Shown one piece after another: positions 1 to 64,000 of a stretch of DNA of 64,000 bases (position 1 is the stretch's first letter; every line of letters begins with the position of its first letter). The notes under the pieces were generated by a model, which had not been told where the DNA came from, searched no databases, and was given only the letters and a program-made list of their open reading frames with translations. A program made the position numbers and the translations under genes. This DNA comes from Bacillota bacterium (GTDB lineage Bacteria > Bacillota > Bacilli > Alicyclobacillales > SLC66): NCBI GenBank assembly GCA_021820975.1, contig JAKADA010000001.1:124001-188000 (forward strand). The letters are read 5' to 3'.

Positions 1-1
1 T

Positions 2-322
2 ATTACGGTACCCACAGTAACTTCAGCACAGAGTAATGTGTCCATCGCGGTTGATGCTGTATCACAAAATTTGCATACGTACTTATGGAATGTACCAAAT
101 TCCGGTGTACCTATCGTTGGGGCACCAACGTCCATGCCAGGTAGTCCATTTGGCGGTGGATTTCTTGCGGCACCTGTACCTGTATTTACGATTGAACCTT
201 CGCAAATTGCTGGACAACTTCCTGAGATCCCCTATGCTGCGGCATTGCCCATGGTCATGCTTGGAGCAGTAGGCATGTATTGGTGGAGAAAAAGGTGGTA
301 CATCGCTAGCAAAATGCAATAG
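2..322 (+). CDS. C-terminal end of a membrane-anchored surface protein (partial)
   Basis: The frame is open to the left edge, so only about the last 106 residues are present; a GTG at 38 is an internal valine codon. The visible part is a low-complexity Pro/Gly/Ala/Val-rich stretch followed by LPEIPYAAALP, a hydrophobic segment (about 15 residues), and a basic tail beginning RKRW. That order (Pro-containing motif, transmembrane helix, Arg/Lys tail) is typical of C-terminally anchored cell-surface proteins. It is not a canonical LPXTG motif, so sortase attachment is not supported. A terminator follows directly. The N-terminal domain, and hence the function, lies outside the window. Confidence 0.6.
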   Translation: MTVPTVTSAQSNVSIAVDAVSQNLHTYLWNVPNSGVPIVGAPTSMPGSPFGGGFLAAPVPVFTIEPSQIAGQLPEIPYAAALPMVMLGAVGMYWWRKRWYIASKMQ

Positions 323-347
323 ATGCTAAAAATCTATTCTTTTTACG

Positions 348-380
348 AGGTGCTCTGCGTAAGTAGAGTGCCTTTTTTAT
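348..380 (+). terminator. Rho-independent terminator
   Basis: A 9-bp stem (348-356 with 365-373, two G-U pairs) is followed by six T. It closes the gene at the left edge. Confidence 0.75.
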
Positions 381-496
381 GCTGTATTTTTCATGCGATT
401 GCTTTTATGAAAGGCTATAATATCCTATAGAAAAATCATAGCATCGATAGTCGATCGCATTGGAGATTATCCGCTGTAGAAAAAAGGGGCGATTTC

Positions 497-1060
497 ATGG
501 CCGCACAGTTTCTATCAATCAATGATGAGATTAAAGCTTTTATTGAAAAGCAACATATGTTTTTTGTCGCATCGGCACCACTTCTTGCAACGGGTCATGT
601 CAACGTATCTCCTAAAGGCTACGATGCGCTTCGTCTACTTGGACCAAATGAAGTGATGTATCTTGATTTTACGGGTAGCGGTAATGAGACAAGTGCGCAC
701 ATAGGGGAAAATGGACGCATTACCTTGATGTTTTGTTCTTTTGATAAGAATCCTTTGATTACGAAACTCTATGGGATTGGCGAAGTCATTTTACAAACGG
801 ATGAACGTTTTGAAAAGCTGATGCGTTATTATGATCCGCTGCCTGGAATTCGCCAGATTATTCGCATGGATATACACCTAGTCGTGACATCTTGTGGTTA
901 TGGCGTGCCATTTTACGAGTATGTCGGAGAACGCGATACGATGGAACGCTGGGCGTTGCAAAAAGGCGAAGAGGGATTAGCTTTATTTCAAGAGAAGTAC
1001 AATATGGTGTCGCTTGATGGAGCACCTACGCCTTTAAGCCGGATGGTTTCGCCTTTATGA
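497..1060 (+). CDS. Pyridoxamine 5'-phosphate oxidase-fold (PPOX) family protein
   Basis: A 187-residue soluble protein of the FMN-binding split-barrel family related to pyridoxamine phosphate oxidase. The N-terminal half has the family layout: a helix (NDEIKAFIEKQ), a strand reading FFVASAPL, then NVSPKGYD, and the core strands GNETSAHIGENGRITLMFCSF. Family members bind FMN, F420 or haem and act on varied substrates, so the reaction cannot be named. The ATG follows an AAAAAAGGGGCG ribosome site. It stands alone between two terminators, so neighbours give no hint. It is not pdxH: it lacks that enzyme's C-terminal region and is shorter. Confidence 0.8.
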   Translation: MAAQFLSINDEIKAFIEKQHMFFVASAPLLATGHVNVSPKGYDALRLLGPNEVMYLDFTGSGNETSAHIGENGRITLMFCSFDKNPLITKLYGIGEVILQTDERFEKLMRYYDPLPGIRQIIRMDIHLVVTSCGYGVPFYEYVGERDTMERWALQKGEEGLALFQEKYNMVSLDGAPTPLSRMVSPL

Positions 1061-1267
1061 CAGTCGCTTTAATTGTCATTTTACGGTATTCGCAAAATGC
1101 GTGAAAAACGTTGAAATTGTCAGATTAACGAAGTAAATGCACACTGATGCTCGCTTACAGGATCTGTGAATGTCGCTTACACGATGCAACCGCGTCTTTG
1201 TCTATACCCCTCGTCAAAGGTTACTATGATGGTGCAAGATACCAAACCGATAAGGGGTGTAGGAATC

Positions 1268-1447
1268 ATGGCAAAACAAATGCGCCGTGGCAGGAAAGTT
1301 GTGCAAGAATTTCTCTCAGGATGGAATCGCAAGAGTGTTGAACAAGATGGATTGCCTGTGTTATGGTTCGCGGGTATGCCGACGATTTATCATGCGAATA
1401 CGGCAAGAACGTTGCCTAAAGAGTTTCATGATATATTTCTTCGGTGA
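1268..1447 (+). CDS. Small basic hypothetical protein (59 aa)
   Basis: Not recognised. The frame extends upstream to 1166, but the ATG at 1268 is preferred because it follows a purine-rich stretch (AAGGGG, then AGGA) and gives a compact product. The N-terminus is rich in Lys/Arg (AKQMRRGRKVV), the middle is aromatic (LPVLWFAG), and no membrane segment or signal peptide is visible. A strong terminator follows about 30 bases after the stop, which supports a real transcription unit. About 200 bases upstream of it hold no other convincing gene. Confidence 0.45.
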   Translation: MAKQMRRGRKVVQEFLSGWNRKSVEQDGLPVLWFAGMPTIYHANTARTLPKEFHDIFLR

Positions 1448-1478
1448 GCGTTATGATAAAGATGCGTATTTCATCGAC

Positions 1479-1530
1479 AAAAAAGCCCGCTATGGTCAAA
1501 GTGCATGACGACATAGCGGGCTTTTTTGTT
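1479..1530. terminator. Bidirectional terminator
   Basis: Long perfect stem: a run of A, GCCCGCTATG, a 17-base loop, CATAGCGGGC and a run of T. The A run on one side and T run on the other let it serve both converging genes. Confidence 0.9.
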
Positions 1531-1543
1531 TTCGTAATGTACT

Positions 1544-2503
1544 TTAAAGATCCAGTAGGAATTGTGTGATGATATCATGCAGACCAGGCAGGCCTTCGTG
1601 AGAAAAGTCAGGGAAAATCTCTAATCGTTTTGGTGCATTGATCTTGTTGTATGCGGCAAATTGCGTAGAGGGTGGACAAATTTCATCCATTAAACCTACA
1701 CCCATCAGTACATCACCACGGATGCGTGATGCAAGGTTTTGTATATCGATATAGCCTAAACGAGAAAAAACCTCATGTTCTCTTTGATGCTGCGGATCGT
1801 GATGACGAAAATACTGTCGCAATTCTTCATAGGCATTTTTTGCCATATCCATATCCCATACGCGTTTGTAGTCGCTTAAAAATGGGTAGACTGGAGCAAC
1901 TTTTTTGATGCGCGGTTCAAGCGATGCGCAGGCGATCGTTAACCCGCCCCCTTGAGACCACCCTGTGACACCAACACGATCGGCATCCACCTCGGGTAGG
2001 CCCATCACGAGATTGGCTAGTTGGACTGTATCTAAAAAGATATGGCGAAAGAGCAGATTGTCAGGATCATCATCGAGCCCACGAATGATGTGCCCATTTT
2101 GGGTAGTGCCTTTCACACCGCCTGTGTCTTCAGAAGTTCCTCCTTGACCTCGTACATCCATCGCAATAACAGAGAACCCAAGTGATGCATAGGCAAGTTT
2201 ATCCGTAAAATCCCCTGAATTTCCAGAATATCCATGAAATTGGAGAATTGCAGGGTGAGGTTCTCGTGCGTGTTTTGGCCGCACGTATAAAGCATGAATG
2301 CGAGCACCTTTAACCCCCGTAAAATACAGATCAAAACAATCGGCATTAGGGACTGTAAAGCAACTTTCGACAAGTTGCAACCGCGCATTGATTTGGCGCA
2401 TTTCTGACAGTGCGCGATTCCAATACGCATCAAAGTCATCCGGTCGCGGACTACTTCCTTGGTATGTATACAGTTGTTCAAGCGGCATATCAATCAAAGG
2501 CAT
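1544..2503 (-). CDS. Acetyl xylan esterase / cephalosporin-C deacetylase (CE7)
   Basis: A 319-residue cytoplasmic alpha/beta hydrolase that removes acetyl groups from xylo-oligosaccharides and related acetylated sugars. The length and catalytic triad fit carbohydrate esterase family 7: nucleophile Ser183 in GWSQGGG, Asp273 in GLMDEICPP and His302 in FSHEG, with the family RGQGG motif near residue 118. The frame is open further upstream, but the ATG at 2503 has GAAAGG nine bases before it, while the ATG at 2512 lies directly against that site. There is no signal peptide, so it acts on imported oligosaccharides. It lies immediately downstream of the NhaC remnant on the same strand. Confidence 0.9.
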   Translation of the reverse strand: MPLIDMPLEQLYTYQGSSPRPDDFDAYWNRALSEMRQINARLQLVESCFTVPNADCFDLYFTGVKGARIHALYVRPKHAREPHPAILQFHGYSGNSGDFTDKLAYASLGFSVIAMDVRGQGGTSEDTGGVKGTTQNGHIIRGLDDDPDNLLFRHIFLDTVQLANLVMGLPEVDADRVGVTGWSQGGGLTIACASLEPRIKKVAPVYPFLSDYKRVWDMDMAKNAYEELRQYFRHHDPQHQREHEVFSRLGYIDIQNLASRIRGDVLMGVGLMDEICPPSTQFAAYNKINAPKRLEIFPDFSHEGLPGLHDIITQFLLDL

Positions 2504-2520
2504 CGTCGTCATCCTTTCTT

Positions 2521-3558
2521 TTATGAAGCGTACCGACTTAGTACTTTCCACGTACGCAAAAAGCAAAAGAGGATCGTAATCCAAATATACCAGACAAATG
2601 GCATAAAGGAGACTGCGCTTATCGATAAGATCGTTGATGCTTGAAGGCCCAATATATTCCACGGAATAAGGGCAGGTAAAAGTTCCGAGACATCAGCGAG
2701 GATCTGAAACGTATTTATATTTGGCACTTGATAGCTCCCTAACTGTGGTAGTAGGGCATTTCCCGTCATAAGAATCGCTAGCGATTGACTTCCCATAAGT
2801 AAAGAAAAACTGATGGCAACAAAAAATGTTGACCATGTTCTTGTTACAGGACCTTTGGCATACGCAAATAAGGATGCTGTGAGTCGCTCTGTAACTTGAG
2901 TCAACGAAGTTATCCCTTGAAAAGCTCCTGCGGCAACGATGATGATAAAGAGACTAACCATACTGAGTAAACCACCAAGACTAGATCCAAGATGATTCGA
3001 TGCTGTTTTGTCTCCGAAGAGCATGATCGTGATCAGTGAGGTATGCGTGGTCGGATGGAACCAGGCTAAGAGTGTAGCTAAACCGAACGCAAGAAGAAAG
3101 TTGAATAAAAGGGGTACGCGTAAAATCGCGAGAACAATTACGCTGATCGGTGCGATCAGCAACCATACTTGCGAACTTTTGAACACAGGAGCGGAGATTC
3201 CCAATACAGAGGTTGGCGCGACAAATCTATTGGCTATGTAAAAAAGCAGACCTGCAAATAAAAAAGGAAGAATAGCAGATTTTATCGCTTGTTTAGAGGC
3301 AATGAAATGAGGTATGGCCGCGGCCTTACTCATAACAAGTAGACTTGTCGACATCGGGGAGGTTCGATCACCGACCATCGCACCAGACACCAACGCGCCA
3401 GCTAGTAAGAGGCTATCTCGTGGTGATGCTAAGGCCATGATAGGAGGTACGAGAATACTCCAAGTAGCAATCGAACTACCCATGATCATAGACAAAATGG
3501 CCGTGTGGCTTGTACAAATGCTATTATCCACCCGAATAAAAGTCCCACTATGGTGCAT
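2521..3558 (-). pseudogene. NhaC-family Na+/H+ antiporter, N-terminally truncated
   Basis: The 345-residue frame matches the NhaC antiporter family over its C-terminal three quarters: the helix ending in SMIMGSSIATWS, the GDRTSPMS motif and the terminal ELLPALIPWNILG motif. Family members are usually about 450-480 residues, so roughly the first 100 are missing. In another frame over the 5' end there is a hydrophobic piece (IVGLLFGWIIAFVQ) that resembles the first NhaC helix and then stops. This suggests a deletion plus frameshift rather than a true short protein. The ATG at 3558 has no clear ribosome site. Likely a decaying gene; a functional short form cannot be excluded. Confidence 0.65.
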
Positions 3559-3624
3559 AGTTTCTGAATTACATAATTGACAAAACTAAGCTATAACGAG
3601 AAAAAACGAGAATCATAGAGATAT

Positions 3625-3692
3625 GTTCTTTAAAACGAACGTAATAGGCTAAAAAAACCCTTGATATCTAAAATTCGTTCTATATAATGAAC
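3625..3692 (+). promoter_or_regulatory. Paired SinR-like operator boxes over the matrix operon promoter
   Basis: Two copies of GTTC-N8-GAAC lie at 3625-3640 and 3677-3692. The first begins GTTCTTT, an exact match to the Bacillus subtilis SinR box GTTCTYT. The second covers the -10 element. A further GTTCTTA lies at about 3702. Because sinR and sinI are encoded 3.7 kb downstream, SinR repression is the natural reading; this is inference from motif and context. Confidence 0.65.
3661..3688 (+). promoter_or_regulatory. Sigma-A promoter of the matrix operon
   Basis: TTGATA at 3661-3666, a 16-base spacer and a perfect TATAAT at 3683-3688, about 55 bases before the first gene of the operon. Confidence 0.75.
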
Positions 3693-3743
3693 GATATAAG
3701 GTTCTTACTACCAAACAGTATTTTTGGTTAAAGGGTGAATGCC

Positions 3744-4574
3744 ATGCGCGACGGGAAGATTGATGCAACCATCTACAGAACGCGCAAAGAGCGACAAGCA
3801 CATGATCGAAAAATCAAACGCAGGACATATGGTACGTATCTGCGCCAAGCAGGAATCCTAGGTATTGCCACAGGCTTAGCGATTAATTCTCTCATGTTAT
3901 CGCACCAGATGCAAGGTACAGAAGCTATGTTAACATCTCAAGCTACGACGACTTTATCGTTTTCAGCGGTTGATCATTTTCAAGGATGGTATCAAGGACT
4001 TGTGGATCAAGTGTCATCAGATTGTAGAGAGGGCAATACTATTTTGGCAGCAATACAAAGGCATACAGTCTCTGATGACGATAGCTCCCATCTCTTTCTT
4101 GATGAGCAGCAAATTCAGCAGCTAACTCTCGATGCACAACATGTGTACTCGAAGATTACAAAAGCTGCCATAGAGGATGAGAACAAAGCGCAAATTTCAC
4201 CGGTTGAATCTTTACTAAGGGTAGAAAAGTGGGGGCAAGACGCGCAAGAGAAGGCGTTGAAGTATTTGAAACGATTACAAAACGACTTAGTAACGGTCAA
4301 AAATATCGTTAAGGCACAATCAACGGTAGTTGATGATACGCAGTGCGTCACCAACCATTTTACGGTATCAAACTTTGATCAACTTGCTGGAGGAGATTTG
4401 AATGGCTCCTCGCATGCTGCCGTGACGGATACAGTATACACGGTTACGTATGGAACGTACATGGCACAAAGCGAGCAAGGACAGACGCTATTACCAAATG
4501 TCTTGCAAGTGCCGAATACGCCAAATACTGTAACGCAAGCAACGTATCAAAGCAGTGCGCAACCACAACCTTAG
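3744..4574 (+). CDS. Membrane-anchored protein in the tapA position of the matrix operon
   Basis: A 276-residue protein with a basic N-terminus (residues 1-33), one hydrophobic segment at about 36-56 and an extracytoplasmic remainder. The stretch after the helix (TEAMLTSQATTTLSFSA) resembles the start of mature proteins handled by SipW. Residues about 100-200 are predominantly helical and charged; the tail is Thr/Gln/Pro-rich. The ATG at 3744 is chosen over a GTG at 3735 because AAAGGGTG lies six bases before it. It is the first gene before sipW and a TasA-like gene, the place of tapA (yqxM) in Bacillus. Sequence similarity to TapA is not evident by eye, so the role as fibre anchor or assembly factor is inferred from position. 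Confidence 0.6.
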   Translation: MRDGKIDATIYRTRKERQAHDRKIKRRTYGTYLRQAGILGIATGLAINSLMLSHQMQGTEAMLTSQATTTLSFSAVDHFQGWYQGLVDQVSSDCREGNTILAAIQRHTVSDDDSSHLFLDEQQIQQLTLDAQHVYSKITKAAIEDENKAQISPVESLLRVEKWGQDAQEKALKYLKRLQNDLVTVKNIVKAQSTVVDDTQCVTNHFTVSNFDQLAGGDLNGSSHAAVTDTVYTVTYGTYMAQSEQGQTLLPNVLQVPNTPNTVTQATYQSSAQPQP

Positions 4575-4607
4575 ATAGGCTGCGCCAAGGTGGAAGGGGA
4601 AAGCAAT

Positions 4608-5228
4608 TTGAAACGTATGATGCGATGGATAAGTAATCTCGTCACGATCGTCTTAGGTATGTTATTGATCGTAACGATGTATGCAGCGGTATCTTCGAGA
4701 CTTAGTAACGGGACACCTACGATTTTGGGGCAGCAGTGGTATGAAGTGCTATCGGGATCTATGGAACCTCGTATTCATGTTGGATCGGTTATTTTTGATC
4801 GGACTGTTGCAAATGTGAATTCGTTGAAGGTGGGTGATGTAATCACCTTTAAAGCACCCAATCATGAATACGGCACGAATGAATTGATCATTACGCACAG
4901 AATTTACAAGATTGTTCATCAACATGGTCAATTGCTGTTTCAAACAAAAGGAGACGCGAACAACGCACCTGATCCATCTTTGGTTCCTGCAAGCGGTGTA
5001 ATTGCACAGTACGACAACTTTACGATTCCTTACTTGGGCTACTATCTAAATTTCACAAAAACAAAGCTTGGTGTGGCACTCCTTTTGATCTTGCCTGGTG
5101 CGCTACTTATTATCAGTACGATGTTGGGATTGTTTCGAGAGATTTCAAGGTTGCAAAAAGTACAACAAGGGGGTGATCGTGCTAAAAAGTCTGCTGAGGA
5201 GCTTAACGGTGTGCCTTCAGTGAAATGA
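4608..5228 (+). CDS. sipW: Signal peptidase I, SipW type
   Basis: A 206-residue membrane serine protease of the ER-type (SipW) class, which cleaves the signal peptides of TasA-family proteins. It has an N-terminal helix (about 9-29), catalytic Ser51 in SGSMEP, the VGDVITF strand, His97 in ITHRI where bacterial P-type enzymes carry Lys, and a C-terminal helix (about 158-178) with a basic tail. The TTG at 4608 is preferred because GAAGGGGA lies seven bases upstream; the GTG at 4590 would put that site inside the gene. It sits between the anchor-like gene and two TasA-like substrates, the usual arrangement. Confidence 0.92.
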   Translation: MKRMMRWISNLVTIVLGMLLIVTMYAAVSSRLSNGTPTILGQQWYEVLSGSMEPRIHVGSVIFDRTVANVNSLKVGDVITFKAPNHEYGTNELIITHRIYKIVHQHGQLLFQTKGDANNAPDPSLVPASGVIAQYDNFTIPYLGYYLNFTKTKLGVALLLILPGALLIISTMLGLFREISRLQKVQQGGDRAKKSAEELNGVPSVK

Positions 5229-5293
5229 TTCATAACGGTTACAACAGCAATCATCACCCTACATAGGGGAATGAATTTTGGGGGGACTTACTC

Positions 5294-5938
5294 ATGGGTT
5301 TGAAATCAAAATTATTTATGGCAGTGGCAACATCCGCAGCAGGTGCAGCAATGATCGCAGGTGGAACGTTTGCCTACTTTAACAGTACAGCAACAATTCA
5401 ATCCAATACATTTGCTGCGGGCACAGTAACCTTAAATGCAGTACTTGACCCAACTTCAAGCGGCTATTCTACGACAACAACTGGCTTTAATGTTACTAAT
5501 ATGGCTCCTGGACAGTCGTTTACTGAAACGTATAATCTGTCAAATAAAGGCACTCTTAATATTGGCGATCTCACGGCAAATTTTGCGTATACCCCATCAA
5601 TGGCATCTAATGCAGTATTTGATCCTAATCAAACCGCAACCACGGAACCTGCGGATCTTGGCTCACAACTGTACATCAATAGCATTACAGTCGGTGGCCA
5701 AAATGTGACTAGCAATGTTGAATCACAACTTGGTATAACAGGACAGTTGACTGTCGCTGATTTAAACGGCAAAGTGCTTGACTTTGGAAGCCTGGGTACA
5801 TTAAAAGCTCAAAGTGGCACAACATCCATCGTGATTTCAGGTGACTTTAATGATGCTACTACTCCTCAGAACTACTATCAAGGTTCAAGCTTATCTGGTG
5901 ATGTAACTTTTGTTGGAACCCAAGCCCAACAGAGCTAA
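5294..5938 (+). CDS. TasA/camelysin-family biofilm fibre protein
   Basis: A 214-residue secreted protein of the TasA/camelysin (peptidase M73) family, a major extracellular matrix fibre subunit in Bacillus. The signal peptide runs to about residue 27 and the mature N-terminus has the family pattern FAYFNSTATIQSNTFAAGTV. The motif NMAPGQSFTETYNLSNKG, typical of the beta-sandwich, follows at about 75-93. It is cysteine-free, as usual for these fibres. The GGGGGG ribosome site nine bases before the ATG suggests heavy translation. It lies downstream of sipW and is followed by a strong terminator. It is shorter than TasA of B. subtilis (about 261 residues), closer to camelysin or CalY. Confidence 0.88.
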   Translation: MGLKSKLFMAVATSAAGAAMIAGGTFAYFNSTATIQSNTFAAGTVTLNAVLDPTSSGYSTTTTGFNVTNMAPGQSFTETYNLSNKGTLNIGDLTANFAYTPSMASNAVFDPNQTATTEPADLGSQLYINSITVGGQNVTSNVESQLGITGQLTVADLNGKVLDFGSLGTLKAQSGTTSIVISGDFNDATTPQNYYQGSSLSGDVTFVGTQAQQS

Positions 5939-5954
5939 TTAAAGACGATAGTGC

Positions 5955-5986
5955 AGGGGCGAGTCGGTGATGCTCGCCCCTATTTT
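5955..5986 (+). terminator. Terminator between the two TasA-like genes
   Basis: Nine-base perfect stem AGGGGCGAG/CTCGCCCCT with an ATTTT tract. It would make the second paralogue less expressed than the first, or dependent on its own promoter. Confidence 0.8.
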
Positions 5987-6043
5987 GAAGCAAAGATCTG
6001 AGTGACAGTGGTTATAGCTATTGCTTTAAAGGGGGATTTCGCG

Positions 6044-6751
6044 ATGTTATCAATGAAACTTAAAATTGTTACCCTTGGGTTAGGTAGCATTTTAGGCACC
6101 ACGTTGCTCGTTGGTGGGGTTACTTATGCCATGTTTAATTCCACCGCCTCAATTGCGGGTAATAGTTTTGCTGCAGGCACAATGAATATCTCGTTAACTC
6201 GGGACAACGGTGACTTGGTCAATGCACCAGGACCCATGTTCTATTCAAGTACGTCGGATACTACCGGATATTATCCCTACGATAAAAATGGTAGTGGGCA
6301 GCTAGTTGGCGGATGGGCTCCAGGGGACACACTATCTCGCTATGCAGACCTGAAAAATAATGGGTCATTGAAGGTGCAAATTTACAATATTTCGGCTACG
6401 GCTGACTCGAGTAATGCCATTGCTGCGGGCTCTGGTAGCACTGTTTACACCGGTGAAACGTCGGGTGCTGCTTATGACTACTTTCTTCAACAGATGCAGA
6501 TAACCGTCACAGATCAAACTGGGACGGTGTTGTATAATGGGCCTCTTAGTGCACTGGTCAACAAGGGTGGATACAACCTCTCACAACCGTTTGTTATGGC
6601 GCCGGCAGTCAATGGTTTACCTAGTGTAGAAAATTTGAAATTTACTGCTTATTTAGAACCTGGAATTGACAACGAAGACAATTTGTTGCAAGGTAAAAAC
6701 TTTATTTTTAATTTTACCATGTCTGCTAGGCAAGTACCTGCTGTTAGTTAA
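6044..6751 (+). CDS. Second TasA/camelysin-like protein
   Basis: A 235-residue secreted paralogue of the preceding fibre protein. The signal peptide ends near residue 27; the mature start (YAMFNSTASIAGNSFAAGTM) repeats the TasA pattern, and GWAPGDTLSRYADLKNNG corresponds to the APGQS motif of its neighbour. The rest diverges strongly and is rich in Gly, Ser, Tyr and Asn, so it may be a minor or capping subunit. ATG 6044 follows AAAGGGGG; the upstream in-frame start at 6002 has no ribosome site. The terminator upstream sets it apart from the sipW operon. Confidence 0.85.
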   Translation: MLSMKLKIVTLGLGSILGTTLLVGGVTYAMFNSTASIAGNSFAAGTMNISLTRDNGDLVNAPGPMFYSSTSDTTGYYPYDKNGSGQLVGGWAPGDTLSRYADLKNNGSLKVQIYNISATADSSNAIAAGSGSTVYTGETSGAAYDYFLQQMQITVTDQTGTVLYNGPLSALVNKGGYNLSQPFVMAPAVNGLPSVENLKFTAYLEPGIDNEDNLLQGKNFIFNFTMSARQVPAVS

Positions 6752-6798
6752 AGATACACACCCATATTTGGGAGTTTACTCATCATAAAATGCCACAG

Positions 6799-6856
6799 CT
6801 TAACATATAAGTAGCATCTTACTTTATACAAAAAAGGAAGCTACTTGTGTGTTAAG
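6799..6856. repeat. 17-bp inverted repeat (terminator-like hairpin)
   Basis: CTTAACATATAAGTAGC at 6799-6815 pairs with 6840-6856 over all 17 positions in RNA (two G-U pairs) around a 24-base loop. It lies 47 bases after the second TasA-like gene. Only a short T tract follows, so it may act as a terminator or protect the 3' end. Confidence 0.6.
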
Positions 6857-6965
6857 ACTGTTTTACACCATAAAATAGAGTTTTTTCGTCAGATCGCGTT
6901 GTGCTTTTCTGTCGAAGCATGCCCAAGTATGTCATTATACTAGAGAAAGAGTAGATTTAAAATTC

Positions 6966-6995
6966 TTGCCTATTATTCCTTCTGGCACATACAAT
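6966..6995 (+). promoter_or_regulatory. Probable promoter of the riboswitch-sinI transcript
   Basis: TTGCCT, an 18-base spacer and TACAAT end about 25 bases before the aptamer begins, a usual distance for a riboswitch leader. Confidence 0.5.
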
Positions 6996-7019
6996 AAAAA
7001 GAGCGGTTTCTTTCAAGAA

Positions 7020-7119
7020 AAGGCAAACCTGACTGAAAAGCAGGGACGCAAAGTCACAGTTCTAAGGCCACGAAAACACAGAGACACGTAAGTGGTTATG
7101 AACGCTGGACTACCAACAG
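7020..7119 (+). promoter_or_regulatory. Cyclic di-GMP-I (GEMM) riboswitch in the sinI leader
   Basis: The aptamer hallmarks occur in order: GGCAAACC (7022-7029), a short hairpin with a GAAA tetraloop, the invariant GGACGCAAAG (7044-7053), TCTAAGG and later TTATGAA, which together make the 11-nt tetraloop receptor with a T-A pair in place of C-G, and GCTGGACTACC as the closing 3' strand. The position equivalent to G20 of the Vibrio Vc2 aptamer reads G by eye, which favours c-di-GMP over cGAMP. CCAACA at the aptamer end (7113-7118) can pair with TGTTGG (7137-7142), which overlaps the G-rich ribosome site of sinI. Control of translation initiation is therefore plausible. Confidence 0.85.
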
Positions 7120-7153
7120 AAAGTGCCAGACACGCATGTTGGGGGCTAGATGC

Positions 7154-7336
7154 ATGCAAGATCCTTATTTATGGGGTTGGGGTAAGGAATCGATCGATCC
7201 AGAATGGATTAAGCTTATGGCAACGGCTAGAGAGCTTGGCATTTCCATTGAAGAGGTGCGGGATTTTTTGCAAAATTATCGAAATCTAATGCACCTCAAT
7301 GCCACACAACAACACAATACTACATCACCTTCCTAA
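7154..7336 (+). CDS. sinI: SinI-like anti-repressor
   Basis: A 60-residue protein whose residues 15-45 (DPEWIKLM, then AxxxGIS and VRDFLQNY) match the SinI/SinR dimerisation domain. SinI antagonises SinR by heterodimer formation and so releases biofilm genes. The same block occurs at the C-terminus of the SinR encoded next. The ATG at 7154 is chosen because GGGGGC lies eight bases before it. The N-terminal MQDPYLWGWGKES is unlike B. subtilis SinI, and the tail is Thr/Gln/Asn-rich. Translation is probably governed by the c-di-GMP riboswitch just upstream. Confidence 0.85.
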   Translation: MQDPYLWGWGKESIDPEWIKLMATARELGISIEEVRDFLQNYRNLMHLNATQQHNTTSPS

Positions 7337-7359
7337 GGGTGTTCGCAATCCCTTCGATT

Positions 7360-7368
7360 TGTTATAAT
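7360..7368 (+). promoter_or_regulatory. Extended -10 promoter of sinR
   Basis: TGTTATAAT is a perfect extended -10 (TGN plus TATAAT) 40 bases before sinR; the -35 region is weak. It gives sinR a promoter separate from the riboswitch-controlled one, as in B. subtilis. Confidence 0.65.
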
Positions 7369-7407
7369 GAGTGTGTAGGATAGAGAGCGTTTGAGGAGCC
7401 GTTTTGC

Positions 7408-7743
7408 ATGATTGGACAACGAATTAAACAACTCCGTGAAGAGCGCGGGATATCTTTATCTGAGTTAGCGCATCGCGCTGGAGTTGCTAAATCATATCTG
7501 AGTGCAATTGAGCGACTCATTCAAATTAATCCTTCTATACAAGTGATTGAAAAGATCGCTGCTGTGTTTGATGTTTCTGTGCAGACACTTCTTCTATCTT
7601 CGGAAAAGCAAGAGGATACCTTACAAGTAGATCCCGAATGGATTGAGCTTGCCAAGGAAGCTATGGAGTCAGGCATAAGTAAGGAACAATTTCGCGAATT
7701 TCTACAATATCAGCAATGGAGATCACGCCATCAGGATAACTAG
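7408..7743 (+). CDS. sinR: SinR master biofilm repressor
   Basis: A 111-residue DNA-binding protein colinear with B. subtilis SinR. Residues 1-65 are an Xre-type helix-turn-helix (MIGQRIKQLREERGIS, then SELAHRAGVAKSYLSAIER); residues about 73-104 are the SinI/SinR interaction helices (DPEWIELAKEAMESGIS, FREFLQYQQW). SinR represses matrix operons and is inactivated by SinI. The GAGGAGCC ribosome site precedes the ATG, and a terminator follows. Boxes matching its known target lie over the sipW operon promoter. Very confident assignment. Confidence 0.95.
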   Translation: MIGQRIKQLREERGISLSELAHRAGVAKSYLSAIERLIQINPSIQVIEKIAAVFDVSVQTLLLSSEKQEDTLQVDPEWIELAKEAMESGISKEQFREFLQYQQWRSRHQDN

Positions 7744-7774
7744 TAAGTAGGTTACATAGTAAATGAATTAAGAT

Positions 7775-7812
7775 GGCCGTGGAGTCTAGTCCGCGGTCTA
7801 TTTCATTATTTC
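7775..7812 (+). terminator. Terminator after sinR
   Basis: Nine-pair stem GGCCGTGGA/TCCGCGGTC (two G-U pairs), six-base loop, then a T-rich stretch. Confidence 0.65.
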
Positions 7813-7827
7813 TAAAGGGGGATCAGG

Positions 7828-8739
7828 GTGAAAAAGTCTGAATCAAACACGAACAAGCCGGTCGCTTGGGGATGGACGCTTTTTGCTATACTCGGTCTGA
7901 TTATCGTGGGCTTTATCATTGGTTTTCTTCTTGATCGCTCCGGAGGTCTTTTAAAAGATGTACCGATAGGTTGGGTGCGCGTTTTTCATGTTATCCTTGT
8001 TCTTGTTTTTGGTGGCATTGTATCGCGATTGCTTGAGCGGCAAATCCTCGCGCAATGGATCGATCGCTTACATCCAGAACATGCGACATCGCTAAAGTAT
8101 GTTACGCGACTTTTATTGTATGGCGCCATTGTATTGTCCATCTTAGGGGCACTAGGCGTTGGTTTGTCGAGTGTGGTATTTGGTGGCGCGTTCGTTACGG
8201 TTATTATCGGTTTGGCAGGGCAACAGGTGTTTGCCAATATCATCGGGGGCATTTGGTTAATTCTATTTCACCCGTTTCATATTGGTGATACGATCGGTTT
8301 AGTTACATGGCAATACCCGATTTTAATGCCAAGTTTTCCTCATGAAACGATGCGCCCTTCTTACCAAGGGCGGGTGCGCGATATTAACCTCATGTATACC
8401 ATTATTGAAAATGGTGATGGCTATCCGCAAGTGATTCCCAACGGCATCTTAGTGCAAGCTTTTATTGAAAATCGCTCACATAATGACCAGCATCGTGTGC
8501 GTCTGCGCTTTGATGTCGCTTTTGACATTGATGCCAGTCAATTTACAAAAGCCTTGGAACGCCAGCTTCGCAATAATTATGATGAGCGTGTATCGGTGTA
8601 CGTGGCGGATATTTATCCAGCGGCTTACTCTATCGTGATCATGGTGATCACCGATCAGGCAGAGGAGCTGACCAAGAATCATATCTTGCAGGAAAGTTTA
8701 CAGTTGATGAATTCTTTTCGAAGCCAAACAACCATTTAA
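7828..8739 (+). CDS. MscS-family mechanosensitive channel
   Basis: A 303-residue membrane protein of the small-conductance mechanosensitive channel family, which releases solutes on hypo-osmotic shock. Four hydrophobic helices lie at about 14-34, 50-70, 90-110 and 113-135; the last carries the Gly/Ala-rich pore motif (VVFGGAFVTVIIGLAGQQVFANIIGG). A beta domain follows (FHIGDTIGL, then GRVRDINLMYTIIENGDGYPQVIPNGIL), then a C-terminal alpha/beta part. A family-unusual insertion (about residues 165-180) sits in the beta domain. The GTG start follows TAAAGGGGGATCAGG. Monocistronic between two terminators. Confidence 0.9.
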   Translation: MKKSESNTNKPVAWGWTLFAILGLIIVGFIIGFLLDRSGGLLKDVPIGWVRVFHVILVLVFGGIVSRLLERQILAQWIDRLHPEHATSLKYVTRLLLYGAIVLSILGALGVGLSSVVFGGAFVTVIIGLAGQQVFANIIGGIWLILFHPFHIGDTIGLVTWQYPILMPSFPHETMRPSYQGRVRDINLMYTIIENGDGYPQVIPNGILVQAFIENRSHNDQHRVRLRFDVAFDIDASQFTKALERQLRNNYDERVSVYVADIYPAAYSIVIMVITDQAEELTKNHILQESLQLMNSFRSQTTI

Positions 8740-8742
8740 TAT

Positions 8743-8790
8743 ACCCCCCTGTTCCTTTGGCACACGATGGCACAGGGGGTGGACTTTTTA
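8743..8790. terminator. Terminator between convergent mscS-like gene and deoD
   Basis: ACCCCCCTGT pairs with ACAGGGGGT around a loop of about 19 bases and is followed by CTTTTT. It slightly overlaps the end of deoD. Confidence 0.8.
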
Positions 8791-9489
8791 TAACGCTGCA
8801 GCTAATGCGAGTTCAACCATATCATTGAACGTTTCTTGACGTTCCTTAGTCGTGGTAGCTTCTCCCGTTACGACGTGATCGCTCACGGTAAGGATCGTGA
8901 GTGCACGTGCCTGCGCTTTTGCCGCAAGCGTGTAAAGGGCAGCTGTCTCCATTTCGACTGCAAGCGTACCGTAGTCGGTCAATGTCTGCATAAGATTTGT
9001 GTCATCGCGGTAAAAGGTGTCACTCGTGAAAATTGGGCCAACATGTGCACGAATACCTTTTTCTTGTGCTGTGAAATACGCTTTTTGCAACAAATCAAAG
9101 TTCGCTGTGGGGGCGAAATCAACACCAGCAAAGCGCAGACGATTTACCGCAGAGTCTGTTGATGCACTCATCGCAAGCACAACATCCCGCACATGCATCG
9201 TCTTTTGCAACGCACCGCAGGTTCCGACGCGAATGAGCGTTTTCGCGTGATAGTCCGTAAGGAGTTCGCTCACGTAGATCGACAAAGAAGGTATGCCCAT
9301 ACCGGTGCCTTGCACTGACACACGCTTTCCTCGATAGGTTCCCGTAAACCCTAACATACCTCTTACTTTCGTGTAGCATACCGGGTTTTCAAAAAACGTG
9401 GTAGCTATGTGTTCAGCTCTAAGTGGATCGCCTGGTAACAACACAACGTCAGCGATATCACCATCACGAGCTTCCATATGTGTACTCAT
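8788..9489 (-). CDS. deoD: Purine nucleoside phosphorylase DeoD
   Basis: A 233-residue hexameric-type phosphorylase that splits purine (deoxy)nucleosides into base and (deoxy)ribose-1-phosphate. With the ATG at 9489 its numbering falls in register with the E. coli enzyme: His4, Gly20, Arg24, Arg43, Arg87 in RVGTCGAL, Glu179 and Glu181 in VEMETAAL, Ser203-Asp204 in VSDHV and Arg217. The start is fixed by AAAGGACGG seven bases upstream; the frame continues upstream without a ribosome site. It is divergent from gntR and shares its control region; a TATAAT for this gene lies at 9524-9529 on the minus strand. Confidence 0.96.
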
Positions 9490-9556
9490 ATTTGCACCGT
9501 CCTTTGTGGAAAAGAATGCCGCTATTATAGCTGTAAATACCGTGTAAAGAAAGTTC

Positions 9557-9612
9557 TTGAAACATCCTAATCCGCGTATTATACTTTGTCTAACATCTGA
9601 TGTCAGACGTCT
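9557..9612 (+). promoter_or_regulatory. gntR promoter with a palindromic operator at the start site
   Basis: TTGAAA (9557-9562), a 17-base spacer and TATACT (9580-9585) form a good sigma-A promoter. Directly after it, 9588-9608 is a near-perfect 21-base palindrome (GTCT and AGAC arms, ACAT/ATGT inside), overlapping AGACGTCT at 9605-9612. The site suits a GntR dimer and would give autoregulation, perhaps also of divergent deoD. Confidence 0.7.
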
Positions 9613-9631
9613 AATAAGATGGAGAGATGCC

Positions 9632-10357
9632 ATGACTGCCTATCCTACTCGCCCTCTGCTTTATGCTGAGGTAGTGGAACAAATCAAAGAGAAAATCGAG
9701 TCAGGCCTTTGGACGTTTGGGGATCGCATTCCGTCGGAAAGTGAATTGGCTGAGACATTTCGAGTCAGTCGAGCTACGCTTCGGGAAGGTATCTCGTACT
9801 TGGTTAATAAAGGCATTCTTGTACGTCGACGCGGCATTGGGACGTTTGTAGGCCACAAGGAAGAGATTACTGGTGGTTTGGAGACGTTAGTGAGTACGAC
9901 GCAATGGATTTTAAGCCATGGGTATGAACCCGGTACGCAAGATGTTCATTTTATAACTCGCCTTCCATCGCAGATGGAAAAGGAACTCTTTCAAACTGCG
10001 GTGGGCGGTACGCTTGGCGAGATACATAGAGTTCGCACAGCGGATGGTGTACCTATTATGTATTGTGTTGATATTATGCCAACGAGCTATATGCCCGATG
10101 GGTTTAACCCACTTGGTGAATCCCTTATGGCGTACTTAGAGACGCGACTGGGACAAGTTATTACGGTAGCCCATAGCCATATTGAAGTGGTGATGGCGAC
10201 AAGGGACATCGCTGATCGGTTGGGTTTGACGCAAGGGACCCCATTATTGAAGTTGAAACAAGTGCATTACAACGCATCCATGACTCCTGTTTTTTTATCC
10301 CAAGATCATTTTGTCCCAGAACGTTTCAAGTTTGATATCGTGCGCAGACGCCCATAA
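9632..10357 (+). CDS. GntR/HutC-family repressor of the nucleoside operon
   Basis: A 241-residue regulator with an N-terminal winged helix (about 8-75: [36 protein letters not shown]) and a C-terminal UTRA ligand-binding domain (about 95-240). UTRA regulators bind small metabolites such as sugars, nucleosides or their phosphates. As first gene before a nucleoside importer and catabolic operon it most likely senses a nucleoside or (deoxy)ribose phosphate. The ATG at 9632 has GGAGAG upstream; the longer frame would run through the promoter and operator. The palindrome at 9588-9608 is its probable operator. Confidence 0.88.
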
Positions 10358-10442
10358 GAAAAGAAAGACGAGCTGTAGGGGGTGGTCCGACTTCGCGCTT
10401 TTAGTTGATTTTCGGTAGCACATAAAAAGGGGGCTTTTTCGT

Positions 10443-11504
10443 ATGAAAAAATGGAAAAACGTCGCATTAGCTATGACGACTTTGGTAACGGTGTCATCGA
10501 TGATGATGGTTTCAGGTCCTGTCATGGCCAAAACACAAGCACATAAAGCAGCTAGCCACAAAATGGTGAGTCATGCGAATTTTAAAGTCGGTCTTGTCAC
10601 CGATACAGGCGGCTTGAATGATCATAGTTTCAATCACTTAGCCTACGTGGGCCTACTTGCAGCTAAAAAGAAGTATGGTATCTCGGTGAGCGTTGTGCAA
10701 TCACAACAAACATCCGATTATGTGCCTAACCTATCTACTTATGCGCAATCTGGGTATAACATGGTTATTGCTGTCGGTTATTTGATGGATTCTGCCGTAC
10801 AAAAAGTAGCAAAAGAATATCCGAAAACTAAATTTTTCATCATTGATGATGCGATCACGGGTCATCCCAATGTTATGTCAGCGATCTATGAAACACAACA
10901 AGCTGGATATCTCGTTGGCGTTATGGCAGGTTTGATGAATTTGCAAAAACATGTGAAGCAAATTAACGGTAAAAACGTTGTGGGTATGGTCGGCGGTGTA
11001 GATATTCCACCTGTTGAAAGCTATATGGCTGGATTCCAAGCTGGCGTTAAGAAAGTTGACCCTAAAGCGACCGTTTTAATTGATTGGGCAAACAGTTTTA
11101 CCGATCCAGGCCTTGGGAAAGAGGATGCTTTGTCTCTAATCTCAAGGGGTGCAGATATTGTGTTCCCAGTCGCTGGTGCAACCGGAACAGGTGTTATTGA
11201 AGCAGCCAAACAAAAAAATGTGTTTGCCGTCGGTGTAGACGCTAACCAAAACTACTTAGCTCCAAAAAACGTCATGACATCAGCTATGAAAGGTGTAGAC
11301 GTTTCGACGGAAATCGCTATCGGTGATGCTTTGACCAATCACTTTAAAGGAGGCGTCCAGTATTTTGACTTGAAGAACAAAGGTGTTGGCTATGCTGCGC
11401 CGATTGCTGCAGTTCCTAAAGCGATCGATGCAAAAGTCAAATCTTTTATTCCTTTGATCATCTCAGGCAAGATCAAACCGCCTTCTTTGTTATCAGCACA
11501 CTAA
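10443..11504 (+). CDS. nupN: BMP-family nucleoside-binding protein of an ABC importer
   Basis: A 353-residue extracytoplasmic binding protein of the BMP/PnrA family, which binds purine nucleosides for ABC import. The signal peptide runs to about residue 29 (GPVMA before KTQ). Family motifs include VGLVTDTGGLNDHSFN (about 48-63), DIVFPVAGATGTGV (about 239-252) and AVGVDANQ. Bacillota members are usually lipoproteins, but there is no lipobox and no Cys in the signal region. The ribosome site lies in AAAAAGGGGGCTTTTT, which can fold into a small hairpin. A 12-bp intercistronic hairpin follows. The order binding protein, ATPase, two permeases matches B. subtilis nupNOPQ. Confidence 0.88.
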   Translation: MKKWKNVALAMTTLVTVSSMMMVSGPVMAKTQAHKAASHKMVSHANFKVGLVTDTGGLNDHSFNHLAYVGLLAAKKKYGISVSVVQSQQTSDYVPNLSTYAQSGYNMVIAVGYLMDSAVQKVAKEYPKTKFFIIDDAITGHPNVMSAIYETQQAGYLVGVMAGLMNLQKHVKQINGKNVVGMVGGVDIPPVESYMAGFQAGVKKVDPKATVLIDWANSFTDPGLGKEDALSLISRGADIVFPVAGATGTGVIEAAKQKNVFAVGVDANQNYLAPKNVMTSAMKGVDVSTEIAIGDALTNHFKGGVQYFDLKNKGVGYAAPIAAVPKAIDAKVKSFIPLIISGKIKPPSLLSAH

Positions 11505-11525
11505 ACATATTTTGGTAAGGAAAGT

Positions 11526-11558
11526 GATGCGCATCATCTGTTGTGGATGGTGCGCATC
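11526..11558 (+). terminator. Intercistronic hairpin after the binding-protein gene
   Basis: GATGCGCATCAT at 11526-11537 pairs with ATGGTGCGCATC at 11547-11558 (one G-U). There is no T tract, so it more likely stabilises the upstream mRNA than terminates. Confidence 0.6.
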
Positions 11559-11590
11559 ATGCTTATCTTGCCTAAGAGGGAGTGCACATT

Positions 11591-13111
11591 GTGGCTTTGT
11601 TAGAGATTGCGGGCTTGCGAAAGGTATTTGGTCAGGTTGTTGCCAATGACCATGTGGATCTTACCGTTATGCCTGGGGAGACACACGCCATACTCGGTGA
11701 AAACGGTGCCGGAAAATCCACGTTGATTAAGATGATCAGCGGTTTATACAAGCCCGATGCCGGGACGATTTTATTTGATGGTGCCTTGCGCAATTTCAAC
11801 AATCCGCGTGAAGCGATCGTTGCTGGTATTGGGGTCGTCCATCAGCACTTTATGTTAATTCCAGCCTTGACCGTTGCAGAAAATGTGGTGCTTGGGATTC
11901 ATGGCGGTTGGGGTAGATATGATCGTAAAACAGCGGAAGAGCAAGTTAGCAAGTTATCCAAAGAAGTGGGCTTGCCGCTTGATCCGACGCGCAAAGTGGA
12001 AGACTTGCCCGTTGGCATGCAACAACGTGTGGAGATTGTTAAAGCACTGTATCGGCAAGCCAAGTTGCTTGTTTTGGACGAACCGACAGCCGTACTTACG
12101 CCGCAAGAGACGGAAGATTTATTTGAAGTGGTGCATCACTTAAATCAAGATGGCATTCCCGTTATCTTTATCTCTCACAAATTAGATGAGGTTCGCGCGG
12201 TTGCTCATAAAGTTACCGTGATGCGAGCTGGTAAAACTGTGTTTGAGTCGCCTGTAGGATCAGCCTCAGCCCAACAATTGGCTTATTGGATGGTTGGACG
12301 CGATATTGTTTTACAGACGCAACGTGACGTTGTACAGAGCGGTGCTACTGTACTTTCGGTGAACGATCTTACTGTTTTTGATGATCGGCACACCAAAAAG
12401 GTCGATAACGTATCGTTTGCCGTTAAGGAAGGTGAGATTTTTGGTCTTGCAGGCGTTGATGGTAATGGTCAAACCGAATTGGTGGAAGCGATTACTGGTT
12501 TACGAAAACTTGCTCATGGATCAGTATATCTACAAGATAAGGATATTTCCCGCGCTAGTGTCGCAAAACGTATCGAACAAGGCATTGCTTATATCCCGCA
12601 AGATCGACAACGGGATGGATTGGTTTTGCCATTTTCGATTGCGGATAACTTGCAATTGAGAGAAGTATCAAAGGCTCCCTTCTCCAAAGGTGGATGGCTG
12701 CAAAAACGTGCAGCAAGAAAGCATGCTGAACAACTTGTTGAGGAATTTGATATTCGACCGAGAAATGTCGACCTACCAGTCGGGGATCTTTCTGGAGGCA
12801 ATCAGCAAAAAGTCATCTTAGCTCGGGAAATGGCCCGCCGTCCCATGCTTTTGGTGGCCGTTCAGCCTACACGGGGTCTTGATGTTGGTGCTATCGAAGG
12901 TATTCATAAGCACCTATTGGCTTTACGTTCAGAGGGTAGGTCTATCTTACTTGTGTCGCTCGAACTTGATGAAATTTTGATGTTATCAGATCGTATCGGT
13001 GTTATGCATGCGGGACATCTAGTCGCTGTGTATAACAATGGTGAAGTATCGCGCGAAGAACTGGGACTTGCCATGACCGGTGAAATTACAGCGAAGGAGG
13101 CTGGCGCGTGA
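11591..13111 (+). CDS. nupO: Nucleoside ABC importer, double ATPase subunit
   Basis: A 506-residue ATPase with two ABC cassettes, the form used by ribose/nucleoside importers. The first cassette has Walker A GENGAGKST (about 37-45), signature PVGMQQR and Walker B LLVLDEPTAVL. The second has a degenerate Walker A (GVDGNGQTEL) and signature LSGGNQQK followed by LLVAVQPTRGLD, the typical inactive half. GTG 11591 is preferred since AGAGGGAG lies about eight bases before it, whereas GTG 11582 overlaps that site. The stop overlaps the next start by a few bases. Confidence 0.93.
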   Translation: MALLEIAGLRKVFGQVVANDHVDLTVMPGETHAILGENGAGKSTLIKMISGLYKPDAGTILFDGALRNFNNPREAIVAGIGVVHQHFMLIPALTVAENVVLGIHGGWGRYDRKTAEEQVSKLSKEVGLPLDPTRKVEDLPVGMQQRVEIVKALYRQAKLLVLDEPTAVLTPQETEDLFEVVHHLNQDGIPVIFISHKLDEVRAVAHKVTVMRAGKTVFESPVGSASAQQLAYWMVGRDIVLQTQRDVVQSGATVLSVNDLTVFDDRHTKKVDNVSFAVKEGEIFGLAGVDGNGQTELVEAITGLRKLAHGSVYLQDKDISRASVAKRIEQGIAYIPQDRQRDGLVLPFSIADNLQLREVSKAPFSKGGWLQKRAARKHAEQLVEEFDIRPRNVDLPVGDLSGGNQQKVILAREMARRPMLLVAVQPTRGLDVGAIEGIHKHLLALRSEGRSILLVSLELDEILMLSDRIGVMHAGHLVAVYNNGEVSREELGLAMTGEITAKEAGA

Positions 13112-14178
13112 AAAGGCTATGGAAAGCATTATCATTACCTCTTTATGCCGTCATTACAGGGCTCATCTTGGGTGCCATTATAATGGCTATCGCCAAATAC
13201 AATCCGTGGTCTGCGTACGGATCCCTATTGATGGGGGCATTCGGTAATCCTATTGCTATCGGTAATACGGTTTCAGGCGCGATTCCGCTCATGCTTACGG
13301 CATTAGGTATCGCTGTAGCGTTTCGGACAGGGTTATTTAACATTGGCGCTGAGGGGCAGTACTGGGTAGGCGCTATGGCTGCGGTTTTTATCGGGTATAA
13401 CTTTGCTTCCATGCCGTGGTATTTTCATATTCCCTTGGCACTGATCGCCGCCATGGTGGCAGGTGGCTTGTGGGGTGGTGTTATTCCAGGACTTGCTAAA
13501 GCATGGGTGGGGGCTCACGAAGTCATCACAACGATGATGATGAGCTATATTGCTATTTTGCTTGCTCATTATATGGTAGAAAAAGGGCCGATGATGCAAC
13601 AAGGCTTTGTACCGCAGTCACCACCGATTACATCGAGTGCAACATTACCAACGATTCTTACTAATTCTAATCTATCTGCAGGTTTATATATTGCACTTGC
13701 GGCTGTTGTGGTGGTTCACATTTTGCTGTTTTATACATCGTTTGGTTACAAACTACGTGCGGTGGGTTATAACGCTTTTGCAGCTCGCTACAGCGGCCTT
13801 CCCGTCGCGTTATATACCGTATTGTCGTTGGGGATAAGTGGGGTATTGGCTGGACTTGCTGGCGGCGTGCAATTTCTTGGCGTCGATTACCAATTGACGG
13901 ATACGTTTCAATCAGGCTATGGCTATACGGCAATTGTCGTGGCATTACTTGCACGCAACAACCCGCTTGGCATTGTGCTCGCTTCGATCTTTTTTTCGGC
14001 TCTGTCCTCGGGCAGTCAGATGATGCAAATTACTTCGGGCGTATCGGCAAATATGACGGACGTGATTACCGGAATTATCATCTTTTTTGTCGCAGCAGAT
14101 CGCCTTTATGCTTACATCTTGCGGACATTTCGTAAGAAACAAGTCATTGCTGTGGCTAGAAAGGAAGTGCAAGGCTGA
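13108..14178 (+). CDS. nupP: Nucleoside ABC importer permease
   Basis: A 356-residue permease of the BPD_transp_2 (RbsC/YufP-like) family with about nine hydrophobic helices. It carries the family signature GLFNIGAEGQYWVGA (about 72-86) and GAHEVITTMMMSYIA (about 133-147). It forms the membrane channel with the following permease. The GTG start overlaps the stop of the ATPase gene and its own stop overlaps the next ATG, so the three are translationally coupled. Confidence 0.93.
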   Translation: MKRLWKALSLPLYAVITGLILGAIIMAIAKYNPWSAYGSLLMGAFGNPIAIGNTVSGAIPLMLTALGIAVAFRTGLFNIGAEGQYWVGAMAAVFIGYNFASMPWYFHIPLALIAAMVAGGLWGGVIPGLAKAWVGAHEVITTMMMSYIAILLAHYMVEKGPMMQQGFVPQSPPITSSATLPTILTNSNLSAGLYIALAAVVVVHILLFYTSFGYKLRAVGYNAFAARYSGLPVALYTVLSLGISGVLAGLAGGVQFLGVDYQLTDTFQSGYGYTAIVVALLARNNPLGIVLASIFFSALSSGSQMMQITSGVSANMTDVITGIIIFFVAADRLYAYILRTFRKKQVIAVARKEVQG

Positions 14179-15110
14179 TGAATTTTTTCCTGCAGGTTTT
14201 TGGTAACCCAGAACTGTATGCTTCAACGCTTGCGATGGCGACTCCCTTGGCACTTGCAGCATTGGGTGGAACATTTTCTGAACGCACAGGTGTAGTAAAT
14301 ATTGCCATGGAGGGTATCATGCTCGTGGGAGCCTTTTTTGGCGTCATGATCGCGGTGCTTACCCATTCATCTTTACTCGGTCTACTTGCAGGCATGGTCG
14401 CAGGCATTATCACATCGCTTGCCTTAGCCTGGCCAGCGATTCGCTTGCAATCGGATCAAGTAATTATCGGTATGGCAATCAACGTATTTGCTGGTGGCTT
14501 GACTGCGTTTTTGTTAAATACTGTATATGGATACAACGGTACACCAACAAACACACCATTTTTACCGACGATCACAATCCCAGGACTTGTAAAAATACCT
14601 TTTCTTGGACAAGTTATTGGACAACAAAACTTGCTTGTCTACGTGATGCTCATTCTTGTCGTTGTAGGACATTATGTACTTTTTCATACCAACATTGGTT
14701 TGCAAATGCGAGCTGTTGGTGAACATCCTGAAGCGGCAGCTACAGTTGGTGTCAGCGTCGTGAATATTCGATATCTCGGCGTTTCAATCGGTGGCATGTT
14801 ATCAGGTATGGCTGGCGTTTACCTGTCATTAGGTTTGTTAAATGGATTTGATGTCAACATGACCAATGGTCGTGGGTACATCGCGTTAGCCGCAATGATC
14901 TTTGGTAAATGGACACCTTTTGGATCGCTTCTATCGTCGCTTTTATTTGGCTTTGCGATTGCATTAAGTATCTCACTGCAAGGATATCAGGTATCCGCTA
15001 ACTTAGTCGGTATGTTGCCTTATGTGCTAACGATCGTGGCGCTGACAGGGATTATCGGTCGTAGTCGCGCACCGCTTGCAGACGGTATACCATACGAACC
15101 GTCAAAATAA
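14178..15110 (+). CDS. nupQ: Nucleoside ABC importer permease, second subunit
   Basis: A 310-residue permease of the same family as its neighbour (YufQ-like), with about eight helices. It has the signature GTFSERTGVVNIAMEGIMLVGA (split as usual, about 31-52) and a second conserved block LQMRAVGEHPEAAATVGV (about 175-192). Its ATG overlaps the TGA of the upstream permease, and deoB starts 16 bases after its stop, so import and catabolism are one transcript. Confidence 0.93.
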   Translation: MNFFLQVFGNPELYASTLAMATPLALAALGGTFSERTGVVNIAMEGIMLVGAFFGVMIAVLTHSSLLGLLAGMVAGIITSLALAWPAIRLQSDQVIIGMAINVFAGGLTAFLLNTVYGYNGTPTNTPFLPTITIPGLVKIPFLGQVIGQQNLLVYVMLILVVVGHYVLFHTNIGLQMRAVGEHPEAAATVGVSVVNIRYLGVSIGGMLSGMAGVYLSLGLLNGFDVNMTNGRGYIALAAMIFGKWTPFGSLLSSLLFGFAIALSISLQGYQVSANLVGMLPYVLTIVALTGIIGRSRAPLADGIPYEPSK

Positions 15111-15126
15111 GTAGAGGATGTGTAAC

Positions 15127-16299
15127 ATGGCTAATCGTGTGCTATTTGTCGTACTTGATTCGGTAGGAGCAGGTCATGCTCCAGATGCGGCAGATTATGG
15201 GGATGAAGGTTCGAATACGCTAGGTAACGTTGCGAAAGCTGTTGGCAGGCTAAAGATACCGCATCTCGCTAATCTTGGTCTAGGAAGAGTTGTGTCAATC
15301 ATAGGGGCTACCACTCAACCCGTGGTGGGTGCTTACGGAGCTATGACCCCGCAATCCGCGGGTAAAGATACGACAAATGGACATATGGAGTTTGTCGGGG
15401 TCACGTTGCGAACGCCTTTGCCAACATATCCTGATGGATTTCCACCAGAAATTATGAATGCGTTCGAACAAAAGATTGGGCGAAAAACTTTGGGCAATCG
15501 TCCTGCAAGTGGAACAAAGATTATTGAAGAACTCGGTGACGAACATGTTGCCACAGGTTACCCGATAGTGTACACATCTGGTGATAGTGTGTTTCAAATT
15601 GCCGCACATGAGGATGTTATTCCGCTCAACCTCTTATATGAGTATTGCGAAATTGCGCGACATGTTTTGTCAGGTCCCCATGCCGTTGGGCGTGTTATTG
15701 CACGGCCTTTTGTGGGAACATCAGGTGCCTATATAAGAACACCGCATCGAAGGGATTATTCACGTGATTTTGGAAGAACGATGCTAGAGGCGCTTACCGA
15801 TGCAAACATTCCGGTTATTGGAATTGGTAAAATTGCAGATATTTATGCACATCGCGGTATTACACAATCTATTCATACGGACAACAATGCCGATGGTGTG
15901 GGGAAGATCCTTACGGCAATGAAAGAGACACAAGGCCGCTCCCTTTTGTTCGCTAATCTTGTTGATTTTGATATGTTATATGGTCATCGTAATGATCCTG
16001 TCGGATTTGCTCGTGCGATTGAAGCATTTGATGAGCGACTACCTGATATTCTACAAACTCTTGACGGTAATGACTTGTTGCTGATCTCTGCTGATCATGG
16101 GTGTGATCCTACAACACCTGGCACAGATCATAGTCGTGAGTCGGTGCCAATCTTAGCTTATGCCAAAAGCATGACAGGTCCAACGGATCTTGGTATTCGT
16201 GATACATATGCTGATGTAGGTGCAACAATTGCGCAATATTTTCAAGTGCCGTGGTCACAAGGCACCTCATTTCTAGGTAATTTAGAGGTGAAGGCGTGA
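15127..16299 (+). CDS. deoB: Phosphopentomutase DeoB
   Basis: A 390-residue enzyme of the alkaline phosphatase superfamily that interconverts (deoxy)ribose-1-phosphate and -5-phosphate. Metal and phosphate site motifs are visible: VVLDSVGAGHAPDA near the N-terminus, GKDTTNGHMEF (about 80-90), where the Thr is the phosphorylated residue, and ISADHGCDPTTPGTDHSRE near the C-terminus. ATG 15127 follows AGAGGA; an in-frame ATG three codons earlier overlaps that site. It overlaps deoC. It links DeoD/Pdp products to DeoC. Confidence 0.96.
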   Translation: MANRVLFVVLDSVGAGHAPDAADYGDEGSNTLGNVAKAVGRLKIPHLANLGLGRVVSIIGATTQPVVGAYGAMTPQSAGKDTTNGHMEFVGVTLRTPLPTYPDGFPPEIMNAFEQKIGRKTLGNRPASGTKIIEELGDEHVATGYPIVYTSGDSVFQIAAHEDVIPLNLLYEYCEIARHVLSGPHAVGRVIARPFVGTSGAYIRTPHRRDYSRDFGRTMLEALTDANIPVIGIGKIADIYAHRGITQSIHTDNNADGVGKILTAMKETQGRSLLFANLVDFDMLYGHRNDPVGFARAIEAFDERLPDILQTLDGNDLLLISADHGCDPTTPGTDHSRESVPILAYAKSMTGPTDLGIRDTYADVGATIAQYFQVPWSQGTSFLGNLEVKA

Positions 16300-17051
16300 T
16301 GGAGATGTCGTTTTTACGTGAGCAATTTATCTCACTTTTTGGTGCGCGTGGTGAAGATACACTAGCGCGCTGTGCCGCACCGTATGAAGCACCAGGTGAG
16401 TCTATTGAACAAAGGCTTGCAAAAAGCATCGATCACACGTTACTGAAACCTGATGCAGACATCAATCAGGTACGGGGACTTTGTGAAGAAGCGAAAGCAT
16501 TTTCTGTAGCATCCGTCTGCGTAAATTCGGTGTTTATACCGTTAGTGAAAGAGTCTTTAGAGGGAACGGCAGTTAAAGTATGCTCAGTAGTAGGTTTTCC
16601 ATTAGGTGCCATGAATTCCGAAGCTAAAGCCTATGAGGCTGCCTTGGCTGTAAAACAAGGTGCTGATGAGATTGATATGGTGATTGCGCTTGGTTATATC
16701 AAAAGTGGTGCATGGGAACGTGTTGAACATGATATTGCTCAAGTGAGGATGGCTACCTCAGGAAAGATTTTAAAAGTAATTCTTGAGACATCGCTTTTGA
16801 CGCAAGAAGAAAAGATACTCGCTGCTTTCACTTCGGTACTTGCAAAGGCAGATTTTGTGAAAACTTCAACAGGTTTCGCAAATGGCGGAGCTACTTTGGC
16901 TGATGTGTCCTTATTACGTGTTGCGGTTGGAAAAGCGGCGAGTATCAAAGCGTCTGGCGGCATTCGCACACGTCAAGAAGCGTTGGCATTCTTAAAAGCA
17001 GGTGCAGATCGCATTGGAGCAAGTCAAACAAAAGTTATTTTGGGCCTGTAG
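16299..17051 (+). CDS. deoC: Deoxyribose-phosphate aldolase DeoC
   Basis: A 250-residue class I aldolase that splits deoxyribose-5-phosphate into acetaldehyde and glyceraldehyde-3-phosphate. Schiff-base Lys188 lies in DFVKTSTGF; Asp126 and Lys217 (SIKASGGIR) complete the site. It is about 30-40 residues longer than most DeoC because of an N-terminal extension before SIDHTLLKP. The start is uncertain among GTG 16296, ATG 16299 and ATG 16308; the first two overlap the deoB stop. Confidence 0.95.
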   Translation: MEMSFLREQFISLFGARGEDTLARCAAPYEAPGESIEQRLAKSIDHTLLKPDADINQVRGLCEEAKAFSVASVCVNSVFIPLVKESLEGTAVKVCSVVGFPLGAMNSEAKAYEAALAVKQGADEIDMVIALGYIKSGAWERVEHDIAQVRMATSGKILKVILETSLLTQEEKILAAFTSVLAKADFVKTSTGFANGGATLADVSLLRVAVGKAASIKASGGIRTRQEALAFLKAGADRIGASQTKVILGL

Positions 17052-17082
17052 GGGTGCCAACTGAAGGCGGAGTGAATGATTG

Positions 17083-18396
17083 ATGGCTGAACTTCTAGAA
17101 CTGATTGAAAAAACTCGCGATGGTATTTCGTTAAGTCTTGAGGATGCCGAACAATTGGTCACGTCGATTACTGACGGTTCTCTACCGGATTACCAATTGT
17201 CTGCGTGGCTGATGGCGGCGTATTGTAAAGGACTATCCCTTGAAGAAGTTTACTTTTTAACTGACGCTGTGGCTCGTTCTGGCGGTCAAGTCGCCGAATC
17301 ACTTGGTATCGTGGATAAACACAGTACAGGCGGTGTCGGCGATAAAACGACGTTGATCTTAGCGCCGCTTGTGTCAAGTCTAGGTGTTCCAATGGCAAAA
17401 ATGTCTGGACGTGGACTCGGACATACGGGTGGGACGCTCGACAAGCTTGAAAGTATCCCAGGATATCAAATTGACCTAACTAATGAAGCAATTCGTGCGC
17501 AAATGGAACAAATCGGTGTTGCGGTCGTTGCGCAGACAGGTGAACTCGCACCGGCTGATAAACGGATGTATGCCTTGCGTGACGTAACGGCTACGGTAGA
17601 TGACATCTCACTCATCGCAATCTCCATCATGTCGAAAAAACTCGCTGCAGGTGCTAAAAACATCGTTCTTGATGTCAAGGTTGGTAATGGTGCATTCATG
17701 TCTTCGTTAGAAAGTGCACGTGAATTGGCAAGGCTGATGGTGCGTATCGGTACATTTCATGGTCGAAATGTCAGGGCAATTTTGACGCGGATGGATCAAC
17801 CGTTAGGCTTTGCTATAGGTAACGCGATTGAAGTCAATGAAGCGATACATTGCTTGCAAGGTCATGGTCCTGCTGATTTGCGAGAAGAAGTCATTGAACT
17901 TGCCTGTCATATGGTTTCTATGGCTAAAGGCATCTCTGTTGAGGATGCGATGCTAGAAGTTGTTGATGCCTTGGATTATGGAAGTGCATTTCATCAATTT
18001 AAACAATGGATTGCAGCACAAGGGGGCAACCTTACTGCGATCGAACAGGATCTGCCACTCGCTCCGATTGTCAAGGAATGGGTAAGTGAACAAGAAGGTT
18101 TCGTACGTTCGATTGATACGCATGCAATTGGAAAAGTCGCACTTGATCTCGGTGCAGGTCGCCACAAAATTGATGATTCGGTTGATCTTGGCGTTGGTTT
18201 GTTATGCTTCGCTAAAGTGGGACAGTCCGTAAAATCTGGTGATGTGCTAGCGACAGTTTATGCGAGAAGCGAGCAACATGCTGCACAAGCTATTTTTCTG
18301 TTGCAACAAGCGATTACCCTAGGTGAAACGAATGTCGGACATGCCTCGTCCGCCATTCTAGATACGATTGTTTCGCAAGATGAGGTATCTTTGTAA
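17083..18396 (+). CDS. pdp: Pyrimidine-nucleoside phosphorylase
   Basis: A 437-residue enzyme that phosphorolyses thymidine, uridine or deoxyuridine. It has the alpha domain, the phosphate-binding signature KHSTGGVGDKTTL (about 79-91), SGRGLGHTGGTLDKLES (about 108-124), and the C-terminal PYNP domain with DLGAGR and VGLLCFAKVG. The ATG at 17083 follows GGCGGAG. Whether it is the broad Pdp or thymidine-specific DeoA form cannot be told by eye, but Bacillota usually carry Pdp. It lies between deoC and cdd. Confidence 0.94.
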   Translation: MAELLELIEKTRDGISLSLEDAEQLVTSITDGSLPDYQLSAWLMAAYCKGLSLEEVYFLTDAVARSGGQVAESLGIVDKHSTGGVGDKTTLILAPLVSSLGVPMAKMSGRGLGHTGGTLDKLESIPGYQIDLTNEAIRAQMEQIGVAVVAQTGELAPADKRMYALRDVTATVDDISLIAISIMSKKLAAGAKNIVLDVKVGNGAFMSSLESARELARLMVRIGTFHGRNVRAILTRMDQPLGFAIGNAIEVNEAIHCLQGHGPADLREEVIELACHMVSMAKGISVEDAMLEVVDALDYGSAFHQFKQWIAAQGGNLTAIEQDLPLAPIVKEWVSEQEGFVRSIDTHAIGKVALDLGAGRHKIDDSVDLGVGLLCFAKVGQSVKSGDVLATVYARSEQHAAQAIFLLQQAITLGETNVGHASSAILDTIVSQDEVSL

Positions 18397-18409
18397 AGGA
18401 GTTATTGGC

Positions 18410-18826
18410 GTGAAACAAGAGATCGATTGGAATGCATTGAAAGAAGCGGCGTTAGCAGCAAGACAAGAAGCTTATGTACCTTACTCTTCTTTTGCTGTCG
18501 GTGCAGCAATACTTGATGAAGAAGGTTTTCTCTTTACTGGTTGTAATATCGAAAACGCCTCGTATGGTTTGACCAATTGCGCTGAGCGAACGGCCGTATT
18601 TTCGATGGTGGCAAAAGGGAGTCGAAAGATTCAAGCGATCGCTGTTGTTGCCGATTCACCAACAGCAATCTCGCCTTGTGGAGCCTGTCGTCAGGTTTTG
18701 GCTGAATTTTCTCAGGCAGATACGCCCGTTTTGTTATGCAATTTGTCTGAGGACACCGTACAAACTACGGTGGGTGATTTATTGCCGTATGGGTTTTCAA
18801 AACACGATATAACGCATGCCACTTGA
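18410..18826 (+). CDS. cdd: Cytidine deaminase
   Basis: A 138-residue tetrameric-type deaminase converting (deoxy)cytidine to (deoxy)uridine, which feeds the adjacent phosphorylase. Zinc ligands are Cys57 in NCAERTA and Cys90/Cys93 in PCGACRQ, with catalytic Glu59. The GTG at 18410 follows AAAGGAG by eight bases and is preferred to the longer frame, which starts inside pdp. It is the last gene of the operon, before a strong terminator. Confidence 0.95.
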   Translation: MKQEIDWNALKEAALAARQEAYVPYSSFAVGAAILDEEGFLFTGCNIENASYGLTNCAERTAVFSMVAKGSRKIQAIAVVADSPTAISPCGACRQVLAEFSQADTPVLLCNLSEDTVQTTVGDLLPYGFSKHDITHAT

Positions 18827-18827
18827 T

Positions 18828-18863
18828 AGGGTGGTGACTGTCCTTGGTCACCACCCTGTTTTT
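18828..18863 (+). terminator. Terminator of the nucleoside operon
   Basis: Perfect 11-bp stem AGGGTGGTGAC/GTCACCACCCT with an 8-base loop and GTTTTT. Confidence 0.93.
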
Positions 18864-18929
18864 ACTATTTTTGTTTCAGATTCTGATGTATAATCGTTGA
18901 GATACGATGATCTGGAGATGGTTGCTTTG

Positions 18930-20654
18930 ATGCGTTTGCTTCGCTATTTATCTCCTTACCGATTGAGCATTTTTACGATTATTGTCCTCATTTTTTTGCA
19001 ATCCCTTTCCAGTTTATATCTCCCACATCTTATGTCTCAGATTGTTGACAACGGTGTACTTGGCCATGATATGGCTACGATCGTGCAGTTGGGTGCTTTT
19101 ATGCTCGTGATATCGATTGTTGGTGGAGTTTGTTCGATTGCCGCAAGCTACTTTGCATCAAAGGTGTCAATGGGTTTTGGTCGGGACTTACGCTCAAAAG
19201 TGTTCTCTCGCGTTGAACATTATACGTTGCATGAAATTTCTACGATTGGTACAGCCTCATTGATTACGCGGACAACGAACGATATTACCCAAGTCCAACA
19301 ACTGGTGAATATGATGTTGCGCATGATGGTGATGGCACCACTCACCGCTATCGGCGGAATTATTATGGCCGTGACAACAGATGCCCGCCTGTCCTTAGTG
19401 ATCGTCGGCATTTTGCCTGTCTTGGCAATTGCGATTTTTTCGATCTTAGGACGTGCAACGAAACTTTTTAAAACGATGCAAGTAAAAATTGATGCACTTA
19501 ATTGCGTGCTGCGTGAGGGACTTACCGGTGTGCGCGTGATTCGTTCGTTTAATCACGGAGCTTTTGAGAATAAGCGTTTTGATGTGGCTAATCTAGATCT
19601 GACATCAACGTCAATTCAAGTCAATAAGATCATGGCTCTGATGTTTCCGTTAATGATGCTTATCATTAACTTTTCAACGGTTGCTATCGTATGGTTTGGT
19701 GGGCAACGTGTTGGTTCTGGACAAATGCCGATCGGTAGTTTAATGGCTTTTATCCAATACGTGATGCAGATTTTGTTTTCTGTCATGATGGTATCGATGA
19801 TGTCTTTTATGATCCCGCGCGCATCAGCATCTGCTGTTCGGATTAACGAAGTACTCGAAACTGCACCTGAGATTACTGACCCGCTTGATCCGATTGAAGA
19901 GCGGATTGATGAAGGCTTGATCGAATTTCAAGATGTGAGTTTTTACTATCCGGGTGCTGAACAGGCGGCTTTACAACACGTGTCTTTCACGGCGCATACA
20001 GGAGAAGTCACTGCTATCATTGGGGGCACAGGATCTGGGAAATCCACCTTACTGCACATGATCGCTCGCTTTTATGATGCGACAAAAGGACAGATTCTTA
20101 TTGATGGCTTAGACATTCGAGCTATGAAGCAAGAGAGGTTACGCGCCAAAATGGGCTATGTTCCACAACAAGCCGTCCTTTTTTCAGGGTCGATCAAAGA
20201 GAATATCCGCTATGGTAAGGCGGAGGCAACCGAGGAAGAAATTCGTCATGCTTGCGATGTAGCGCAAGCCACAGAATTTATTTCACAGATGCCTGATACG
20301 TTTGATGCTGAGATATCACAAGGGGGAACGAACGTTTCAGGTGGTCAAAAACAACGTTTGTCTATCGCAAGAGCTCTTGTGCGAAGACCTCGTATTTACT
20401 TGTTCGATGACAGTTTCTCTGCCCTTGATTTTAAAACGGATGCCGCACTGCGCTCTGCCTTAAAACCTGAGATTTTACAATCTGCGGTATTGATCGTAGC
20501 GCAAAGAGTATCGACTGTTATGGATGCTGATCAAATTATCGTACTTGATGAGGGAAAAGTGGAGGGCATCGGTACGCATGACATGCTTTTGCAAACATGT
20601 AAAGCGTATCAAGAGATTGTTGCATCGCAATTAGCTAAGGGGGAAAGCGCATGA
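18930..20654 (+). CDS. Heterodimeric ABC exporter, degenerate-site subunit
   Basis: A 574-residue type IV ABC exporter half: six-helix membrane domain (about 10-300) and ATPase domain with Walker A GGTGSGKST (about 365), signature VSGGQKQR (about 470) and Walker B LFDDSFSALD (about 490). The residue after the Walker B Asp is Asp instead of the catalytic Glu, as in the degenerate half of BmrCD-type pairs. The start is ATG 18930 or TTG 18927, after a GGAG site. Its stop overlaps the start of the partner. Such pairs export drugs, lipids or peptides; the substrate is unknown here. Confidence 0.9.
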   Translation: MRLLRYLSPYRLSIFTIIVLIFLQSLSSLYLPHLMSQIVDNGVLGHDMATIVQLGAFMLVISIVGGVCSIAASYFASKVSMGFGRDLRSKVFSRVEHYTLHEISTIGTASLITRTTNDITQVQQLVNMMLRMMVMAPLTAIGGIIMAVTTDARLSLVIVGILPVLAIAIFSILGRATKLFKTMQVKIDALNCVLREGLTGVRVIRSFNHGAFENKRFDVANLDLTSTSIQVNKIMALMFPLMMLIINFSTVAIVWFGGQRVGSGQMPIGSLMAFIQYVMQILFSVMMVSMMSFMIPRASASAVRINEVLETAPEITDPLDPIEERIDEGLIEFQDVSFYYPGAEQAALQHVSFTAHTGEVTAIIGGTGSGKSTLLHMIARFYDATKGQILIDGLDIRAMKQERLRAKMGYVPQQAVLFSGSIKENIRYGKAEATEEEIRHACDVAQATEFISQMPDTFDAEISQGGTNVSGGQKQRLSIARALVRRPRIYLFDDSFSALDFKTDAALRSALKPEILQSAVLIVAQRVSTVMDADQIIVLDEGKVEGIGTHDMLLQTCKAYQEIVASQLAKGESA

Positions 20655-22501
20655 ACGCACCGCGTAGAGAATCCAGTTTACCTCGACCAGGATTTCGAGG
20701 ACCTGGTGCTATGGGTATGCCAGTGCAAAAACCCAAAAATTTTAAAACCACCTTGACGCGCTTCGTTACCTACTTGGCGCCGCATCGATTGGCGTTATCC
20801 TTTGTTGCGTTGGCCGCTATTTGCAGCACAATATTTAGCGTCTTTAGTCCAAAACTTCTCAGTGAAATCATAACAGATATTTTGCAGGGGTTTATCTATC
20901 ACGAACGAACGGGAGCAAGCGCTAATTTTCAACAAATTGGTTATCTCATTATTTTGCTTTGCGGTTTGTATCTGTTAAGCTCCTTATTTAGTTATCTACA
21001 ACAATATATGATGGCAGGCATTGCCCAAAAAACGGTCTATCGCTTACGAAGGCAAGTTCATGAGAAATTATCGCACTTGCCACTGCAATTTTACGATAAT
21101 CATCCCCATGGTGACATCTTAAGTCGCTTTATCAATGACTTTGACAACATCAGTAATACGTTGCAGCAAAGTTTAACGCAGTTGATCACCTCGGTGATTA
21201 CGTTAGTTGGGGTCGTTATCATGATGATCTCGATCAATCTCTGGATGACATTGGTGGTTTTTGTCACCTTACCATTAAGTATTTTTGCAGCACGTTATAT
21301 TGCAACGCGATCACAAAAGTATTTTGTTGGTCAACAACGAGTCTTGGGTCAACTCAATGGTCATGTTGAGGAAATGTATACAGGGCACACGATCGTCAAG
21401 GCGTTTGGTCTTGAAAAAAGATCACTTGCTGAATTTGAATCGATGAATGCCTCATTATATGAAGTGGGGTATAAGGCCCAGTTTATTTCTGGAATTATCA
21501 TGCCTGTCATGGGCTTTATCGGCAATATCGGTTACGTCTTGGTTAGCGTTGTCGGCAGTATACTTGTCTTTCATGGTGTTATTGAGGTTGGGGCCATTGT
21601 TGCTTTTACACAGTATTCAGGGCAATTTTCGCAACCAATCACCCAATTGGCTAGTATCGCCAATATCCTTCAGTCGACGATGGCATCTGCTGAACGTGTC
21701 TTTGAGATTTTAGACGAACCTGAAGAAGTACCCGATGCGACGTTGCCGCAAGACCTTGTTGCACCTCGTGGTGATGTCATGTTTAAGCAAGTTCAATTTT
21801 CCTATGCAAAAGACGAACCGTTAATTGAGAACATGAATGTTGATGTGTTAAGTGGACAAATGATCGCCATTGTAGGTCCAACAGGTGCTGGTAAAACAAC
21901 ACTAGTTAATCTATTGATGCGATTTTACGAATTGCAAGGAGGTTTCATCAGTATCGATGGTGTGGATATCACACGACTGACGAGAGAAAATCTTCGCAGT
22001 TTATTTGGGATGGTTCTGCAAGATACGTGGCTTTTTCGCGGTACGATCTTAGAGAACATCGCTTATGGACGGCTGGGGGCCACACGTGAAGATGTAGTGA
22101 GGGCCGCACAAGCCGCACATGCTGATCATTTCATTCGAACATTACCTGAAGGGTATGACACGATGTTGCACGAAGAGGCGACGGATCTTTCTCAGGGTCA
22201 AAAACAACTTTTGACCATTGCCCGGGCAATTTTAGCAAACCCATCCATTTTATTGCTTGACGAGGCGACAAGTAGCGTGGATACGCGAACGGAAGTTCAG
22301 ATTCAAAAGGCTATGCAAGAACTTAGGCAGGGGAAAACAAGTTTCGTTATTGCCCATAGGTTGTCAACCATTCGCGATGCAAACTGGATTCTCGTGATGA
22401 ATCATGGACGCGTCATCGAGCAAGGTACCCATACACAATTAATGTTTGATAACGGATTTTATGCCTCATTGTACAACAGTCAATTTGCTGCAGCTACGTA
22501 A
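20651..22501 (+). CDS. Heterodimeric ABC exporter, catalytic subunit
   Basis: A 616-residue partner of the preceding protein, with an extra basic Pro/Arg-rich N-terminus (about 35 residues) before the six-helix domain. Walker A GPTGAGKTT (about 408), Walker B LLLDEATSSVD with the catalytic Glu (about 535) and H-loop IAHRLST are canonical, while the signature reads LSQGQ instead of LSGGQ. One complete and one degenerate ATP site per heterodimer is expected. The ATG overlaps the upstream TGA, so the two are coupled. Confidence 0.9.
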   Translation: MNAPRRESSLPRPGFRGPGAMGMPVQKPKNFKTTLTRFVTYLAPHRLALSFVALAAICSTIFSVFSPKLLSEIITDILQGFIYHERTGASANFQQIGYLIILLCGLYLLSSLFSYLQQYMMAGIAQKTVYRLRRQVHEKLSHLPLQFYDNHPHGDILSRFINDFDNISNTLQQSLTQLITSVITLVGVVIMMISINLWMTLVVFVTLPLSIFAARYIATRSQKYFVGQQRVLGQLNGHVEEMYTGHTIVKAFGLEKRSLAEFESMNASLYEVGYKAQFISGIIMPVMGFIGNIGYVLVSVVGSILVFHGVIEVGAIVAFTQYSGQFSQPITQLASIANILQSTMASAERVFEILDEPEEVPDATLPQDLVAPRGDVMFKQVQFSYAKDEPLIENMNVDVLSGQMIAIVGPTGAGKTTLVNLLMRFYELQGGFISIDGVDITRLTRENLRSLFGMVLQDTWLFRGTILENIAYGRLGATREDVVRAAQAAHADHFIRTLPEGYDTMLHEEATDLSQGQKQLLTIARAILANPSILLLDEATSSVDTRTEVQIQKAMQELRQGKTSFVIAHRLSTIRDANWILVMNHGRVIEQGTHTQLMFDNGFYASLYNSQFAAAT

Positions 22502-22535
22502 AAGGCTTACGAAAAATGTCGAGTTATACTGTGCA

Positions 22536-22558
22536 GAAAACGTTTCCTTTGCTATACT
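22536..22558 (+). promoter_or_regulatory. Operator-like palindrome and -10 of xylA
   Basis: GAAAACGTTTCC (22536-22547) is a LacI-style near-palindrome centred on CG directly upstream of TATACT (22553-22558). A repressor bound there would occlude the promoter. The cre consensus is not fully met (its leading TG is absent). The -35 is weak. Confidence 0.5.
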
Positions 22559-22612
22559 ATGTTTGTTGGATAAATAAACTTATAGTCTAATTCGGTATGA
22601 AAGGTGTTGAGC

Positions 22613-23932
22613 ATGTTGGCCTATTTTAATGACGTTTTAAAAATTCCGTTTGAAGGCAAGCATTCCACAAATCCCCTAGCGTTTAAAGAGTACAATGCGG
22701 ATGAAGTTGTTTTTGGAAAAACGATGGCAGAACATTTGCGTTTTGCCGTGAGTTATTGGCATACATTTACGCTAACGGGTGCAGACCCATTTGGCTTACC
22801 TACGATGTTACGCCCTTGGGATGGCTATAGTGGACTTGATCTTGCAAAAATACGTGTTGAAGCAGCATTTGAATTCTATGAAAAGCTTGGCGTAGAATAC
22901 TTCTGTTTTCATGATAGAGACATTGCTCCGGAAGGGGAAACACTGCGAGAAACGAATAAAAACTTGGATGTTATTGTTGCTATGATGCAGGATTATATGA
23001 AATCTTCCGGCAAGAAATTATTGTGGAATACACAAAATATGTTTTCGAATCCTCGGTTTGTCCACGGTGCGGCAACGTCACCTTTTGCGGATGTGTTTGC
23101 CTATGCGGCGGCTCAAGTGAAAAAGAGCCTTGAAATAGCAAAAACTCTTGGAGCACAAAACTATGTGTTTTGGGGTGGCCGGGAAGGCTATGAGACACTT
23201 TTAAATACAGACATGAAATTTGAGCTTGATAACATGGCCAGATTGTTATCGCTCGCATGTGATTATGCCGATGAGATCGGCTTTACGGGACAATTCTTGC
23301 TTGAACCGAAACCCAAGGAGCCAACAAAGCATCAGTATGATTATGATGCGGCAACTTCGATCGCTTTCTTGCAAAAGTATGGATTACAAGATCGTTTTAA
23401 ACTAAACATTGAAGCGAATCATGCCATGCTCGCGGGTCATACATTTGAACATGAACTAATGGTGAGTCGGATCAACGATATGCTAGGTTCTGTTGATGCC
23501 AATCAAGGTGACTCGTTGCTTGGATGGGATACGGATGAGTTTCCAACAGATTTGTATAGTTCGACGCTCGCCATGGTGCAAGTGTTGAAAAATGGCGGAT
23601 TGCATTCAGGCGGCTTAAATTTCGATGCGAAAGTACGCCGAGGTTCGATGACGCCGCTTGATTTGTTTTACGGTCACATTGTGGGGATGGATTCGTTTGC
23701 TCGCGGGCTTAAAGTAGCGGCCAAGTTAGTAGAAGATGGTGTGTTTGATCAAGTGGTGGCGGATCGGTACGCGAGCTACCAAAGCGGAATTGGACAAGAG
23801 ATCGCGCAAGGCAAGGCGACCATGCAATCGTTAGAACAGTATGTGCTTGATAAACCGATCAAGCTAGAAGTATCTGGGCGTCAAGAGTTGCTTTTAGCTA
23901 AGTTGAATCAGTATTTGACGACGGTAGAATAG
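22613..23932 (+). CDS. xylA: Xylose isomerase
   Basis: A 439-residue TIM-barrel isomerase converting D-xylose to D-xylulose (also glucose to fructose). Typical motifs: [10 protein letters not shown] with the catalytic His and Asp (about 102-105), [15 protein letters not shown] (about 189-203), [15 protein letters not shown] metal ligands (about 233-247) and [11 protein letters not shown] near residue 340. ATG 22613 follows AAAGGTG; the longer frame begins inside that site. No xylulokinase gene is adjacent; it is monocistronic, closed by a terminator. Confidence 0.96.
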
Positions 23933-23961
23933 TCTAAAGCTAAAAAAGAATATGGCATTTT

Positions 23962-24012
23962 CGAGGTGGTTCAATAGGGCATGTAGGGGCCCTGTTAGAC
24001 CACCTCGTTTAA
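23962..24012 (+). terminator. Terminator after xylA
   Basis: CGAGGTGGT/ACCACCTCG outer stem with an inner AGGGC/GCCCT stem, then GTTTAA. Confidence 0.75.
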
Positions 24013-24072
24013 GTATATTATAATAACTACTATGTACTAAAGACGGCCCATTGTGGAGGTGGCGAAGGTTGT

Positions 24073-24516
24073 ATGGATCATGACATCAAGGAGCCTGATA
24101 TTCCGGAGATATTGAAAAGTGTGGGTCTTCGTGTCACTCCTCAACGAGATGCTATCTTGCGTCACATTATTGATCGAAAAGGCCATATGTCGGCCGATCA
24201 GATTTATCGTTTTATGCAAGGTTCCTTGCCGAATTTGAGTGTATCTACGGTGTACAATACTTTAAAAAGTTTGAGCGATGCTGGATTGATCCGAGAGATC
24301 AAATTTGGTGATGGTGCAAGCCTCTTTGATGCTAATAGGGAGCCACATCACCATATGGTTTGTACAGTCTGCAAAGAACTCTTTGATTTTTATTTATTGG
24401 CGACGCCCGATCTGACGCAGATCGCACAACAGGTACATTTTCATATCGAAGAGTATCATATTCAAGTAAAAGGTATCTGCGATGCCTGTCAACGGCGTAT
24501 GATAGATGTAAAATAA
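24073..24516 (+). CDS. perR: Peroxide-sensing repressor PerR
   Basis: A 147-residue Fur-family regulator. The N-terminal winged helix spans about 10-85. The regulatory metal ligands of PerR are all present one position later than in B. subtilis: His38, Asp86, His92, His94 and Asp105; the Asp (not Glu) at the last position separates PerR from Fur. Structural zinc cysteines are Cys97, Cys100, Cys136 and Cys139. Oxidation of the iron-site histidines by peroxide releases DNA. A GGAGGTGG sequence precedes the ATG. It lies before rubrerythrin, whose promoter carries a Per box. Confidence 0.92.
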   Translation: MDHDIKEPDIPEILKSVGLRVTPQRDAILRHIIDRKGHMSADQIYRFMQGSLPNLSVSTVYNTLKSLSDAGLIREIKFGDGASLFDANREPHHHMVCTVCKELFDFYLLATPDLTQIAQQVHFHIEEYHIQVKGICDACQRRMIDVK

Positions 24517-24529
24517 AGGACAGTTTTGC

Positions 24530-24582
24530 TTTACTTTGAGTCCGTCGTTCAGTATAATAGGTATAGCTAATAATGATTATTA
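24530..24582 (+). promoter_or_regulatory. Rubrerythrin promoter with Per box
   Basis: TTTACT (24530-24535), 17-base spacer and TATAAT (24553-24558). At 24568-24582 lies a perfect 7-1-7 palindrome TAATAATGATTATTA, close to the Per box TTATAATNATTATAA, placed at the transcription start. PerR repression is strongly suggested. Confidence 0.85.
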
Positions 24583-24619
24583 TGTAATTTTAATTTTGGT
24601 TTATGGGAGGCTTTATTTT

Positions 24620-25048
24620 ATGGCGAATTTGCAAGGCAGTCAAACAGCAGATAACTTGCGTGCGGCATTTGCAGGTGAATCACAAGCGAATCGACGGTAT
24701 TTGTATTTTGCAGAAAGGGCAGATCTTGAAGGTGCCGAAGAAGTTGCACAATTGTTCCGTAGCATTTCTAACGGTGAAACCAAACATGCCTTTGGACATT
24801 TTGATCGTTTACGCGAGTACGGAGAAGGCGATCCTGCCACGAAACTTCCGGTAGGTAACGTAAAAGAAATGTTAGCTTCAGCTATTGCTGGGGAAACTTA
24901 TGAGTACACAGAAATGTATCCAGGATTTGCAGCTAAAGCGCGTGAAGAAGGATTCGAAGATATTGGCGAATGGATGGAAGTTATGGCCAAAGCCGAACGT
25001 GTCCACGCACAACGTTTTCAAAAGTTGTTAGATTCTTTGTCAGAATAA
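24620..25048 (+). CDS. Rubredoxin-less rubrerythrin (erythrin/sulerythrin type)
   Basis: A 142-residue four-helix di-iron protein that reduces hydrogen peroxide in the cytoplasm. Iron-ligand motifs: [10 protein letters not shown] (about 16-25), ETKHAFGHF (about 51-59), [14 protein letters not shown] and [12 protein letters not shown] near the C-terminus. Classical rubrerythrins have a further rubredoxin domain of about 45 residues with two CxxC pairs; this protein has none and no cysteines, so it resembles sulerythrin. The ATG follows GGGAGG by nine bases; the longer upstream frame would include the promoter. Confidence 0.93.
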
Positions 25049-25064
25049 CGGAGGCGGCGATTCG

Positions 25065-25652
25065 GTGGAACGTACGATTTCGTTAAAAGATATTGCTCCG
25101 CTTGCTGTCTATCGACGTTCGCGGGAAGATTATGTCAAGCGCATGATTGATTACAAAAGGGCTCGGCGTATCAAACTGTCGCCGTATATCTCGATATTGT
25201 TTGAAAATCGTGATACTGTCCTATTCCAGATTCGGGAACTAGCCCATAGTGAAGATTTGACAGATCCAGAGGAACTTGCTGTTTACATCGAAATCTATTC
25301 TGGCATGTTGCCAGGGGATCACGAACTATCGGCCACCTTATTTATCGAGATGGACGAACAACAGAAGTTGCAGGATCTATTAGTCGCACTAAAAGGTATT
25401 GAACATCATCTCACGTTACAAGTTGGCGATGTCATCGTACCTGCTGTGTTTGAGGAAGTTCATGATGATCGTGAATTTACGACTAGCGTTCATTACTTGA
25501 AATTTCCTTTGGGCCAAGCTGCGTTAGACGCATTTGCTGCGATAGGGAACGGTGATACCATTTCTATGTTGCTCTCCCTCGATCATCCGAATCTGCAAGC
25601 AAGCGTATCTTTAGCGAGAGATACGATCGACAGTCTCGTCAACGATCTCTGA
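25065..25652 (+). CDS. DUF3501 family protein
   Basis: A 195-residue soluble protein with the DUF3501 pattern: a basic start (DYVKRMIDYKRARRIKLSP), then ILFENRDTVLFQIRE (about 44-58), and a beta-rich remainder. The family has no proven activity but is often found near rubrerythrin genes, as here (16 bases downstream), so a link to peroxide or iron metabolism is likely. GTG start after GGAGGCGGCG. It is cotranscribed with rubrerythrin under the Per box and is followed by a terminator. Confidence 0.8.
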   Translation: MERTISLKDIAPLAVYRRSREDYVKRMIDYKRARRIKLSPYISILFENRDTVLFQIRELAHSEDLTDPEELAVYIEIYSGMLPGDHELSATLFIEMDEQQKLQDLLVALKGIEHHLTLQVGDVIVPAVFEEVHDDREFTTSVHYLKFPLGQAALDAFAAIGNGDTISMLLSLDHPNLQASVSLARDTIDSLVNDL

Positions 25653-25675
25653 AATACCTATACCTTTTAAGAAGG

Positions 25676-25709
25676 AAAAGGCCATGGTGGTTAAAACCAT
25701 GGCCTTTTT
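25676..25709 (+). terminator. Terminator after the rubrerythrin operon
   Basis: AAAAGGCCATGGT and ACCATGGCCTTTTT form a perfect 13-bp stem. Confidence 0.93.
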
Positions 25710-25713
25710 GTGA

Positions 25714-25728
25714 ATGGAAACGATTGAT
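25714..25728 (+). promoter_or_regulatory. Near-consensus cre site upstream of the alcohol dehydrogenase
   Basis: ATGGAAACGATTGAT fits the CcpA site WTGNAANCGNWNNCW at all defined positions but one. It lies about 95 bases before the gene, so catabolite control is possible. Confidence 0.4.
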
Positions 25729-25821
25729 TTGTCGCAACTTTTTCATGCCACGAGTTGCTCACTTGATTGTAATTACTGGCATGTATTTGATGGATATTCT
25801 ATCCTTGAAAGGTGATCTACT

Positions 25822-27024
25822 ATGTTGAATTTTTCGCTTCATACACCGACACGCATTGTATTTGGACAAGGTGAAGTCGATCGTGCCGGCGATGTGATCA
25901 AAGAGTTTGGTAAAAAAGTGTTGATCGTGACGGGACGATCATCGACAAAAAAAACAGGGGTTCTTGATCGTGTAGTACGCTCCTTGCAAAAGGCAGGTGT
26001 AGCCTCCTTCGTATTCGATCGTGTCGAGCCAAATCCGCGTGCGCAAACGGTGGATGAGGCGGGCCGACTTGCTCGAGAGGAACACTGTGATTTGGTGCTT
26101 GGCTTAGGCGGCGGATCTGCCATGGATGCGGCAAAAGCTATCGCCACTGTGGCCGTATCAACTCGACCCATTCGTGAGTATATTCGTGGCAATAGCACAG
26201 GACTTTGGCAACAGTTACTACCGATTCAAGAAGCTCTCCCTATTGTGACGATACCTACGTTAGCTGCGACAGGTTCAGAGGCTAATGGCGGTGCCGTGAT
26301 CACGAATTGGGAAACCAAAGAAAAGGCAGGAATTAACGGTCCAGCACTATTTCCTAAGGTAGCCATTTTGGATCCTGAGTTAACGTATACCGTGCCGGCA
26401 AACTATACAGCTGATGGTGCGGTGGATATATTCACACATCTTTATGAAGGTTATGTTACAGGTGATGAACATGCAAATGTACAGGATGAAATTACGGAAG
26501 CCTTGATGCGCAATGCGGTACTTTTTGCTAAGCCGGCAATTGATGATCCACAAAATTACGAGGCACGCGCTCATCTCTTGTGGACAAGTACACTAGCTCT
26601 TGTAGGCATTGCGAATGCTGGGCGCGGTGGGAGTTTCCCCGTGCACGCGATGGAGCACACGTTGTCTGCTCATTATGATATTTCCCATGGACGTGGGCTT
26701 GCGATCTTAACTCCGGCGTATTTTGCAACGGTGATCAAGCAAGATCGTCCACAACGACTTGCTCGACTAGGCCGCCGTGTGTTCGATGTGATATGTAAAG
26801 ACGATGAACAAGCAGCACAAGCGGCGATTGAGGCTATGGTACGCTGGTTCAAGGAGATTGGGACGTACGACACTTTGAAAAATGTGGGCGTCAAGCGATC
26901 GGACCTTGAAATGATGGCGCAAGAAACGGTTCGTATCGGGGGCCTTGGGCAAGGAACGTTAGCGGCGACACATCCGTTGTCTGAGCAAGAAGTACGTGCA
27001 ATTTACGAAGCGGTTTACGAATAA
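25822..27024 (+). CDS. Iron-containing alcohol dehydrogenase
   Basis: A 400-residue group III alcohol dehydrogenase, probably NAD(P)H-dependent on short aldehydes or ketones (butanol-dehydrogenase-like). NAD-site GGGSAMDAAKAIA (about 96-108) and the C-terminal metal-binding domain are visible: Asp and His in DIFTH (about 201-205) and two His in MEHTLSAHYDISHGRG (about 275-290). The ATG follows AAAGGTGAT. It is monocistronic between terminators, with a cre-like site upstream. The natural substrate is unknown. Confidence 0.92.
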   Translation: MLNFSLHTPTRIVFGQGEVDRAGDVIKEFGKKVLIVTGRSSTKKTGVLDRVVRSLQKAGVASFVFDRVEPNPRAQTVDEAGRLAREEHCDLVLGLGGGSAMDAAKAIATVAVSTRPIREYIRGNSTGLWQQLLPIQEALPIVTIPTLAATGSEANGGAVITNWETKEKAGINGPALFPKVAILDPELTYTVPANYTADGAVDIFTHLYEGYVTGDEHANVQDEITEALMRNAVLFAKPAIDDPQNYEARAHLLWTSTLALVGIANAGRGGSFPVHAMEHTLSAHYDISHGRGLAILTPAYFATVIKQDRPQRLARLGRRVFDVICKDDEQAAQAAIEAMVRWFKEIGTYDTLKNVGVKRSDLEMMAQETVRIGGLGQGTLAATHPLSEQEVRAIYEAVYE

Positions 27025-27033
27025 CGTAGTTAT

Positions 27034-27097
27034 AGGCCATTTTTTAAGTGCCGTCGCAGTACATGTGATGCATTTAAAAATGGCCTTTTTCTTTTTT
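27034..27097 (+). terminator. Terminator after the alcohol dehydrogenase
   Basis: AGGCCATTTTT/AAAAATGGCCT stem with a long loop, followed by TTTTTCTTTTTT. Confidence 0.85.
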
Positions 27098-27130
27098 GGG
27101 CAATTCATAAAAACATTCACTTCATAGATT

Positions 27131-27158
27131 AAAGGAGGTCCATATGAATAGGGAGTGA
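27131..27158 (+). other. Strong Shine-Dalgarno with a four-codon leader ORF
   Basis: AAAGGAGGTC (27131-27140) is a near-perfect ribosome site, but the ATG it serves (27144) encodes only MNRE before TGA. The true gene starts 6 bases after that stop with its own AGGGAG site. It may tune translation of the glycosyltransferase or protect the mRNA 5' end. Confidence 0.5.
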
Positions 27159-27163
27159 ATGAG

Positions 27164-29065
27164 ATGCTATGCTTTGCTGTGCTCGCCCATGATGATGAAG
27201 AGGTTCTACAAGATCAAGTTAACAATTTAAGAACATTTAATCCCAATGCAAAAGTCATTCTTTATAATGGTGGACATAATTCAAGTTTCGGAAATTCGAT
27301 CGATGTGGCTATTTGTCCATATAGTCGTCCCCTTGTCAAAGGACGTTTAGGCCGATTTCTTTATGATGTGATGATTTGGTTAAAGGAAATCGATCTAGAA
27401 TATGATTATTTGGTCAGTGTCGATTCGGATGTGATGTTTCTTCATGATGGTTTTGAGGAGTTTTTGCAACTAGCTCTAAGTCAATATGATGCTATGGGAA
27501 TTAATATGGGGGTGCAATACACCAAAGAAGACGTACCTGACTGGTATCCGGGGCAGACAATGTGGAAGGAATGGGATATGTGGCAACCATTCTTTGGGTT
27601 GATGCATTTCGCCGGTTGTTTAAATTGTATGCAGGTTTATAAACGCGAAATGGTCCGTAAAATGATAGAAGGGATTGATCGTACAGCATTAGAACAACTT
27701 TTTGAAAAAACCCAGGTGTTTGCGTTAGAAGAAATCCTTCATCCTACACTTGCCGTGCGAAGCGGCGCGCGATGTACTGCGTACCCTCATAATGTGGCGA
27801 AATTTGTTCGCCTGGAAGACAACTATACCGAGAATCAGGTATTGGATTTAGTCAAAGACCATAACGCCTACTTTATCCACCCTGTACAACGTAAGTTAGA
27901 TGATCCTGTACGCTCCTTTTTACGAAAAATAAAAAATTATCGTACGAAAACTCCATCCTCACTCACTATTGTCTGGGCTAGTTATGTAGGCGGTGTAGAA
28001 ACGGCAATAGCCAACCGACTTGGACAACTTAATGCATTAGGTATAAAGACTCATGCCTATTTTTATTATAGCGACTCAGGGCTATCCCTGTTTGAAACGA
28101 TTCCTCATCATGTTGGGCAGGACACGGGTGCGTTAGTTCGCTATATACAAGAGCACCAGTTTGAATGTGTAACTTTTGTTAATACGTTGCACAACTTACC
28201 TGAAGTGATAGCGTCTGGCTATAAAGGAACCTGTATTTTTGAATTGCATGGTTTTTCACAACCTATCCTTGAGGAACTTAATCGTATTAATGGGGGGAAA
28301 TACGGGAAACAAATCCAGGCAGTTGTTGTACCGGGAAATTATGTGGCGGCAATAGCCAAATCAGCATTGTGGCGTAGACCGGATATCGAAATTTTTCTGG
28401 CTAGAAACACGGTGGATAGTAAGATGTTTAGAAAACTCCATGTGTCTGTCCATGATATGCAGTCACTTGGTGTGCCTGCAAAGTGGCTCGGTTATTCTTT
28501 GATCGGTTGGGTGGGGAGAATTGAAAGAGCAAAAAATTGGCGAATGCTGCTTCAGATTTTTAGACAATTAAAAGAAAAGCATCCCAAAGTAAAACTTGTC
28601 TTGGCAAGCGACCTGTCGCATAGTGGCAGTCTTAACGATTTTCTTTATTATCTCAATAAGTATCAGATGGTGAATTACGTTCTTATAATTACCGTAGCTC
28701 ATGAACTGATGCCCATGTATTATTCACTACTTGGCCAAAGTGGTGGGTTTCTATTATCGACTTCTTTTACTGAGGGATACCCTTATAACCTATTAGAAGC
28801 GCAGGCATGTGAATGCCCCGTTATAAGCACCAGTTCGGGTGGTGCGGTCGAGGCCGTGATTCATGGAGCAACAGGCTTAATGCACATATTTAGTGTTCAA
28901 GATGCAGTTCAATTGGCTGAAAAACTTTTTTCAGAGCCCCAATTACGTGATTCTATCGTACAAGAAGCAAGAGAAAAAGTTTGCAGCTTGAATGCGGTAG
29001 AAGCTAACATCTTCGAGTATGCGGCTTGGTTACAAAATAACGTGCAAAAGAGTTGCGAAACATAA
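27164..29065 (+). CDS. Two-domain glycosyltransferase (GT-A-like plus GT4)
   Basis: A 633-residue protein without signal peptide or membrane helices. Residues 1-250 resemble a GT-A fold: start MLCFAVLAHDDEEVL and a metal-binding DxD in SVDSDVMF (about 86-88). Residues about 265-630 are a GT-B fold of family GT4: WASYVGGVETAIANRLG at its start, GWVGRIERAKNW (about 448-459), and the donor-site pattern TEGYPYNLLEAQACECPVIST (split at about 533-553) with E-x7-E. Such fusions add two sugars in sequence. ATG 27164 is preferred over GTG 27155 because of AGGGAG spacing. Two small Gly-rich proteins follow; they may be surface products or acceptors, but that is inference. Confidence 0.85.
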   Translation: MLCFAVLAHDDEEVLQDQVNNLRTFNPNAKVILYNGGHNSSFGNSIDVAICPYSRPLVKGRLGRFLYDVMIWLKEIDLEYDYLVSVDSDVMFLHDGFEEFLQLALSQYDAMGINMGVQYTKEDVPDWYPGQTMWKEWDMWQPFFGLMHFAGCLNCMQVYKREMVRKMIEGIDRTALEQLFEKTQVFALEEILHPTLAVRSGARCTAYPHNVAKFVRLEDNYTENQVLDLVKDHNAYFIHPVQRKLDDPVRSFLRKIKNYRTKTPSSLTIVWASYVGGVETAIANRLGQLNALGIKTHAYFYYSDSGLSLFETIPHHVGQDTGALVRYIQEHQFECVTFVNTLHNLPEVIASGYKGTCIFELHGFSQPILEELNRINGGKYGKQIQAVVVPGNYVAAIAKSALWRRPDIEIFLARNTVDSKMFRKLHVSVHDMQSLGVPAKWLGYSLIGWVGRIERAKNWRMLLQIFRQLKEKHPKVKLVLASDLSHSGSLNDFLYYLNKYQMVNYVLIITVAHELMPMYYSLLGQSGGFLLSTSFTEGYPYNLLEAQACECPVISTSSGGAVEAVIHGATGLMHIFSVQDAVQLAEKLFSEPQLRDSIVQEAREKVCSLNAVEANIFEYAAWLQNNVQKSCET

Positions 29066-29364
29066 TAAGCAAAAGGTTAACCAGCAGTGAGTTGATGGAC
29101 AAAACCCTAGAAGAACTGCAAGAGAAAAAGTCTTTGTATGTTGTTTCAGTCGAATGATACAACACAATAATTTGGACTGACAATGTCGGCTTGCTTACCG
29201 AAATTGCTAGAGTCCATCTGATGAAGTTGTAGAAAAAATGAGGTGCTTGACTCAGTAAGTTTGTCCACGCAGATCGTACGCATCGATCATTTCTTATAGC
29301 ATACCAACAGTTCACGAGAAGCGAGATGAGCGTTGGTAAATCCAAGAGAAAGGAGGGTCATAGC
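29066..29364. other. Gene-free stretch
   Basis: No gene, hairpin with T tract or convincing promoter was seen. A TTGACT occurs near 29250 without a matching -10. The minus-strand frame here lacks a ribosome site and overlaps the glycosyltransferase end. Confidence 0.5.
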
Positions 29365-29646
29365 ATGGCAACTAGCAACAGCTTTAACATTATCAATACG
29401 GTGCGTGAATTGCATCCAGGTCAAACCGTGACGGTCTTTACGTCAGCTGGAGGAACTGGCGGTGGTGGTTACACTGGCGTTGTCGCACGGATTGATTCGG
29501 ATAACCTGTACTTGGTACTTTCTCTGGCTGCGGCTCCTTCAGGAGTTGTCGGTGCATTTGGTACCCCAGGTGCAGCAGGCACACTTGGCGCAGTGACCAC
29601 GCTGCCTTTAAATCAAATCACTTCGATCACGCAAAACGCATTGTAA
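29365..29646 (+). CDS. Small Gly/Ala-rich protein, paralogue of the next gene
   Basis: A 93-residue protein not assigned to a family. Pattern: G-Q-T-V-T-V-F-T, a Gly-rich turn (GGTGGGGYTG), VVARIDSDNLYLVLSLA, a low-complexity Gly/Ala/Pro stretch (about 62-80), and LPLNQITSITQ at the end. The strand-turn-strand order with a final I-T-x-I looks like a small Sm-like or SH3-like beta barrel. The downstream gene shares this pattern. ATG 29365 follows a very strong AAAGGAGGG site; the longer frame starts upstream of it. A spore or surface role is conceivable but unproven. Confidence 0.65.
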   Translation: MATSNSFNIINTVRELHPGQTVTVFTSAGGTGGGGYTGVVARIDSDNLYLVLSLAAAPSGVVGAFGTPGAAGTLGAVTTLPLNQITSITQNAL

Positions 29647-29660
29647 TTCCTGCCTTAGTA

Positions 29661-29688
29661 TTAGGGAGTAGTTGCAGCTACTCCCTAA
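29661..29688 (+). terminator. Intercistronic hairpin between the small paralogues
   Basis: Perfect 11-bp stem TTAGGGAGTAG/CTACTCCCTAA with a six-base loop; the following T tract is weak. Confidence 0.6.
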
Positions 29689-29711
29689 TTCCATTCGTTA
29701 GGGATGAGGCT

Positions 29712-29933
29712 ATGATGATGATTAAGCAAAGTCTACGACCACTTTATATCGGAGATGTTGTCACTGTATATACTACAGGCATCGGTCCTGGAAGCCAGGG
29801 ATTAACTGGCATCATTGTGCAAAAAACAGATAAATATTTGTATCTTGGACTTTTTTCAGCGCAAAAGAAAATAACAGCCATAGCTACGATTCCTTTTGTC
29901 CACATCACAACAATTATTCAAAGGCTTTCGTGA
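29712..29933 (+). CDS. Small protein, paralogue of the preceding gene
   Basis: A 73-residue protein sharing the layout of its neighbour: GDVVTVYTTGIGPGSQGLTGIIVQ, DKYLYLGLF, then IPFVHITTIIQ, but without the Gly/Ala/Pro insert. Function unknown. The start may be any of three tandem ATG codons (29712, 29715, 29718) after GGGATGAGG. No signal peptide or membrane helix. Probably a duplicated pair with related jobs. Confidence 0.6.
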   Translation: MMMIKQSLRPLYIGDVVTVYTTGIGPGSQGLTGIIVQKTDKYLYLGLFSAQKKITAIATIPFVHITTIIQRLS

Positions 29934-29995
29934 TCCTGCTATAAGTTATTCAGAACACCGTGCTAGAGTCCCATGAAGTGAGCGTTGTATTCTTT

Positions 29996-30011
29996 ATAAT
30001 AACGTTGTTAT
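29996..30011 (+). promoter_or_regulatory. Pectin-island operator, copy 1
   Basis: ATAATAACGTTGTTAT, an imperfect LacI-style palindrome centred on CG, 64 bases before the hydrolase gene. It matches the other copies listed in this island. Confidence 0.7.
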
Positions 30012-30074
30012 TTTAGGAATCATGAGCTATAGTCACTTTATAGTAGGAAATCTAAGGATAGAAGGTGCCGAATT

Positions 30075-31061
30075 TTGCTACATCCTGATCGATTCTTACA
30101 TAATTTACTTCAAAAATATGAGGAAAATACAACCTATCTGATAACACCTGAGCAAAAAGAGAGTATTACTTTAGCTCTAAAACAATCCTTGGGGTTCTTT
30201 GAACAACCTATCTCTAAAGTAGACCTTGATGTCATCGTCAGAGAACGTGAGCAATGGCGAGATGTGTTTCTAGAGCAAATTGAATTTACCACCATCGATG
30301 GCTTGCGCATGTCTTCATTTGTGATTGTTCCTAAGTCGTGGCAAGAGGAAAAAAAGGCTCTTCCTGGAATCTTATTATGGCATGGGCACGGATCGGGTAG
30401 CCGTTCCATGCTTGGGAAAGACTCGGATAGTTTGGCTCTTCAATTGAGCAGAAAAAACATGGTGGTGGTTATTCCTGAGATCATTGGATTTGGGGAGCGA
30501 TTACTTCAACATGATCTTGAGAACGACCCTGGTAGTCAAAATTCCTGTTATTCTTTGGCCGTGGCCCTTCTTACGATGGGAAAGACGTTGGCAGGGTTAA
30601 GAACGATCGAAGCTATACGTGCAGTCGATTATTTGCTTACCCGTCCTGAAGTAGATCCCGATCGTATAGGAACCATGGGGTTTTCAGGCGGTGGTACCGT
30701 GGCTACTTTATTAGCGGCTTTAGACGAAAGAATTCAAGCTTGTGTGGTTGCAAGTTATGCAAACACATTTCGCGGAAGCATTTTATCGCATTGCCATTGC
30801 GTATGCAACTACATTCCGGGCATCCTAAGGTATGCTGAGATGCCGGCTTTGCTAGGTTTGATTGCTCCGCGTCACTTATTTGTCGAGTCCGGAAGAGCTG
30901 ATCCTATCTTTCCTATCGATACAGCTATGGTTTGTATCCAATCCTTGCAAGAAACCTACCGTTTAGCTGATGCCACAGACAGATTTTCTTTTGACGTGTT
31001 TGAAGGTGGTCATACGGTTCATGGTGACAGATCCATAAATTGGTTGGCAGATCGTTTATAA
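30075..31061 (+). CDS. Alpha/beta hydrolase of the acetyl-esterase-like (Abhydrolase_7) group
   Basis: A 328-residue cytoplasmic hydrolase. The nucleophile Ser lies in MGFSGGG (about 205), the acid Asp in ESGRADPIFP (about 276) and the His in EGGHTVHGD (about 318). The HCHCVCNYIPG segment is typical of this group of dienelactone-hydrolase-like esterases that occur in plant polysaccharide loci. The substrate is probably an ester-decorated sugar. TTG start after AGAAGGTG; no closer ATG exists. An island operator lies just upstream, so it belongs to the same regulon. Confidence 0.8.
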   Translation: MLHPDRFLHNLLQKYEENTTYLITPEQKESITLALKQSLGFFEQPISKVDLDVIVREREQWRDVFLEQIEFTTIDGLRMSSFVIVPKSWQEEKKALPGILLWHGHGSGSRSMLGKDSDSLALQLSRKNMVVVIPEIIGFGERLLQHDLENDPGSQNSCYSLAVALLTMGKTLAGLRTIEAIRAVDYLLTRPEVDPDRIGTMGFSGGGTVATLLAALDERIQACVVASYANTFRGSILSHCHCVCNYIPGILRYAEMPALLGLIAPRHLFVESGRADPIFPIDTAMVCIQSLQETYRLADATDRFSFDVFEGGHTVHGDRSINWLADRL

Positions 31062-31134
31062 GAGAAAATAGGTATCGCTTGAAATGTTTTTAACTCTATA
31101 ATTACAAAAGGTAGAGTCAGAAGGGGGAATGGTA

Positions 31135-32058
31135 TTGGCTTATTTTTTTTATATTCTTACGCACAATGTGATTCCACTGTGCCTTTTGATTGCTGGAGGC
31201 ATTACGCTACAACGGATATTTCATCTCGACATTAAAACAATGACCAAGTTGCTTTTTTATTTATTCTCCCCTGTGTTGGTATTTACGGATATCTATCAAA
31301 CTCAATTTGCTCATTCTGTTTTATTGCATGTACTTCTCTTTTATGTTTTGTTTTTCATTTCGTTATGGTTCATTACAACGCTTGTTATTCGCTTGAGACG
31401 CTATCGAGGAGGTATAAAAGGTGTCATGCGAAATAGTGTGCTGTTTTATAACAGCGCAAATTATGGAATTCCCTTAAATCAGCTTGTTTTTCATGCGAAT
31501 CCGTTGGCATTATCCATCCAAGTTATCGTTATGTTGTTTCAAAACCTTTTACCGAATACCTACGGGGTATATAGTATCAATGCGCATAAAATGACTTTTG
31601 CGGCAGCAATAAAAACGGTATTTAAGTTACCAGCTATCTACACCATTCCCGCAGCTATTTTATTTCGTCTATTTCACGTTGTCATACCGGAACCTATTAT
31701 GATACCACTTCATGATGTCGTTAATGGATTTACCGCTTTTGCTTTAACGACCTTGGGTATGCAATTAGGAAATATGAAGTGGGAAATTAAATTGAGCAAT
31801 GTTCTTGTATCCAATTCGTTACGCTTGTTAGTAAGTCCAGCTATCGCGGTAATTTTCGTGCGAATTTTGGCCATCCCTGGTATGGTGGGGGAGGCGCTTA
31901 TCCTTTCTTCTGCAGTTCCCACGTCGCTTAATAGCATGTTATTGGCTGTGGAATTTGATAATGAGCCAGATCTCGCCTCTCAAACTGTTTTTTCATCAAC
32001 GCTGATCAGTATTTTTACGGTGACGCTCGTCATCTACTTGTTCCCATTCATAAACTGA
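31135..32058 (+). CDS. AEC-family transporter
   Basis: A membrane protein of about 307 residues with some ten helices in two halves, matching the auxin efflux carrier/malate permease (Mem_trans) family: LFYLFSPVLVFTDIY in helix 2, NSANYGIPL (about 109-117) and the second-half motifs GMQLGN and SAVPTSLNSMLLA. Members move organic acids. In this locus it could carry an acidic product of pectin breakdown, but that is inference. The TTG at 31135 fits the AAGGGGG site; the in-frame ATG at 31129 lies too close to it. Confidence 0.82.
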   Translation: MAYFFYILTHNVIPLCLLIAGGITLQRIFHLDIKTMTKLLFYLFSPVLVFTDIYQTQFAHSVLLHVLLFYVLFFISLWFITTLVIRLRRYRGGIKGVMRNSVLFYNSANYGIPLNQLVFHANPLALSIQVIVMLFQNLLPNTYGVYSINAHKMTFAAAIKTVFKLPAIYTIPAAILFRLFHVVIPEPIMIPLHDVVNGFTAFALTTLGMQLGNMKWEIKLSNVLVSNSLRLLVSPAIAVIFVRILAIPGMVGEALILSSAVPTSLNSMLLAVEFDNEPDLASQTVFSSTLISIFTVTLVIYLFPFIN

Positions 32059-32113
32059 CTATTGACAAGATTAATCTGCTCAAGTATTTTAATTATAAAT
32101 AGTTTTACTATTT

Positions 32114-32130
32114 ATAATAACGTTTTCATT
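32114..32130 (+). promoter_or_regulatory. Pectin-island operator, copy 2
   Basis: ATAATAACGTTTTCATT; the left half is identical to the other copies and the right half matches the copy before kduI read on the minus strand. Confidence 0.65.
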
Positions 32131-32226
32131 TTTGGGTGAAACGTGTCGAAAAGAAAGCGGTAAACCAAGGTGTTTTGTTCTTTATTATCTTTTTTAGATT
32201 AATAATAGTAAATTTTTTTAAATATA

Positions 32227-32244
32227 AATAATAACGTTATTAAT
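32227..32244 (+). promoter_or_regulatory. Pectin-island operator, copy 3
   Basis: AATAATAACGTTATTAAT with a perfect 14-base palindromic core TAATAACGTTATTA. Confidence 0.75.
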
Positions 32245-32329
32245 TATGATTGGTTTCTAGGAGGTGATGGCAGAAGTAGCACAGAGGAGTCGTGAATAGG
32301 GTGGTTATTTTGGAACGAGGAGATCATCA

Positions 32330-33643
32330 ATGATGATGAAAAACTATTGCATTGTGGGTCTTGGCTCAAGAGGGTTGTATATGTTTGCGAAGGATTTGGT
32401 TGATTATTACCATGATGTAGCTCGGATCACTGGCCTTTGTGATATCAATCCTGGTCGAATTGAAAATGCTCAACGTGTTTTAGGAGTTGCAATTCCGGGG
32501 TTCCAAGATTTTGATACGATGTTGGATTCAGTCGATTGCGACGTAGTTATTGTCACCACAAAGGATTCTACTCACGATCAATTTATAATCCGCGCAATGG
32601 AACGTGGAAAAGATGTTATTACGGAAAAGCCAATGACCATGAACGAACAAAAATGCCGAGCCATTCTTGATGCAGAAAAAAGGACGGGGCATCATGTTCG
32701 TGTAACATTTAATTATCGGTATGCTCCTTATAAAACTGAAATCAAGCGATTGCTTAAAGAAGGTATTGTTGGTGATGTCCACTCGGTAGAGTTTCGCTGG
32801 TTTCTTGATACTGTGCATGGAGCTGATTACTTTCGGCGTTGGCATGCTCAAAAGATCAATTCAGGCGGATTGACTGTGCATAAGGCGACTCACCATTTTG
32901 ATTTGATTAATTGGTGGCTTGATAAGGAACCTGTTGAAGTGGCGGCTATGGGTTCTCGTCACTTTTATGTTCCTGAGCGTATGAAAAATCATGGTGAACG
33001 TTGTTCTACATGCACGGTCACAAAGAATTGTTCATTTTACTTGGATTTGGATGCTGACGAGAAATTACGAACTTTATATAAGGAAAATGAGCAATACGAT
33101 GGATATTTTAGGGATCAATGTGTATTTTCTGAAAACATCGATATCGAAGATACCATCTCAGCTATCGTGCGTTATCCTGAAGGAATTCAACTTACCTATG
33201 GTTTGACCGCAGCTACCTCCTTTGAAGGATGGCAGGTCGCTTTTAATGGGACGAAAGGTCGTCTCGAGGCTTTTGAACCGGAATGCTTTGTTGATCTTGA
33301 AGATCAGACTGAGTTTGCACAGCGCGCGAGCAGTTTAATTCGTAGACCAGAGGACTGGCGTATCAGTGATAATGGCCAAGGTAGGGCTTTTGATACTTTG
33401 CAGATTCGTTACTACCCGCTCTTTGGAAGCGTTCACACGTTTGACGTACCTTACGTGCAGGAAGGACATGGAGGAGGTGATCGAAGGCTTAAAGATCATC
33501 TGTTTAAGGACGCAAGTCATGATCCTTTAGGGCACATCGCAGGCTCTCGAGCAGGAGCAATGTCCATTCTTGTTGGGGTGGCAGCCAATCAATCCATGGC
33601 GCAAGGGAAATTCATCTGTATCGAAGATTTATTAAAAAAATAA
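32330..33643 (+). CDS. Gfo/Idh/MocA-family oxidoreductase
   Basis: A 437-residue NAD(P)-dependent dehydrogenase. The N-terminal Rossmann fold has GLGSRG (about 10-15) and the family EKP motif in ITEKPMTMN (about 103); the C-terminal sheet domain follows. A cysteine cluster (CSTCTVTKNC, about 225-234) is unusual for the family and could bind a metal. Substrates in the family range from inositol to sugar acids; this one opens a sugar importer operon, so an imported sugar or uronate is likely. The start is one of three tandem ATGs after GAGGAG. Two operators precede it. Confidence 0.85.
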   Translation: MMMKNYCIVGLGSRGLYMFAKDLVDYYHDVARITGLCDINPGRIENAQRVLGVAIPGFQDFDTMLDSVDCDVVIVTTKDSTHDQFIIRAMERGKDVITEKPMTMNEQKCRAILDAEKRTGHHVRVTFNYRYAPYKTEIKRLLKEGIVGDVHSVEFRWFLDTVHGADYFRRWHAQKINSGGLTVHKATHHFDLINWWLDKEPVEVAAMGSRHFYVPERMKNHGERCSTCTVTKNCSFYLDLDADEKLRTLYKENEQYDGYFRDQCVFSENIDIEDTISAIVRYPEGIQLTYGLTAATSFEGWQVAFNGTKGRLEAFEPECFVDLEDQTEFAQRASSLIRRPEDWRISDNGQGRAFDTLQIRYYPLFGSVHTFDVPYVQEGHGGGDRRLKDHLFKDASHDPLGHIAGSRAGAMSILVGVAANQSMAQGKFICIEDLLKK

Positions 33644-33661
33644 ACGTTAAGAAAACGTTTA
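33641..33661 (+). repeat. Inverted repeat between oxidoreductase and binding-protein genes
   Basis: TAAACGTT and AACGTTTA form a perfect 8-bp stem with a 5-base loop at the stop codon. Each arm also contains AACGTT, the operator core. Confidence 0.5.
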
Positions 33662-33695
33662 CGAATCAAATCATTCGAGACATGGGGGAATTCAT

Positions 33696-34988
33696 TTGAA
33701 TAAGACAATTGTGTTGCTTACATCTGTAGGAATTGCTTTATTGCCTGTCATGGCTACGCAAGCTTCTGCTCATGGCACGCAAGTGGTCAAACGTGCATCT
33801 GCACCTAAAATTAATTTGACTTTCTCATGGTGGGGAAACGCAACTCGAGATGCCCTAACTGAAAAAGCCATTGCGTACTATGAAAAATTACATCCCAATG
33901 TGCATATCACTCCCCAATTCAATGGTAATTTTGATGATTATTTCAAGAAATTAACAGTACAGGCTTCGGGTGGTTCTGAACCGGATATTATTCAAATGGA
34001 TTATGACTACATTAGTGCCTTTGGGGATCGTGGTGCACTTTTAAATCTTGCTCCATACCACATTAATACAAAAAATATTTCACAGAGTTTGCTTAAAGAT
34101 GGCATGCTTGGAGGGAAACTCTATGGCATACCGAATTCTATCAATGCGTACGCCTTGTTTTACAATCCTGTACTTATGAAAAAGGCTGGAATTAAAGTTA
34201 CTCCGAATACTCGATGGACATGGAGTCAATTCGCAGCCGTAGTGAAAAAAATCCATAATAAACTGGGTATCTATGGTACGGATGATCCAGAGGATTATGA
34301 ACATTTTGGTTACTATGTAAGGCAAACAGGCAAACCCGTATACAGTGCTAATCAAAAGAGTGTTGGCTATCCTGCGATCACACTACAAAATTGGTTTACC
34401 TACTGGAACAATCTACGCAATGCTAAAGCAATTCCGAATGAAGCCGTCACCTTATCTCAGCAGATGGGACATTCAAACGATCCATTCATGGCAGGCAAAT
34501 CAGCATCGATTTTCTATTGGGCTAACTTGTATGAGTCTCTTGGAAAGATGACCAATCAACCTGTTGCTATGATGCTGCCTCCGACAATGCCTGGCGGTAA
34601 AGAGGGAATGTACCTGAAACCAAGCCAATTTTGGAGTATCTCCGCTACGACGAAACATCCGAAACAATCAGCAGCATTTGTTAACTTTTTGCTGAATAAT
34701 TTACAAGCTAATCAAGATATGGGAACGGATCGCGGTATTCCCGTTTCTAGTATTATTCGCAAGGACATGGAACGAACGGCTAATAAAGCAAGTAAACCGG
34801 AGTTTGCTTATTTTGATAAGGCTGCAGCTGTGACGACTACGCCACTTGGCACTCCTCCTCCAGTGAACAACGATCAAGCTTTAGCTCAAGCCACTACTAT
34901 TCTTCAAGAAGTGGGTTATGGACAATTATCGGCTAAACAAGGAGCAGAGCAAACTGTTTCGCAAATGAACCAAATTCTTGGCAATTAA
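33696..34988 (+). CDS. Sugar ABC importer solute-binding protein (family 1)
   Basis: A 430-residue extracytoplasmic binding protein of CUT1-type carbohydrate importers. The signal peptide ends at about residue 25 (QASA before HGT), with no lipobox Cys. The mature part has the family start NLTFSWWGNATRDALTEKAI, then GGSEPDIIQMDYDYI (about 91-105) and the closing region rich in Gln. TTG start after GGGGGA. It leads an operon with two permeases; the ATPase (MsmX-type) is not encoded here, as is usual for CUT1 systems. The ligand is probably an oligogalacturonide or related sugar. Confidence 0.9.
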   Translation: MNKTIVLLTSVGIALLPVMATQASAHGTQVVKRASAPKINLTFSWWGNATRDALTEKAIAYYEKLHPNVHITPQFNGNFDDYFKKLTVQASGGSEPDIIQMDYDYISAFGDRGALLNLAPYHINTKNISQSLLKDGMLGGKLYGIPNSINAYALFYNPVLMKKAGIKVTPNTRWTWSQFAAVVKKIHNKLGIYGTDDPEDYEHFGYYVRQTGKPVYSANQKSVGYPAITLQNWFTYWNNLRNAKAIPNEAVTLSQQMGHSNDPFMAGKSASIFYWANLYESLGKMTNQPVAMMLPPTMPGGKEGMYLKPSQFWSISATTKHPKQSAAFVNFLLNNLQANQDMGTDRGIPVSSIIRKDMERTANKASKPEFAYFDKAAAVTTTPLGTPPPVNNDQALAQATTILQEVGYGQLSAKQGAEQTVSQMNQILGN

Positions 34989-35016
34989 TACGTATTGATG
35001 AAGCAATAAGTTAAAC

Positions 35017-35064
35017 GCGGGTAAGCACATGGAAGTTACCTATGATAACAAGGTGCTTACCCGC
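35017..35064 (+). terminator. Intercistronic hairpin after the binding-protein gene
   Basis: GCGGGTAAGCAC/GTGCTTACCCGC, a perfect 12-bp stem with no T tract, between the binding protein and the permeases. Confidence 0.7.
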
Positions 35065-35089
35065 TAACGAGACTTGAGGAGTGAATTTT

Positions 35090-36001
35090 GTGCCAACCAG
35101 CCAAGAGAAAACATCGAAAGTAAAAAATCGTTCACCATTGTCTTCTCGTATTACTCCCTATTTGTTCTTATCTCCTTGGATGATTGGGTTAGTCGTCTTT
35201 TCAATAGGTCCTATTTTACTATCCTTATATTTTTCATTTACTAATTTTGATTTATTGCAACCACCGAATTGGATAGGCATGCAAAATTATAAGAATATAT
35301 TTACAAACGATCAGCTTTTTTATACGTCACTGGTTGTTACGTTCTCCTATATACTCATGGCAGTGCCCATTCGCTTGATCGTAGCATTAGCCATAGCCAT
35401 GCTACTTAATCGAAACATTAAAGGAATTGGCATTTACCGTGCAGTTTATTATATTCCTTCGCTTATTGGGTCAAGTGTTGCTGTCGCTTACTTGTGGCAA
35501 CAGATTTTTGGGCCGGGCGGTTTGTTCGAAAAAGTATTATCCTTGTTGGGTTTACCAGCATCGCCGTGGATCGATGAACCTGGGACGGCTTTGTTTACTT
35601 TAAGTCTCTTGTCGGCATGGGCATTTGGGTCATCCATGTTGATTTTTCTTGCAGGATTGAAGGGGATTCCCGAGTCACTTTATGAGGCAGCTGAAATCGA
35701 TGGCGCCACAAAGTGGAAGAGGTTTGTTCATGTCACGATTCCGATGTTATCGCCTGTTGTGTTCTTCAACGTGATTATGTCGATCATTACGGCGTTTACC
35801 CAGTTCACACAAGGCTACATTATCACTGATGGCGGCCCGATCAACGCTACATTGTTCTATGCGCTCTATCTCTACAACCAGTTTACGTACTTTAAAATGG
35901 GTTACGCTTCCGCTCTGGCATGGATTCTGTTAGTGATATTAGGAGCGTTTACATCGATTATCTTTTTCACGAGCAAAAAATGGGTTTATTACGAATCCTA
36001 G
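35090..36001 (+). CDS. Sugar ABC importer permease (MalF-like)
   Basis: A 303-residue permease with six helices and the cytoplasmic EAA loop EAAEIDGATKWKRFVHVTIP (about 202-221), which contacts the shared ATPase. The GTG at 35090 has GAGGAG eight bases before it; the GTG at 35081 overlaps that site. It forms the channel with the next gene, whose start lies 11 bases after this stop. Confidence 0.92.
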   Translation: MPTSQEKTSKVKNRSPLSSRITPYLFLSPWMIGLVVFSIGPILLSLYFSFTNFDLLQPPNWIGMQNYKNIFTNDQLFYTSLVVTFSYILMAVPIRLIVALAIAMLLNRNIKGIGIYRAVYYIPSLIGSSVAVAYLWQQIFGPGGLFEKVLSLLGLPASPWIDEPGTALFTLSLLSAWAFGSSMLIFLAGLKGIPESLYEAAEIDGATKWKRFVHVTIPMLSPVVFFNVIMSIITAFTQFTQGYIITDGGPINATLFYALYLYNQFTYFKMGYASALAWILLVILGAFTSIIFFTSKKWVYYES

Positions 36002-36012
36002 GGGGTGTTTGA

Positions 36013-36858
36013 ATGACAGCTGGAAAATCTTATAATCTAGGAAATTTGATGACGCATATTGTACTTATCACGTTTGGCATTCTTATGATTTATCCTGTTT
36101 TGTGGATGTTTTTTGGTTCTTTCAAACCAACCCAGGATATTTTTACGAGTCCCTCTTTTTTTCCAACGCATTGGACGTTGCAAAATTACATTCAAGGATG
36201 GACGATGCTGCCTAATATGAAATTTGGCCAGTTTATCGGCAATTCCTTTCTCATCTCTTCACTCGTTGTGATTGGAACTGTTTTTTCAAGTTCGATAGCG
36301 GCGTTTGCATTTGCACGCTTTGAATTTCGATTTAAGCGAATTCTCTTTTCAGTGATGCTTGCAACGCTCATGTTGCCATCGCAAATTACGTTGATCCCGC
36401 AATATACGATGTATCATTTTTTAGGCCTGATCAATACGTATGTACCGCTTATCGCACCATCGTTTTTTGGAGCACCCTTTTTTATCTTCTTATTAATTCA
36501 ATTCATGCGTGGTTTGCCGCGTGAACTTGATGAAGCAGCTAAAATTGATGGTTGTAATCCTTTTCAAATTTATTGGAAAATTATTATGCCATTATCTTTA
36601 CCTGCCTTGATGACAACCGCAATTTTTAGTTTTATTTGGTCATGGGATGATTTTTTCTCACAATTGGTGTACATTAATGCGTCAAGTATGTTTACCGCTC
36701 CCCTAGGATTGAAATTATTTATGGATGAATCCGGAGCGCAACTGTGGGGCCCGATGTTTGCTATGTCGATGATTTCCTTGATTCCTTTGTTTCTCGTGTT
36801 TATGTTCTTTCAAAAGTACATTGTTAAAGGAATTGCTACATCCGGGTTGAAAGGGTAA
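36013..36858 (+). CDS. Sugar ABC importer permease (MalG-like)
   Basis: A 281-residue permease with six helices and EAA loop ELDEAAKIDGCNPFQIYWKI (about 173-192). It ends in the family motif YIVKGIATSGLKG. It follows the MalF-like gene and precedes a LacI regulator 34 bases downstream. Confidence 0.93.
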   Translation: MTAGKSYNLGNLMTHIVLITFGILMIYPVLWMFFGSFKPTQDIFTSPSFFPTHWTLQNYIQGWTMLPNMKFGQFIGNSFLISSLVVIGTVFSSSIAAFAFARFEFRFKRILFSVMLATLMLPSQITLIPQYTMYHFLGLINTYVPLIAPSFFGAPFFIFLLIQFMRGLPRELDEAAKIDGCNPFQIYWKIIMPLSLPALMTTAIFSFIWSWDDFFSQLVYINASSMFTAPLGLKLFMDESGAQLWGPMFAMSMISLIPLFLVFMFFQKYIVKGIATSGLKG

Positions 36859-36892
36859 GCAAGGAAAAAATAACTTTTACGTAGGTGGAACT

Positions 36893-37870
36893 ATGGTGAC
36901 AATCAAAGACATTGCTAAAGCGTCTGGAGTTAGCAACAGTACAGTTTCTAAGGCATTAAATGATAGCCCACTAGTCAAACACGTCACAAAGCGCAAGATT
37001 TTAGAAATTGCCAAGAACATGAATTATCGCAAAAATCTTCAGGCCACGCAATTGGTATCAGGAAAGACCAACTTGATTGGGTTGGTCCTTCAAGAGGTAG
37101 GAAATCCCTTATTTGCCCATTTGGCAGGCCAAATCAATCATGCGTTGTCACAAGTGGGTTTACAAATGATCATGACCATCGCAGCGGATGGATTAGAGTT
37201 GCTCGAGCGGTTAAAAGTAGAGGGGGTGATCTACTGGGGAAATATCGAAGCACGAAGTCAAGTCTCAAACACTATTCTCGAAAGTGAATTACCTGTTTTG
37301 ATTGTAGGTGATTCGTTTTTGCCTAACGTGAGTTGTCTACAGTTGGACCGCGGCTTGGCCATCAAAAAAGCCATACAGTATTTGCGGAGTTTTGGTCACC
37401 AAAAAATAGGGATGATCGGTAATACCCAAGAAGTAAAGTTGAAAAGTTATGTGGAGGTTCTCAAGGAACTTGGCATGGAATTTCATGATCACTACGTTTT
37501 ACCATCCAATACGACTTGGTGGGGCGGTTATTCTTCCGTATTGGCTTACGAAATGAATGCAGACTCGCCAACAGCGTTCATTGGAGTGAACAACTTAGTG
37601 ACGCAAGGGGCTCTTCGGGCATTATTGGAAAGAGGATTGACAGTTCCCACAGAGATTTCACTGATTGGGTATGATGATTTGCCTGATATGGAGCACACAG
37701 AGGTTCCACTTACCACGGTTGGACCATCGCTTGACCGTATTGCCCACGTATCGGCAGACATGATGGTGCAATTGATTCGGGGTGAACAGGCACCAGACAA
37801 TCAATGGATTGAGCCTGCTATTTATGTCCGTAAGTCTGTTGGGTTCTGTAAAACGCTCATGTTACCTTAA
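36893..37870 (+). CDS. LacI-family regulator of the sugar importer operon
   Basis: A 325-residue repressor: helix-turn-helix with hinge (1-60: TIKDIAKASGVSNSTVSKALN) and periplasmic-binding-like sensor (about 62-325). The sensor is a little divergent in its first lobe. It lies inside the importer/polygalacturonase operon, so it probably senses an imported oligosaccharide and controls this operon. It is one of three candidates for binding the recurrent ATAATAACGTTATTAT operators. GTG/ATG choice is not an issue: ATG follows GTAGGTGG. Confidence 0.9.
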   Translation: MVTIKDIAKASGVSNSTVSKALNDSPLVKHVTKRKILEIAKNMNYRKNLQATQLVSGKTNLIGLVLQEVGNPLFAHLAGQINHALSQVGLQMIMTIAADGLELLERLKVEGVIYWGNIEARSQVSNTILESELPVLIVGDSFLPNVSCLQLDRGLAIKKAIQYLRSFGHQKIGMIGNTQEVKLKSYVEVLKELGMEFHDHYVLPSNTTWWGGYSSVLAYEMNADSPTAFIGVNNLVTQGALRALLERGLTVPTEISLIGYDDLPDMEHTEVPLTTVGPSLDRIAHVSADMMVQLIRGEQAPDNQWIEPAIYVRKSVGFCKTLMLP

Positions 37871-37900
37871 AACATAATCGTGAGGAGTGAGTTTTAACGC

Positions 37901-39430
37901 ATGAAAAAGGGATCGAAATGGAAGATAACCACTGCGATGGCCACTGCGTTAGCGATGACTTTCATGCCCTTAGCGACAACTTATGCAGATACCGCACCAC
38001 AGGGGCAGACAAATATCTCACATCTATCAACACACGGACAAATTCAACAAGAGGTTAGCAATGCTCTCAAGAATGTGCCGTTCACGATGTCGAAAGTAAC
38101 GGTACCAACTTTCGCGCATCGTACATTTTCGATTACGCAATATGGAGCAGTACCTAATTCCGATGCCATGAATACAACAGCAATCAATAATGCTATTACT
38201 GCAGCCGCCAAAGCTGGAGGCGGGGAAGTGATTATTCCTAAGGGACTCTGGGTGACAGGTCCTATTGTTTTACAAAGTAATGTAAACCTTCATGTGGTTA
38301 AAGGCGCCTTGGTCCAATTTACTGGCAACCATGATGATTATCCGTTGATACAAAACGGAAGCGGTTACATTGCGCAGTCCCCTATTTCTGCTTTTAATGC
38401 AAGTAACGTTGCTATTACGGGTCGCGGTGTTTTTGATGGATCTGGGAATACGTGGCGTCCTGTGAAAAAAGAGAAGCTTTCTGATGCGCAGTGGCAAGCG
38501 CTTGTTGCCTCTGGCGGTGTAGTGAGTTCCGACGGGAGCATGTGGTGGCCCACAAGTCAAGGCATGAATGGCGAAGCCTATAGCAAGAGCCACAAAAACA
38601 TGACATTAAGCGATTATGAACAAATTAAAGACTATCTCAGACCGATTATGGCCTATTTTGTAGGGGATAGTCATGTTTTGCTCGATGGTCCAACGTTCAT
38701 GAACGCACCAAGTCATACGGTGAAAATCAACTCGTCTTCCGACGTGATTGTAGTCAATACGCAAGTCAGAAACCCTTGGTATTCACAAAATACCGATGGA
38801 TTTGATATATCCGCGGATAATAACGTTGTTATGTATGGAGACACGATCGATACAGGTGATGATGGTATCGCTCTTGAATCGAGTGGATCAAACAACGGGA
38901 CGTTTAAAGTACAAGACATTGTGATTACCGATGTTCATGTGTATAACGCACACAGCGGTTTTGCTGTTGGCAGCGACACGGACGGTGGCGTAAAAGATGT
39001 TTATGTGCATAACTTAGTATGCGATGGCACCGAAGATGGCTTGCGCTTTAAAAGCGGAGTTGGTAAGGGCGGCGTAGTAAAAAACATCTATATTGATGGT
39101 GTAGCGATGCGCAATATCCAAGACTACGGTATTACCTTTAATGATGGGTACGTTGATAACGGTGCAGATACGTCATCGTTGAGTGCGCCAGGGCCTTCTA
39201 GTAACACGCCATTATTTGAACAAATTAGTTTTCAGAATATTTCAGGCAACTATGTTAACCAAGCTATTCGGATGATTGGTTTGCCAAACGAGCCTATTCA
39301 AGATATTTCTTTGTCGCATGTGTATTTTAGATCGAACTTAGGAACAACGGAACAAATGACCCAGAATATCACGAATAATGATGTTACGATTATGACAGGT
39401 ATTCATGAGTTGGGTGAGATTTCGCACTAA
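37901..39430 (+). CDS. Secreted polygalacturonase (GH28)
   Basis: A 509-residue glycoside hydrolase family 28 enzyme that cleaves alpha-1,4-galacturonan. A Sec signal peptide ends at about residue 29 (TTYA before DTA). The right-handed beta-helix carries the catalytic set Asp299 in NTDGFDI, Asp320-Asp321 in GDDGIALES, His351 in NAHSGFAVGSD and the substrate-binding RFK (382-384). The FAVGSDTDGGVKD form resembles exo-acting members. It is the last gene of the importer operon (RBS GAGGAGTGAG), giving the extracellular first step of pectin use. An operator-like sequence lies inside the gene. Confidence 0.93.
   Translation: MKKGSKWKITTAMATALAMTFMPLATTYADTAPQGQTNISHLSTHGQIQQEVSNALKNVPFTMSKVTVPTFAHRTFSITQYGAVPNSDAMNTTAINNAITAAAKAGGGEVIIPKGLWVTGPIVLQSNVNLHVVKGALVQFTGNHDDYPLIQNGSGYIAQSPISAFNASNVAITGRGVFDGSGNTWRPVKKEKLSDAQWQALVASGGVVSSDGSMWWPTSQGMNGEAYSKSHKNMTLSDYEQIKDYLRPIMAYFVGDSHVLLDGPTFMNAPSHTVKINSSSDVIVVNTQVRNPWYSQNTDGFDISADNNVVMYGDTIDTGDDGIALESSGSNNGTFKVQDIVITDVHVYNAHSGFAVGSDTDGGVKDVYVHNLVCDGTEDGLRFKSGVGKGGVVKNIYIDGVAMRNIQDYGITFNDGYVDNGADTSSLSAPGPSSNTPLFEQISFQNISGNYVNQAIRMIGLPNEPIQDISLSHVYFRSNLGTTEQMTQNITNNDVTIMTGIHELGEISH
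38817..38832 (+). promoter_or_regulatory. Operator-like sequence inside the polygalacturonase gene
   Basis: ATAATAACGTTGTTAT is identical over 16 bases to operator copy 1. It falls in codons for DNNVVM, so chance is possible; a roadblock or looping site is the alternative. Confidence 0.35.
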
Positions 39431-39440
39431 ATAGAAAAGG

Positions 39441-39491
39441 ATCGACCGCGACTTACCGAGATTATTTTGGTAGGTTACGGTCGATTAGTTT
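39441..39491. terminator. Bidirectional terminator between convergent genes
   Basis: ATCGACCG/CGGTCGAT with an inner stem ACTTACC/GGTAGGT and a TTTTTA end next to the LacI gene. Confidence 0.75.
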
Positions 39492-40487
39492 TTATTGTTG
39501 AATTGGTGCAGTCGACTGCCGAAATTGAAGATCAGCTTGCAGGATGATTTTTCTTGTAGGCACGGCTTTTCCTCTTATTCTTTCCATGAGTAGTTGTGTT
39601 CCCAAAGCACCAAAATCATAAGCGGGTTGAATAGCACACGTGACGATGGAACTATTACTGATCAAAGTGTCGTTGCATCCGAAGCTAACAATACTTATGT
39701 CCTTTGGAATGCGAATGTTTTTTTCGGATAAGGCATGAAATATTTGATTATACAAGATTGAGTTTGCTAAAAAAAATGCTGTCGGAGGTTTTTCCATGGC
39801 AAGTAAATCATCAAGGAACCGTACGTCTAGGGGATGTGTCAAAGCAGATTCGATAATTAACTGTTCATCGTAATTTAGGCCATGGTACTTCAGTGCTTCT
39901 AAATAGCCAGAAATGCGATCTCTACTGGCGTCACTGTTTCGTGAAAAAGTGACGAGGGCAATTCGGCGATGGCCAAGTTGAATTAAATGACTCACCAAGG
40001 AGTAGGATGCGGAACCGATATTGCCTTTTACAAGATCAGCTTCAATGTCACTTACTTGTCGGTCAATTAACACAAAAGGGATATTGGCTTTTTGCAATGT
40101 GATGAGGTGTTGTTTGGATGCATCGCCAACAGGTACTATGATAACCCCGTCTGTCTTCAAGGAAATACACATATCTATGTATTCATTTTCTTTATAGATA
40201 TTTTCATCCGTATTAGCAAGGAATACGCGATATCCCATCATTTGAGCGATATCCTCTACTCCACGGGCAATGAAGGTAAAAAAAGGATTGGTAATATCGG
40301 GGACAATCAATGTCAAGGTGGCATGATGAGCGGAAATAAAATGTTTTGGAGAATAGCCTACTTGGTTCATGGCACGCAAGACTTTTTGCTTTGTAACGGA
40401 TTTAACATACCCAGAGTTTGTAGCAACACGAGACACGGTCATGATAGAAACGCCTGCTTCTCTTGCAACATCCGACATAGTGCTCAT
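39492..40487 (-). CDS. LacI-family regulator
   Basis: A 331-residue repressor: helix-turn-helix (TMSDVAREAGVSIMTVSRVA, about 3-22) and sensor domain with the usual LIVPDITNPFF start (about 61-71) and LIDRQV, GHRRIAL motifs. The ATG follows GGAGGTTGATAG. It is divergent from the regulator-glycosidase fusion, and the 316-base gap between them holds a cre site and two palindromes, so it probably represses the neighbouring operon. The effector is unknown. Confidence 0.9.
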   Translation of the reverse strand: MSTMSDVAREAGVSIMTVSRVATNSGYVKSVTKQKVLRAMNQVGYSPKHFISAHHATLTLIVPDITNPFFTFIARGVEDIAQMMGYRVFLANTDENIYKENEYIDMCISLKTDGVIIVPVGDASKQHLITLQKANIPFVLIDRQVSDIEADLVKGNIGSASYSLVSHLIQLGHRRIALVTFSRNSDASRDRISGYLEALKYHGLNYDEQLIIESALTHPLDVRFLDDLLAMEKPPTAFFLANSILYNQIFHALSEKNIRIPKDISIVSFGCNDTLISNSSIVTCAIQPAYDFGALGTQLLMERIRGKAVPTRKIILQADLQFRQSTAPIQQ

Positions 40488-40803
40488 TCTATCAACCTCC
40501 GATACAATAATAGCTATAATATACTATATAAGTATTTATAATACAACAATGTTTAATTTTAACAAAAAATAATTGCTATTTTATTTGAAAGCGCTATCTA
40601 GACAATAATGGATATTCAGCATATACTTTTAGTTGTTAGTTAATCGATTAAGTGAATTATTCACTTCTGTGGATTGGGGGTCTTAGGCAACCTAGTAATC
40701 GGTTTTGGTTTTTTAATTAAAGATGGCATAACTTTTTAGCTCTCTTGTGGTTGATTACTCATTACATTCTGTTCAAGACAGGAATTCTGGCATGGAGGAC
40801 TAC
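40488..40803. promoter_or_regulatory. Divergent control region with cre site and palindromes
   Basis: AT-rich promoter sequences for the minus-strand regulator lie near 40510-40550. A perfect cre site follows at 40585-40599, then palindromes TTAATCGATTAA (40640-40651) and AAGTGAATTATTCACTT (40650-40666). The second palindrome is a perfect 17-base operator-like site. No gene fits here. Confidence 0.6.
40585..40599 (+). promoter_or_regulatory. cre site (CcpA)
   Basis: TTGAAAGCGCTATCT matches the CcpA consensus WTGNAANCGNWNNCW at every defined position. It implies catabolite repression of one or both divergent transcripts. Confidence 0.65.
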
Positions 40804-43800
40804 GTGGAAAATAACGAAGAACAATCACGCCCGGTGCGAATTACGGATGTGGCTCGAGAAGCAGGTGTCTCTGGAGCAACCGTATCTTATGTATTAAACC
40901 ATAAGGGAAACATTGCACCGGAAACTCGAACGCGTGTGAAGGAAGCCATTGAGCGGCTGAATTATAAGCCTAATGCGGCAAGTCGCACGTTGTCATCGGG
41001 GCGATCAAGGGCTCTTGGATTGGTAGCTCCAAGAGGACGAGGAGGAAATGATCCGTTTTATTCAGAGGTTGTCGCAGGAATTATTAAAGAGGCCAATAAA
41101 TTAGGCTACCATATTGTCCTTATACCTGGCGATGTTTCTGCAGAAACCTTAATTAAAGAGATTCGTTCTCTTTTAGTGGATGGTATTTTTCTGCTTGAGG
41201 TGGAGCAAAGAGATAACCGCATTCGTTTGCTAAAGTCTGAAAAGATTCCTCTTACTTTATTGGGGAGTTCAGAAGTGCCAATTGATTGGGTTGAGGTTGA
41301 TAACTATCGGGGCGGATGGATGGCCACAACACATCTTCTTGAGTTAGGACATCGGCGAATTGCACATCTAGCCGCTCCATCAGGGGATCGCGTTGGCAGG
41401 TTACGTAGGAAGGGCTACGAGGATTGTTTGCGTTCTTGTGATACCGACCTAATGCCCATTATGGAAGAAGCACCGATGACTCTTGAAGGCGGTTTTCAAG
41501 CTGGTAAAAAACTTCTTATGCTCAATCCACGTCCGACGGCAATTTTTGTTGCTGCTGACATTATGGCGGAAGGATTGATCCAGGCCGCTGCATTACTTAA
41601 CGTAAAGATACCACGTGAAGTGTCTGTCGTTGGTTTTGACGATATTCCAATGGCCAAAGAACTTACGATTCCATTGACGACTGTTTCTCAAAATGCAGAA
41701 GATATCGGGCAACAAATGACTCGACAACTTGTGCGACAGCTTGAAGGTGGAAACATACAACAAAACACCCTGTTACCAGAGCTCGTTGTGCGTGAAAGCA
41801 CAACTCAAGCATCGGTTGGCGCGTTACGACCATCTCGAAGCGATTACATTGTGGTGAAACGAGGGCATTGTTTTAGTCTTTGGTCTAAGTCGGGCATGAT
41901 TGAACCTCGGGAAGGCAATCAGGGTGTCTTTTATAACGACACTCACTGGATCAATGCTTTTCAGGTTCACATTGATGGACGTATCTGTATTCCAACGTGG
42001 ACGAACGTAGATTCATCGGGCTTTTCCATGCGTTATGTAATTGAGTTAACCGAAGGTACATTAGACGTTATTCGTCGAGTAAATGTCACTGAGTCATCGA
42101 TTCACGATGAGTGGAGTTGGACGCGATGGGATGGAGCGCAACCATGGGCTTTTGAGGTCCATATTGCACCAGATTTTCGGGACATTTTTGAATTGCGAGG
42201 GTTTCAAGTTGTTTCAAAAGGGACCCGAAGATCAGAACTTTTAGACAACGGCAACGAGCGCCATCATTATATTGGAAGAGATGGAATTTCAAGAGAAATA
42301 GGAATCTCTTTCGATACTGCACCTGATCATAGTGAACTGGGTTTTAAAGGGTGGATCGTTCCCGCTGCAATAACCAATGGACAATTTTTGATCGAAATTG
42401 ATTGGCGAGGTGTCAGTTCGTGGCCATCTACAACCGATTATCTTGACTATGCATGGCCACAAGTGATATTGGAAAATTCAACATGGCAACGAGTGCTAGA
42501 TCGCTCACGAGATGATCTTGTGATGTTACGTACGAACTTTGGAAGGGGCCCCGTGTTTGCTGCAGGGTTGCCATGGTTTGGAACTCTTTTTGGTAGAGAT
42601 GCCATTATTAGTGCCCTACAATGTTTACCGTTTGATGCGCAAGTTGCAGAGGGAACGCTTGCAACTCTTGCAGAGTATCAAGGAACCATGAATAATCCTG
42701 TGCGATGTGAAATGCCAGGAAAAATGGTACATGAGGTTCGCGTAGGTGAATTGGCCAATACTGGAACTGTACCATTTGGACGGTACTATGGTTCGGTGGA
42801 TGTAACTCCACTTTATATTACTCTTCTTGAAGCGACGTGGCGGCGAACTGGTCGCAAAGATTTGTTGCTGATGCATCTCAAGACAGCAGAATCTGCCATG
42901 AATTGGGTGCAAAGTATGTTGCAACGTAATCCCTCAGGTCTCTTAAGCTTCGATGTGGACACTGATGGTCTTACAGTACAATCTTGGAAAGATTCATCAG
43001 ACTCTATGGTTTATGGTGATGGACGCCAAGCTACACCACCATTGGCTGTGGCAGAGGTGCAGGGTTATGTGTATCAAGCTTTTCAATCCATGGCTGTTAT
43101 TTATGATGAATTGAATCAGAGTGAGAAGGCTAATTCGTTGCGGGAACAGGCTTACCTTCTTCAACAGCGATTTCATCAAAAATTCTGGATGGAGGATCTT
43201 CGCTATTATGCCATGGCTATTGATGCACAGGGGAACTATTTGAATGTGTTGAGTTCAGATGGTGGGCACTGTCTTTGGACAGGAATTATTCCTCAATCGC
43301 ACAGTCAGTATGTTGCGCAGACGCTGATGAGCGAATCTCTGTTTAGTGGTTGGGGAATTCGAACGTTAGGTTCTAATGAACGATCTTTTAATCCATATAG
43401 CTACCATAGAGGTAGCGTATGGCCACACGATACTAGTTTAGTGGGCGCGGGACTTGCCTACTATGGCCACACCAAAGAAGTTTTGACACTAGCCAATGCA
43501 CTTATCGACGCGGCTGATCGATTTCCCAATCACCGATTGCCTGAACTTTTTTCCGGAGTGGCTCGTGGTGAAAATATGGAGTCACCACTTCCCTATCCAA
43601 TGGCTTGTTCGCCCCAAGCTTGGGCATCGGGAGCAGTTTGGATGTTATTGACCAGTGTCTTGAAATTATCGATTGATGTGCCAAGTAAAAAGTTGCATGT
43701 AAGTACAACACCCAATGAATTGGGCCAAGTTCATATCAAGGGTTTATCGCTTGGAGAATCGAGTATCGATCTTTGCATTACTCCACAGAACGTTATCGTT

Positions 43801-43836
43801 GAAGGCTTGCCTGATGGTTGGGAATGTATTTCATAA
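40804..43836 (+). CDS. LacI-family regulator fused to a glycogen-debranching-like glycosidase
   Basis: A single frame of 1010 residues. Residues about 10-60 are a LacI helix-turn-helix (RITDVAREAGVSGATVSYVLN), about 65-335 the LacI sensor (WVEVDNYRGG, LGHRRIAHLA, VVGFDDIPMA), about 345-540 a GDE_N_bis-like domain (YIVVKRGHCFSLWSKSG) and about 575-1000 an amylo-alpha-1,6-glucosidase-like (alpha/alpha)6 barrel (GLPWFGTLFGRDAIISALQC, YSYHRGSVWPHDTSLVGAG). No stop or frame break separates the parts. GTG 40804 follows GGAGG by five bases; ATG 40792 is an alternative. It lies 18 bases before a sugar-binding protein gene, so it is cotranscribed with an importer. The enzyme domain may act on the ligand the regulator senses. 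Confidence 0.88.
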   Translation: MENNEEQSRPVRITDVAREAGVSGATVSYVLNHKGNIAPETRTRVKEAIERLNYKPNAASRTLSSGRSRALGLVAPRGRGGNDPFYSEVVAGIIKEANKLGYHIVLIPGDVSAETLIKEIRSLLVDGIFLLEVEQRDNRIRLLKSEKIPLTLLGSSEVPIDWVEVDNYRGGWMATTHLLELGHRRIAHLAAPSGDRVGRLRRKGYEDCLRSCDTDLMPIMEEAPMTLEGGFQAGKKLLMLNPRPTAIFVAADIMAEGLIQAAALLNVKIPREVSVVGFDDIPMAKELTIPLTTVSQNAEDIGQQMTRQLVRQLEGGNIQQNTLLPELVVRESTTQASVGALRPSRSDYIVVKRGHCFSLWSKSGMIEPREGNQGVFYNDTHWINAFQVHIDGRICIPTWTNVDSSGFSMRYVIELTEGTLDVIRRVNVTESSIHDEWSWTRWDGAQPWAFEVHIAPDFRDIFELRGFQVVSKGTRRSELLDNGNERHHYIGRDGISREIGISFDTAPDHSELGFKGWIVPAAITNGQFLIEIDWRGVSSWPSTTDYLDYAWPQVILENSTWQRVLDRSRDDLVMLRTNFGRGPVFAAGLPWFGTLFGRDAIISALQCLPFDAQVAEGTLATLAEYQGTMNNPVRCEMPGKMVHEVRVGELANTGTVPFGRYYGSVDVTPLYITLLEATWRRTGRKDLLLMHLKTAESAMNWVQSMLQRNPSGLLSFDVDTDGLTVQSWKDSSDSMVYGDGRQATPPLAVAEVQGYVYQAFQSMAVIYDELNQSEKANSLREQAYLLQQRFHQKFWMEDLRYYAMAIDAQGNYLNVLSSDGGHCLWTGIIPQSHSQYVAQTLMSESLFSGWGIRTLGSNERSFNPYSYHRGSVWPHDTSLVGAGLAYYGHTKEVLTLANALIDAADRFPNHRLPELFSGVARGENMESPLPYPMACSPQAWASGAVWMLLTSVLKLSIDVPSKKLHVSTTPNELGQVHIKGLSLGESSIDLCITPQNVIVEGLPDGWECIS

Positions 43837-43854
43837 AAAAGGGGAGTTAAGAAA

Positions 43855-45129
43855 ATGATGAAAAAATCAGTTACCTGGTTGTCAGTACTTAGTGTTTCTG
43901 TAGCGGGGGTAACAAGCCTGGGTTTTTCATCCGCCTATGCTCAATCAAAGGCAACCAGCGTAAAACCAGTAACTATTGTGGTTGCTAGCTGGTCGGGTAC
44001 TAATGTTACGAATGGAATTATTGATCAGCAATTGGCCCGATTTAACAAAACTCATCCTGGCATTCACGCGATATATCGCCCTATTTCTGGGGACTACGAA
44101 ACAATTTTGAAGACTGAATTTGTGGCCGGTGATGCGCCAGATATTATTACTTTAAACAATGGTGGTCAGGCACCAACATTTGAAGCAGAGGGCGCAGTTG
44201 TTCCGCTAAACTCTTTCATGGCTAAATCGCACTACTCCATTAAAGACTTCTATCCTGGAGCCATAAATATGTTCATTTCAGGTAAGACAGTCTATGGATT
44301 GCCTCGAGATCAATCGCCACTCGCGTTGTATTATAACCCTGTTTTATTTAAGCAAGCTGGAATTTCAGGACCTCCCAAAACGTGGGCTGCGTTTCAAGCT
44401 GATGCGCATAAACTCACTGATTCCAAGAAAAAAGTGTATGGGCTTGTTCAGACACCACAGGAACCTCGATGGGCTCAGTTTGTCTATCAAGCGGGTGGGA
44501 GTATTATGAATCCTGCTATGACGAAGATGACGTTAAATACACCTGCTGCCTTGAAAGGTTTTTCCTTTTTTATTAATTTGTATCGACATGGAGTGGCTGC
44601 ACAACCTTCTGAGGTAGGCGCTACATGGGGTGGTCAGGCGTTGGGTATGGGAAAAGCTGCCATGGCCTTAGAAGGTGCATGGGCCATCCCCTATTTACAA
44701 GATACGTATCCTAAGACCAAATTTGCTATCGCTCCACTTCCAAAGGGGCCTGTAAATAATGAGAGTCTCGATTTTCCAACCGCATGGTCTATTACAAAAG
44801 ATGCCCAACATCCTCAACAGGCTTGGGAAGTGATTCAGTATTTGACTGGGGCTGGAGAAGCGCAATGGGTAGAACAAGGTGGGCTTGTAACGGTTCGAAA
44901 ATCACTTGTGAATATGCCGTACTATCGTTCCCACCCGATTTATAGCAATATCATTAAACAAATGTCAAATGCCATTCCTTGGACGTTCCCCAATGGCTTT
45001 GATCAATATGTGAATAGCACACTAGGGAATGAAACGCTGTTAGCGGTAGAAGGGAAGGTAACGCCTAAAGAAGCGTTGTCACAATTACAACAACAAGGTC
45101 AAGCTACTTTGCAAAATGGTGGGCAATAA
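43855..45129 (+). CDS. Sugar ABC importer solute-binding protein (family 1), second system
   Basis: A 424-residue CUT1-type binding protein. The Sec signal peptide ends at about residue 29 (SSAYA before QSK), again with no lipobox. The mature part opens with TIVVASWSGTNVTNGIIDQQLARF and contains AGDAPDIITLNNGGQAP (about 86-102). The start may be either of two tandem ATGs after AAAAGGGGAG. It lies directly behind the regulator-glycosidase fusion and before two permeases. It differs clearly from the first system's binding protein, so a different oligosaccharide is expected. Confidence 0.9.
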   Translation: MMKKSVTWLSVLSVSVAGVTSLGFSSAYAQSKATSVKPVTIVVASWSGTNVTNGIIDQQLARFNKTHPGIHAIYRPISGDYETILKTEFVAGDAPDIITLNNGGQAPTFEAEGAVVPLNSFMAKSHYSIKDFYPGAINMFISGKTVYGLPRDQSPLALYYNPVLFKQAGISGPPKTWAAFQADAHKLTDSKKKVYGLVQTPQEPRWAQFVYQAGGSIMNPAMTKMTLNTPAALKGFSFFINLYRHGVAAQPSEVGATWGGQALGMGKAAMALEGAWAIPYLQDTYPKTKFAIAPLPKGPVNNESLDFPTAWSITKDAQHPQQAWEVIQYLTGAGEAQWVEQGGLVTVRKSLVNMPYYRSHPIYSNIIKQMSNAIPWTFPNGFDQYVNSTLGNETLLAVEGKVTPKEALSQLQQQGQATLQNGGQ

Positions 45130-45151
45130 TCCAGTTTGTTTTGCATAACGG

Positions 45152-45190
45152 CTGTATCACAGGTTCCTAGGTTTGGAACCTGTGATACAG
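45152..45190 (+). terminator. Intercistronic hairpin after the binding-protein gene
   Basis: CTGTATCACAGGTTCC pairs perfectly with 45175-45190 (16 bp, 7-base loop). There is no T tract. Confidence 0.75.
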
Positions 45191-45217
45191 GTCTTGGAGA
45201 ATGGAGGGAATACGTAC

Positions 45218-46135
45218 ATGGCGATACTAGCATTGGAGGCGCATAGGAAAAGTGGTTTAAGGCAATGGAAGCGCAAAGAGGCGACTACAGCGTATTTATT
45301 TTCTTTGCCTACTATTTTGCTCCTTGTGGGTTTTTCCTTAGGGCCGGCTGCATATGCCTTTTATTTAAGCGGGGTATCTTGGAATCTACTCAATTCACAA
45401 CATTGGGTAGGGCTTAGTAATTTTTCTCAGATAGTAACTATGCCATTGTTTTGGACATCTGTTCAAAATTCGGTTATTTTTGCAGCGATTGTTATGCCTA
45501 CTCAAACGATTATTGCGATGGTTTTTGCAGCCATATTGAATCAAAATCTTCCGGCTCGAGGCCTTTTTCGACTTGCGTTCTTCTTCCCTTCCATTAGTTC
45601 ATCAGCTGTTACATCCTTGATGTTCATGTGGATCTTTAATAAGTTGGGTCTGCTCAATGGATTTCTCTTGTTTTTTGGAGTAAATGGTCCAGATTGGATT
45701 GGAGATCCTAGGTTTGCACTTTCAGCCATTATGATGCTGAATATCTGGAGCACTTCCGGATATTTTATGATTATTTTCTTGGCAGGGTTACAATCGATCC
45801 CTCAAACGATGTATGAGGCGGCTATGATTGATGGGGCATCAGGTTTTCAACGATTTATGAAAATTACTGTTCCTTTATTGAAACCGTCCACATTTTTTAT
45901 TGTAGTCATGGGAATGATCGGCACATTACAAATGTTTGACCAATCGTTTATCATTTCTGGGGGTACAGGTGGACCTCTTAATTCGACAATGACCATCGCA
46001 CTTTTTATTTATCAAGAGATATTTTCGTACGGTAATGTCGGCTTGGGAGCGGCTGCTACGGTCTTTTTGTTTGTATTAGTTTTAGCATTAACTATTTTGA
46101 CCAATCGTTGGTTGGGTAAACCAATAGAATATTGA
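45218..46135 (+). CDS. Sugar ABC importer permease (MalF-like), second system
   Basis: A 305-residue permease with six helices and the EAA loop YEAAMIDGASGFQRFMKITV (about 196-215). ATG 45218 follows GGAGGG; the longer frame would run into the hairpin. It pairs with the next gene. Confidence 0.92.
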   Translation: MAILALEAHRKSGLRQWKRKEATTAYLFSLPTILLLVGFSLGPAAYAFYLSGVSWNLLNSQHWVGLSNFSQIVTMPLFWTSVQNSVIFAAIVMPTQTIIAMVFAAILNQNLPARGLFRLAFFFPSISSSAVTSLMFMWIFNKLGLLNGFLLFFGVNGPDWIGDPRFALSAIMMLNIWSTSGYFMIIFLAGLQSIPQTMYEAAMIDGASGFQRFMKITVPLLKPSTFFIVVMGMIGTLQMFDQSFIISGGTGGPLNSTMTIALFIYQEIFSYGNVGLGAAATVFLFVLVLALTILTNRWLGKPIEY

Positions 46136-46151
46136 TAGGAGGGGAAACCTT

Positions 46152-46994
46152 ATGGAGGCTGTTCGTCCAAGAGGAGCGTGGGGTTGGGTATCCAGGATAT
46201 TCTATCTACTCATTCTAACAATGGGTGCGCTTACTATGATCATTCCCTTTCTTTGGACACTGTCAACAGCATTAAAACCACTGGGCCAGGCATTGGTATT
46301 TCCACCAAATTGGATACCTCATCCAGCCCTTTGGAGCAATTTTGTTCAGACATGGAAGACTGTACCTATCGGAAGCTGGTTTTTCAATAGCGGCATTGTG
46401 GCAGTCGCGGTAGTCGTAGGCAACATTATTTTGGATTCGATGGCTGGATATGCATTGGCACGTATTACTTTTAAAGGTCGATCGATTTTGTTTTTTGGGA
46501 TTATATCCATGTTGATGATTCCATTTCAGGCGATTATGCTTCCTGTTTACATTATTTTGCGTGATCTCGGTCTCATCAATAGCTATATGGGAATGATCTT
46601 GCCGCAATTGGTATCTGCTATGGGCGTATTTTTGATGCGACAGGCATTTTTAAATATACCGGCTGAGGTAGAGGAGGCTGCTATCATTGATGGGGCAGGG
46701 CGATGGAGGTTATTTTGGCAGATCTCCATTCCTATGGTGAGTTCGACATTATTGACACTAACGCTTATTATTTTTATGGGGTCTTGGAATAACTTTCTAT
46801 TGCCACTACTCGTGGCTAATAACCAAAACTTATGGACACTTCCGCTTGGCATGGTCATGTTTCAACAGCAATACTACACGAATTGGCCTTATTTAATGGC
46901 AGCGTCCGTTATGGCTACCATTCCGATCACTGTGCTCTTTCTTCTATTTCAACGTTGGTTTATCCAAGGTATAGCAACAACGGGACTTAAATAA
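46152..46994 (+). CDS. Sugar ABC importer permease (MalG-like), second system
   Basis: A 280-residue permease with six helices and EAA loop EVEEAAIIDGAGRWRLFWQI (about 173-192); the C-terminus reads FIQGIATTGLK. Last gene of the operon; no ATPase gene is present, so a shared MsmX-type ATPase is assumed. A hairpin terminator follows. Confidence 0.93.
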   Translation: MEAVRPRGAWGWVSRIFYLLILTMGALTMIIPFLWTLSTALKPLGQALVFPPNWIPHPALWSNFVQTWKTVPIGSWFFNSGIVAVAVVVGNIILDSMAGYALARITFKGRSILFFGIISMLMIPFQAIMLPVYIILRDLGLINSYMGMILPQLVSAMGVFLMRQAFLNIPAEVEEAAIIDGAGRWRLFWQISIPMVSSTLLTLTLIIFMGSWNNFLLPLLVANNQNLWTLPLGMVMFQQQYYTNWPYLMAASVMATIPITVLFLLFQRWFIQGIATTGLK

Positions 46995-47000
46995 TATTGG

Positions 47001-47050
47001 TACATCGACCGCAGCCCTTTTATGAGTGGGGTGTGGTCGATGTATGTTTG
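47001..47050 (+). terminator. Terminator of the second sugar importer operon
   Basis: TACATCGACC pairs with GGTCGATGTA, with an inner CCC/GGG stem, followed by a short T-rich end. Confidence 0.65.
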
Positions 47051-47065
47051 ACATTTGTGAACGGC

Positions 47066-47596
47066 CTATGGAAGAATAGGAGACTCATAACTCCATTTTA
47101 ATCCACTAACATCTTCCACGGTGACTTTGACTTGTTTCTCATGAGTTAACGACTTGAGTGTGGCCTTACTTAAGGGAAGGTCAATGGTGGCCTTAGCTGA
47201 AAGGGGAACCACCAGACCGAAAGGGCCTGCTTTGATGCGTTCGTAAAGATAGTCATTGTGAATATCATTTTTTGCAATATTTTTTAGTGTTGATGGAGTC
47301 CATACAGCGACGGGTGATGACTGGTTTGGTGCAGTTAAAGCGATTTTTTCAACGAACGATCCATACGTATCGGGCCCATTTGGTCGATAGATGGTAAGAT
47401 TCATTTGGTTGCCTTGTATAGCTGTTCCTTGTAAGACAAGTAGCGGAGTTTTGTTATAGTTGACCATTTTTCCCCACAAGCCATGGTGCTGGTATTGATA
47501 CGTGCCTAAGCTCACCACAATCCCAATAACAAGCATGACGATGCCTGCGGATAGATGATTTCGATGTTGCGGTACAGCTATCGATGATGAAGACAT
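47066..47596 (-). CDS. doxA: DoxA-like subunit of thiosulfate:quinone oxidoreductase
   Basis: A 176-residue protein with one N-terminal helix (about 16-35) and an extracytoplasmic domain. The domain matches the DoxA (TQO small subunit) pattern: LTIYRPNGPDTYGSFVEKI (about 67-85), an NDIHNDY segment (about 110-116) and GPFGLVVPLSAKATIDLPL (about 124-142). With DoxD it oxidises thiosulfate to tetrathionate and passes electrons to quinone. ATG after GGAGGGG; 21 bases behind doxD. In many bacteria the two are one fused protein; here they are separate as in Acidianus. Confidence 0.8.
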   Translation of the reverse strand: MSSSSIAVPQHRNHLSAGIVMLVIGIVVSLGTYQYQHHGLWGKMVNYNKTPLLVLQGTAIQGNQMNLTIYRPNGPDTYGSFVEKIALTAPNQSSPVAVWTPSTLKNIAKNDIHNDYLYERIKAGPFGLVVPLSAKATIDLPLSKATLKSLTHEKQVKVTVEDVSGLKWSYESPILP

Positions 47597-47617
47597 GTTG
47601 TATCCCCTCCATACGTA

Positions 47618-48154
47618 TTAAAGTAAATGGATATGCCATTTTCCAAGTTTGATGGTACCGCTAAAATAACGACGCAACCAGTGATCTACACTGAGGCTAC
47701 CGCCACCTGCAAACATAAAGATCATAGCGCCAATGCCTTCAACCGTTCCGATTTGCCACTCATCGACGCAACTCGTTCCCATCCATCCAGCACCCATCAA
47801 GATGACTAAGCATAAAAGTGCTGCACCGAAAGCAGCCAATTTGGTGAAGGTTCCTGTGATCAGGAAAAGTCCCACGATCAATTCAACGAAGGAAAAGAAG
47901 GTCAAAAAACCAAAGGTCACATTGGGATGCACGATGACCGCCTGTAAAATAGGTTGAACAGGCCACATGGCATGTGGCATAAATTCACTAAACTTGGCTC
48001 CGATAAAGCTTTTTGATGATGGTTCCATTTTCGCTGGAACATTGATGTAACGTCGTGCGAAGGCACTGACAAATTGAAAACCAAGAATGAACCGTAGAGC
48101 CCAGAGGTAACTCATCGGAATGGATTCTTGTGAACTCGATGCTCGTATAGACAC
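47618..48154 (-). CDS. doxD: DoxD-like subunit of thiosulfate:quinone oxidoreductase
   Basis: A 178-residue membrane protein of the DoxX/DoxD superfamily with four helices (about 16-34, 75-95, 100-122, 130-150). Motifs typical of DoxD: LRFILGFQFVSAFARRYINVPAKM at the start and FVELIVGLFLITGTFTKLAA in the third helix. The GTG at 48154 has GAGGGG eight bases before it. It is followed by doxA and preceded, on the same strand, by a membrane LuxR-type regulator. The assignment rests on the doxA partner, because DoxX-like proteins alone are not specific. Confidence 0.78.
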   Translation of the reverse strand: MSIRASSSQESIPMSYLWALRFILGFQFVSAFARRYINVPAKMEPSSKSFIGAKFSEFMPHAMWPVQPILQAVIVHPNVTFGFLTFFSFVELIVGLFLITGTFTKLAAFGAALLCLVILMGAGWMGTSCVDEWQIGTVEGIGAMIFMFAGGGSLSVDHWLRRYFSGTIKLGKWHIHLL

Positions 48155-48302
48155 GTAAAACACCCCTCATTCCAAAATGTAAGACACGAAGCTTGGAATT
48201 ACAGGCGTAGCCTAGCATGGCGAAATTCTGACGTACAATTGATCTAGTATCTTATCTTTTCTAAGAGTAGTCTTTACGATTGATGGGGATAGATCAAAAG
48301 GA

Positions 48303-49217
48303 TTATAATGAGGTATGTTCAGCGGATAAAATTCTATGCTCCTTTGCCCAAGCCACCATTTCACTGCGGCTATGTACATTAGCCTTGCGCATAATGCTAG
48401 CCGAGTGGGCACGAATTGTTCCTTCGCTGACTTGCAATTTTTCCGCGATTTGTCGATATGATTTATCTTGTGACATCCATAAAATGATTTCTAATTCACG
48501 CGTGGTAAACAGCTTGACGGTGGCCTGCTTTTGCAAAATGAGTTCAGCTAATCGCTGCCCGATCTCCTCGCCTGTGGATGTATTGGCGACTTCGCAGATT
48601 TCGCCAATCAAAGGAGTAATGTTGGCTTGTTGCAAGGTGTTTTCATCGATGCCGCTAGGAGACAACGACGTGGCGAGTATTTTCGTCACTGTTTCTTTTA
48701 AACGTTCCTGTTGTTGTCTTATATCGTCTTCTAGCTCTTGCAAATGCTTAATCTCGAGTCCTAAGAGGCCCATAATAATACTTGCGACTCCGATAAGAAT
48801 GGCCCATGTTGGATGAAGTACATGATATTCGTGATAGATTATTGCCATACGAACGATGAGAAGAACCATTTCCAGGATGATTGTACGATAAAAAACGCCA
48901 TAGCCAAAGAGAAGAAACAACTCAGCGAGTGTCGAGGGGAATAGCACTAAAACAGATATGTGTGGATTTTGAAGGAAAACAACATAAAAAGCGAGTGTAT
49001 AAATGGTATCTCGTATAGCTGCAAAGCGACAATCCCACAAACTTGGCTTAAAGGCATGTTGAATGAGCACACCAATGACATCGAGAATATTGATGATGAA
49101 TAATCCCAGAACGAATATACGAGGTATTGGATTGGCTGATAAGATGGCTAAGATAAGAAGAGGAAAGGTAAGACGAATAAAAAGGAAACGAGAAAGCACA
49201 TTGTGCTTACGAATCAC
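48303..49217 (-). CDS. Membrane-bound LuxR-type regulator
   Basis: A 304-residue protein: N-terminal membrane region with about five helices (residues 10-155), a charged helical linker likely to form a coiled coil (IKHLQELEDDIRQQQERLKETV, about 156-177), and a LuxR helix-turn-helix at the C-terminus (about 237-296: TTRELEIILWMS, RQIAEKLQVSEGTIRAHSASIMRK). The architecture suggests a one-component sensor that reads a membrane or extracellular signal and binds DNA while membrane-tethered. No phosphoreceiver or kinase domain is present. GTG start after GGAGTG. It lies upstream of doxDA, its probable target, and is divergent from gltX. Confidence 0.82.
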   Translation of the reverse strand: MIRKHNVLSRFLFIRLTFPLLILAILSANPIPRIFVLGLFIINILDVIGVLIQHAFKPSLWDCRFAAIRDTIYTLAFYVVFLQNPHISVLVLFPSTLAELFLLFGYGVFYRTIILEMVLLIVRMAIIYHEYHVLHPTWAILIGVASIIMGLLGLEIKHLQELEDDIRQQQERLKETVTKILATSLSPSGIDENTLQQANITPLIGEICEVANTSTGEEIGQRLAELILQKQATVKLFTTRELEIILWMSQDKSYRQIAEKLQVSEGTIRAHSASIMRKANVHSRSEMVAWAKEHRILSAEHTSL

Positions 49218-49288
49218 GTATATTCACTCCAATAGAAAATTGGTGATAAAGGGCGAAATGCTATGCTACCGCTTATGATACCACGGCT

Positions 49289-49317
49289 TTTTCATTTCAT
49301 CGCTACGTGTGTATACT
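49289..49317 (+). promoter_or_regulatory. gltX promoter
   Basis: TTTTCA, 17-base spacer, TATACT, 50 bases before the gene. Confidence 0.5.
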
Positions 49318-49366
49318 AGAAGTTGTTCCATAAAAGGTGAAGGCTTATGAGCAGGAGACAGAGACT

Positions 49367-50854
49367 ATGACAGAATCAACGGTACGCGTAAGGTTTGCGC
49401 CAAGTCCGACGGGAGCACTACATATTGGTGGAGCGAGAACTGCTTACTTTAATTGGTTATTTGCGAAACAACAAGGCGGAACGATGGTACTTCGCATCGA
49501 TGATACGGATTCGGCAAGATCAACGCAAGCGTCATATCAACAAATTATTGACAGTTTAAATTGGCTTGGAATTACATGGAATGAGGGCCCTGTTGTGGGA
49601 GGCTCTTATGGTCCTTATCGCCAATCAGAACGAAAGGCAATCTATGAACAAGAGATCAACAGACTGATTGCACAAGGAAAAGTTTATCCTTGCTTTTGCA
49701 GTGTAGAGCAGTTACAAGAAGATCGTGACACTGCGCAAAGAGAAGGGCGGCCACAGAAATACGTGGGTCGTTGCAAACATTTGTCTGATGATGAGCGAAA
49801 GGTCCGCTTGAAAAATGGCGAACAAAGGGTATATCGACTGCATGCGCCAGAGAAAGAGAATATGGTGTTTCAGGACGTACTTCATGGTGAAGTCGTTGTT
49901 TCAAGTCAGGAAATTGATGACTTTATCGTTTGGAAAGCAGACGGTACGCCAACGTACCATTTTGCGAGTTGTGTGGATGATGCACTGATGAAAATTAGCC
50001 ACATTATACGAGCTGAAGAGCATTTATCGAATACTCCCCGACATATTGCCTTGTTTGATGCGCTTGGGTATTCCTTACCGATTTTTGCCCATATACCGAT
50101 GATTCTTGCTCCTGATCGTAGCAAGTTAAGCAAGCGTCATGGTGCAACAAGCGTCGAGGAGTATCGACAAGCGGGTATTTTGCCGGATGCACTGATCAAT
50201 TATTTTCTCTTATTAGGGTTTGCGCCTCAAAAGGAAAATGACATTATCTCTAGGCAAGAAGCTATCGAAGTTTTTGACTTGCAAAGAGTTACAAAGCATG
50301 CGGCGATGTATGACATAAAAAAACTAGAGTGGATGAATGCACAGTATTTTCGGCAAATTCCTGTGGATATCGTATTGCATAACATACTATCGTCATTGGT
50401 AAGTCGGGGATGGATTACGGATGATCCGTCACCTCAGCAACTGGCATGGTTGCGGACTATCGTTGCTTTTGTAAAAGAACGTGCTCGCAACGAGCAAGAA
50501 CTTATGACGATGATGAGTTATTATTTTGAAGGTATCTCGACTTATGATCGTAAGGGCGTTACAAAGTATTTTGCTTCAAAAGAAGTCGTTCAACGTTTAC
50601 GTTTTGCGATAGAGATTTTGATCAAGGTAACACCTTTTACGTCCGTTACTATCGAAGAGGCGTATCGTCAATTGATTACGGAGTTAGGCATCAAGGGCGG
50701 AGACCTTATTCATCCGACAAGGCTTGCGATTAGTGGTGTAACAGTAGGTCCTGGCTTGTTCGATATTATGGCTTTACTAGGGAGAGGACAGTGTATACAG
50801 AGAATCGAACATGCTATAAGCGCTATAGATAATGGAATATTGTTCGTTGAATGA
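49367..50854 (+). CDS. gltX: Glutamyl-tRNA synthetase
   Basis: A 495-residue class I synthetase. The HIGH-type motif HIGG lies at 19-22 in PSPTGALHIGGARTAY, the KMSKS-type motif KLSKR at about 253, and a zinc-binding set CFC plus YVGRC at about 109-135. It attaches Glu to tRNA-Glu and, if non-discriminating, to tRNA-Gln. ATG 49367 follows AGGAGAC. It sits directly before tRNA-Gln(CUG) and tRNA-Glu(CUC) genes and away from the usual Bacillota cysE/cysS context, so it could be a second, specialised GluRS; the window does not show whether another copy exists. Confidence 0.93.
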   Translation: MTESTVRVRFAPSPTGALHIGGARTAYFNWLFAKQQGGTMVLRIDDTDSARSTQASYQQIIDSLNWLGITWNEGPVVGGSYGPYRQSERKAIYEQEINRLIAQGKVYPCFCSVEQLQEDRDTAQREGRPQKYVGRCKHLSDDERKVRLKNGEQRVYRLHAPEKENMVFQDVLHGEVVVSSQEIDDFIVWKADGTPTYHFASCVDDALMKISHIIRAEEHLSNTPRHIALFDALGYSLPIFAHIPMILAPDRSKLSKRHGATSVEEYRQAGILPDALINYFLLLGFAPQKENDIISRQEAIEVFDLQRVTKHAAMYDIKKLEWMNAQYFRQIPVDIVLHNILSSLVSRGWITDDPSPQQLAWLRTIVAFVKERARNEQELMTMMSYYFEGISTYDRKGVTKYFASKEVVQRLRFAIEILIKVTPFTSVTIEEAYRQLITELGIKGGDLIHPTRLAISGVTVGPGLFDIMALLGRGQCIQRIEHAISAIDNGILFVE

Positions 50855-50883
50855 TTGACAATGTTGAGGAAAATAAGTATAAT
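50855..50883 (+). promoter_or_regulatory. Consensus promoter of the tRNA genes
   Basis: TTGACA, exactly 17 bases, TATAAT: a full sigma-A consensus 19 bases before the first tRNA. Confidence 0.9.
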
Positions 50884-50901
50884 TTATTATTGTGAAATTG
50901 T

Positions 50902-50975
50902 TGCCGAATGGTGTAATGGTAGCACGACTGACTCTGACTCAGTAAGTCTAGGTTCGAGTCCTGGTTCGGCAGCCA
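50902..50975 (+). tRNA. tRNA-Gln (anticodon CTG)
   Basis: Acceptor stem TGCCGAA/TTCGGCA, D arm GTGTAATGGTAGCAC, anticodon stem ACTGA/TCAGT with loop CTCTGAC (anticodon CTG), T loop TTCGAGT, encoded CCA. Confidence 0.95.
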
Positions 50976-50977
50976 AT

Positions 50978-51052
50978 GGCCCTATCGTCTAATGGTTAGG
51001 ACGTCGCCCTCTCACGGCGGTAATAGGGGTTCGAATCCCCTTAGGGTCACCA
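50978..51052 (+). tRNA. tRNA-Glu (anticodon CTC)
   Basis: Acceptor stem GGCCCTA/TAGGGTC, anticodon loop CTCTCAC (anticodon CTC) on a TCGCC/GGCGG stem, T loop TTCGAAT, encoded CCA. Confidence 0.95.
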
Positions 51053-51055
51053 TGC

Positions 51056-51131
51056 GGGCCATTAGCTCAATTGGCAGAGCATCCGACTCTTAATCGGCAG
51101 GTTGAAGGTTCAAGTCCTTCATGACCCACCA
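51056..51131 (+). tRNA. tRNA-Lys (anticodon CTT)
   Basis: Acceptor stem GGGCCAT/ATGACCC has one C-A mismatch at pair 4-69. Anticodon loop CTCTTAA (anticodon CTT) on a TCCGA/TCGGC stem region, T arm GAAGGTTCAAGTCCTTC, encoded CCA. Confidence 0.9.
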
Positions 51132-51147
51132 TTTTCTGGTGCATACC

Positions 51148-51157
51148 CAGTTTTAAA
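51148..51157 (+). repeat. Left copy of the target-site direct repeat
   Basis: CAGTTTTAAA, repeated exactly at 52494-52503 on the other side of the insertion sequence. Confidence 0.75.
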
Positions 51158-52493
51158 GCTCTTCACCGCTAAACGTGCTTGACATCCCTCTATCGCAGTT
51201 TTTCGCGTTTTTAGGCTGCTTTGCATTCAAGCCGAATTCTTAAGGCAAACCGATGTAAATTTCGATACCCGTAAGCGCGTCGTTTGAGTACTTTAATTTT
51301 ATTATGAGTTCCTTCTATCTTTGCGTTTGTGTAGCGGTAGAGGAAGTAGGATTCAATGGCGTCTCTCCACTGTAGCAGGGTCTTTGCGATCCGTTTTACA
51401 GGGTTGCTCGTCGACCATTGATACGTCTGTAACCAGCTCTCGAATGCCGCTCTCCCGGCTTCTGGAGTCGTATTCCTGTAAACGGCTCTTAGAGACTGGA
51501 GGGAACCATGAAGCTCTTTTAGGGCTGGGTCCTTATCTAGCCATTCCTTCAGTTCCTGTTGTTCTTCTTCCTTTAGGGCATCTGGTTCTTTATGTAATAA
51601 TCGTTGTTCGTGCCTTCCTCGTTTATGGTTGTCACTCGCCGAATGAAGTTTTCGGCGTGCCTCTAACGATTTACCAAACAGCTGCAGTACATGAAACTTA
51701 TCGGCTACCACGGTTGACTTTGGCCATACCTGCTTGACTGTGTCAGCCATTCCAGGAGCTAGGTCTGTCACAACCACTTTCGGTGGCTTCGTGAACGGCC
51801 ACGCATTGAGTGCCTCTTGAACCTGCTTTCCGGAACGCCCTGGTGTCACCTGCCATACATGTCCTGTATCAGCATCCATGAGGTTGATTCCGTATTTGTG
51901 TCCCTTTTGCAGTGCGAACTCATCTAGGCAGACGGCGCTCGGAGCGTGGTATTCCTTGGCATTCGGTACGAGCTTCTCTGCTTCTTGATAGTACCAGCGT
52001 TCCAGTGTCGAGTACTTGACTCCAATTTCACGAGACACACTTGCAATATCCCGACCATGGCATCTTGCCACACACATCCTTCGAAAACTGTCTGTCACCT
52101 GTCCACGCACTGGAATACCTGGCCAATCGACCGTAAAGGTAAGCAAACATGCGTCACATCTCTGGCGCCAAGTAGGTACGGTCACAAATACATTCCGCCA
52201 ACCGGGTACATGACGATGCCATAACCGACGGCGTCCTGGTCGCGCATGATTGGTACTGGGAAGTTGACATACAGGGCAAGGTGTAGCGGAAGACACCGGA
52301 TCTAAATGGATCACCCAGTCTTCGTTCTCCACTTGCTCGAAACTACCAACTTTGAATGCTGACAAGGCAATGAAATCTGTGGTAAAGTCAGTACACAATG
52401 CGGGTTTCCTCCCTTAGTGGTTGTGTCAGCAACTTCCACAATAGAGGACAATCCGCATTTCTTCAATGTCTAGCACAGTTCATGGTGATGAAT
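51158..52493 (-). mobile_element. ISL3-family insertion sequence
   Basis: About 1336 bases with one transposase gene. Imperfect inverted ends of about 26 bases, TCTTCACC...GTGCTTGACAT at the left and its counterpart ending in GGTGATGA at the right, flank the gene. The direct repeat CAGTTTTAAA occurs on both outer sides (51148-51157, 52494-52503), consistent with a target duplication (ISL3 elements typically make 8 bases). The intact repeat suggests a fairly recent insertion. Confidence 0.85.
51211..52398 (-). CDS. ISL3-family transposase
   Basis: A 395-residue DDE transposase. The N-terminal part has a zinc finger (CPVC, later CDAC; about 41-85) and the middle carries a helix-turn-helix (ASVSREIGVKYSTLERW). 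The catalytic domain has Asp in CLDEFALQKG (about 158), Asp in VVVTDLAPGM (about 212) and Glu in NAKIEGTHNKIK near the C-terminus. TTG start after GGGAGG by nine bases. The frame is intact, so the element may be active. Confidence 0.93.
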   Translation of the reverse strand: MCTDFTTDFIALSAFKVGSFEQVENEDWVIHLDPVSSATPCPVCQLPSTNHARPGRRRLWHRHVPGWRNVFVTVPTWRQRCDACLLTFTVDWPGIPVRGQVTDSFRRMCVARCHGRDIASVSREIGVKYSTLERWYYQEAEKLVPNAKEYHAPSAVCLDEFALQKGHKYGINLMDADTGHVWQVTPGRSGKQVQEALNAWPFTKPPKVVVTDLAPGMADTVKQVWPKSTVVADKFHVLQLFGKSLEARRKLHSASDNHKRGRHEQRLLHKEPDALKEEEQQELKEWLDKDPALKELHGSLQSLRAVYRNTTPEAGRAAFESWLQTYQWSTSNPVKRIAKTLLQWRDAIESYFLYRYTNAKIEGTHNKIKVLKRRAYGYRNLHRFALRIRLECKAA

Positions 52494-52503
52494 CAGTTTT
52501 AAA
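52494..52503 (+). repeat. Right copy of the target-site direct repeat
   Basis: CAGTTTTAAA, identical to 51148-51157. Confidence 0.75.
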
Positions 52504-52866
52504 CGTTTGAATCTATAGTATAAGTTTGAGAGTCTCTCGCAAGATCCGCACTCCTTTCGAAGGTTGATGGCTGTCACCGACAACATTCGACAAAGGATGT
52601 GCGGATCTTGTTTTAGATCTCCCCCCACTGACAGATTTTTGTGGTCACTGGCATGCCACGGAATGAATTTGCGAATATTGTATTGGGTTATTCCGTATTT
52701 TTAATAATAAGTTTATTATGTGAAAAATAGTTTTTATAAAATTGAATAGTAAATTTTAGTTAAGATTATCTTTTTCAACCATCTGTTTGAGAGAACTTGC
52801 TCGACGGATAATTTCATTGCATAATAAATATATACCGTAAGCAATGCATGAAAGGGGATACATATC
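52504..52866. other. Gene-free stretch with a large hairpin
   Basis: A 12-bp perfect stem CAAGATCCGCAC/GTGCGGATCTTG (52540-52551 with 52599-52610) encloses 47 bases that also contain a CCTTT/AAAGG pair, and is followed by TTTT. It may be the terminator of the tRNA operon displaced by the insertion, or a remnant of another mobile element. The promoter of the next gene ends the stretch. Confidence 0.5.
52797..52825 (+). promoter_or_regulatory. Promoter of the aldo/keto reductase gene
   Basis: TTGCTC, 17-base spacer, CATAAT. An inverted repeat CATTGC/GCAATG (52815-52820, 52841-52846) brackets the start site and could be an operator. Confidence 0.55.
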
Positions 52867-53850
52867 ATGGAATATCGAGAACTAGGCGATACGGGTATCA
52901 TGGTGAGTGCTGTAAGCTTTGGTACATGGGCGATCGGTGGTTCATGGGGTTCTGTTAAGGAACAAACTGCTTTGGAAGGTTTAGCACGAGCCATAGATGC
53001 AGGTGTAACATTTTTTGATACAGCCGATGTCTATGGAAATGGCCGGGCTGAGCGTTTATTGGCGCAGGCTACTAAGGGTAGGGAGTATGATGTTTATATT
53101 GCGACGAAATTTTGTCGCAAAGGGGATATTCAAGATCCTTCCAACTATTCCCTTTCGTCTGTACGAGCTTATTGTGAAGCAAGCCTAAAACATCTTTCAC
53201 GCGATACGATTGATTTGTACCAAATCCACTGCCCACCCGCGAAGATTCTTGAACAAGGAGACGTTTTTCATGTGCTAGATCAGCTTAAACAGGAAGGCAA
53301 GATTCGCGAGTATGGTGTTAGTGTGGAAACGGTGGCAGAAGGAATTACTGCGATGCAGTATCCTGGAGTTAAAGCGCTACAAGTAATCTTTAATTTATTT
53401 CGGCAAAAACCTGTGGATGAATTATTTCCGATAGCTGCGCAAAAGAAAGTGGGTATTCTAGTCCGCTTACCTCTAGCCAGTGGGTTGTTAACAGGAAAAT
53501 TTAAAATAGGTGATGTATTTCCAGCGGATGATCATCGTAATTTTAATCGTGACGGACAGTCATTCAATGTGGGGGAGACGTTTGCAGGCTTACCTTTTGA
53601 TAAAGGTGTAGACTTGGCACAACAATTGACGTGGATCACAGAAGGTCGGGAGAACATGGCACGTGCGTCGATGCGTTGGATTCTCGATCATAAAGAAGTA
53701 ACGTGTGTCATCCCGGGATTTAAGAATGCGACTCAAGTTAATGATAATTTGGGTGCACTCGATGCACCGCATTTCACGGTCGAAGAAATGCAACGTACGA
53801 AGGAATTTTATCAAGAACGTGTGGCATCGTTTATTCGCGGAGCCTATTAA
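52867..53850 (+). CDS. Aldo/keto reductase
   Basis: A 327-residue NAD(P)H-dependent TIM-barrel reductase. The catalytic tetrad is visible: Asp51 and Tyr56 in FFDTADVYGNG, Lys81 in IATKF and His121 in LYQIHCPP. The C-terminal IPGFKNATQVNDNLGA binds the cofactor phosphate. ATG after GAAAGGGG. It opens the second half of the pectin island; family members reduce uronates, keto-sugars or aldehydes. The exact substrate is unknown. Confidence 0.9.
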   Translation: MEYRELGDTGIMVSAVSFGTWAIGGSWGSVKEQTALEGLARAIDAGVTFFDTADVYGNGRAERLLAQATKGREYDVYIATKFCRKGDIQDPSNYSLSSVRAYCEASLKHLSRDTIDLYQIHCPPAKILEQGDVFHVLDQLKQEGKIREYGVSVETVAEGITAMQYPGVKALQVIFNLFRQKPVDELFPIAAQKKVGILVRLPLASGLLTGKFKIGDVFPADDHRNFNRDGQSFNVGETFAGLPFDKGVDLAQQLTWITEGRENMARASMRWILDHKEVTCVIPGFKNATQVNDNLGALDAPHFTVEEMQRTKEFYQERVASFIRGAY

Positions 53851-53884
53851 AGTTTCAGCATCGCTTATCAACTAATAATCACAA

Positions 53885-53900
53885 ATAACAACGTTGTTAT
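53885..53900 (+). promoter_or_regulatory. Pectin-island operator, copy 4
   Basis: ATAACAACGTTGTTAT, a perfect 16-base palindrome immediately before the AAGGGGG ribosome site of the small gene that follows. Confidence 0.75.
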
Positions 53901-53913
53901 AAGGGGGTCAGAT

Positions 53914-54018
53914 ATGGCTACACAAACAGATGGAGTAATTGCACAACCTACGATTCCTGAAACAATGTTCAATATTACGAAAGCAATTCAAACTGTCATT
54001 AGTGAACAAAGCGCATAA
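53914..54018 (+). CDS. Small protein of 34 residues
   Basis: ATG with a strong AAGGGGG site six bases upstream, 34 codons, TAA. The product starts MATQTDGVIAQPTIPE and ends IQTVISEQSA; it is uncharged to slightly acidic, with no membrane helix or cysteines, and the C-terminal half could form an amphipathic helix. Not recognised. A perfect copy of the island operator lies directly before it and a hairpin after it, so it appears to be a regulated unit of its own rather than noise. It may be a peptide regulator, a cofactor-type peptide or a small carrier; no function is claimed. Confidence 0.6.
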   Translation: MATQTDGVIAQPTIPETMFNITKAIQTVISEQSA

Positions 54019-54050
54019 GACAACTAGGCGAGATGTTTTCCTATAAAATT

Positions 54051-54089
54051 TCCGCCCTTGGCAAGAAATAATTTCTTACCAAGGGCGGA
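54051..54089. terminator. Bidirectional hairpin between convergent genes
   Basis: TCCGCCCTTGG/CCAAGGGCGGA with an inner AAGAAA/TTTCTT stem, about 19 pairs in total with one mismatch. Confidence 0.7.
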
Positions 54090-54116
54090 TTACTATGCGT
54101 TATACGTGTAGTAAGG

Positions 54117-55133
54117 TTATTCTAAAAGCTTACTTGCCTGAGCAAGCGAGCTATAATACAAGCTTACTAGATGATCTTCCAATCGGTCCTTTTCGAGATC
54201 CACACCCTGAGAGGTTTGCTCATACCACTCTATAAGCATTTCTAGACCTTGACGTAGAGATAGCTGAGGTTGAAATGAAGGTATATCTTGTTGTATTTTT
54301 GTATTATCAAAAATACTGGGATATTTTTTCTCATCATCAAGATGTGCACATAAATCAGGCGCCGCGGCTCGTAATAGGGCTGTGGAGAGGTGAACGATAG
54401 TAGGTTCTATTCCAAGGATACGACCAAACTCCAGATAAAGGTCTTGCCAATAGTGAAGGTCGCTGTTGGTAGCATGATAGGCTTTGCCATAGGTTTGTGA
54501 ATTACACGCTGCCCCCACAAAGGCTTTCGCTAAATCTTGCGCAAACGTAAAATTCCAAGGTGTTGTTCCATCGCCAAACATCACCAAGGGTTTTCCTTTT
54601 TTTATACGATCTACAATGCCATAATTTTGTCGTAGTACACCCACATTGGCTGAACCAATTCCATACGTTAAGGAAGGCCGTATGATGGTAATGCCGAAAG
54701 AACTTGTGGCACTAATGGTTTGCAAATATCGTTCCATCTCAGCTTTTTTGTAACCATATAAAAAAGTGGGGACATCAATCAATTCTTCTTCGTCTTCACG
54801 TATTGGCATTGAGCGAAATGGCCTTTTGTATGCCGCCACCGTGGAACAAAAAATGAGTTGCTCTGCATGCTTCGAAAAAACTGAAACTGTTGTCGCAGCA
54901 TCTTCGACACTGTAACTGATCATGTCAATGACGACATCGAATTCACGATGCTTCATTAATGAGGTAAATGCCGTCAAATCCTGCTTATTACCTATTATTT
55001 TTTCTACGTGATCAGGTAAAATGACGTCACGATATCCACGATTTAAAACGGTTACTTTATCGCCTTTTTCTAAAAATTGTCGAACAATTTCTCGACTGAT
55101 AACGCCCGTTCCGCCAAGTACAAGAATTTTCAA
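54117..55133 (-). CDS. NAD-dependent epimerase/dehydratase-like protein
   Basis: A 338-residue extended short-chain dehydrogenase. The cofactor motif GGTGVIS lies at 7-13, the catalytic Tyr-Lys pair in YGYKKAEME (about 127-131) after a Ser/Thr strand FCSTVAAY. It resembles nucleotide-sugar epimerases and isoflavone-reductase-like proteins; a uronate or keto-sugar substrate is plausible in this operon but not shown. TTG start after GGGAGG. Last gene of the kduI operon. Confidence 0.8.
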   Translation of the reverse strand: MKILVLGGTGVISREIVRQFLEKGDKVTVLNRGYRDVILPDHVEKIIGNKQDLTAFTSLMKHREFDVVIDMISYSVEDAATTVSVFSKHAEQLIFCSTVAAYKRPFRSMPIREDEEELIDVPTFLYGYKKAEMERYLQTISATSSFGITIIRPSLTYGIGSANVGVLRQNYGIVDRIKKGKPLVMFGDGTTPWNFTFAQDLAKAFVGAACNSQTYGKAYHATNSDLHYWQDLYLEFGRILGIEPTIVHLSTALLRAAAPDLCAHLDDEKKYPSIFDNTKIQQDIPSFQPQLSLRQGLEMLIEWYEQTSQGVDLEKDRLEDHLVSLYYSSLAQASKLLE

Positions 55134-55175
55134 AACGTAGCCCTCCCATAGTTAAAAATATACTATTTTAACGGA

Positions 55176-55976
55176 TCAGTTGAGTTTAACTTGTGATCCA
55201 CCAGTAACCTCTATCACATGTTGATTCACATTTAGCCACACGCATTGTACTGACGGATTGTATACAAATTCTCCTGAAGCTGAGAATTGCAACTGTTGAA
55301 ACGCAAATAGATAATCAACAATTTGAATGTTTGTAGCAAACCAAATGTCGTTTTGTTTCTCCGCCATTTGACTGAAGTTTTCTATTACATCCCAATTATC
55401 ATCCGAGTCAAACTCATAGCTGTGCCCCCAAACGTACAACATATACAGATACTGAGTTTTATGGAGGTTGAAAAATTCTGTGGCTAAATGTAGTAAATTT
55501 TTTTTATGATGACAGGTCGGATTCCACTCCAATAAATCTTGTGGCATAGCAAACGATCCCGTACTGTTCACTGTGCGAGAATAGGCGATTCCGAGAGATG
55601 GAAGGATGCTCTTCACACGCTGATCAAACGATCCATTTGGGTAAGATAAACCTCTAACAGGATAGCCTGCCAGCACCTCGAGCGTTTTTCGATCTTCAAT
55701 AATTTCTTCTACGATATTCATTTCAGGACAGCGAGCCATCGTAGGATGGGTAAAGGTGTGACAGGCAATTTCATGGCCTTGATAGAGAGTCGACACTTCA
55801 GAGGAAGGTATTCGCTCGGGCTGATCAAGTAATCCACCGTTCATGTGGAACGTAGCTTTGAGACCATAATGATTGAATAGGTTCACAAGTTTTCTATCGG
55901 CAATCTTACCATCATCATAACTGAGCGTGAGAACCTTGTTTTTACCATCGGGGAAGGTCATGATAATGCGTTTCAA
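55176..55976 (-). CDS. Polysaccharide deacetylase (NodB homology), cytoplasmic
   Basis: A 266-residue carbohydrate esterase family 4-like enzyme. Motif 1 is TLSYDDG (about 17-23) with catalytic and metal Asp, motif 2 HEIACHTFTHPTM (about 68-80) supplies the metal His pair, and YPNGSFD follows at about 112. There is no signal peptide, unlike chitin or peptidoglycan deacetylases, so the substrate is inside the cell. Next to a cytoplasmic pectinesterase, removal of acetyl groups from imported oligogalacturonides is the best guess. The TTG start overlaps the pectinesterase stop. Confidence 0.82.
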   Translation of the reverse strand: MKRIIMTFPDGKNKVLTLSYDDGKIADRKLVNLFNHYGLKATFHMNGGLLDQPERIPSSEVSTLYQGHEIACHTFTHPTMARCPEMNIVEEIIEDRKTLEVLAGYPVRGLSYPNGSFDQRVKSILPSLGIAYSRTVNSTGSFAMPQDLLEWNPTCHHKKNLLHLATEFFNLHKTQYLYMLYVWGHSYEFDSDDNWDVIENFSQMAEKQNDIWFATNIQIVDYLFAFQQLQFSASGEFVYNPSVQCVWLNVNQHVIEVTGGSQVKLN

Positions 55977-56887
55977 GACAATTCACTCCAAGTCGTCCAG
56001 TCTGGGGTTTTGAGAATGAACGCAAGTGTCGAGTTGTACGGGATTTCTTTGATGTCACGAACATGAGCCCAATTAACTCGTTCATTCAGTTGTGCACCAG
56101 GGCCAAAACTTCCATACTCAGTAAAACGAGCTGTCTGTTCGTTATCAGGATTACGCCAATTATCCCAACCTTTTGGATATACTGACCGATCTATCCATGT
56201 GCGAATGAATGTTACGCTACCAAATGGACGCCATGGACGCCCAAGAAACGTCATATTTTCACCACACCCAGTCACTATACAGTCAAGAAAGACATATCCC
56301 AACTCCGTATTTTCAGGCGTCGAGGCGGCGGTAATAAAGCCTTTGCGTAGGCTGTGAATGTGACATTGATCAAATACTGCGGGAGCCGGTCCAAATAGGT
56401 AGTCGACATGCCCTTCGATGTAGCATGCGTGGTAATACTGCCGGCCTATGCCTCCGGTGAATAAGGTATCTTGGTTGCCTAGTATTCGAACGTGATCAAA
56501 TGTAGCCCCTTCACTAGTCACTGACATAGCTATTGCTTGCCCGATATTTGGGCCGTAGCCAGCATCATTTGCAATAGTCAACTGTTCGGCATGAAAGTAA
56601 TTTGCGAAAACGGTGAGTGTTGGTGTACGGAAAGTCCCATATTCCTTTCCATCGCTATGGATCTTTCGTGCATAATCCCCCCATAATAGAATCGATTGTT
56701 CAGCCCCTGCACCATGTATATGGATCCACTTTCCTTCAGGCACGATGACCTTTTCATGATAGATGCCGGGTCCTAGTTCAATGAGCGCAGGTTCTGTTTC
56801 ACCTATGGAAACGGCGTTGATAGCATCTTTTAGGGATGTATAATCTCCGTTTCCATCAGCATTTACTACAAAGTGTTTTTTCAACAA
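55973..56887 (-). CDS. Pectinesterase (CE8), cytoplasmic form
   Basis: A 304-residue beta-helix enzyme that hydrolyses methyl esters of galacturonan. The catalytic set is complete: Gln117 in GQAIAM, Gln139-Asp140 in GNQDTLF, Asp162 in HVDYLFG and Arg217 in LGRPWRP. No signal peptide is present, so it works on methylated oligogalacturonides after import. TTG start (56887 or 56884) after AAGGAAAG. It overlaps the deacetylase gene and lies 28 bases behind kduI. Confidence 0.92.
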   Translation of the reverse strand: MLKKHFVVNADGNGDYTSLKDAINAVSIGETEPALIELGPGIYHEKVIVPEGKWIHIHGAGAEQSILLWGDYARKIHSDGKEYGTFRTPTLTVFANYFHAEQLTIANDAGYGPNIGQAIAMSVTSEGATFDHVRILGNQDTLFTGGIGRQYYHACYIEGHVDYLFGPAPAVFDQCHIHSLRKGFITAASTPENTELGYVFLDCIVTGCGENMTFLGRPWRPFGSVTFIRTWIDRSVYPKGWDNWRNPDNEQTARFTEYGSFGPGAQLNERVNWAHVRDIKEIPYNSTLAFILKTPDWTTWSELS

Positions 56888-56914
56888 ATCTTTCCTTTCT
56901 CGTTATCAATAGGG

Positions 56915-57745
56915 TCAACGAAGATTTGAAGTACTGACGACGTCCATATCTTCAAAATCATAATTTTCTCCTGCCATAGCCCATATAAAGCTGTAATTTT
57001 TAGTACCTACACCAGAATGAATCGACCAACTTGGAGAAAGTACTGCTTGTTCATTGGCTACGATAATATGTCGAGTTTCCGATGGTTGGCCCATCAAATG
57101 GATGATTGCGTTTTCATCATCGAGTCCAAAATACAAATAAACTTCCATTCGCCTATCATGGACATGAGCCGGCATGGTGTTCCACATATTCCCTTCGTGT
57201 AATTCGGTAATGCCCAACATCAATTGACAACTCTGAATACCATGCGCATGAATATATCGACGAAGTGTTCGTTGGTTGGATGAAGTAACATCTCCCAATA
57301 CGACCGCTTCAGCTTCATTTTTATTCATTAATTTCGTTGGATACGTGCAATGTGCAGGCGTTGATACAAAATAAAAATGGGCAGGGTTAGAAGCATCAAC
57401 GCTTTCTAAAATAACCTCCTTCACACCACGGCCAATATAGAGGCAATCCATCTTTCGCAAAGAATAATCATGGCCCTCTACCCGAATAAATCCTTCACCA
57501 CCAATATTGACAATACCGATTTCGCGTCGCTCTAAGAAATACGCCGAATGAAAAGTACCGTGATCGTCCAGTGTGATTTCGCGGGTTACTGGCACGATCC
57601 CACCAATTACTACGCGATCAAGATGGCTATAAGTCATAGTAACTTCATCAGGCTGAAACAAGTTGGTTACTAAAAATGTGTCTCTAAGTTCTTGTGTAGA
57701 GTAGTGACTACTTTCTGTTGGTGTAACGGCATACCTGTAATCCAA
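56915..57745 (-). CDS. kduI: 5-keto-4-deoxyuronate isomerase KduI
   Basis: A 276-residue double-stranded beta-helix isomerase converting 5-keto-4-deoxyuronate to 3-deoxy-D-glycero-2,5-hexodiulosonate in unsaturated galacturonate catabolism. Zinc ligands: two His in PAHVHDRRMEVYLYF (about 196-198), the following Glu (about 203) and His in SIHSGVG (about 245). TTG start after AGAGGT. It heads the minus-strand operon kduI, pectinesterase, deacetylase, epimerase; an island operator lies 79 bases upstream. KduD and the KDG kinase/aldolase are not in the window. Confidence 0.95.
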   Translation of the reverse strand: MDYRYAVTPTESSHYSTQELRDTFLVTNLFQPDEVTMTYSHLDRVVIGGIVPVTREITLDDHGTFHSAYFLERREIGIVNIGGEGFIRVEGHDYSLRKMDCLYIGRGVKEVILESVDASNPAHFYFVSTPAHCTYPTKLMNKNEAEAVVLGDVTSSNQRTLRRYIHAHGIQSCQLMLGITELHEGNMWNTMPAHVHDRRMEVYLYFGLDDENAIIHLMGQPSETRHIIVANEQAVLSPSWSIHSGVGTKNYSFIWAMAGENYDFEDMDVVSTSNLR

Positions 57746-57823
57746 TATGAATTACCTCTCTTCACAAAAGAATGTAAGGTGTGAGACAAAATTTGATAGA
57801 ACACACAGCTAAAGAAATTGTAT

Positions 57824-57840
57824 GGAAAACGTTATTATTA
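57824..57840 (-). promoter_or_regulatory. Pectin-island operator, copy 5
   Basis: Read on the minus strand: TAATAATAACGTTTTCC, nearly the same as copy 2. It lies in the kduI leader region. Confidence 0.65.
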
Positions 57841-58074
57841 AATATGACACTATTTTCTATATAGCACTATTTTAATCTTGCGTCAATTATCTCGAAGGGA
57901 TATGTAGGATACAATATAACTAAATTATATTATATCCTACTATATTTTGTATAATAAATTCTAATAATGTGTTTATTGACAAGTGTCAAACCGTAGAGTA
58001 GAGTACAAACCACGCAACGAAATTATTTGATTTTTCAAGCTAAACAGCAAGAAAACGCTTTATTTATCGGCTGA

Positions 58075-58092
58075 AATAATAACGTTATTATT
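58075..58092 (+). promoter_or_regulatory. Pectin-island operator, copy 6
   Basis: AATAATAACGTTATTATT, a perfect 18-base palindrome, the best copy of the motif, 109 bases before the importer binding-protein gene. Confidence 0.8.
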
Positions 58093-58200
58093 CATTTTAT
58101 ATTAAATTAAGGAGGCGATTCTCAGAAAGTTAGCAATTTATTGTTTTTCGTTACACATAAGCTTTTTTCATCAATTTTTAAGGAAGACTAAGGAGGCATA

Positions 58201-60249
58201 ATGGTGAGATCAAATATTTCAAAGTCAATTGCCTTAAGTATTGTCATGTGTACAGGAATGATAGGTTTTGCAATGCCAAATTCTACCGTACCAGCGCATG
58301 CTGCAACTTTGAATGCTGTCACGGTGGATCTTCCCCCTATATCTACATTAGATCCATCACAAAATGGTGTAGAAATACTGCTTGATCAAGGTGTCATACT
58401 TGAGGGATTGTACGGCTACAATCAGCATAACCAATTGGTACCTAAGATCGCTACTGGATACAAGGTAAGCGATGGTGGACTTGTTTGGACATTTTACCTA
58501 CGGCATAACGCCAAATGGTCCAACGGTCAACCCGTAACGGCACAGGATTTCTATTATTCATGGATGAGGTTAATTGCACCAACGGATTCTACTGGAGCTA
58601 TTTGGCAAAGTGCAATGACCTATGTAAAAAATGAATTTCAATATCATGAAGGTCAAGTGAAAGCTAATCAAGTAGGGCTAAAAGTCATTAATCCCTATGA
58701 ATTACAGCTGACGTTAACAGCACCCCATAATATTTTGGGCGAAATGGCGATTGCTGGTTCCATGCCATTAAACCCAACGGATGTGAATGCTCATCCTGGT
58801 GATTGGTATATGCCACAATACTTTGTGGGTAATGGTCCCTACGTTGTTAGTTCATTTACCCCAAATGGAAATATCGTTTTAAATCGCAATTCAAACTATG
58901 TAGGTAATTCAAGTCAGTACAATGTGGGCAACGTGCAACAGATTAAGGTTATCCCCGCTCCCACTGTACCGGTTGAGGACTTTATGTCAGGATCCCTTGA
59001 TGTTGCTAATGTTACTAGCCCTTCAGATTATAAATATATTTTAGGAAGCCCGACATTGAAAGCACAATTACACAAGCAGCCGGCATACCAAGTTACGACG
59101 TTGGAATGGGACAAGTCTGTTGATCCATCCCCTCTAGACAATCTTTTAGTTCGCCAAGCAATTGCTATGGCGATAAATCGTACACCGCTTGCTACTTCTG
59201 TTTTAAATGGATTGGGCGGTGTGGATACAGTTTTTGGACCAAAGGGATGGGCACCGACCAAATTAGAAAAAGGCATGCCTTACAATGTTGCTAAAGCACG
59301 TCAACTTCTTGCAAAAGCGGGGTATACCGGGGGTAAAGGGATTCCAACACTTTATTTATACACAAAAACACAAGCCAGCAACCCAACCCAAGTTCCAATG
59401 GCGGAAGCTATTGCACAAGAATTGAAACAAGAATTAGGAATTAATTTCAAGATTGATCCTGTTGTTGATAGCGTTTTGAACAATATTGTTTACAACGGGT
59501 TGCAACAAGGTGTACATCCGGGATACGTGATTGGCGGCGGGAATGCGGGATGGATCGATTCGACGTATCTTCCACTTCAAGCTAACCAAGATGTGCATTA
59601 TAGTGGTGTACTAGAACCCGCAGCATTTCGCTCCTATGCACAAGACTGGTATTTCCAAACTTACGATGCACGTGATGTCAAACTGTTTGGGAATCCTAAC
59701 GACAATTCAATGGGATTGAAATGGTCTCAATGGGTTCCATTACAAAATGCAGCGCAAAAGGATATTGCATACCTAAATTCATGGACGAAAAAGCAGCCAC
59801 TCTGGTACCAACAAATGAAAAAACCACTCCCTGGAAATTCCAATACAGATATCTGGAATAATCTTGTTGCACAGTGGAAGGCTGCAAAAACGCCTACAAT
59901 TAAACACCAATTATGGGTTAGCGCTTGGACAATGGTAGGAAGTGGAAGTCTGGGTAATGGCAATGCCGAATATGGGCTAAATTCACAAGTTTACACAGAT
60001 GAACATGAGACACCTGTAATCCATCAATTGAGATTGGATGAAGATCAACTTCAGATATCCACGAATGCACAACAAGAAAATAGTCTTGCTGCGAACATCG
60101 CAAATATGATTATGCAGCAAGGCTATATAGAGCCTTTGGTTTATTCCTTTAATACCTACTTGGTGCGTTCTAACATCACAGACGTTGTTTCAAATCCATT
60201 TGGCTGGACTTGGTGGAATGGTTTGCAATATATGCAAATGAAAAATTAA
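58201..60249 (+). CDS. Family 5 solute-binding protein of a Dpp/Opp-type importer
   Basis: A 682-residue extracytoplasmic binding protein, longer than typical DppA/OppA (about 540). The signal peptide ends at about residue 35 (VPAHA before ATL); one Cys in the hydrophobic core (IVMCTG) does not form a lipobox. The family signature appears as LEGLYGYNQHNQLVPKIATGYKVSDGGLVWTFYLR (split at about 62-100) and NAKWSNGQPVTAQDFYYSW. Such systems carry peptides but also oligosaccharides; facing kduI and sharing operators, an oligogalacturonide ligand is likely. ATG after AAGGAGG. Confidence 0.9.
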   Translation: MVRSNISKSIALSIVMCTGMIGFAMPNSTVPAHAATLNAVTVDLPPISTLDPSQNGVEILLDQGVILEGLYGYNQHNQLVPKIATGYKVSDGGLVWTFYLRHNAKWSNGQPVTAQDFYYSWMRLIAPTDSTGAIWQSAMTYVKNEFQYHEGQVKANQVGLKVINPYELQLTLTAPHNILGEMAIAGSMPLNPTDVNAHPGDWYMPQYFVGNGPYVVSSFTPNGNIVLNRNSNYVGNSSQYNVGNVQQIKVIPAPTVPVEDFMSGSLDVANVTSPSDYKYILGSPTLKAQLHKQPAYQVTTLEWDKSVDPSPLDNLLVRQAIAMAINRTPLATSVLNGLGGVDTVFGPKGWAPTKLEKGMPYNVAKARQLLAKAGYTGGKGIPTLYLYTKTQASNPTQVPMAEAIAQELKQELGINFKIDPVVDSVLNNIVYNGLQQGVHPGYVIGGGNAGWIDSTYLPLQANQDVHYSGVLEPAAFRSYAQDWYFQTYDARDVKLFGNPNDNSMGLKWSQWVPLQNAAQKDIAYLNSWTKKQPLWYQQMKKPLPGNSNTDIWNNLVAQWKAAKTPTIKHQLWVSAWTMVGSGSLGNGNAEYGLNSQVYTDEHETPVIHQLRLDEDQLQISTNAQQENSLAANIANMIMQQGYIEPLVYSFNTYLVRSNITDVVSNPFGWTWWNGLQYMQMKN

Positions 60250-60261
60250 GTAGCAATCCAT

Positions 60262-60310
60262 AAGTTCTCGGTTTGTCGGTGGATAACTGCCACTGATAAA
60301 CCGAGAACTT
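60262..60310 (+). terminator. Intercistronic hairpin after the binding-protein gene
   Basis: AAGTTCTCGGTTT/AAACCGAGAACTT outer stem (13 bp) with an inner GTGG/CCAC stem; no T tract. Confidence 0.75.
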
Positions 60311-60346
60311 CCTACATTCTACTTGATGGTTAGGAGGGAAAAGTAA

Positions 60347-61312
60347 ATGGGGCTGGTCCAGTTTTTGATAAAGCGTGTAATAGCGATTTTGATTACTATT
60401 ATCATCGTATTAGCGGTGGCGTTTACGCTGATGCATGTAGCACCTGGATCATTTTTTAGTTCGGCGAATATTTCAGCTCAAATGGGTGCTTTGGCATTAC
60501 AGAGTCCTATTCTTTATCAAAAATATTTGAAAATGTTTGAAGCACGGTATGGATTAAATCAACCACTTATGGAACAAATCGTACAATATGTGTGGCATTC
60601 ACTCACCTTTAATTTTGGAACTTCATTCGAAAACCCATCTGTACCTATTATCACCCAATTGAAAACGGCATTTCCTATTAGCGCCAGTCTGGCTGTTGGA
60701 TCGACCATCCTGTCGATCATTATTGGCATTCCTCTCGGTGTCATGGCAGCACTTAAACGTAACACTTGGATTGACTCTTTGCTGACGACCGTATCGGTCA
60801 TGGGTCAAGCCATACCTTCATTTGTCAGTGCTGTGATTTTGGTATTGGTCTTTGGTGTTTGGTTCCCTGGCCTTTTACCGGTTAATGGATGGGGAACACC
60901 TGAGAATGCTGTGTTGCCTATTATAGCGCTATCGTTAGGTAATATTGGTGTGGTCACGCGATACATGCGAGGTAGTTTAATTGAAGGTATGCGGCAGGAA
61001 TATATACGAACAGCTCAGGCAAAAGGAGTCAGATATTGGTCAATTGTTTGGAAACATGGAATAAGAAACTCGCTTACGGCACTAGTGACCGTAATTGGTC
61101 CCACATTCGCCTTTACAGTAGTCAATACCGTTTGGGTTGAAAATATATTTTCAATACCTGGACTTGGAACACTGATGGCCAGCGCATTTCCATCGGATGA
61201 CATTCCTCTAGCTGTTACTTCAGTCTTTATTTTAAGTTTGATGGTGATGGGTATGAATCTTTTGGTAGATCTAACTTATGGTTTGATGGATCCTCGTATT
61301 CAGTTGAAATAG
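60347..61312 (+). CDS. Dpp/Opp-type importer permease B
   Basis: A 321-residue permease with six helices. The first is FLIKRVIAILITIIIVLAVAF and the EAA-like loop reads YIRTAQAKGVRYWSIVWKHGIRNS (about 223-246). It ends DLTYGLMDPRIQLK, as DppB proteins do. ATG after GGAGGG. It pairs with the next permease. Confidence 0.93.
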   Translation: MGLVQFLIKRVIAILITIIIVLAVAFTLMHVAPGSFFSSANISAQMGALALQSPILYQKYLKMFEARYGLNQPLMEQIVQYVWHSLTFNFGTSFENPSVPIITQLKTAFPISASLAVGSTILSIIIGIPLGVMAALKRNTWIDSLLTTVSVMGQAIPSFVSAVILVLVFGVWFPGLLPVNGWGTPENAVLPIIALSLGNIGVVTRYMRGSLIEGMRQEYIRTAQAKGVRYWSIVWKHGIRNSLTALVTVIGPTFAFTVVNTVWVENIFSIPGLGTLMASAFPSDDIPLAVTSVFILSLMVMGMNLLVDLTYGLMDPRIQLK

Positions 61313-61350
61313 TTCATCTTATGTTTTCGAATTAGAGAGGAGGTATTAAA

Positions 61351-62235
61351 TTGGCACTGACAATAGGTGAGGTATCAACTCAAAAAGTTCTCCGTCGGTT
61401 ACAAAGTAATATGGCGTGGCGAAGATTTCGCAGAAATAAATTAGCTGTTGTGGGACTTGGATGGGTGATTGTTTTTGTGATTATTGGAATTATAGGGCCC
61501 TATATTGCGCCGCACAATTATGCAACGACAAACTTTTTGGCTGCCAATCAACCACCATCTTGGAACTATCCATTTGGTACGGACAATGTCGGACACGATA
61601 TGTATAGTGAAGTGATTTGGAGTGTACAAAATGCATTAGAGATTGCTTTCGGTGCTACGTTGGTCAGTTTTATTATCGGTATGGCACTCGGATTATGGGC
61701 AGGGTTACGTGGTGGAGTTGCAGATATGGTCATTATGCGTTTGGTTGATTTTATGTACTCTTTCCCTACGTATTTCTTAGATTTAATACTCGTCACCAAA
61801 TTAGGGCGGAGTATGGGGCCGATCTTACTTGCCATTGGCATTACAGGATGGGCTGGATATGCACGATTGGTGAGAAGTCTAGTTTTGAGTATGCGCCATG
61901 GGGATATGGTTGAGGCTGCAAGGTCGCTCGGTGCATCCCCTGCGCACATAGCGAGGCGATATTTGCTACCCAATGCTATGAATAATATGGTAGTAGCTTT
62001 GGCTTTTGGCATTCCGGGGGACTTGACTGTCATGGCTGGTCTCAGTGTTGTCGGTATGGGTTTGCGTCCTCCGCTACCTAGTTTTGGAAATATGATTGCA
62101 CAAGCGGGAAGTAATATTCTCGGGTATCCATGGTTAATGTACATTCCAGCAGGCATCTTTGCCATTACTTTATTGTCATTTCTATTTGTGGCTGATGGAT
62201 TACAAGATGCATTGAATCCGAAAGGTGGATATTAA
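61351..62235 (+). CDS. Dpp/Opp-type importer permease C
   Basis: A 294-residue permease with an N-terminal OppC_N segment (MAWRRFRRNKLAVVGLGWVI, about 21-40), six helices and the loop MVEAARSLGASPAHIARRYLLPN (about 186-208). It ends DGLQDALNPK. TTG start after GGAGGTATT. Its stop overlaps the start of the first ATPase gene. Confidence 0.93.
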   Translation: MALTIGEVSTQKVLRRLQSNMAWRRFRRNKLAVVGLGWVIVFVIIGIIGPYIAPHNYATTNFLAANQPPSWNYPFGTDNVGHDMYSEVIWSVQNALEIAFGATLVSFIIGMALGLWAGLRGGVADMVIMRLVDFMYSFPTYFLDLILVTKLGRSMGPILLAIGITGWAGYARLVRSLVLSMRHGDMVEAARSLGASPAHIARRYLLPNAMNNMVVALAFGIPGDLTVMAGLSVVGMGLRPPLPSFGNMIAQAGSNILGYPWLMYIPAGIFAITLLSFLFVADGLQDALNPKGGY

Positions 62236-63221
62236 TGGATGAGCCCTTACTGGAAGTGAGAGATTTATTTACACAATTTCAGAGAGTTGACGATGTAGTA
62301 TATGCAGTTAATGGAATGAATTTTTCAGTAGCCCCTGGTGAAGTGTTAGGTATCGTTGGAGAGAGTGGATCTGGAAAATCCGTTTCCGTATTATCCTTTT
62401 TGGGATTGTTGCGTGACAATGTGAAATTAAAGAGTGGTACGGCAAAATTCCGAGGAACAGATTTACTTCGATTAGGTAGAAGACAACTCGAGGATATTCG
62501 TGGAAGAGATATTGGTGTTGTTTTTCAGGATCCGATGACGAGCCTCAATCCGGTACGCCGAGTTGGAGATCAGATCATGGAAGGTATGATTACCCATCAT
62601 TATGCCAGTAAAAAAGTAGCGCTTCAGAGGACCATTGATTTACTGGGCGAAGTTGGAATACCTGAACCACAAATGCGTTATCGCAATTATCCTTTTGAAT
62701 TTTCAGGAGGGATGCGCCAGCGCGTCATGATTGCAATGGCTATCGCGTGTGAACCTCAATTGCTAATTGCTGATGAACCGACGACAGCGTTAGATGTTAC
62801 CGTGCAAATGCAAATTTTAGCGCTTTTACAGACGTTACGTGAAAAACGCAACATGAGTATTATCATGATTACGCACGATTTCGGAGTAGCAACGAATTTT
62901 TGCGACCGCATCATTGTTATGTACGCTGGTATGGTCATGGAAAGTGCACCACTTGCGGAGTTTTTAAACAATTCCGTTCATCCTTATACGATAGGACTCA
63001 AGTCATCTATCATTGAGGTAGGTAATAAAAATAAGGAATTAGTACCTATACCTGGAATGGCTCCAGTACTGACAAAACCATTAAACCACTGCCCTTATGT
63101 TTCTCGTTGTTCTGTCGCACAAGATCGTTGTGAACAAGAACTCCCCGAATTGCTTCATGTAGGTAACGAACATTATGTGGCGTGCCATCGAATAGAGGAG
63201 GTGGGAATTCATGCAAAATAG
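62235..63221 (+). CDS. Dpp/Opp-type importer ATPase D
   Basis: A 328-residue ATPase: Walker A GESGSGKSV (about 40-48), signature FSGGMRQR (about 157), Walker B LLIADEPTTALD (about 177) and the C-terminal oligopeptide-transporter extension with cysteines in NHCPYVSRCSVAQDRCEQE (about 279-297), a set known to bind an iron-sulfur cluster in some DppD proteins. ATG overlaps the upstream stop; the end overlaps the next gene by 11 bases. Confidence 0.94.
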   Translation: MDEPLLEVRDLFTQFQRVDDVVYAVNGMNFSVAPGEVLGIVGESGSGKSVSVLSFLGLLRDNVKLKSGTAKFRGTDLLRLGRRQLEDIRGRDIGVVFQDPMTSLNPVRRVGDQIMEGMITHHYASKKVALQRTIDLLGEVGIPEPQMRYRNYPFEFSGGMRQRVMIAMAIACEPQLLIADEPTTALDVTVQMQILALLQTLREKRNMSIIMITHDFGVATNFCDRIIVMYAGMVMESAPLAEFLNNSVHPYTIGLKSSIIEVGNKNKELVPIPGMAPVLTKPLNHCPYVSRCSVAQDRCEQELPELLHVGNEHYVACHRIEEVGIHAK

Positions 63222-64000
63222 CGCTCCATTGCTCAGTGTGGAAGGACTATCGAAGCAATTTCAAGTGAGAGGACGAATCCTGCATGCTGTCCAGCAAGTG
63301 TCATTTGAAGTCGTCGCAGGACAGACACTTGGACTCGTTGGGGAGAGCGGGTCTGGAAAATCAACATTAGGTCGAACTGCATTACGGTTATTGGAACCTG
63401 ATCAAGGCAACATACTTTTTGATGGGATTGATCTGTGTAAATTAAAGCCTAAAGAGCTTAGGTCAAAGCGTAAGGCGATGCAAATGATTTTTCAAGATCC
63501 GTTGGCTTCTCTTAATCCACGTATGACAGTTGGTATGGCAATTGAGGATGCCATGATCATTCATGGGATGAGATCAAGTTTGGAACGACGCAAACGTGTG
63601 GATGCCTTGTTAGAAAGAGTAGGTTTACCACAATCGATAGCACAAGCTTTTCCGTTTGAATTATCAGGTGGACAGCAACAACGCGTAGGGATTGCTAGGG
63701 CACTTTCTGTTCAACCGAAGTTAATCGTGTGCGATGAGCCAATTTCCGCACTAGATGTATCAATTCAGGTGCAAATTATTAAGCTTCTCCAAGACATTCA
63801 AAAGGAAATGAACTTAGCCTATATTTTTATTTCTCATAATTTAGGCGTTGTGCAGTATATGTCCGATATGGTGTTAGTTTTGTATCTTGGCGAAGTAGTT
63901 GAAAAGGCTACTGCACAACAATTGTTTGCACAACCTAGCCATCCATACACTCGAGTGTTACTTGATTCTATTTTAAAGGTACCGGAAAGTGCGGCTAGAC
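63211..64000 (+). CDS. Dpp/Opp-type importer ATPase F (partial, runs off the edge)
   Basis: The first 263 residues of a second ATPase are present; no stop occurs before the window ends. Walker A GESGSGKST (about 45-53), Q-loop MIFQDPLASLNPR, signature LSGGQQQRVGIARAL (about 152), Walker B IVCDEPISALDVS and the start of the C-terminal extension (AQPSHPYTRVLL) are visible. ATG 63211 follows GAGGAGGTGGG and overlaps the DppD-like gene. With it the importer has all five subunits. Confidence 0.92.
   Translation, partial: MQNSAPLLSVEGLSKQFQVRGRILHAVQQVSFEVVAGQTLGLVGESGSGKSTLGRTALRLLEPDQGNILFDGIDLCKLKPKELRSKRKAMQMIFQDPLASLNPRMTVGMAIEDAMIIHGMRSSLERRKRVDALLERVGLPQSIAQAFPFELSGGQQQRVGIARALSVQPKLIVCDEPISALDVSIQVQIIKLLQDIQKEMNLAYIFISHNLGVVQYMSDMVLVLYLGEVVEKATAQQLFAQPSHPYTRVLLDSILKVPESAAR

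Follow-up and report, generated by a model that had tools for sequence, protein, structure and literature searches.

A c-di-GMP-I riboswitch in front of sinI in an Alicyclobacillus relative and across Bacilli, predicted to switch SinI translation on

The leader of sinI in the DNA studied here carries a c-di-GMP-I riboswitch, and we consider it likely that this element switches SinI translation ON at high c-di-GMP. Within this reading, the ligand, the ON sign and the effect on SinR targets are the parts that we infer. The DNA is a stretch of 64,000 nucleotides (hereafter the window) from an Alicyclobacillus-related genome. In B. subtilis, sinI-sinR is driven by Spo0A, and SinI/SinR is the textbook decision circuit of Bacillus biofilm formation. 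Judging from the sequences compared, the riboswitch-sinI arrangement is probably a widespread direct line from c-di-GMP to biofilm formation. On balance, we favour the view that control of sinI by a c-di-GMP ON riboswitch is an ancient and widely kept input of the Bacilli, setting the SinI:SinR ratio directly in many of their lineages, and that B. subtilis is the exception that lost it. If so, the biofilm signal of most bacteria would enter the SinI/SinR switch directly via RNA, and B. subtilis would be a poor guide to its relatives for this input.

According to the proposed mechanism, in the ligand-free state the aptamer's 3′ end, with C92 in it, would pair into the Shine-Dalgarno (SD) site and occlude it. 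Binding of c-di-GMP to G20 and C92 would close P1 and withdraw this strand, leaving the SD free, and SinI would be made. SinI would then titrate SinR, and the matrix genes would be derepressed.

The riboswitch and its closing helix are located as follows:
7012–7117, plus strand: c-di-GMP-I (GEMM-I) riboswitch aptamer (RF01051, 68.3 bits; alignment with 23 relatives)
7010–7123, plus strand: P1 helix that closes the aptamer, CUUUC 7010–7014 with GAAAG 7119–7123 (sequence and constrained fold)

The aptamer had been proposed in a sequence-only reading of this DNA, and the RF01051 covariance model confirmed it: the match is significant, well above the gathering score of 35, and spans the full model (1–87 of 87), with an E-value of 3e-11 for the window and 2.7e-13 within the genome. 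All the hallmarks named in that reading were found where it had placed them. They comprise GGACGCAAAG at 7044–7053, the GAAA tetraloop of P2 at 7035–7038 and the 11-nt receptor in P3, formed by a UCUAAG strand with UAUGA, in which U-A replaces the consensus C-G. P1 reaches slightly beyond the start given there. The equivalents of the ligand-contact bases are G7022 (G20, the c-di-GMP-type base), A7050 (A47) and C7113 (C92), and the C92 column is invariant among 24 aligned sinI riboswitches. A counterpart of P1, GCUUUC/GAAAGC, occurs in the leaders L010, L021 and L023. The characterised riboswitches Vc1, Vc2, Bc1 and Bc2 share with the window the aptamer class, the G20/A47/C92 contacts and the GAAA tetraloop with its receptor, but their target genes are other than sinI.

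At the G20 equivalent (column 11 of alignment A1), L029 and L135 carry A, and L024 and L101 carry C. Such a base could mean a changed ligand preference, e.g. cGAMP for A20.

The genes of the locus are these:
4590–5228, plus strand: sipW-type signal peptidase of a probable SinR-controlled operon (NF046067, 187.7 bits, just short of the cutoff of 190; TIGR02228, 149.1, above cutoff)
5294–6751, plus strand: two TasA/camelysin-type matrix proteins, 5294–5938 and 6002–6751 (PF12389, 87.6 and 31.5 bits; TIGR04088 SipW-dependent signal peptides)
7141–7145, plus strand: Shine-Dalgarno of sinI, GGGGG, 8 nt 5′ of ATG 7154 (likewise placed in L006)
7154–7336, plus strand: sinI, a SinI-family anti-repressor of 60 aa, or 66 aa from the alternative ATG 7136 (PF08671, 45.2 bits, cutoff 31.4)
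7408–7743, plus strand: sinR, an HTH repressor with a C-terminal SinI domain (HTH_3, 60.4 bits; SinI, 57 bits)

The riboswitch had been described as lying directly before sinI-sinR, and this is the order that we observed: the aptamer ends 36 nt 5′ of the SinI-family ORF, sinR comes next, and all three are on the plus strand. The sinI product has the SinI domain and no HTH_3 match, and is encoded beside sinR. With the NCBIfam equivalog NF046031 it scored 32.9 bits, under the curated cutoff of 80, so it belongs to the SinI family but is not a B. subtilis-type equivalog in the narrow sense. The likely start, on sequence grounds, is ATG 7154, which together with its SD is conserved in the nearest relative, L006 (74% identity between the two SinR proteins). 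ATG 7136 is a less likely start, as it lacks an SD and is not conserved in L006.

The riboswitch-sinI-sinR unit stands directly 3′ of the sipW-tasA matrix operon, which identifies the locus as a biofilm-matrix locus. The SinR targets in this genome probably include this adjacent operon. The SinR operator GTTCTYT occurs in the window at chance level (19 sites vs 16.4 expected), with only one site (3625–3631) upstream of the operon, so that SinR control of sipW-tasA is here something we infer. Just 5′ of sipW, in the position of tapA, lies an ORF of 279 aa (3735–4574), for which no convincing Pfam or NCBIfam match was found.

Several candidate transcription signals surround the riboswitch:
6885–6891, minus strand: candidate Spo0A box TGACGAA, which fits TGNCGAA exactly and lies 127 nt 5′ of the aptamer
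6910–6916, plus strand: candidate Spo0A box TGTCGAA, again an exact fit, 102 nt 5′ of the aptamer
6966–6995, plus strand: candidate sigma-A promoter TTGCCT-18-TACAAT, agreeing with the consensus at 9 of 12 positions; transcription from it would start shortly before P1
7363–7368, plus strand: TATAAT, which may be the −10 element of a promoter for sinR alone (sequence only; the promoter scan made no call here)

Matches to the Spo0A box are somewhat enriched before sinI riboswitches (11 of 56 leaders vs 4.4 expected; as many in 1 of 200 shuffles). If the boxes are real, Spo0A would set the transcription of sinI and c-di-GMP its translation. The promoter scan of the region returned 4 promoter-like sites, against 2.4 by chance. 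A TATAAT of a similar kind precedes sinR in L006, L009 and L010. If sinR has its own promoter, the riboswitch would alter the SinI:SinR ratio and not both proteins.

To survey other genomes, SinR loci were drawn from public genomes, from the window's order and from a set of 399 Bacilli genomes, and were searched either with RF01051 or with a second model, for which 24 of the aptamers served as input. This yielded 58 distinct sinR-proximal riboswitches in genomes of 18 numbered families of the class. The sequence-only reading had suggested looking for the same leader before sinI in related genomes; 56 of the 58 stand directly before an ORF with a SinI domain, its start codon mostly 18–47 nt 3′ of the aptamer; the remaining two, L209 and L210, have no SinI ORF behind them. 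In the window's order, a close SinR was found in 26 of 59 genomes, and in 17 of these 26 a riboswitch precedes a sinI next to sinR. Genomes of the window's family contain one to nine c-di-GMP-I riboswitches in roughly 1.4–4 Mb, so chance does not explain why they turn up so regularly less than a kilobase from sinR. Among the scanned loci, 28 have a sinI without the riboswitch, a count that includes some duplication between collections.

Two layouts recur. In the first, that of the window, riboswitch, sinI and sinR are all on one strand. In the second, riboswitch-sinI is convergent to sinR (e.g. L013, L165, L172, L184, L189, L192, L194, L197 and L201–L204). In A. ferrooxydans and A. mengziensis (L044 and L045), a riboswitch-sinI-sinI cluster is found some 8 kb away, apart from the main sinR locus, with its second SinI-like ORF a few hundred nt past the first. 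Duplications of another kind were seen in two further genomes. Genome G025 has two sinI-sinR loci (L127 and L146), one with a c-di-GMP-I and the other with a c-di-GMP-I-GGC variant riboswitch, and in G077 (L163) two riboswitch-sinI-sinR copies lie ~2.5 kb apart (1848–1925 and 4390–4468).

The locus of B. subtilis resembles the window in its SinI/SinR pair beside sipW-tasA type genes and in the candidate 0A boxes upstream. It differs in the riboswitch: the sequence-only reading had noted that none is known in B. subtilis, RF01051 was unmatched in the named control genomes (B. subtilis included), and the five loci with a B. subtilis-like SinI (L164, L167, L169, L180 and L181) have none either.

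For Bacillus methanolicus MGA3, Table 4 of Irla et al. 2015 (PMC4342826) already has an entry for a putative c-di-GMP riboswitch ahead of sinI. That entry shares with the window the riboswitch class and the target gene. It concerns one Bacillus species, whereas the window comes from an Alicyclobacillus relative, and it is given without structure, mechanism, sign or comparison. New here are the breadth over the Bacilli, the SD-sequestering platform that the leaders have in common and the sign that we predict. From Paenibacillus sp. FSL P4, an "antisense-acting" c-di-GMP-I riboswitch has been described at a SinR homologue (PMC9943018); the same riboswitch class thus lies next to sinR, but it was read there as antisense to that gene. 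In our analysis, such riboswitches at sinR may more simply be the leaders of unannotated convergent sinI genes. No experimental test of a sinI riboswitch was found in the full-text literature, most subscription journals being outside reach.

The predicted control of SinI rests on a hairpin between the aptamer and the start codon:
7113–7142, plus strand: anti-P1 hairpin, CCAACA 7113–7118 with UGUUGG 7137–7142, covering C92 and the first two SD bases (folds, cognate test, opening energies)

This pairing had been proposed at exactly these positions, as a hairpin over the ribosome site that competes with P1. The MFE and centroid folds both contain the helix, and a c-di-GMP-I riboswitch that controls SinI translation through such a hairpin accords with the covariance model, with the relatives and with the folding. 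For the window, the ensemble computed without ligand is almost entirely anti-P1 (−44.58 of −44.61 kcal/mol). It is favoured by 4.5 kcal/mol over the aptamer-competent ensemble, a gap that, in this model, ligand binding could plausibly pay. Keeping C92 and its neighbour unpaired, a crude stand-in for bound ligand, makes the SD of the window cheaper to open, at 0.75 instead of 3.06 kcal/mol, a gain matched by 2% of linker shuffles. The stability of the leader as a whole is not unusual (z −0.62) and thus uninformative.

A transcription-terminator platform was considered and rejected. The terminator scan of the window found none between aptamer and SD, and no U-tract after a hairpin was seen in this interval in the leaders of relatives, which argues for translational control.

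The same strand is set against the SD in relatives. Among 28 leaders less than 80% alike, duplexes of the C92 strand with its cognate SD strand average −6.55 kcal/mol, vs −4.79 with swapped partners; none of 20,000 permutations was as good, a value that is not a strict probability because the leaders share ancestry. For the C92 strand of the window, its own SD-strand partner was the best of the 28. The paired sequences themselves change between clades: in one Alicyclobacillaceae group (L021 and L023), CCGAAG pairs with CUUCGG, and in Bacillaceae-type leaders CCUGAAAUAC pairs with GUAUUUUAGG, the latter ending in the SD. In 16 leaders with this last hairpin, 160 of 160 pair cells are standard, and a slide of 1–3 columns leaves 26–53%. 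Within these 16 the helix varies one-sidedly, by G-U changes only and with no two-sided covariation, so that the case for classical two-sided covariation depends on comparing clades, whose leaders are related.

Could the same riboswitch act with the opposite sign? Ligand would then leave the SD or the start codon in a second hairpin (7134–7139/7152–7157), turning SinI OFF and favouring SinR. When the window is modelled as bound, this hairpin is weak and includes part of the AUG, which is thus partly paired in the aptamer-competent fold. Moreover, the modelled ON effect over 38 leaders is modest (mean 0.92 vs 0.31 kcal/mol in shuffles, p=0.048), with exceptions on both sides, and it is reversed in several relatives (L131, L145, L017, L045 and L163). 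There is also precedent for either sign: c-di-nucleotide aptamers that are closely alike are reported to be ON or OFF switches (PMC9262584). Nevertheless, we regard an OFF switch as unlikely, given that in one clade after another the recurrent platform pairs the C92 strand with the SD region and that the SD opens more cheaply in the bound state in the window and most Bacillaceae-type leaders.

Still less probable, in our estimate, is that the element is a conserved relic or weak tuner, which binds c-di-GMP and hardly changes SinI, the control lying with Spo0A at the promoter as in B. subtilis. The two candidate 0A boxes and the promoter-like site directly upstream would fit such an arrangement. 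So would the case of Bc1 of B. thuringiensis, a well-folded c-di-GMP-I riboswitch that binds its ligand and yet barely changes expression in vivo (PMC11218506). The platform of Bc1 is long and contains two terminators (PMC11218506); that of the window is a short SD-sequestering hairpin without a terminator. A relic or weak tuner is at odds with the finding that the bases contacting the ligand and the strand pairing with the SD are both kept across 18 families, a retention that needs selection.

A switch answering to 3′,3′-cGAMP or another dinucleotide instead of c-di-GMP, as the A20 or C20 in 4 of 24 aligned riboswitches might suggest, is very improbable, since the window and most relatives have G20 and the genome is rich in GGDEF/EAL, with 15 GGDEF and 9 EAL domains.

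The genome of the window contains five c-di-GMP-I riboswitches, the sinI leader among them. By eye, three of the other four stand before secreted proteins of unknown family (L002), before a large, glycosidase-like secreted protein (L003) and before a FapA/DUF342-like protein (L005); the fourth (L001) sits where a convergent hemL-like gene ends.
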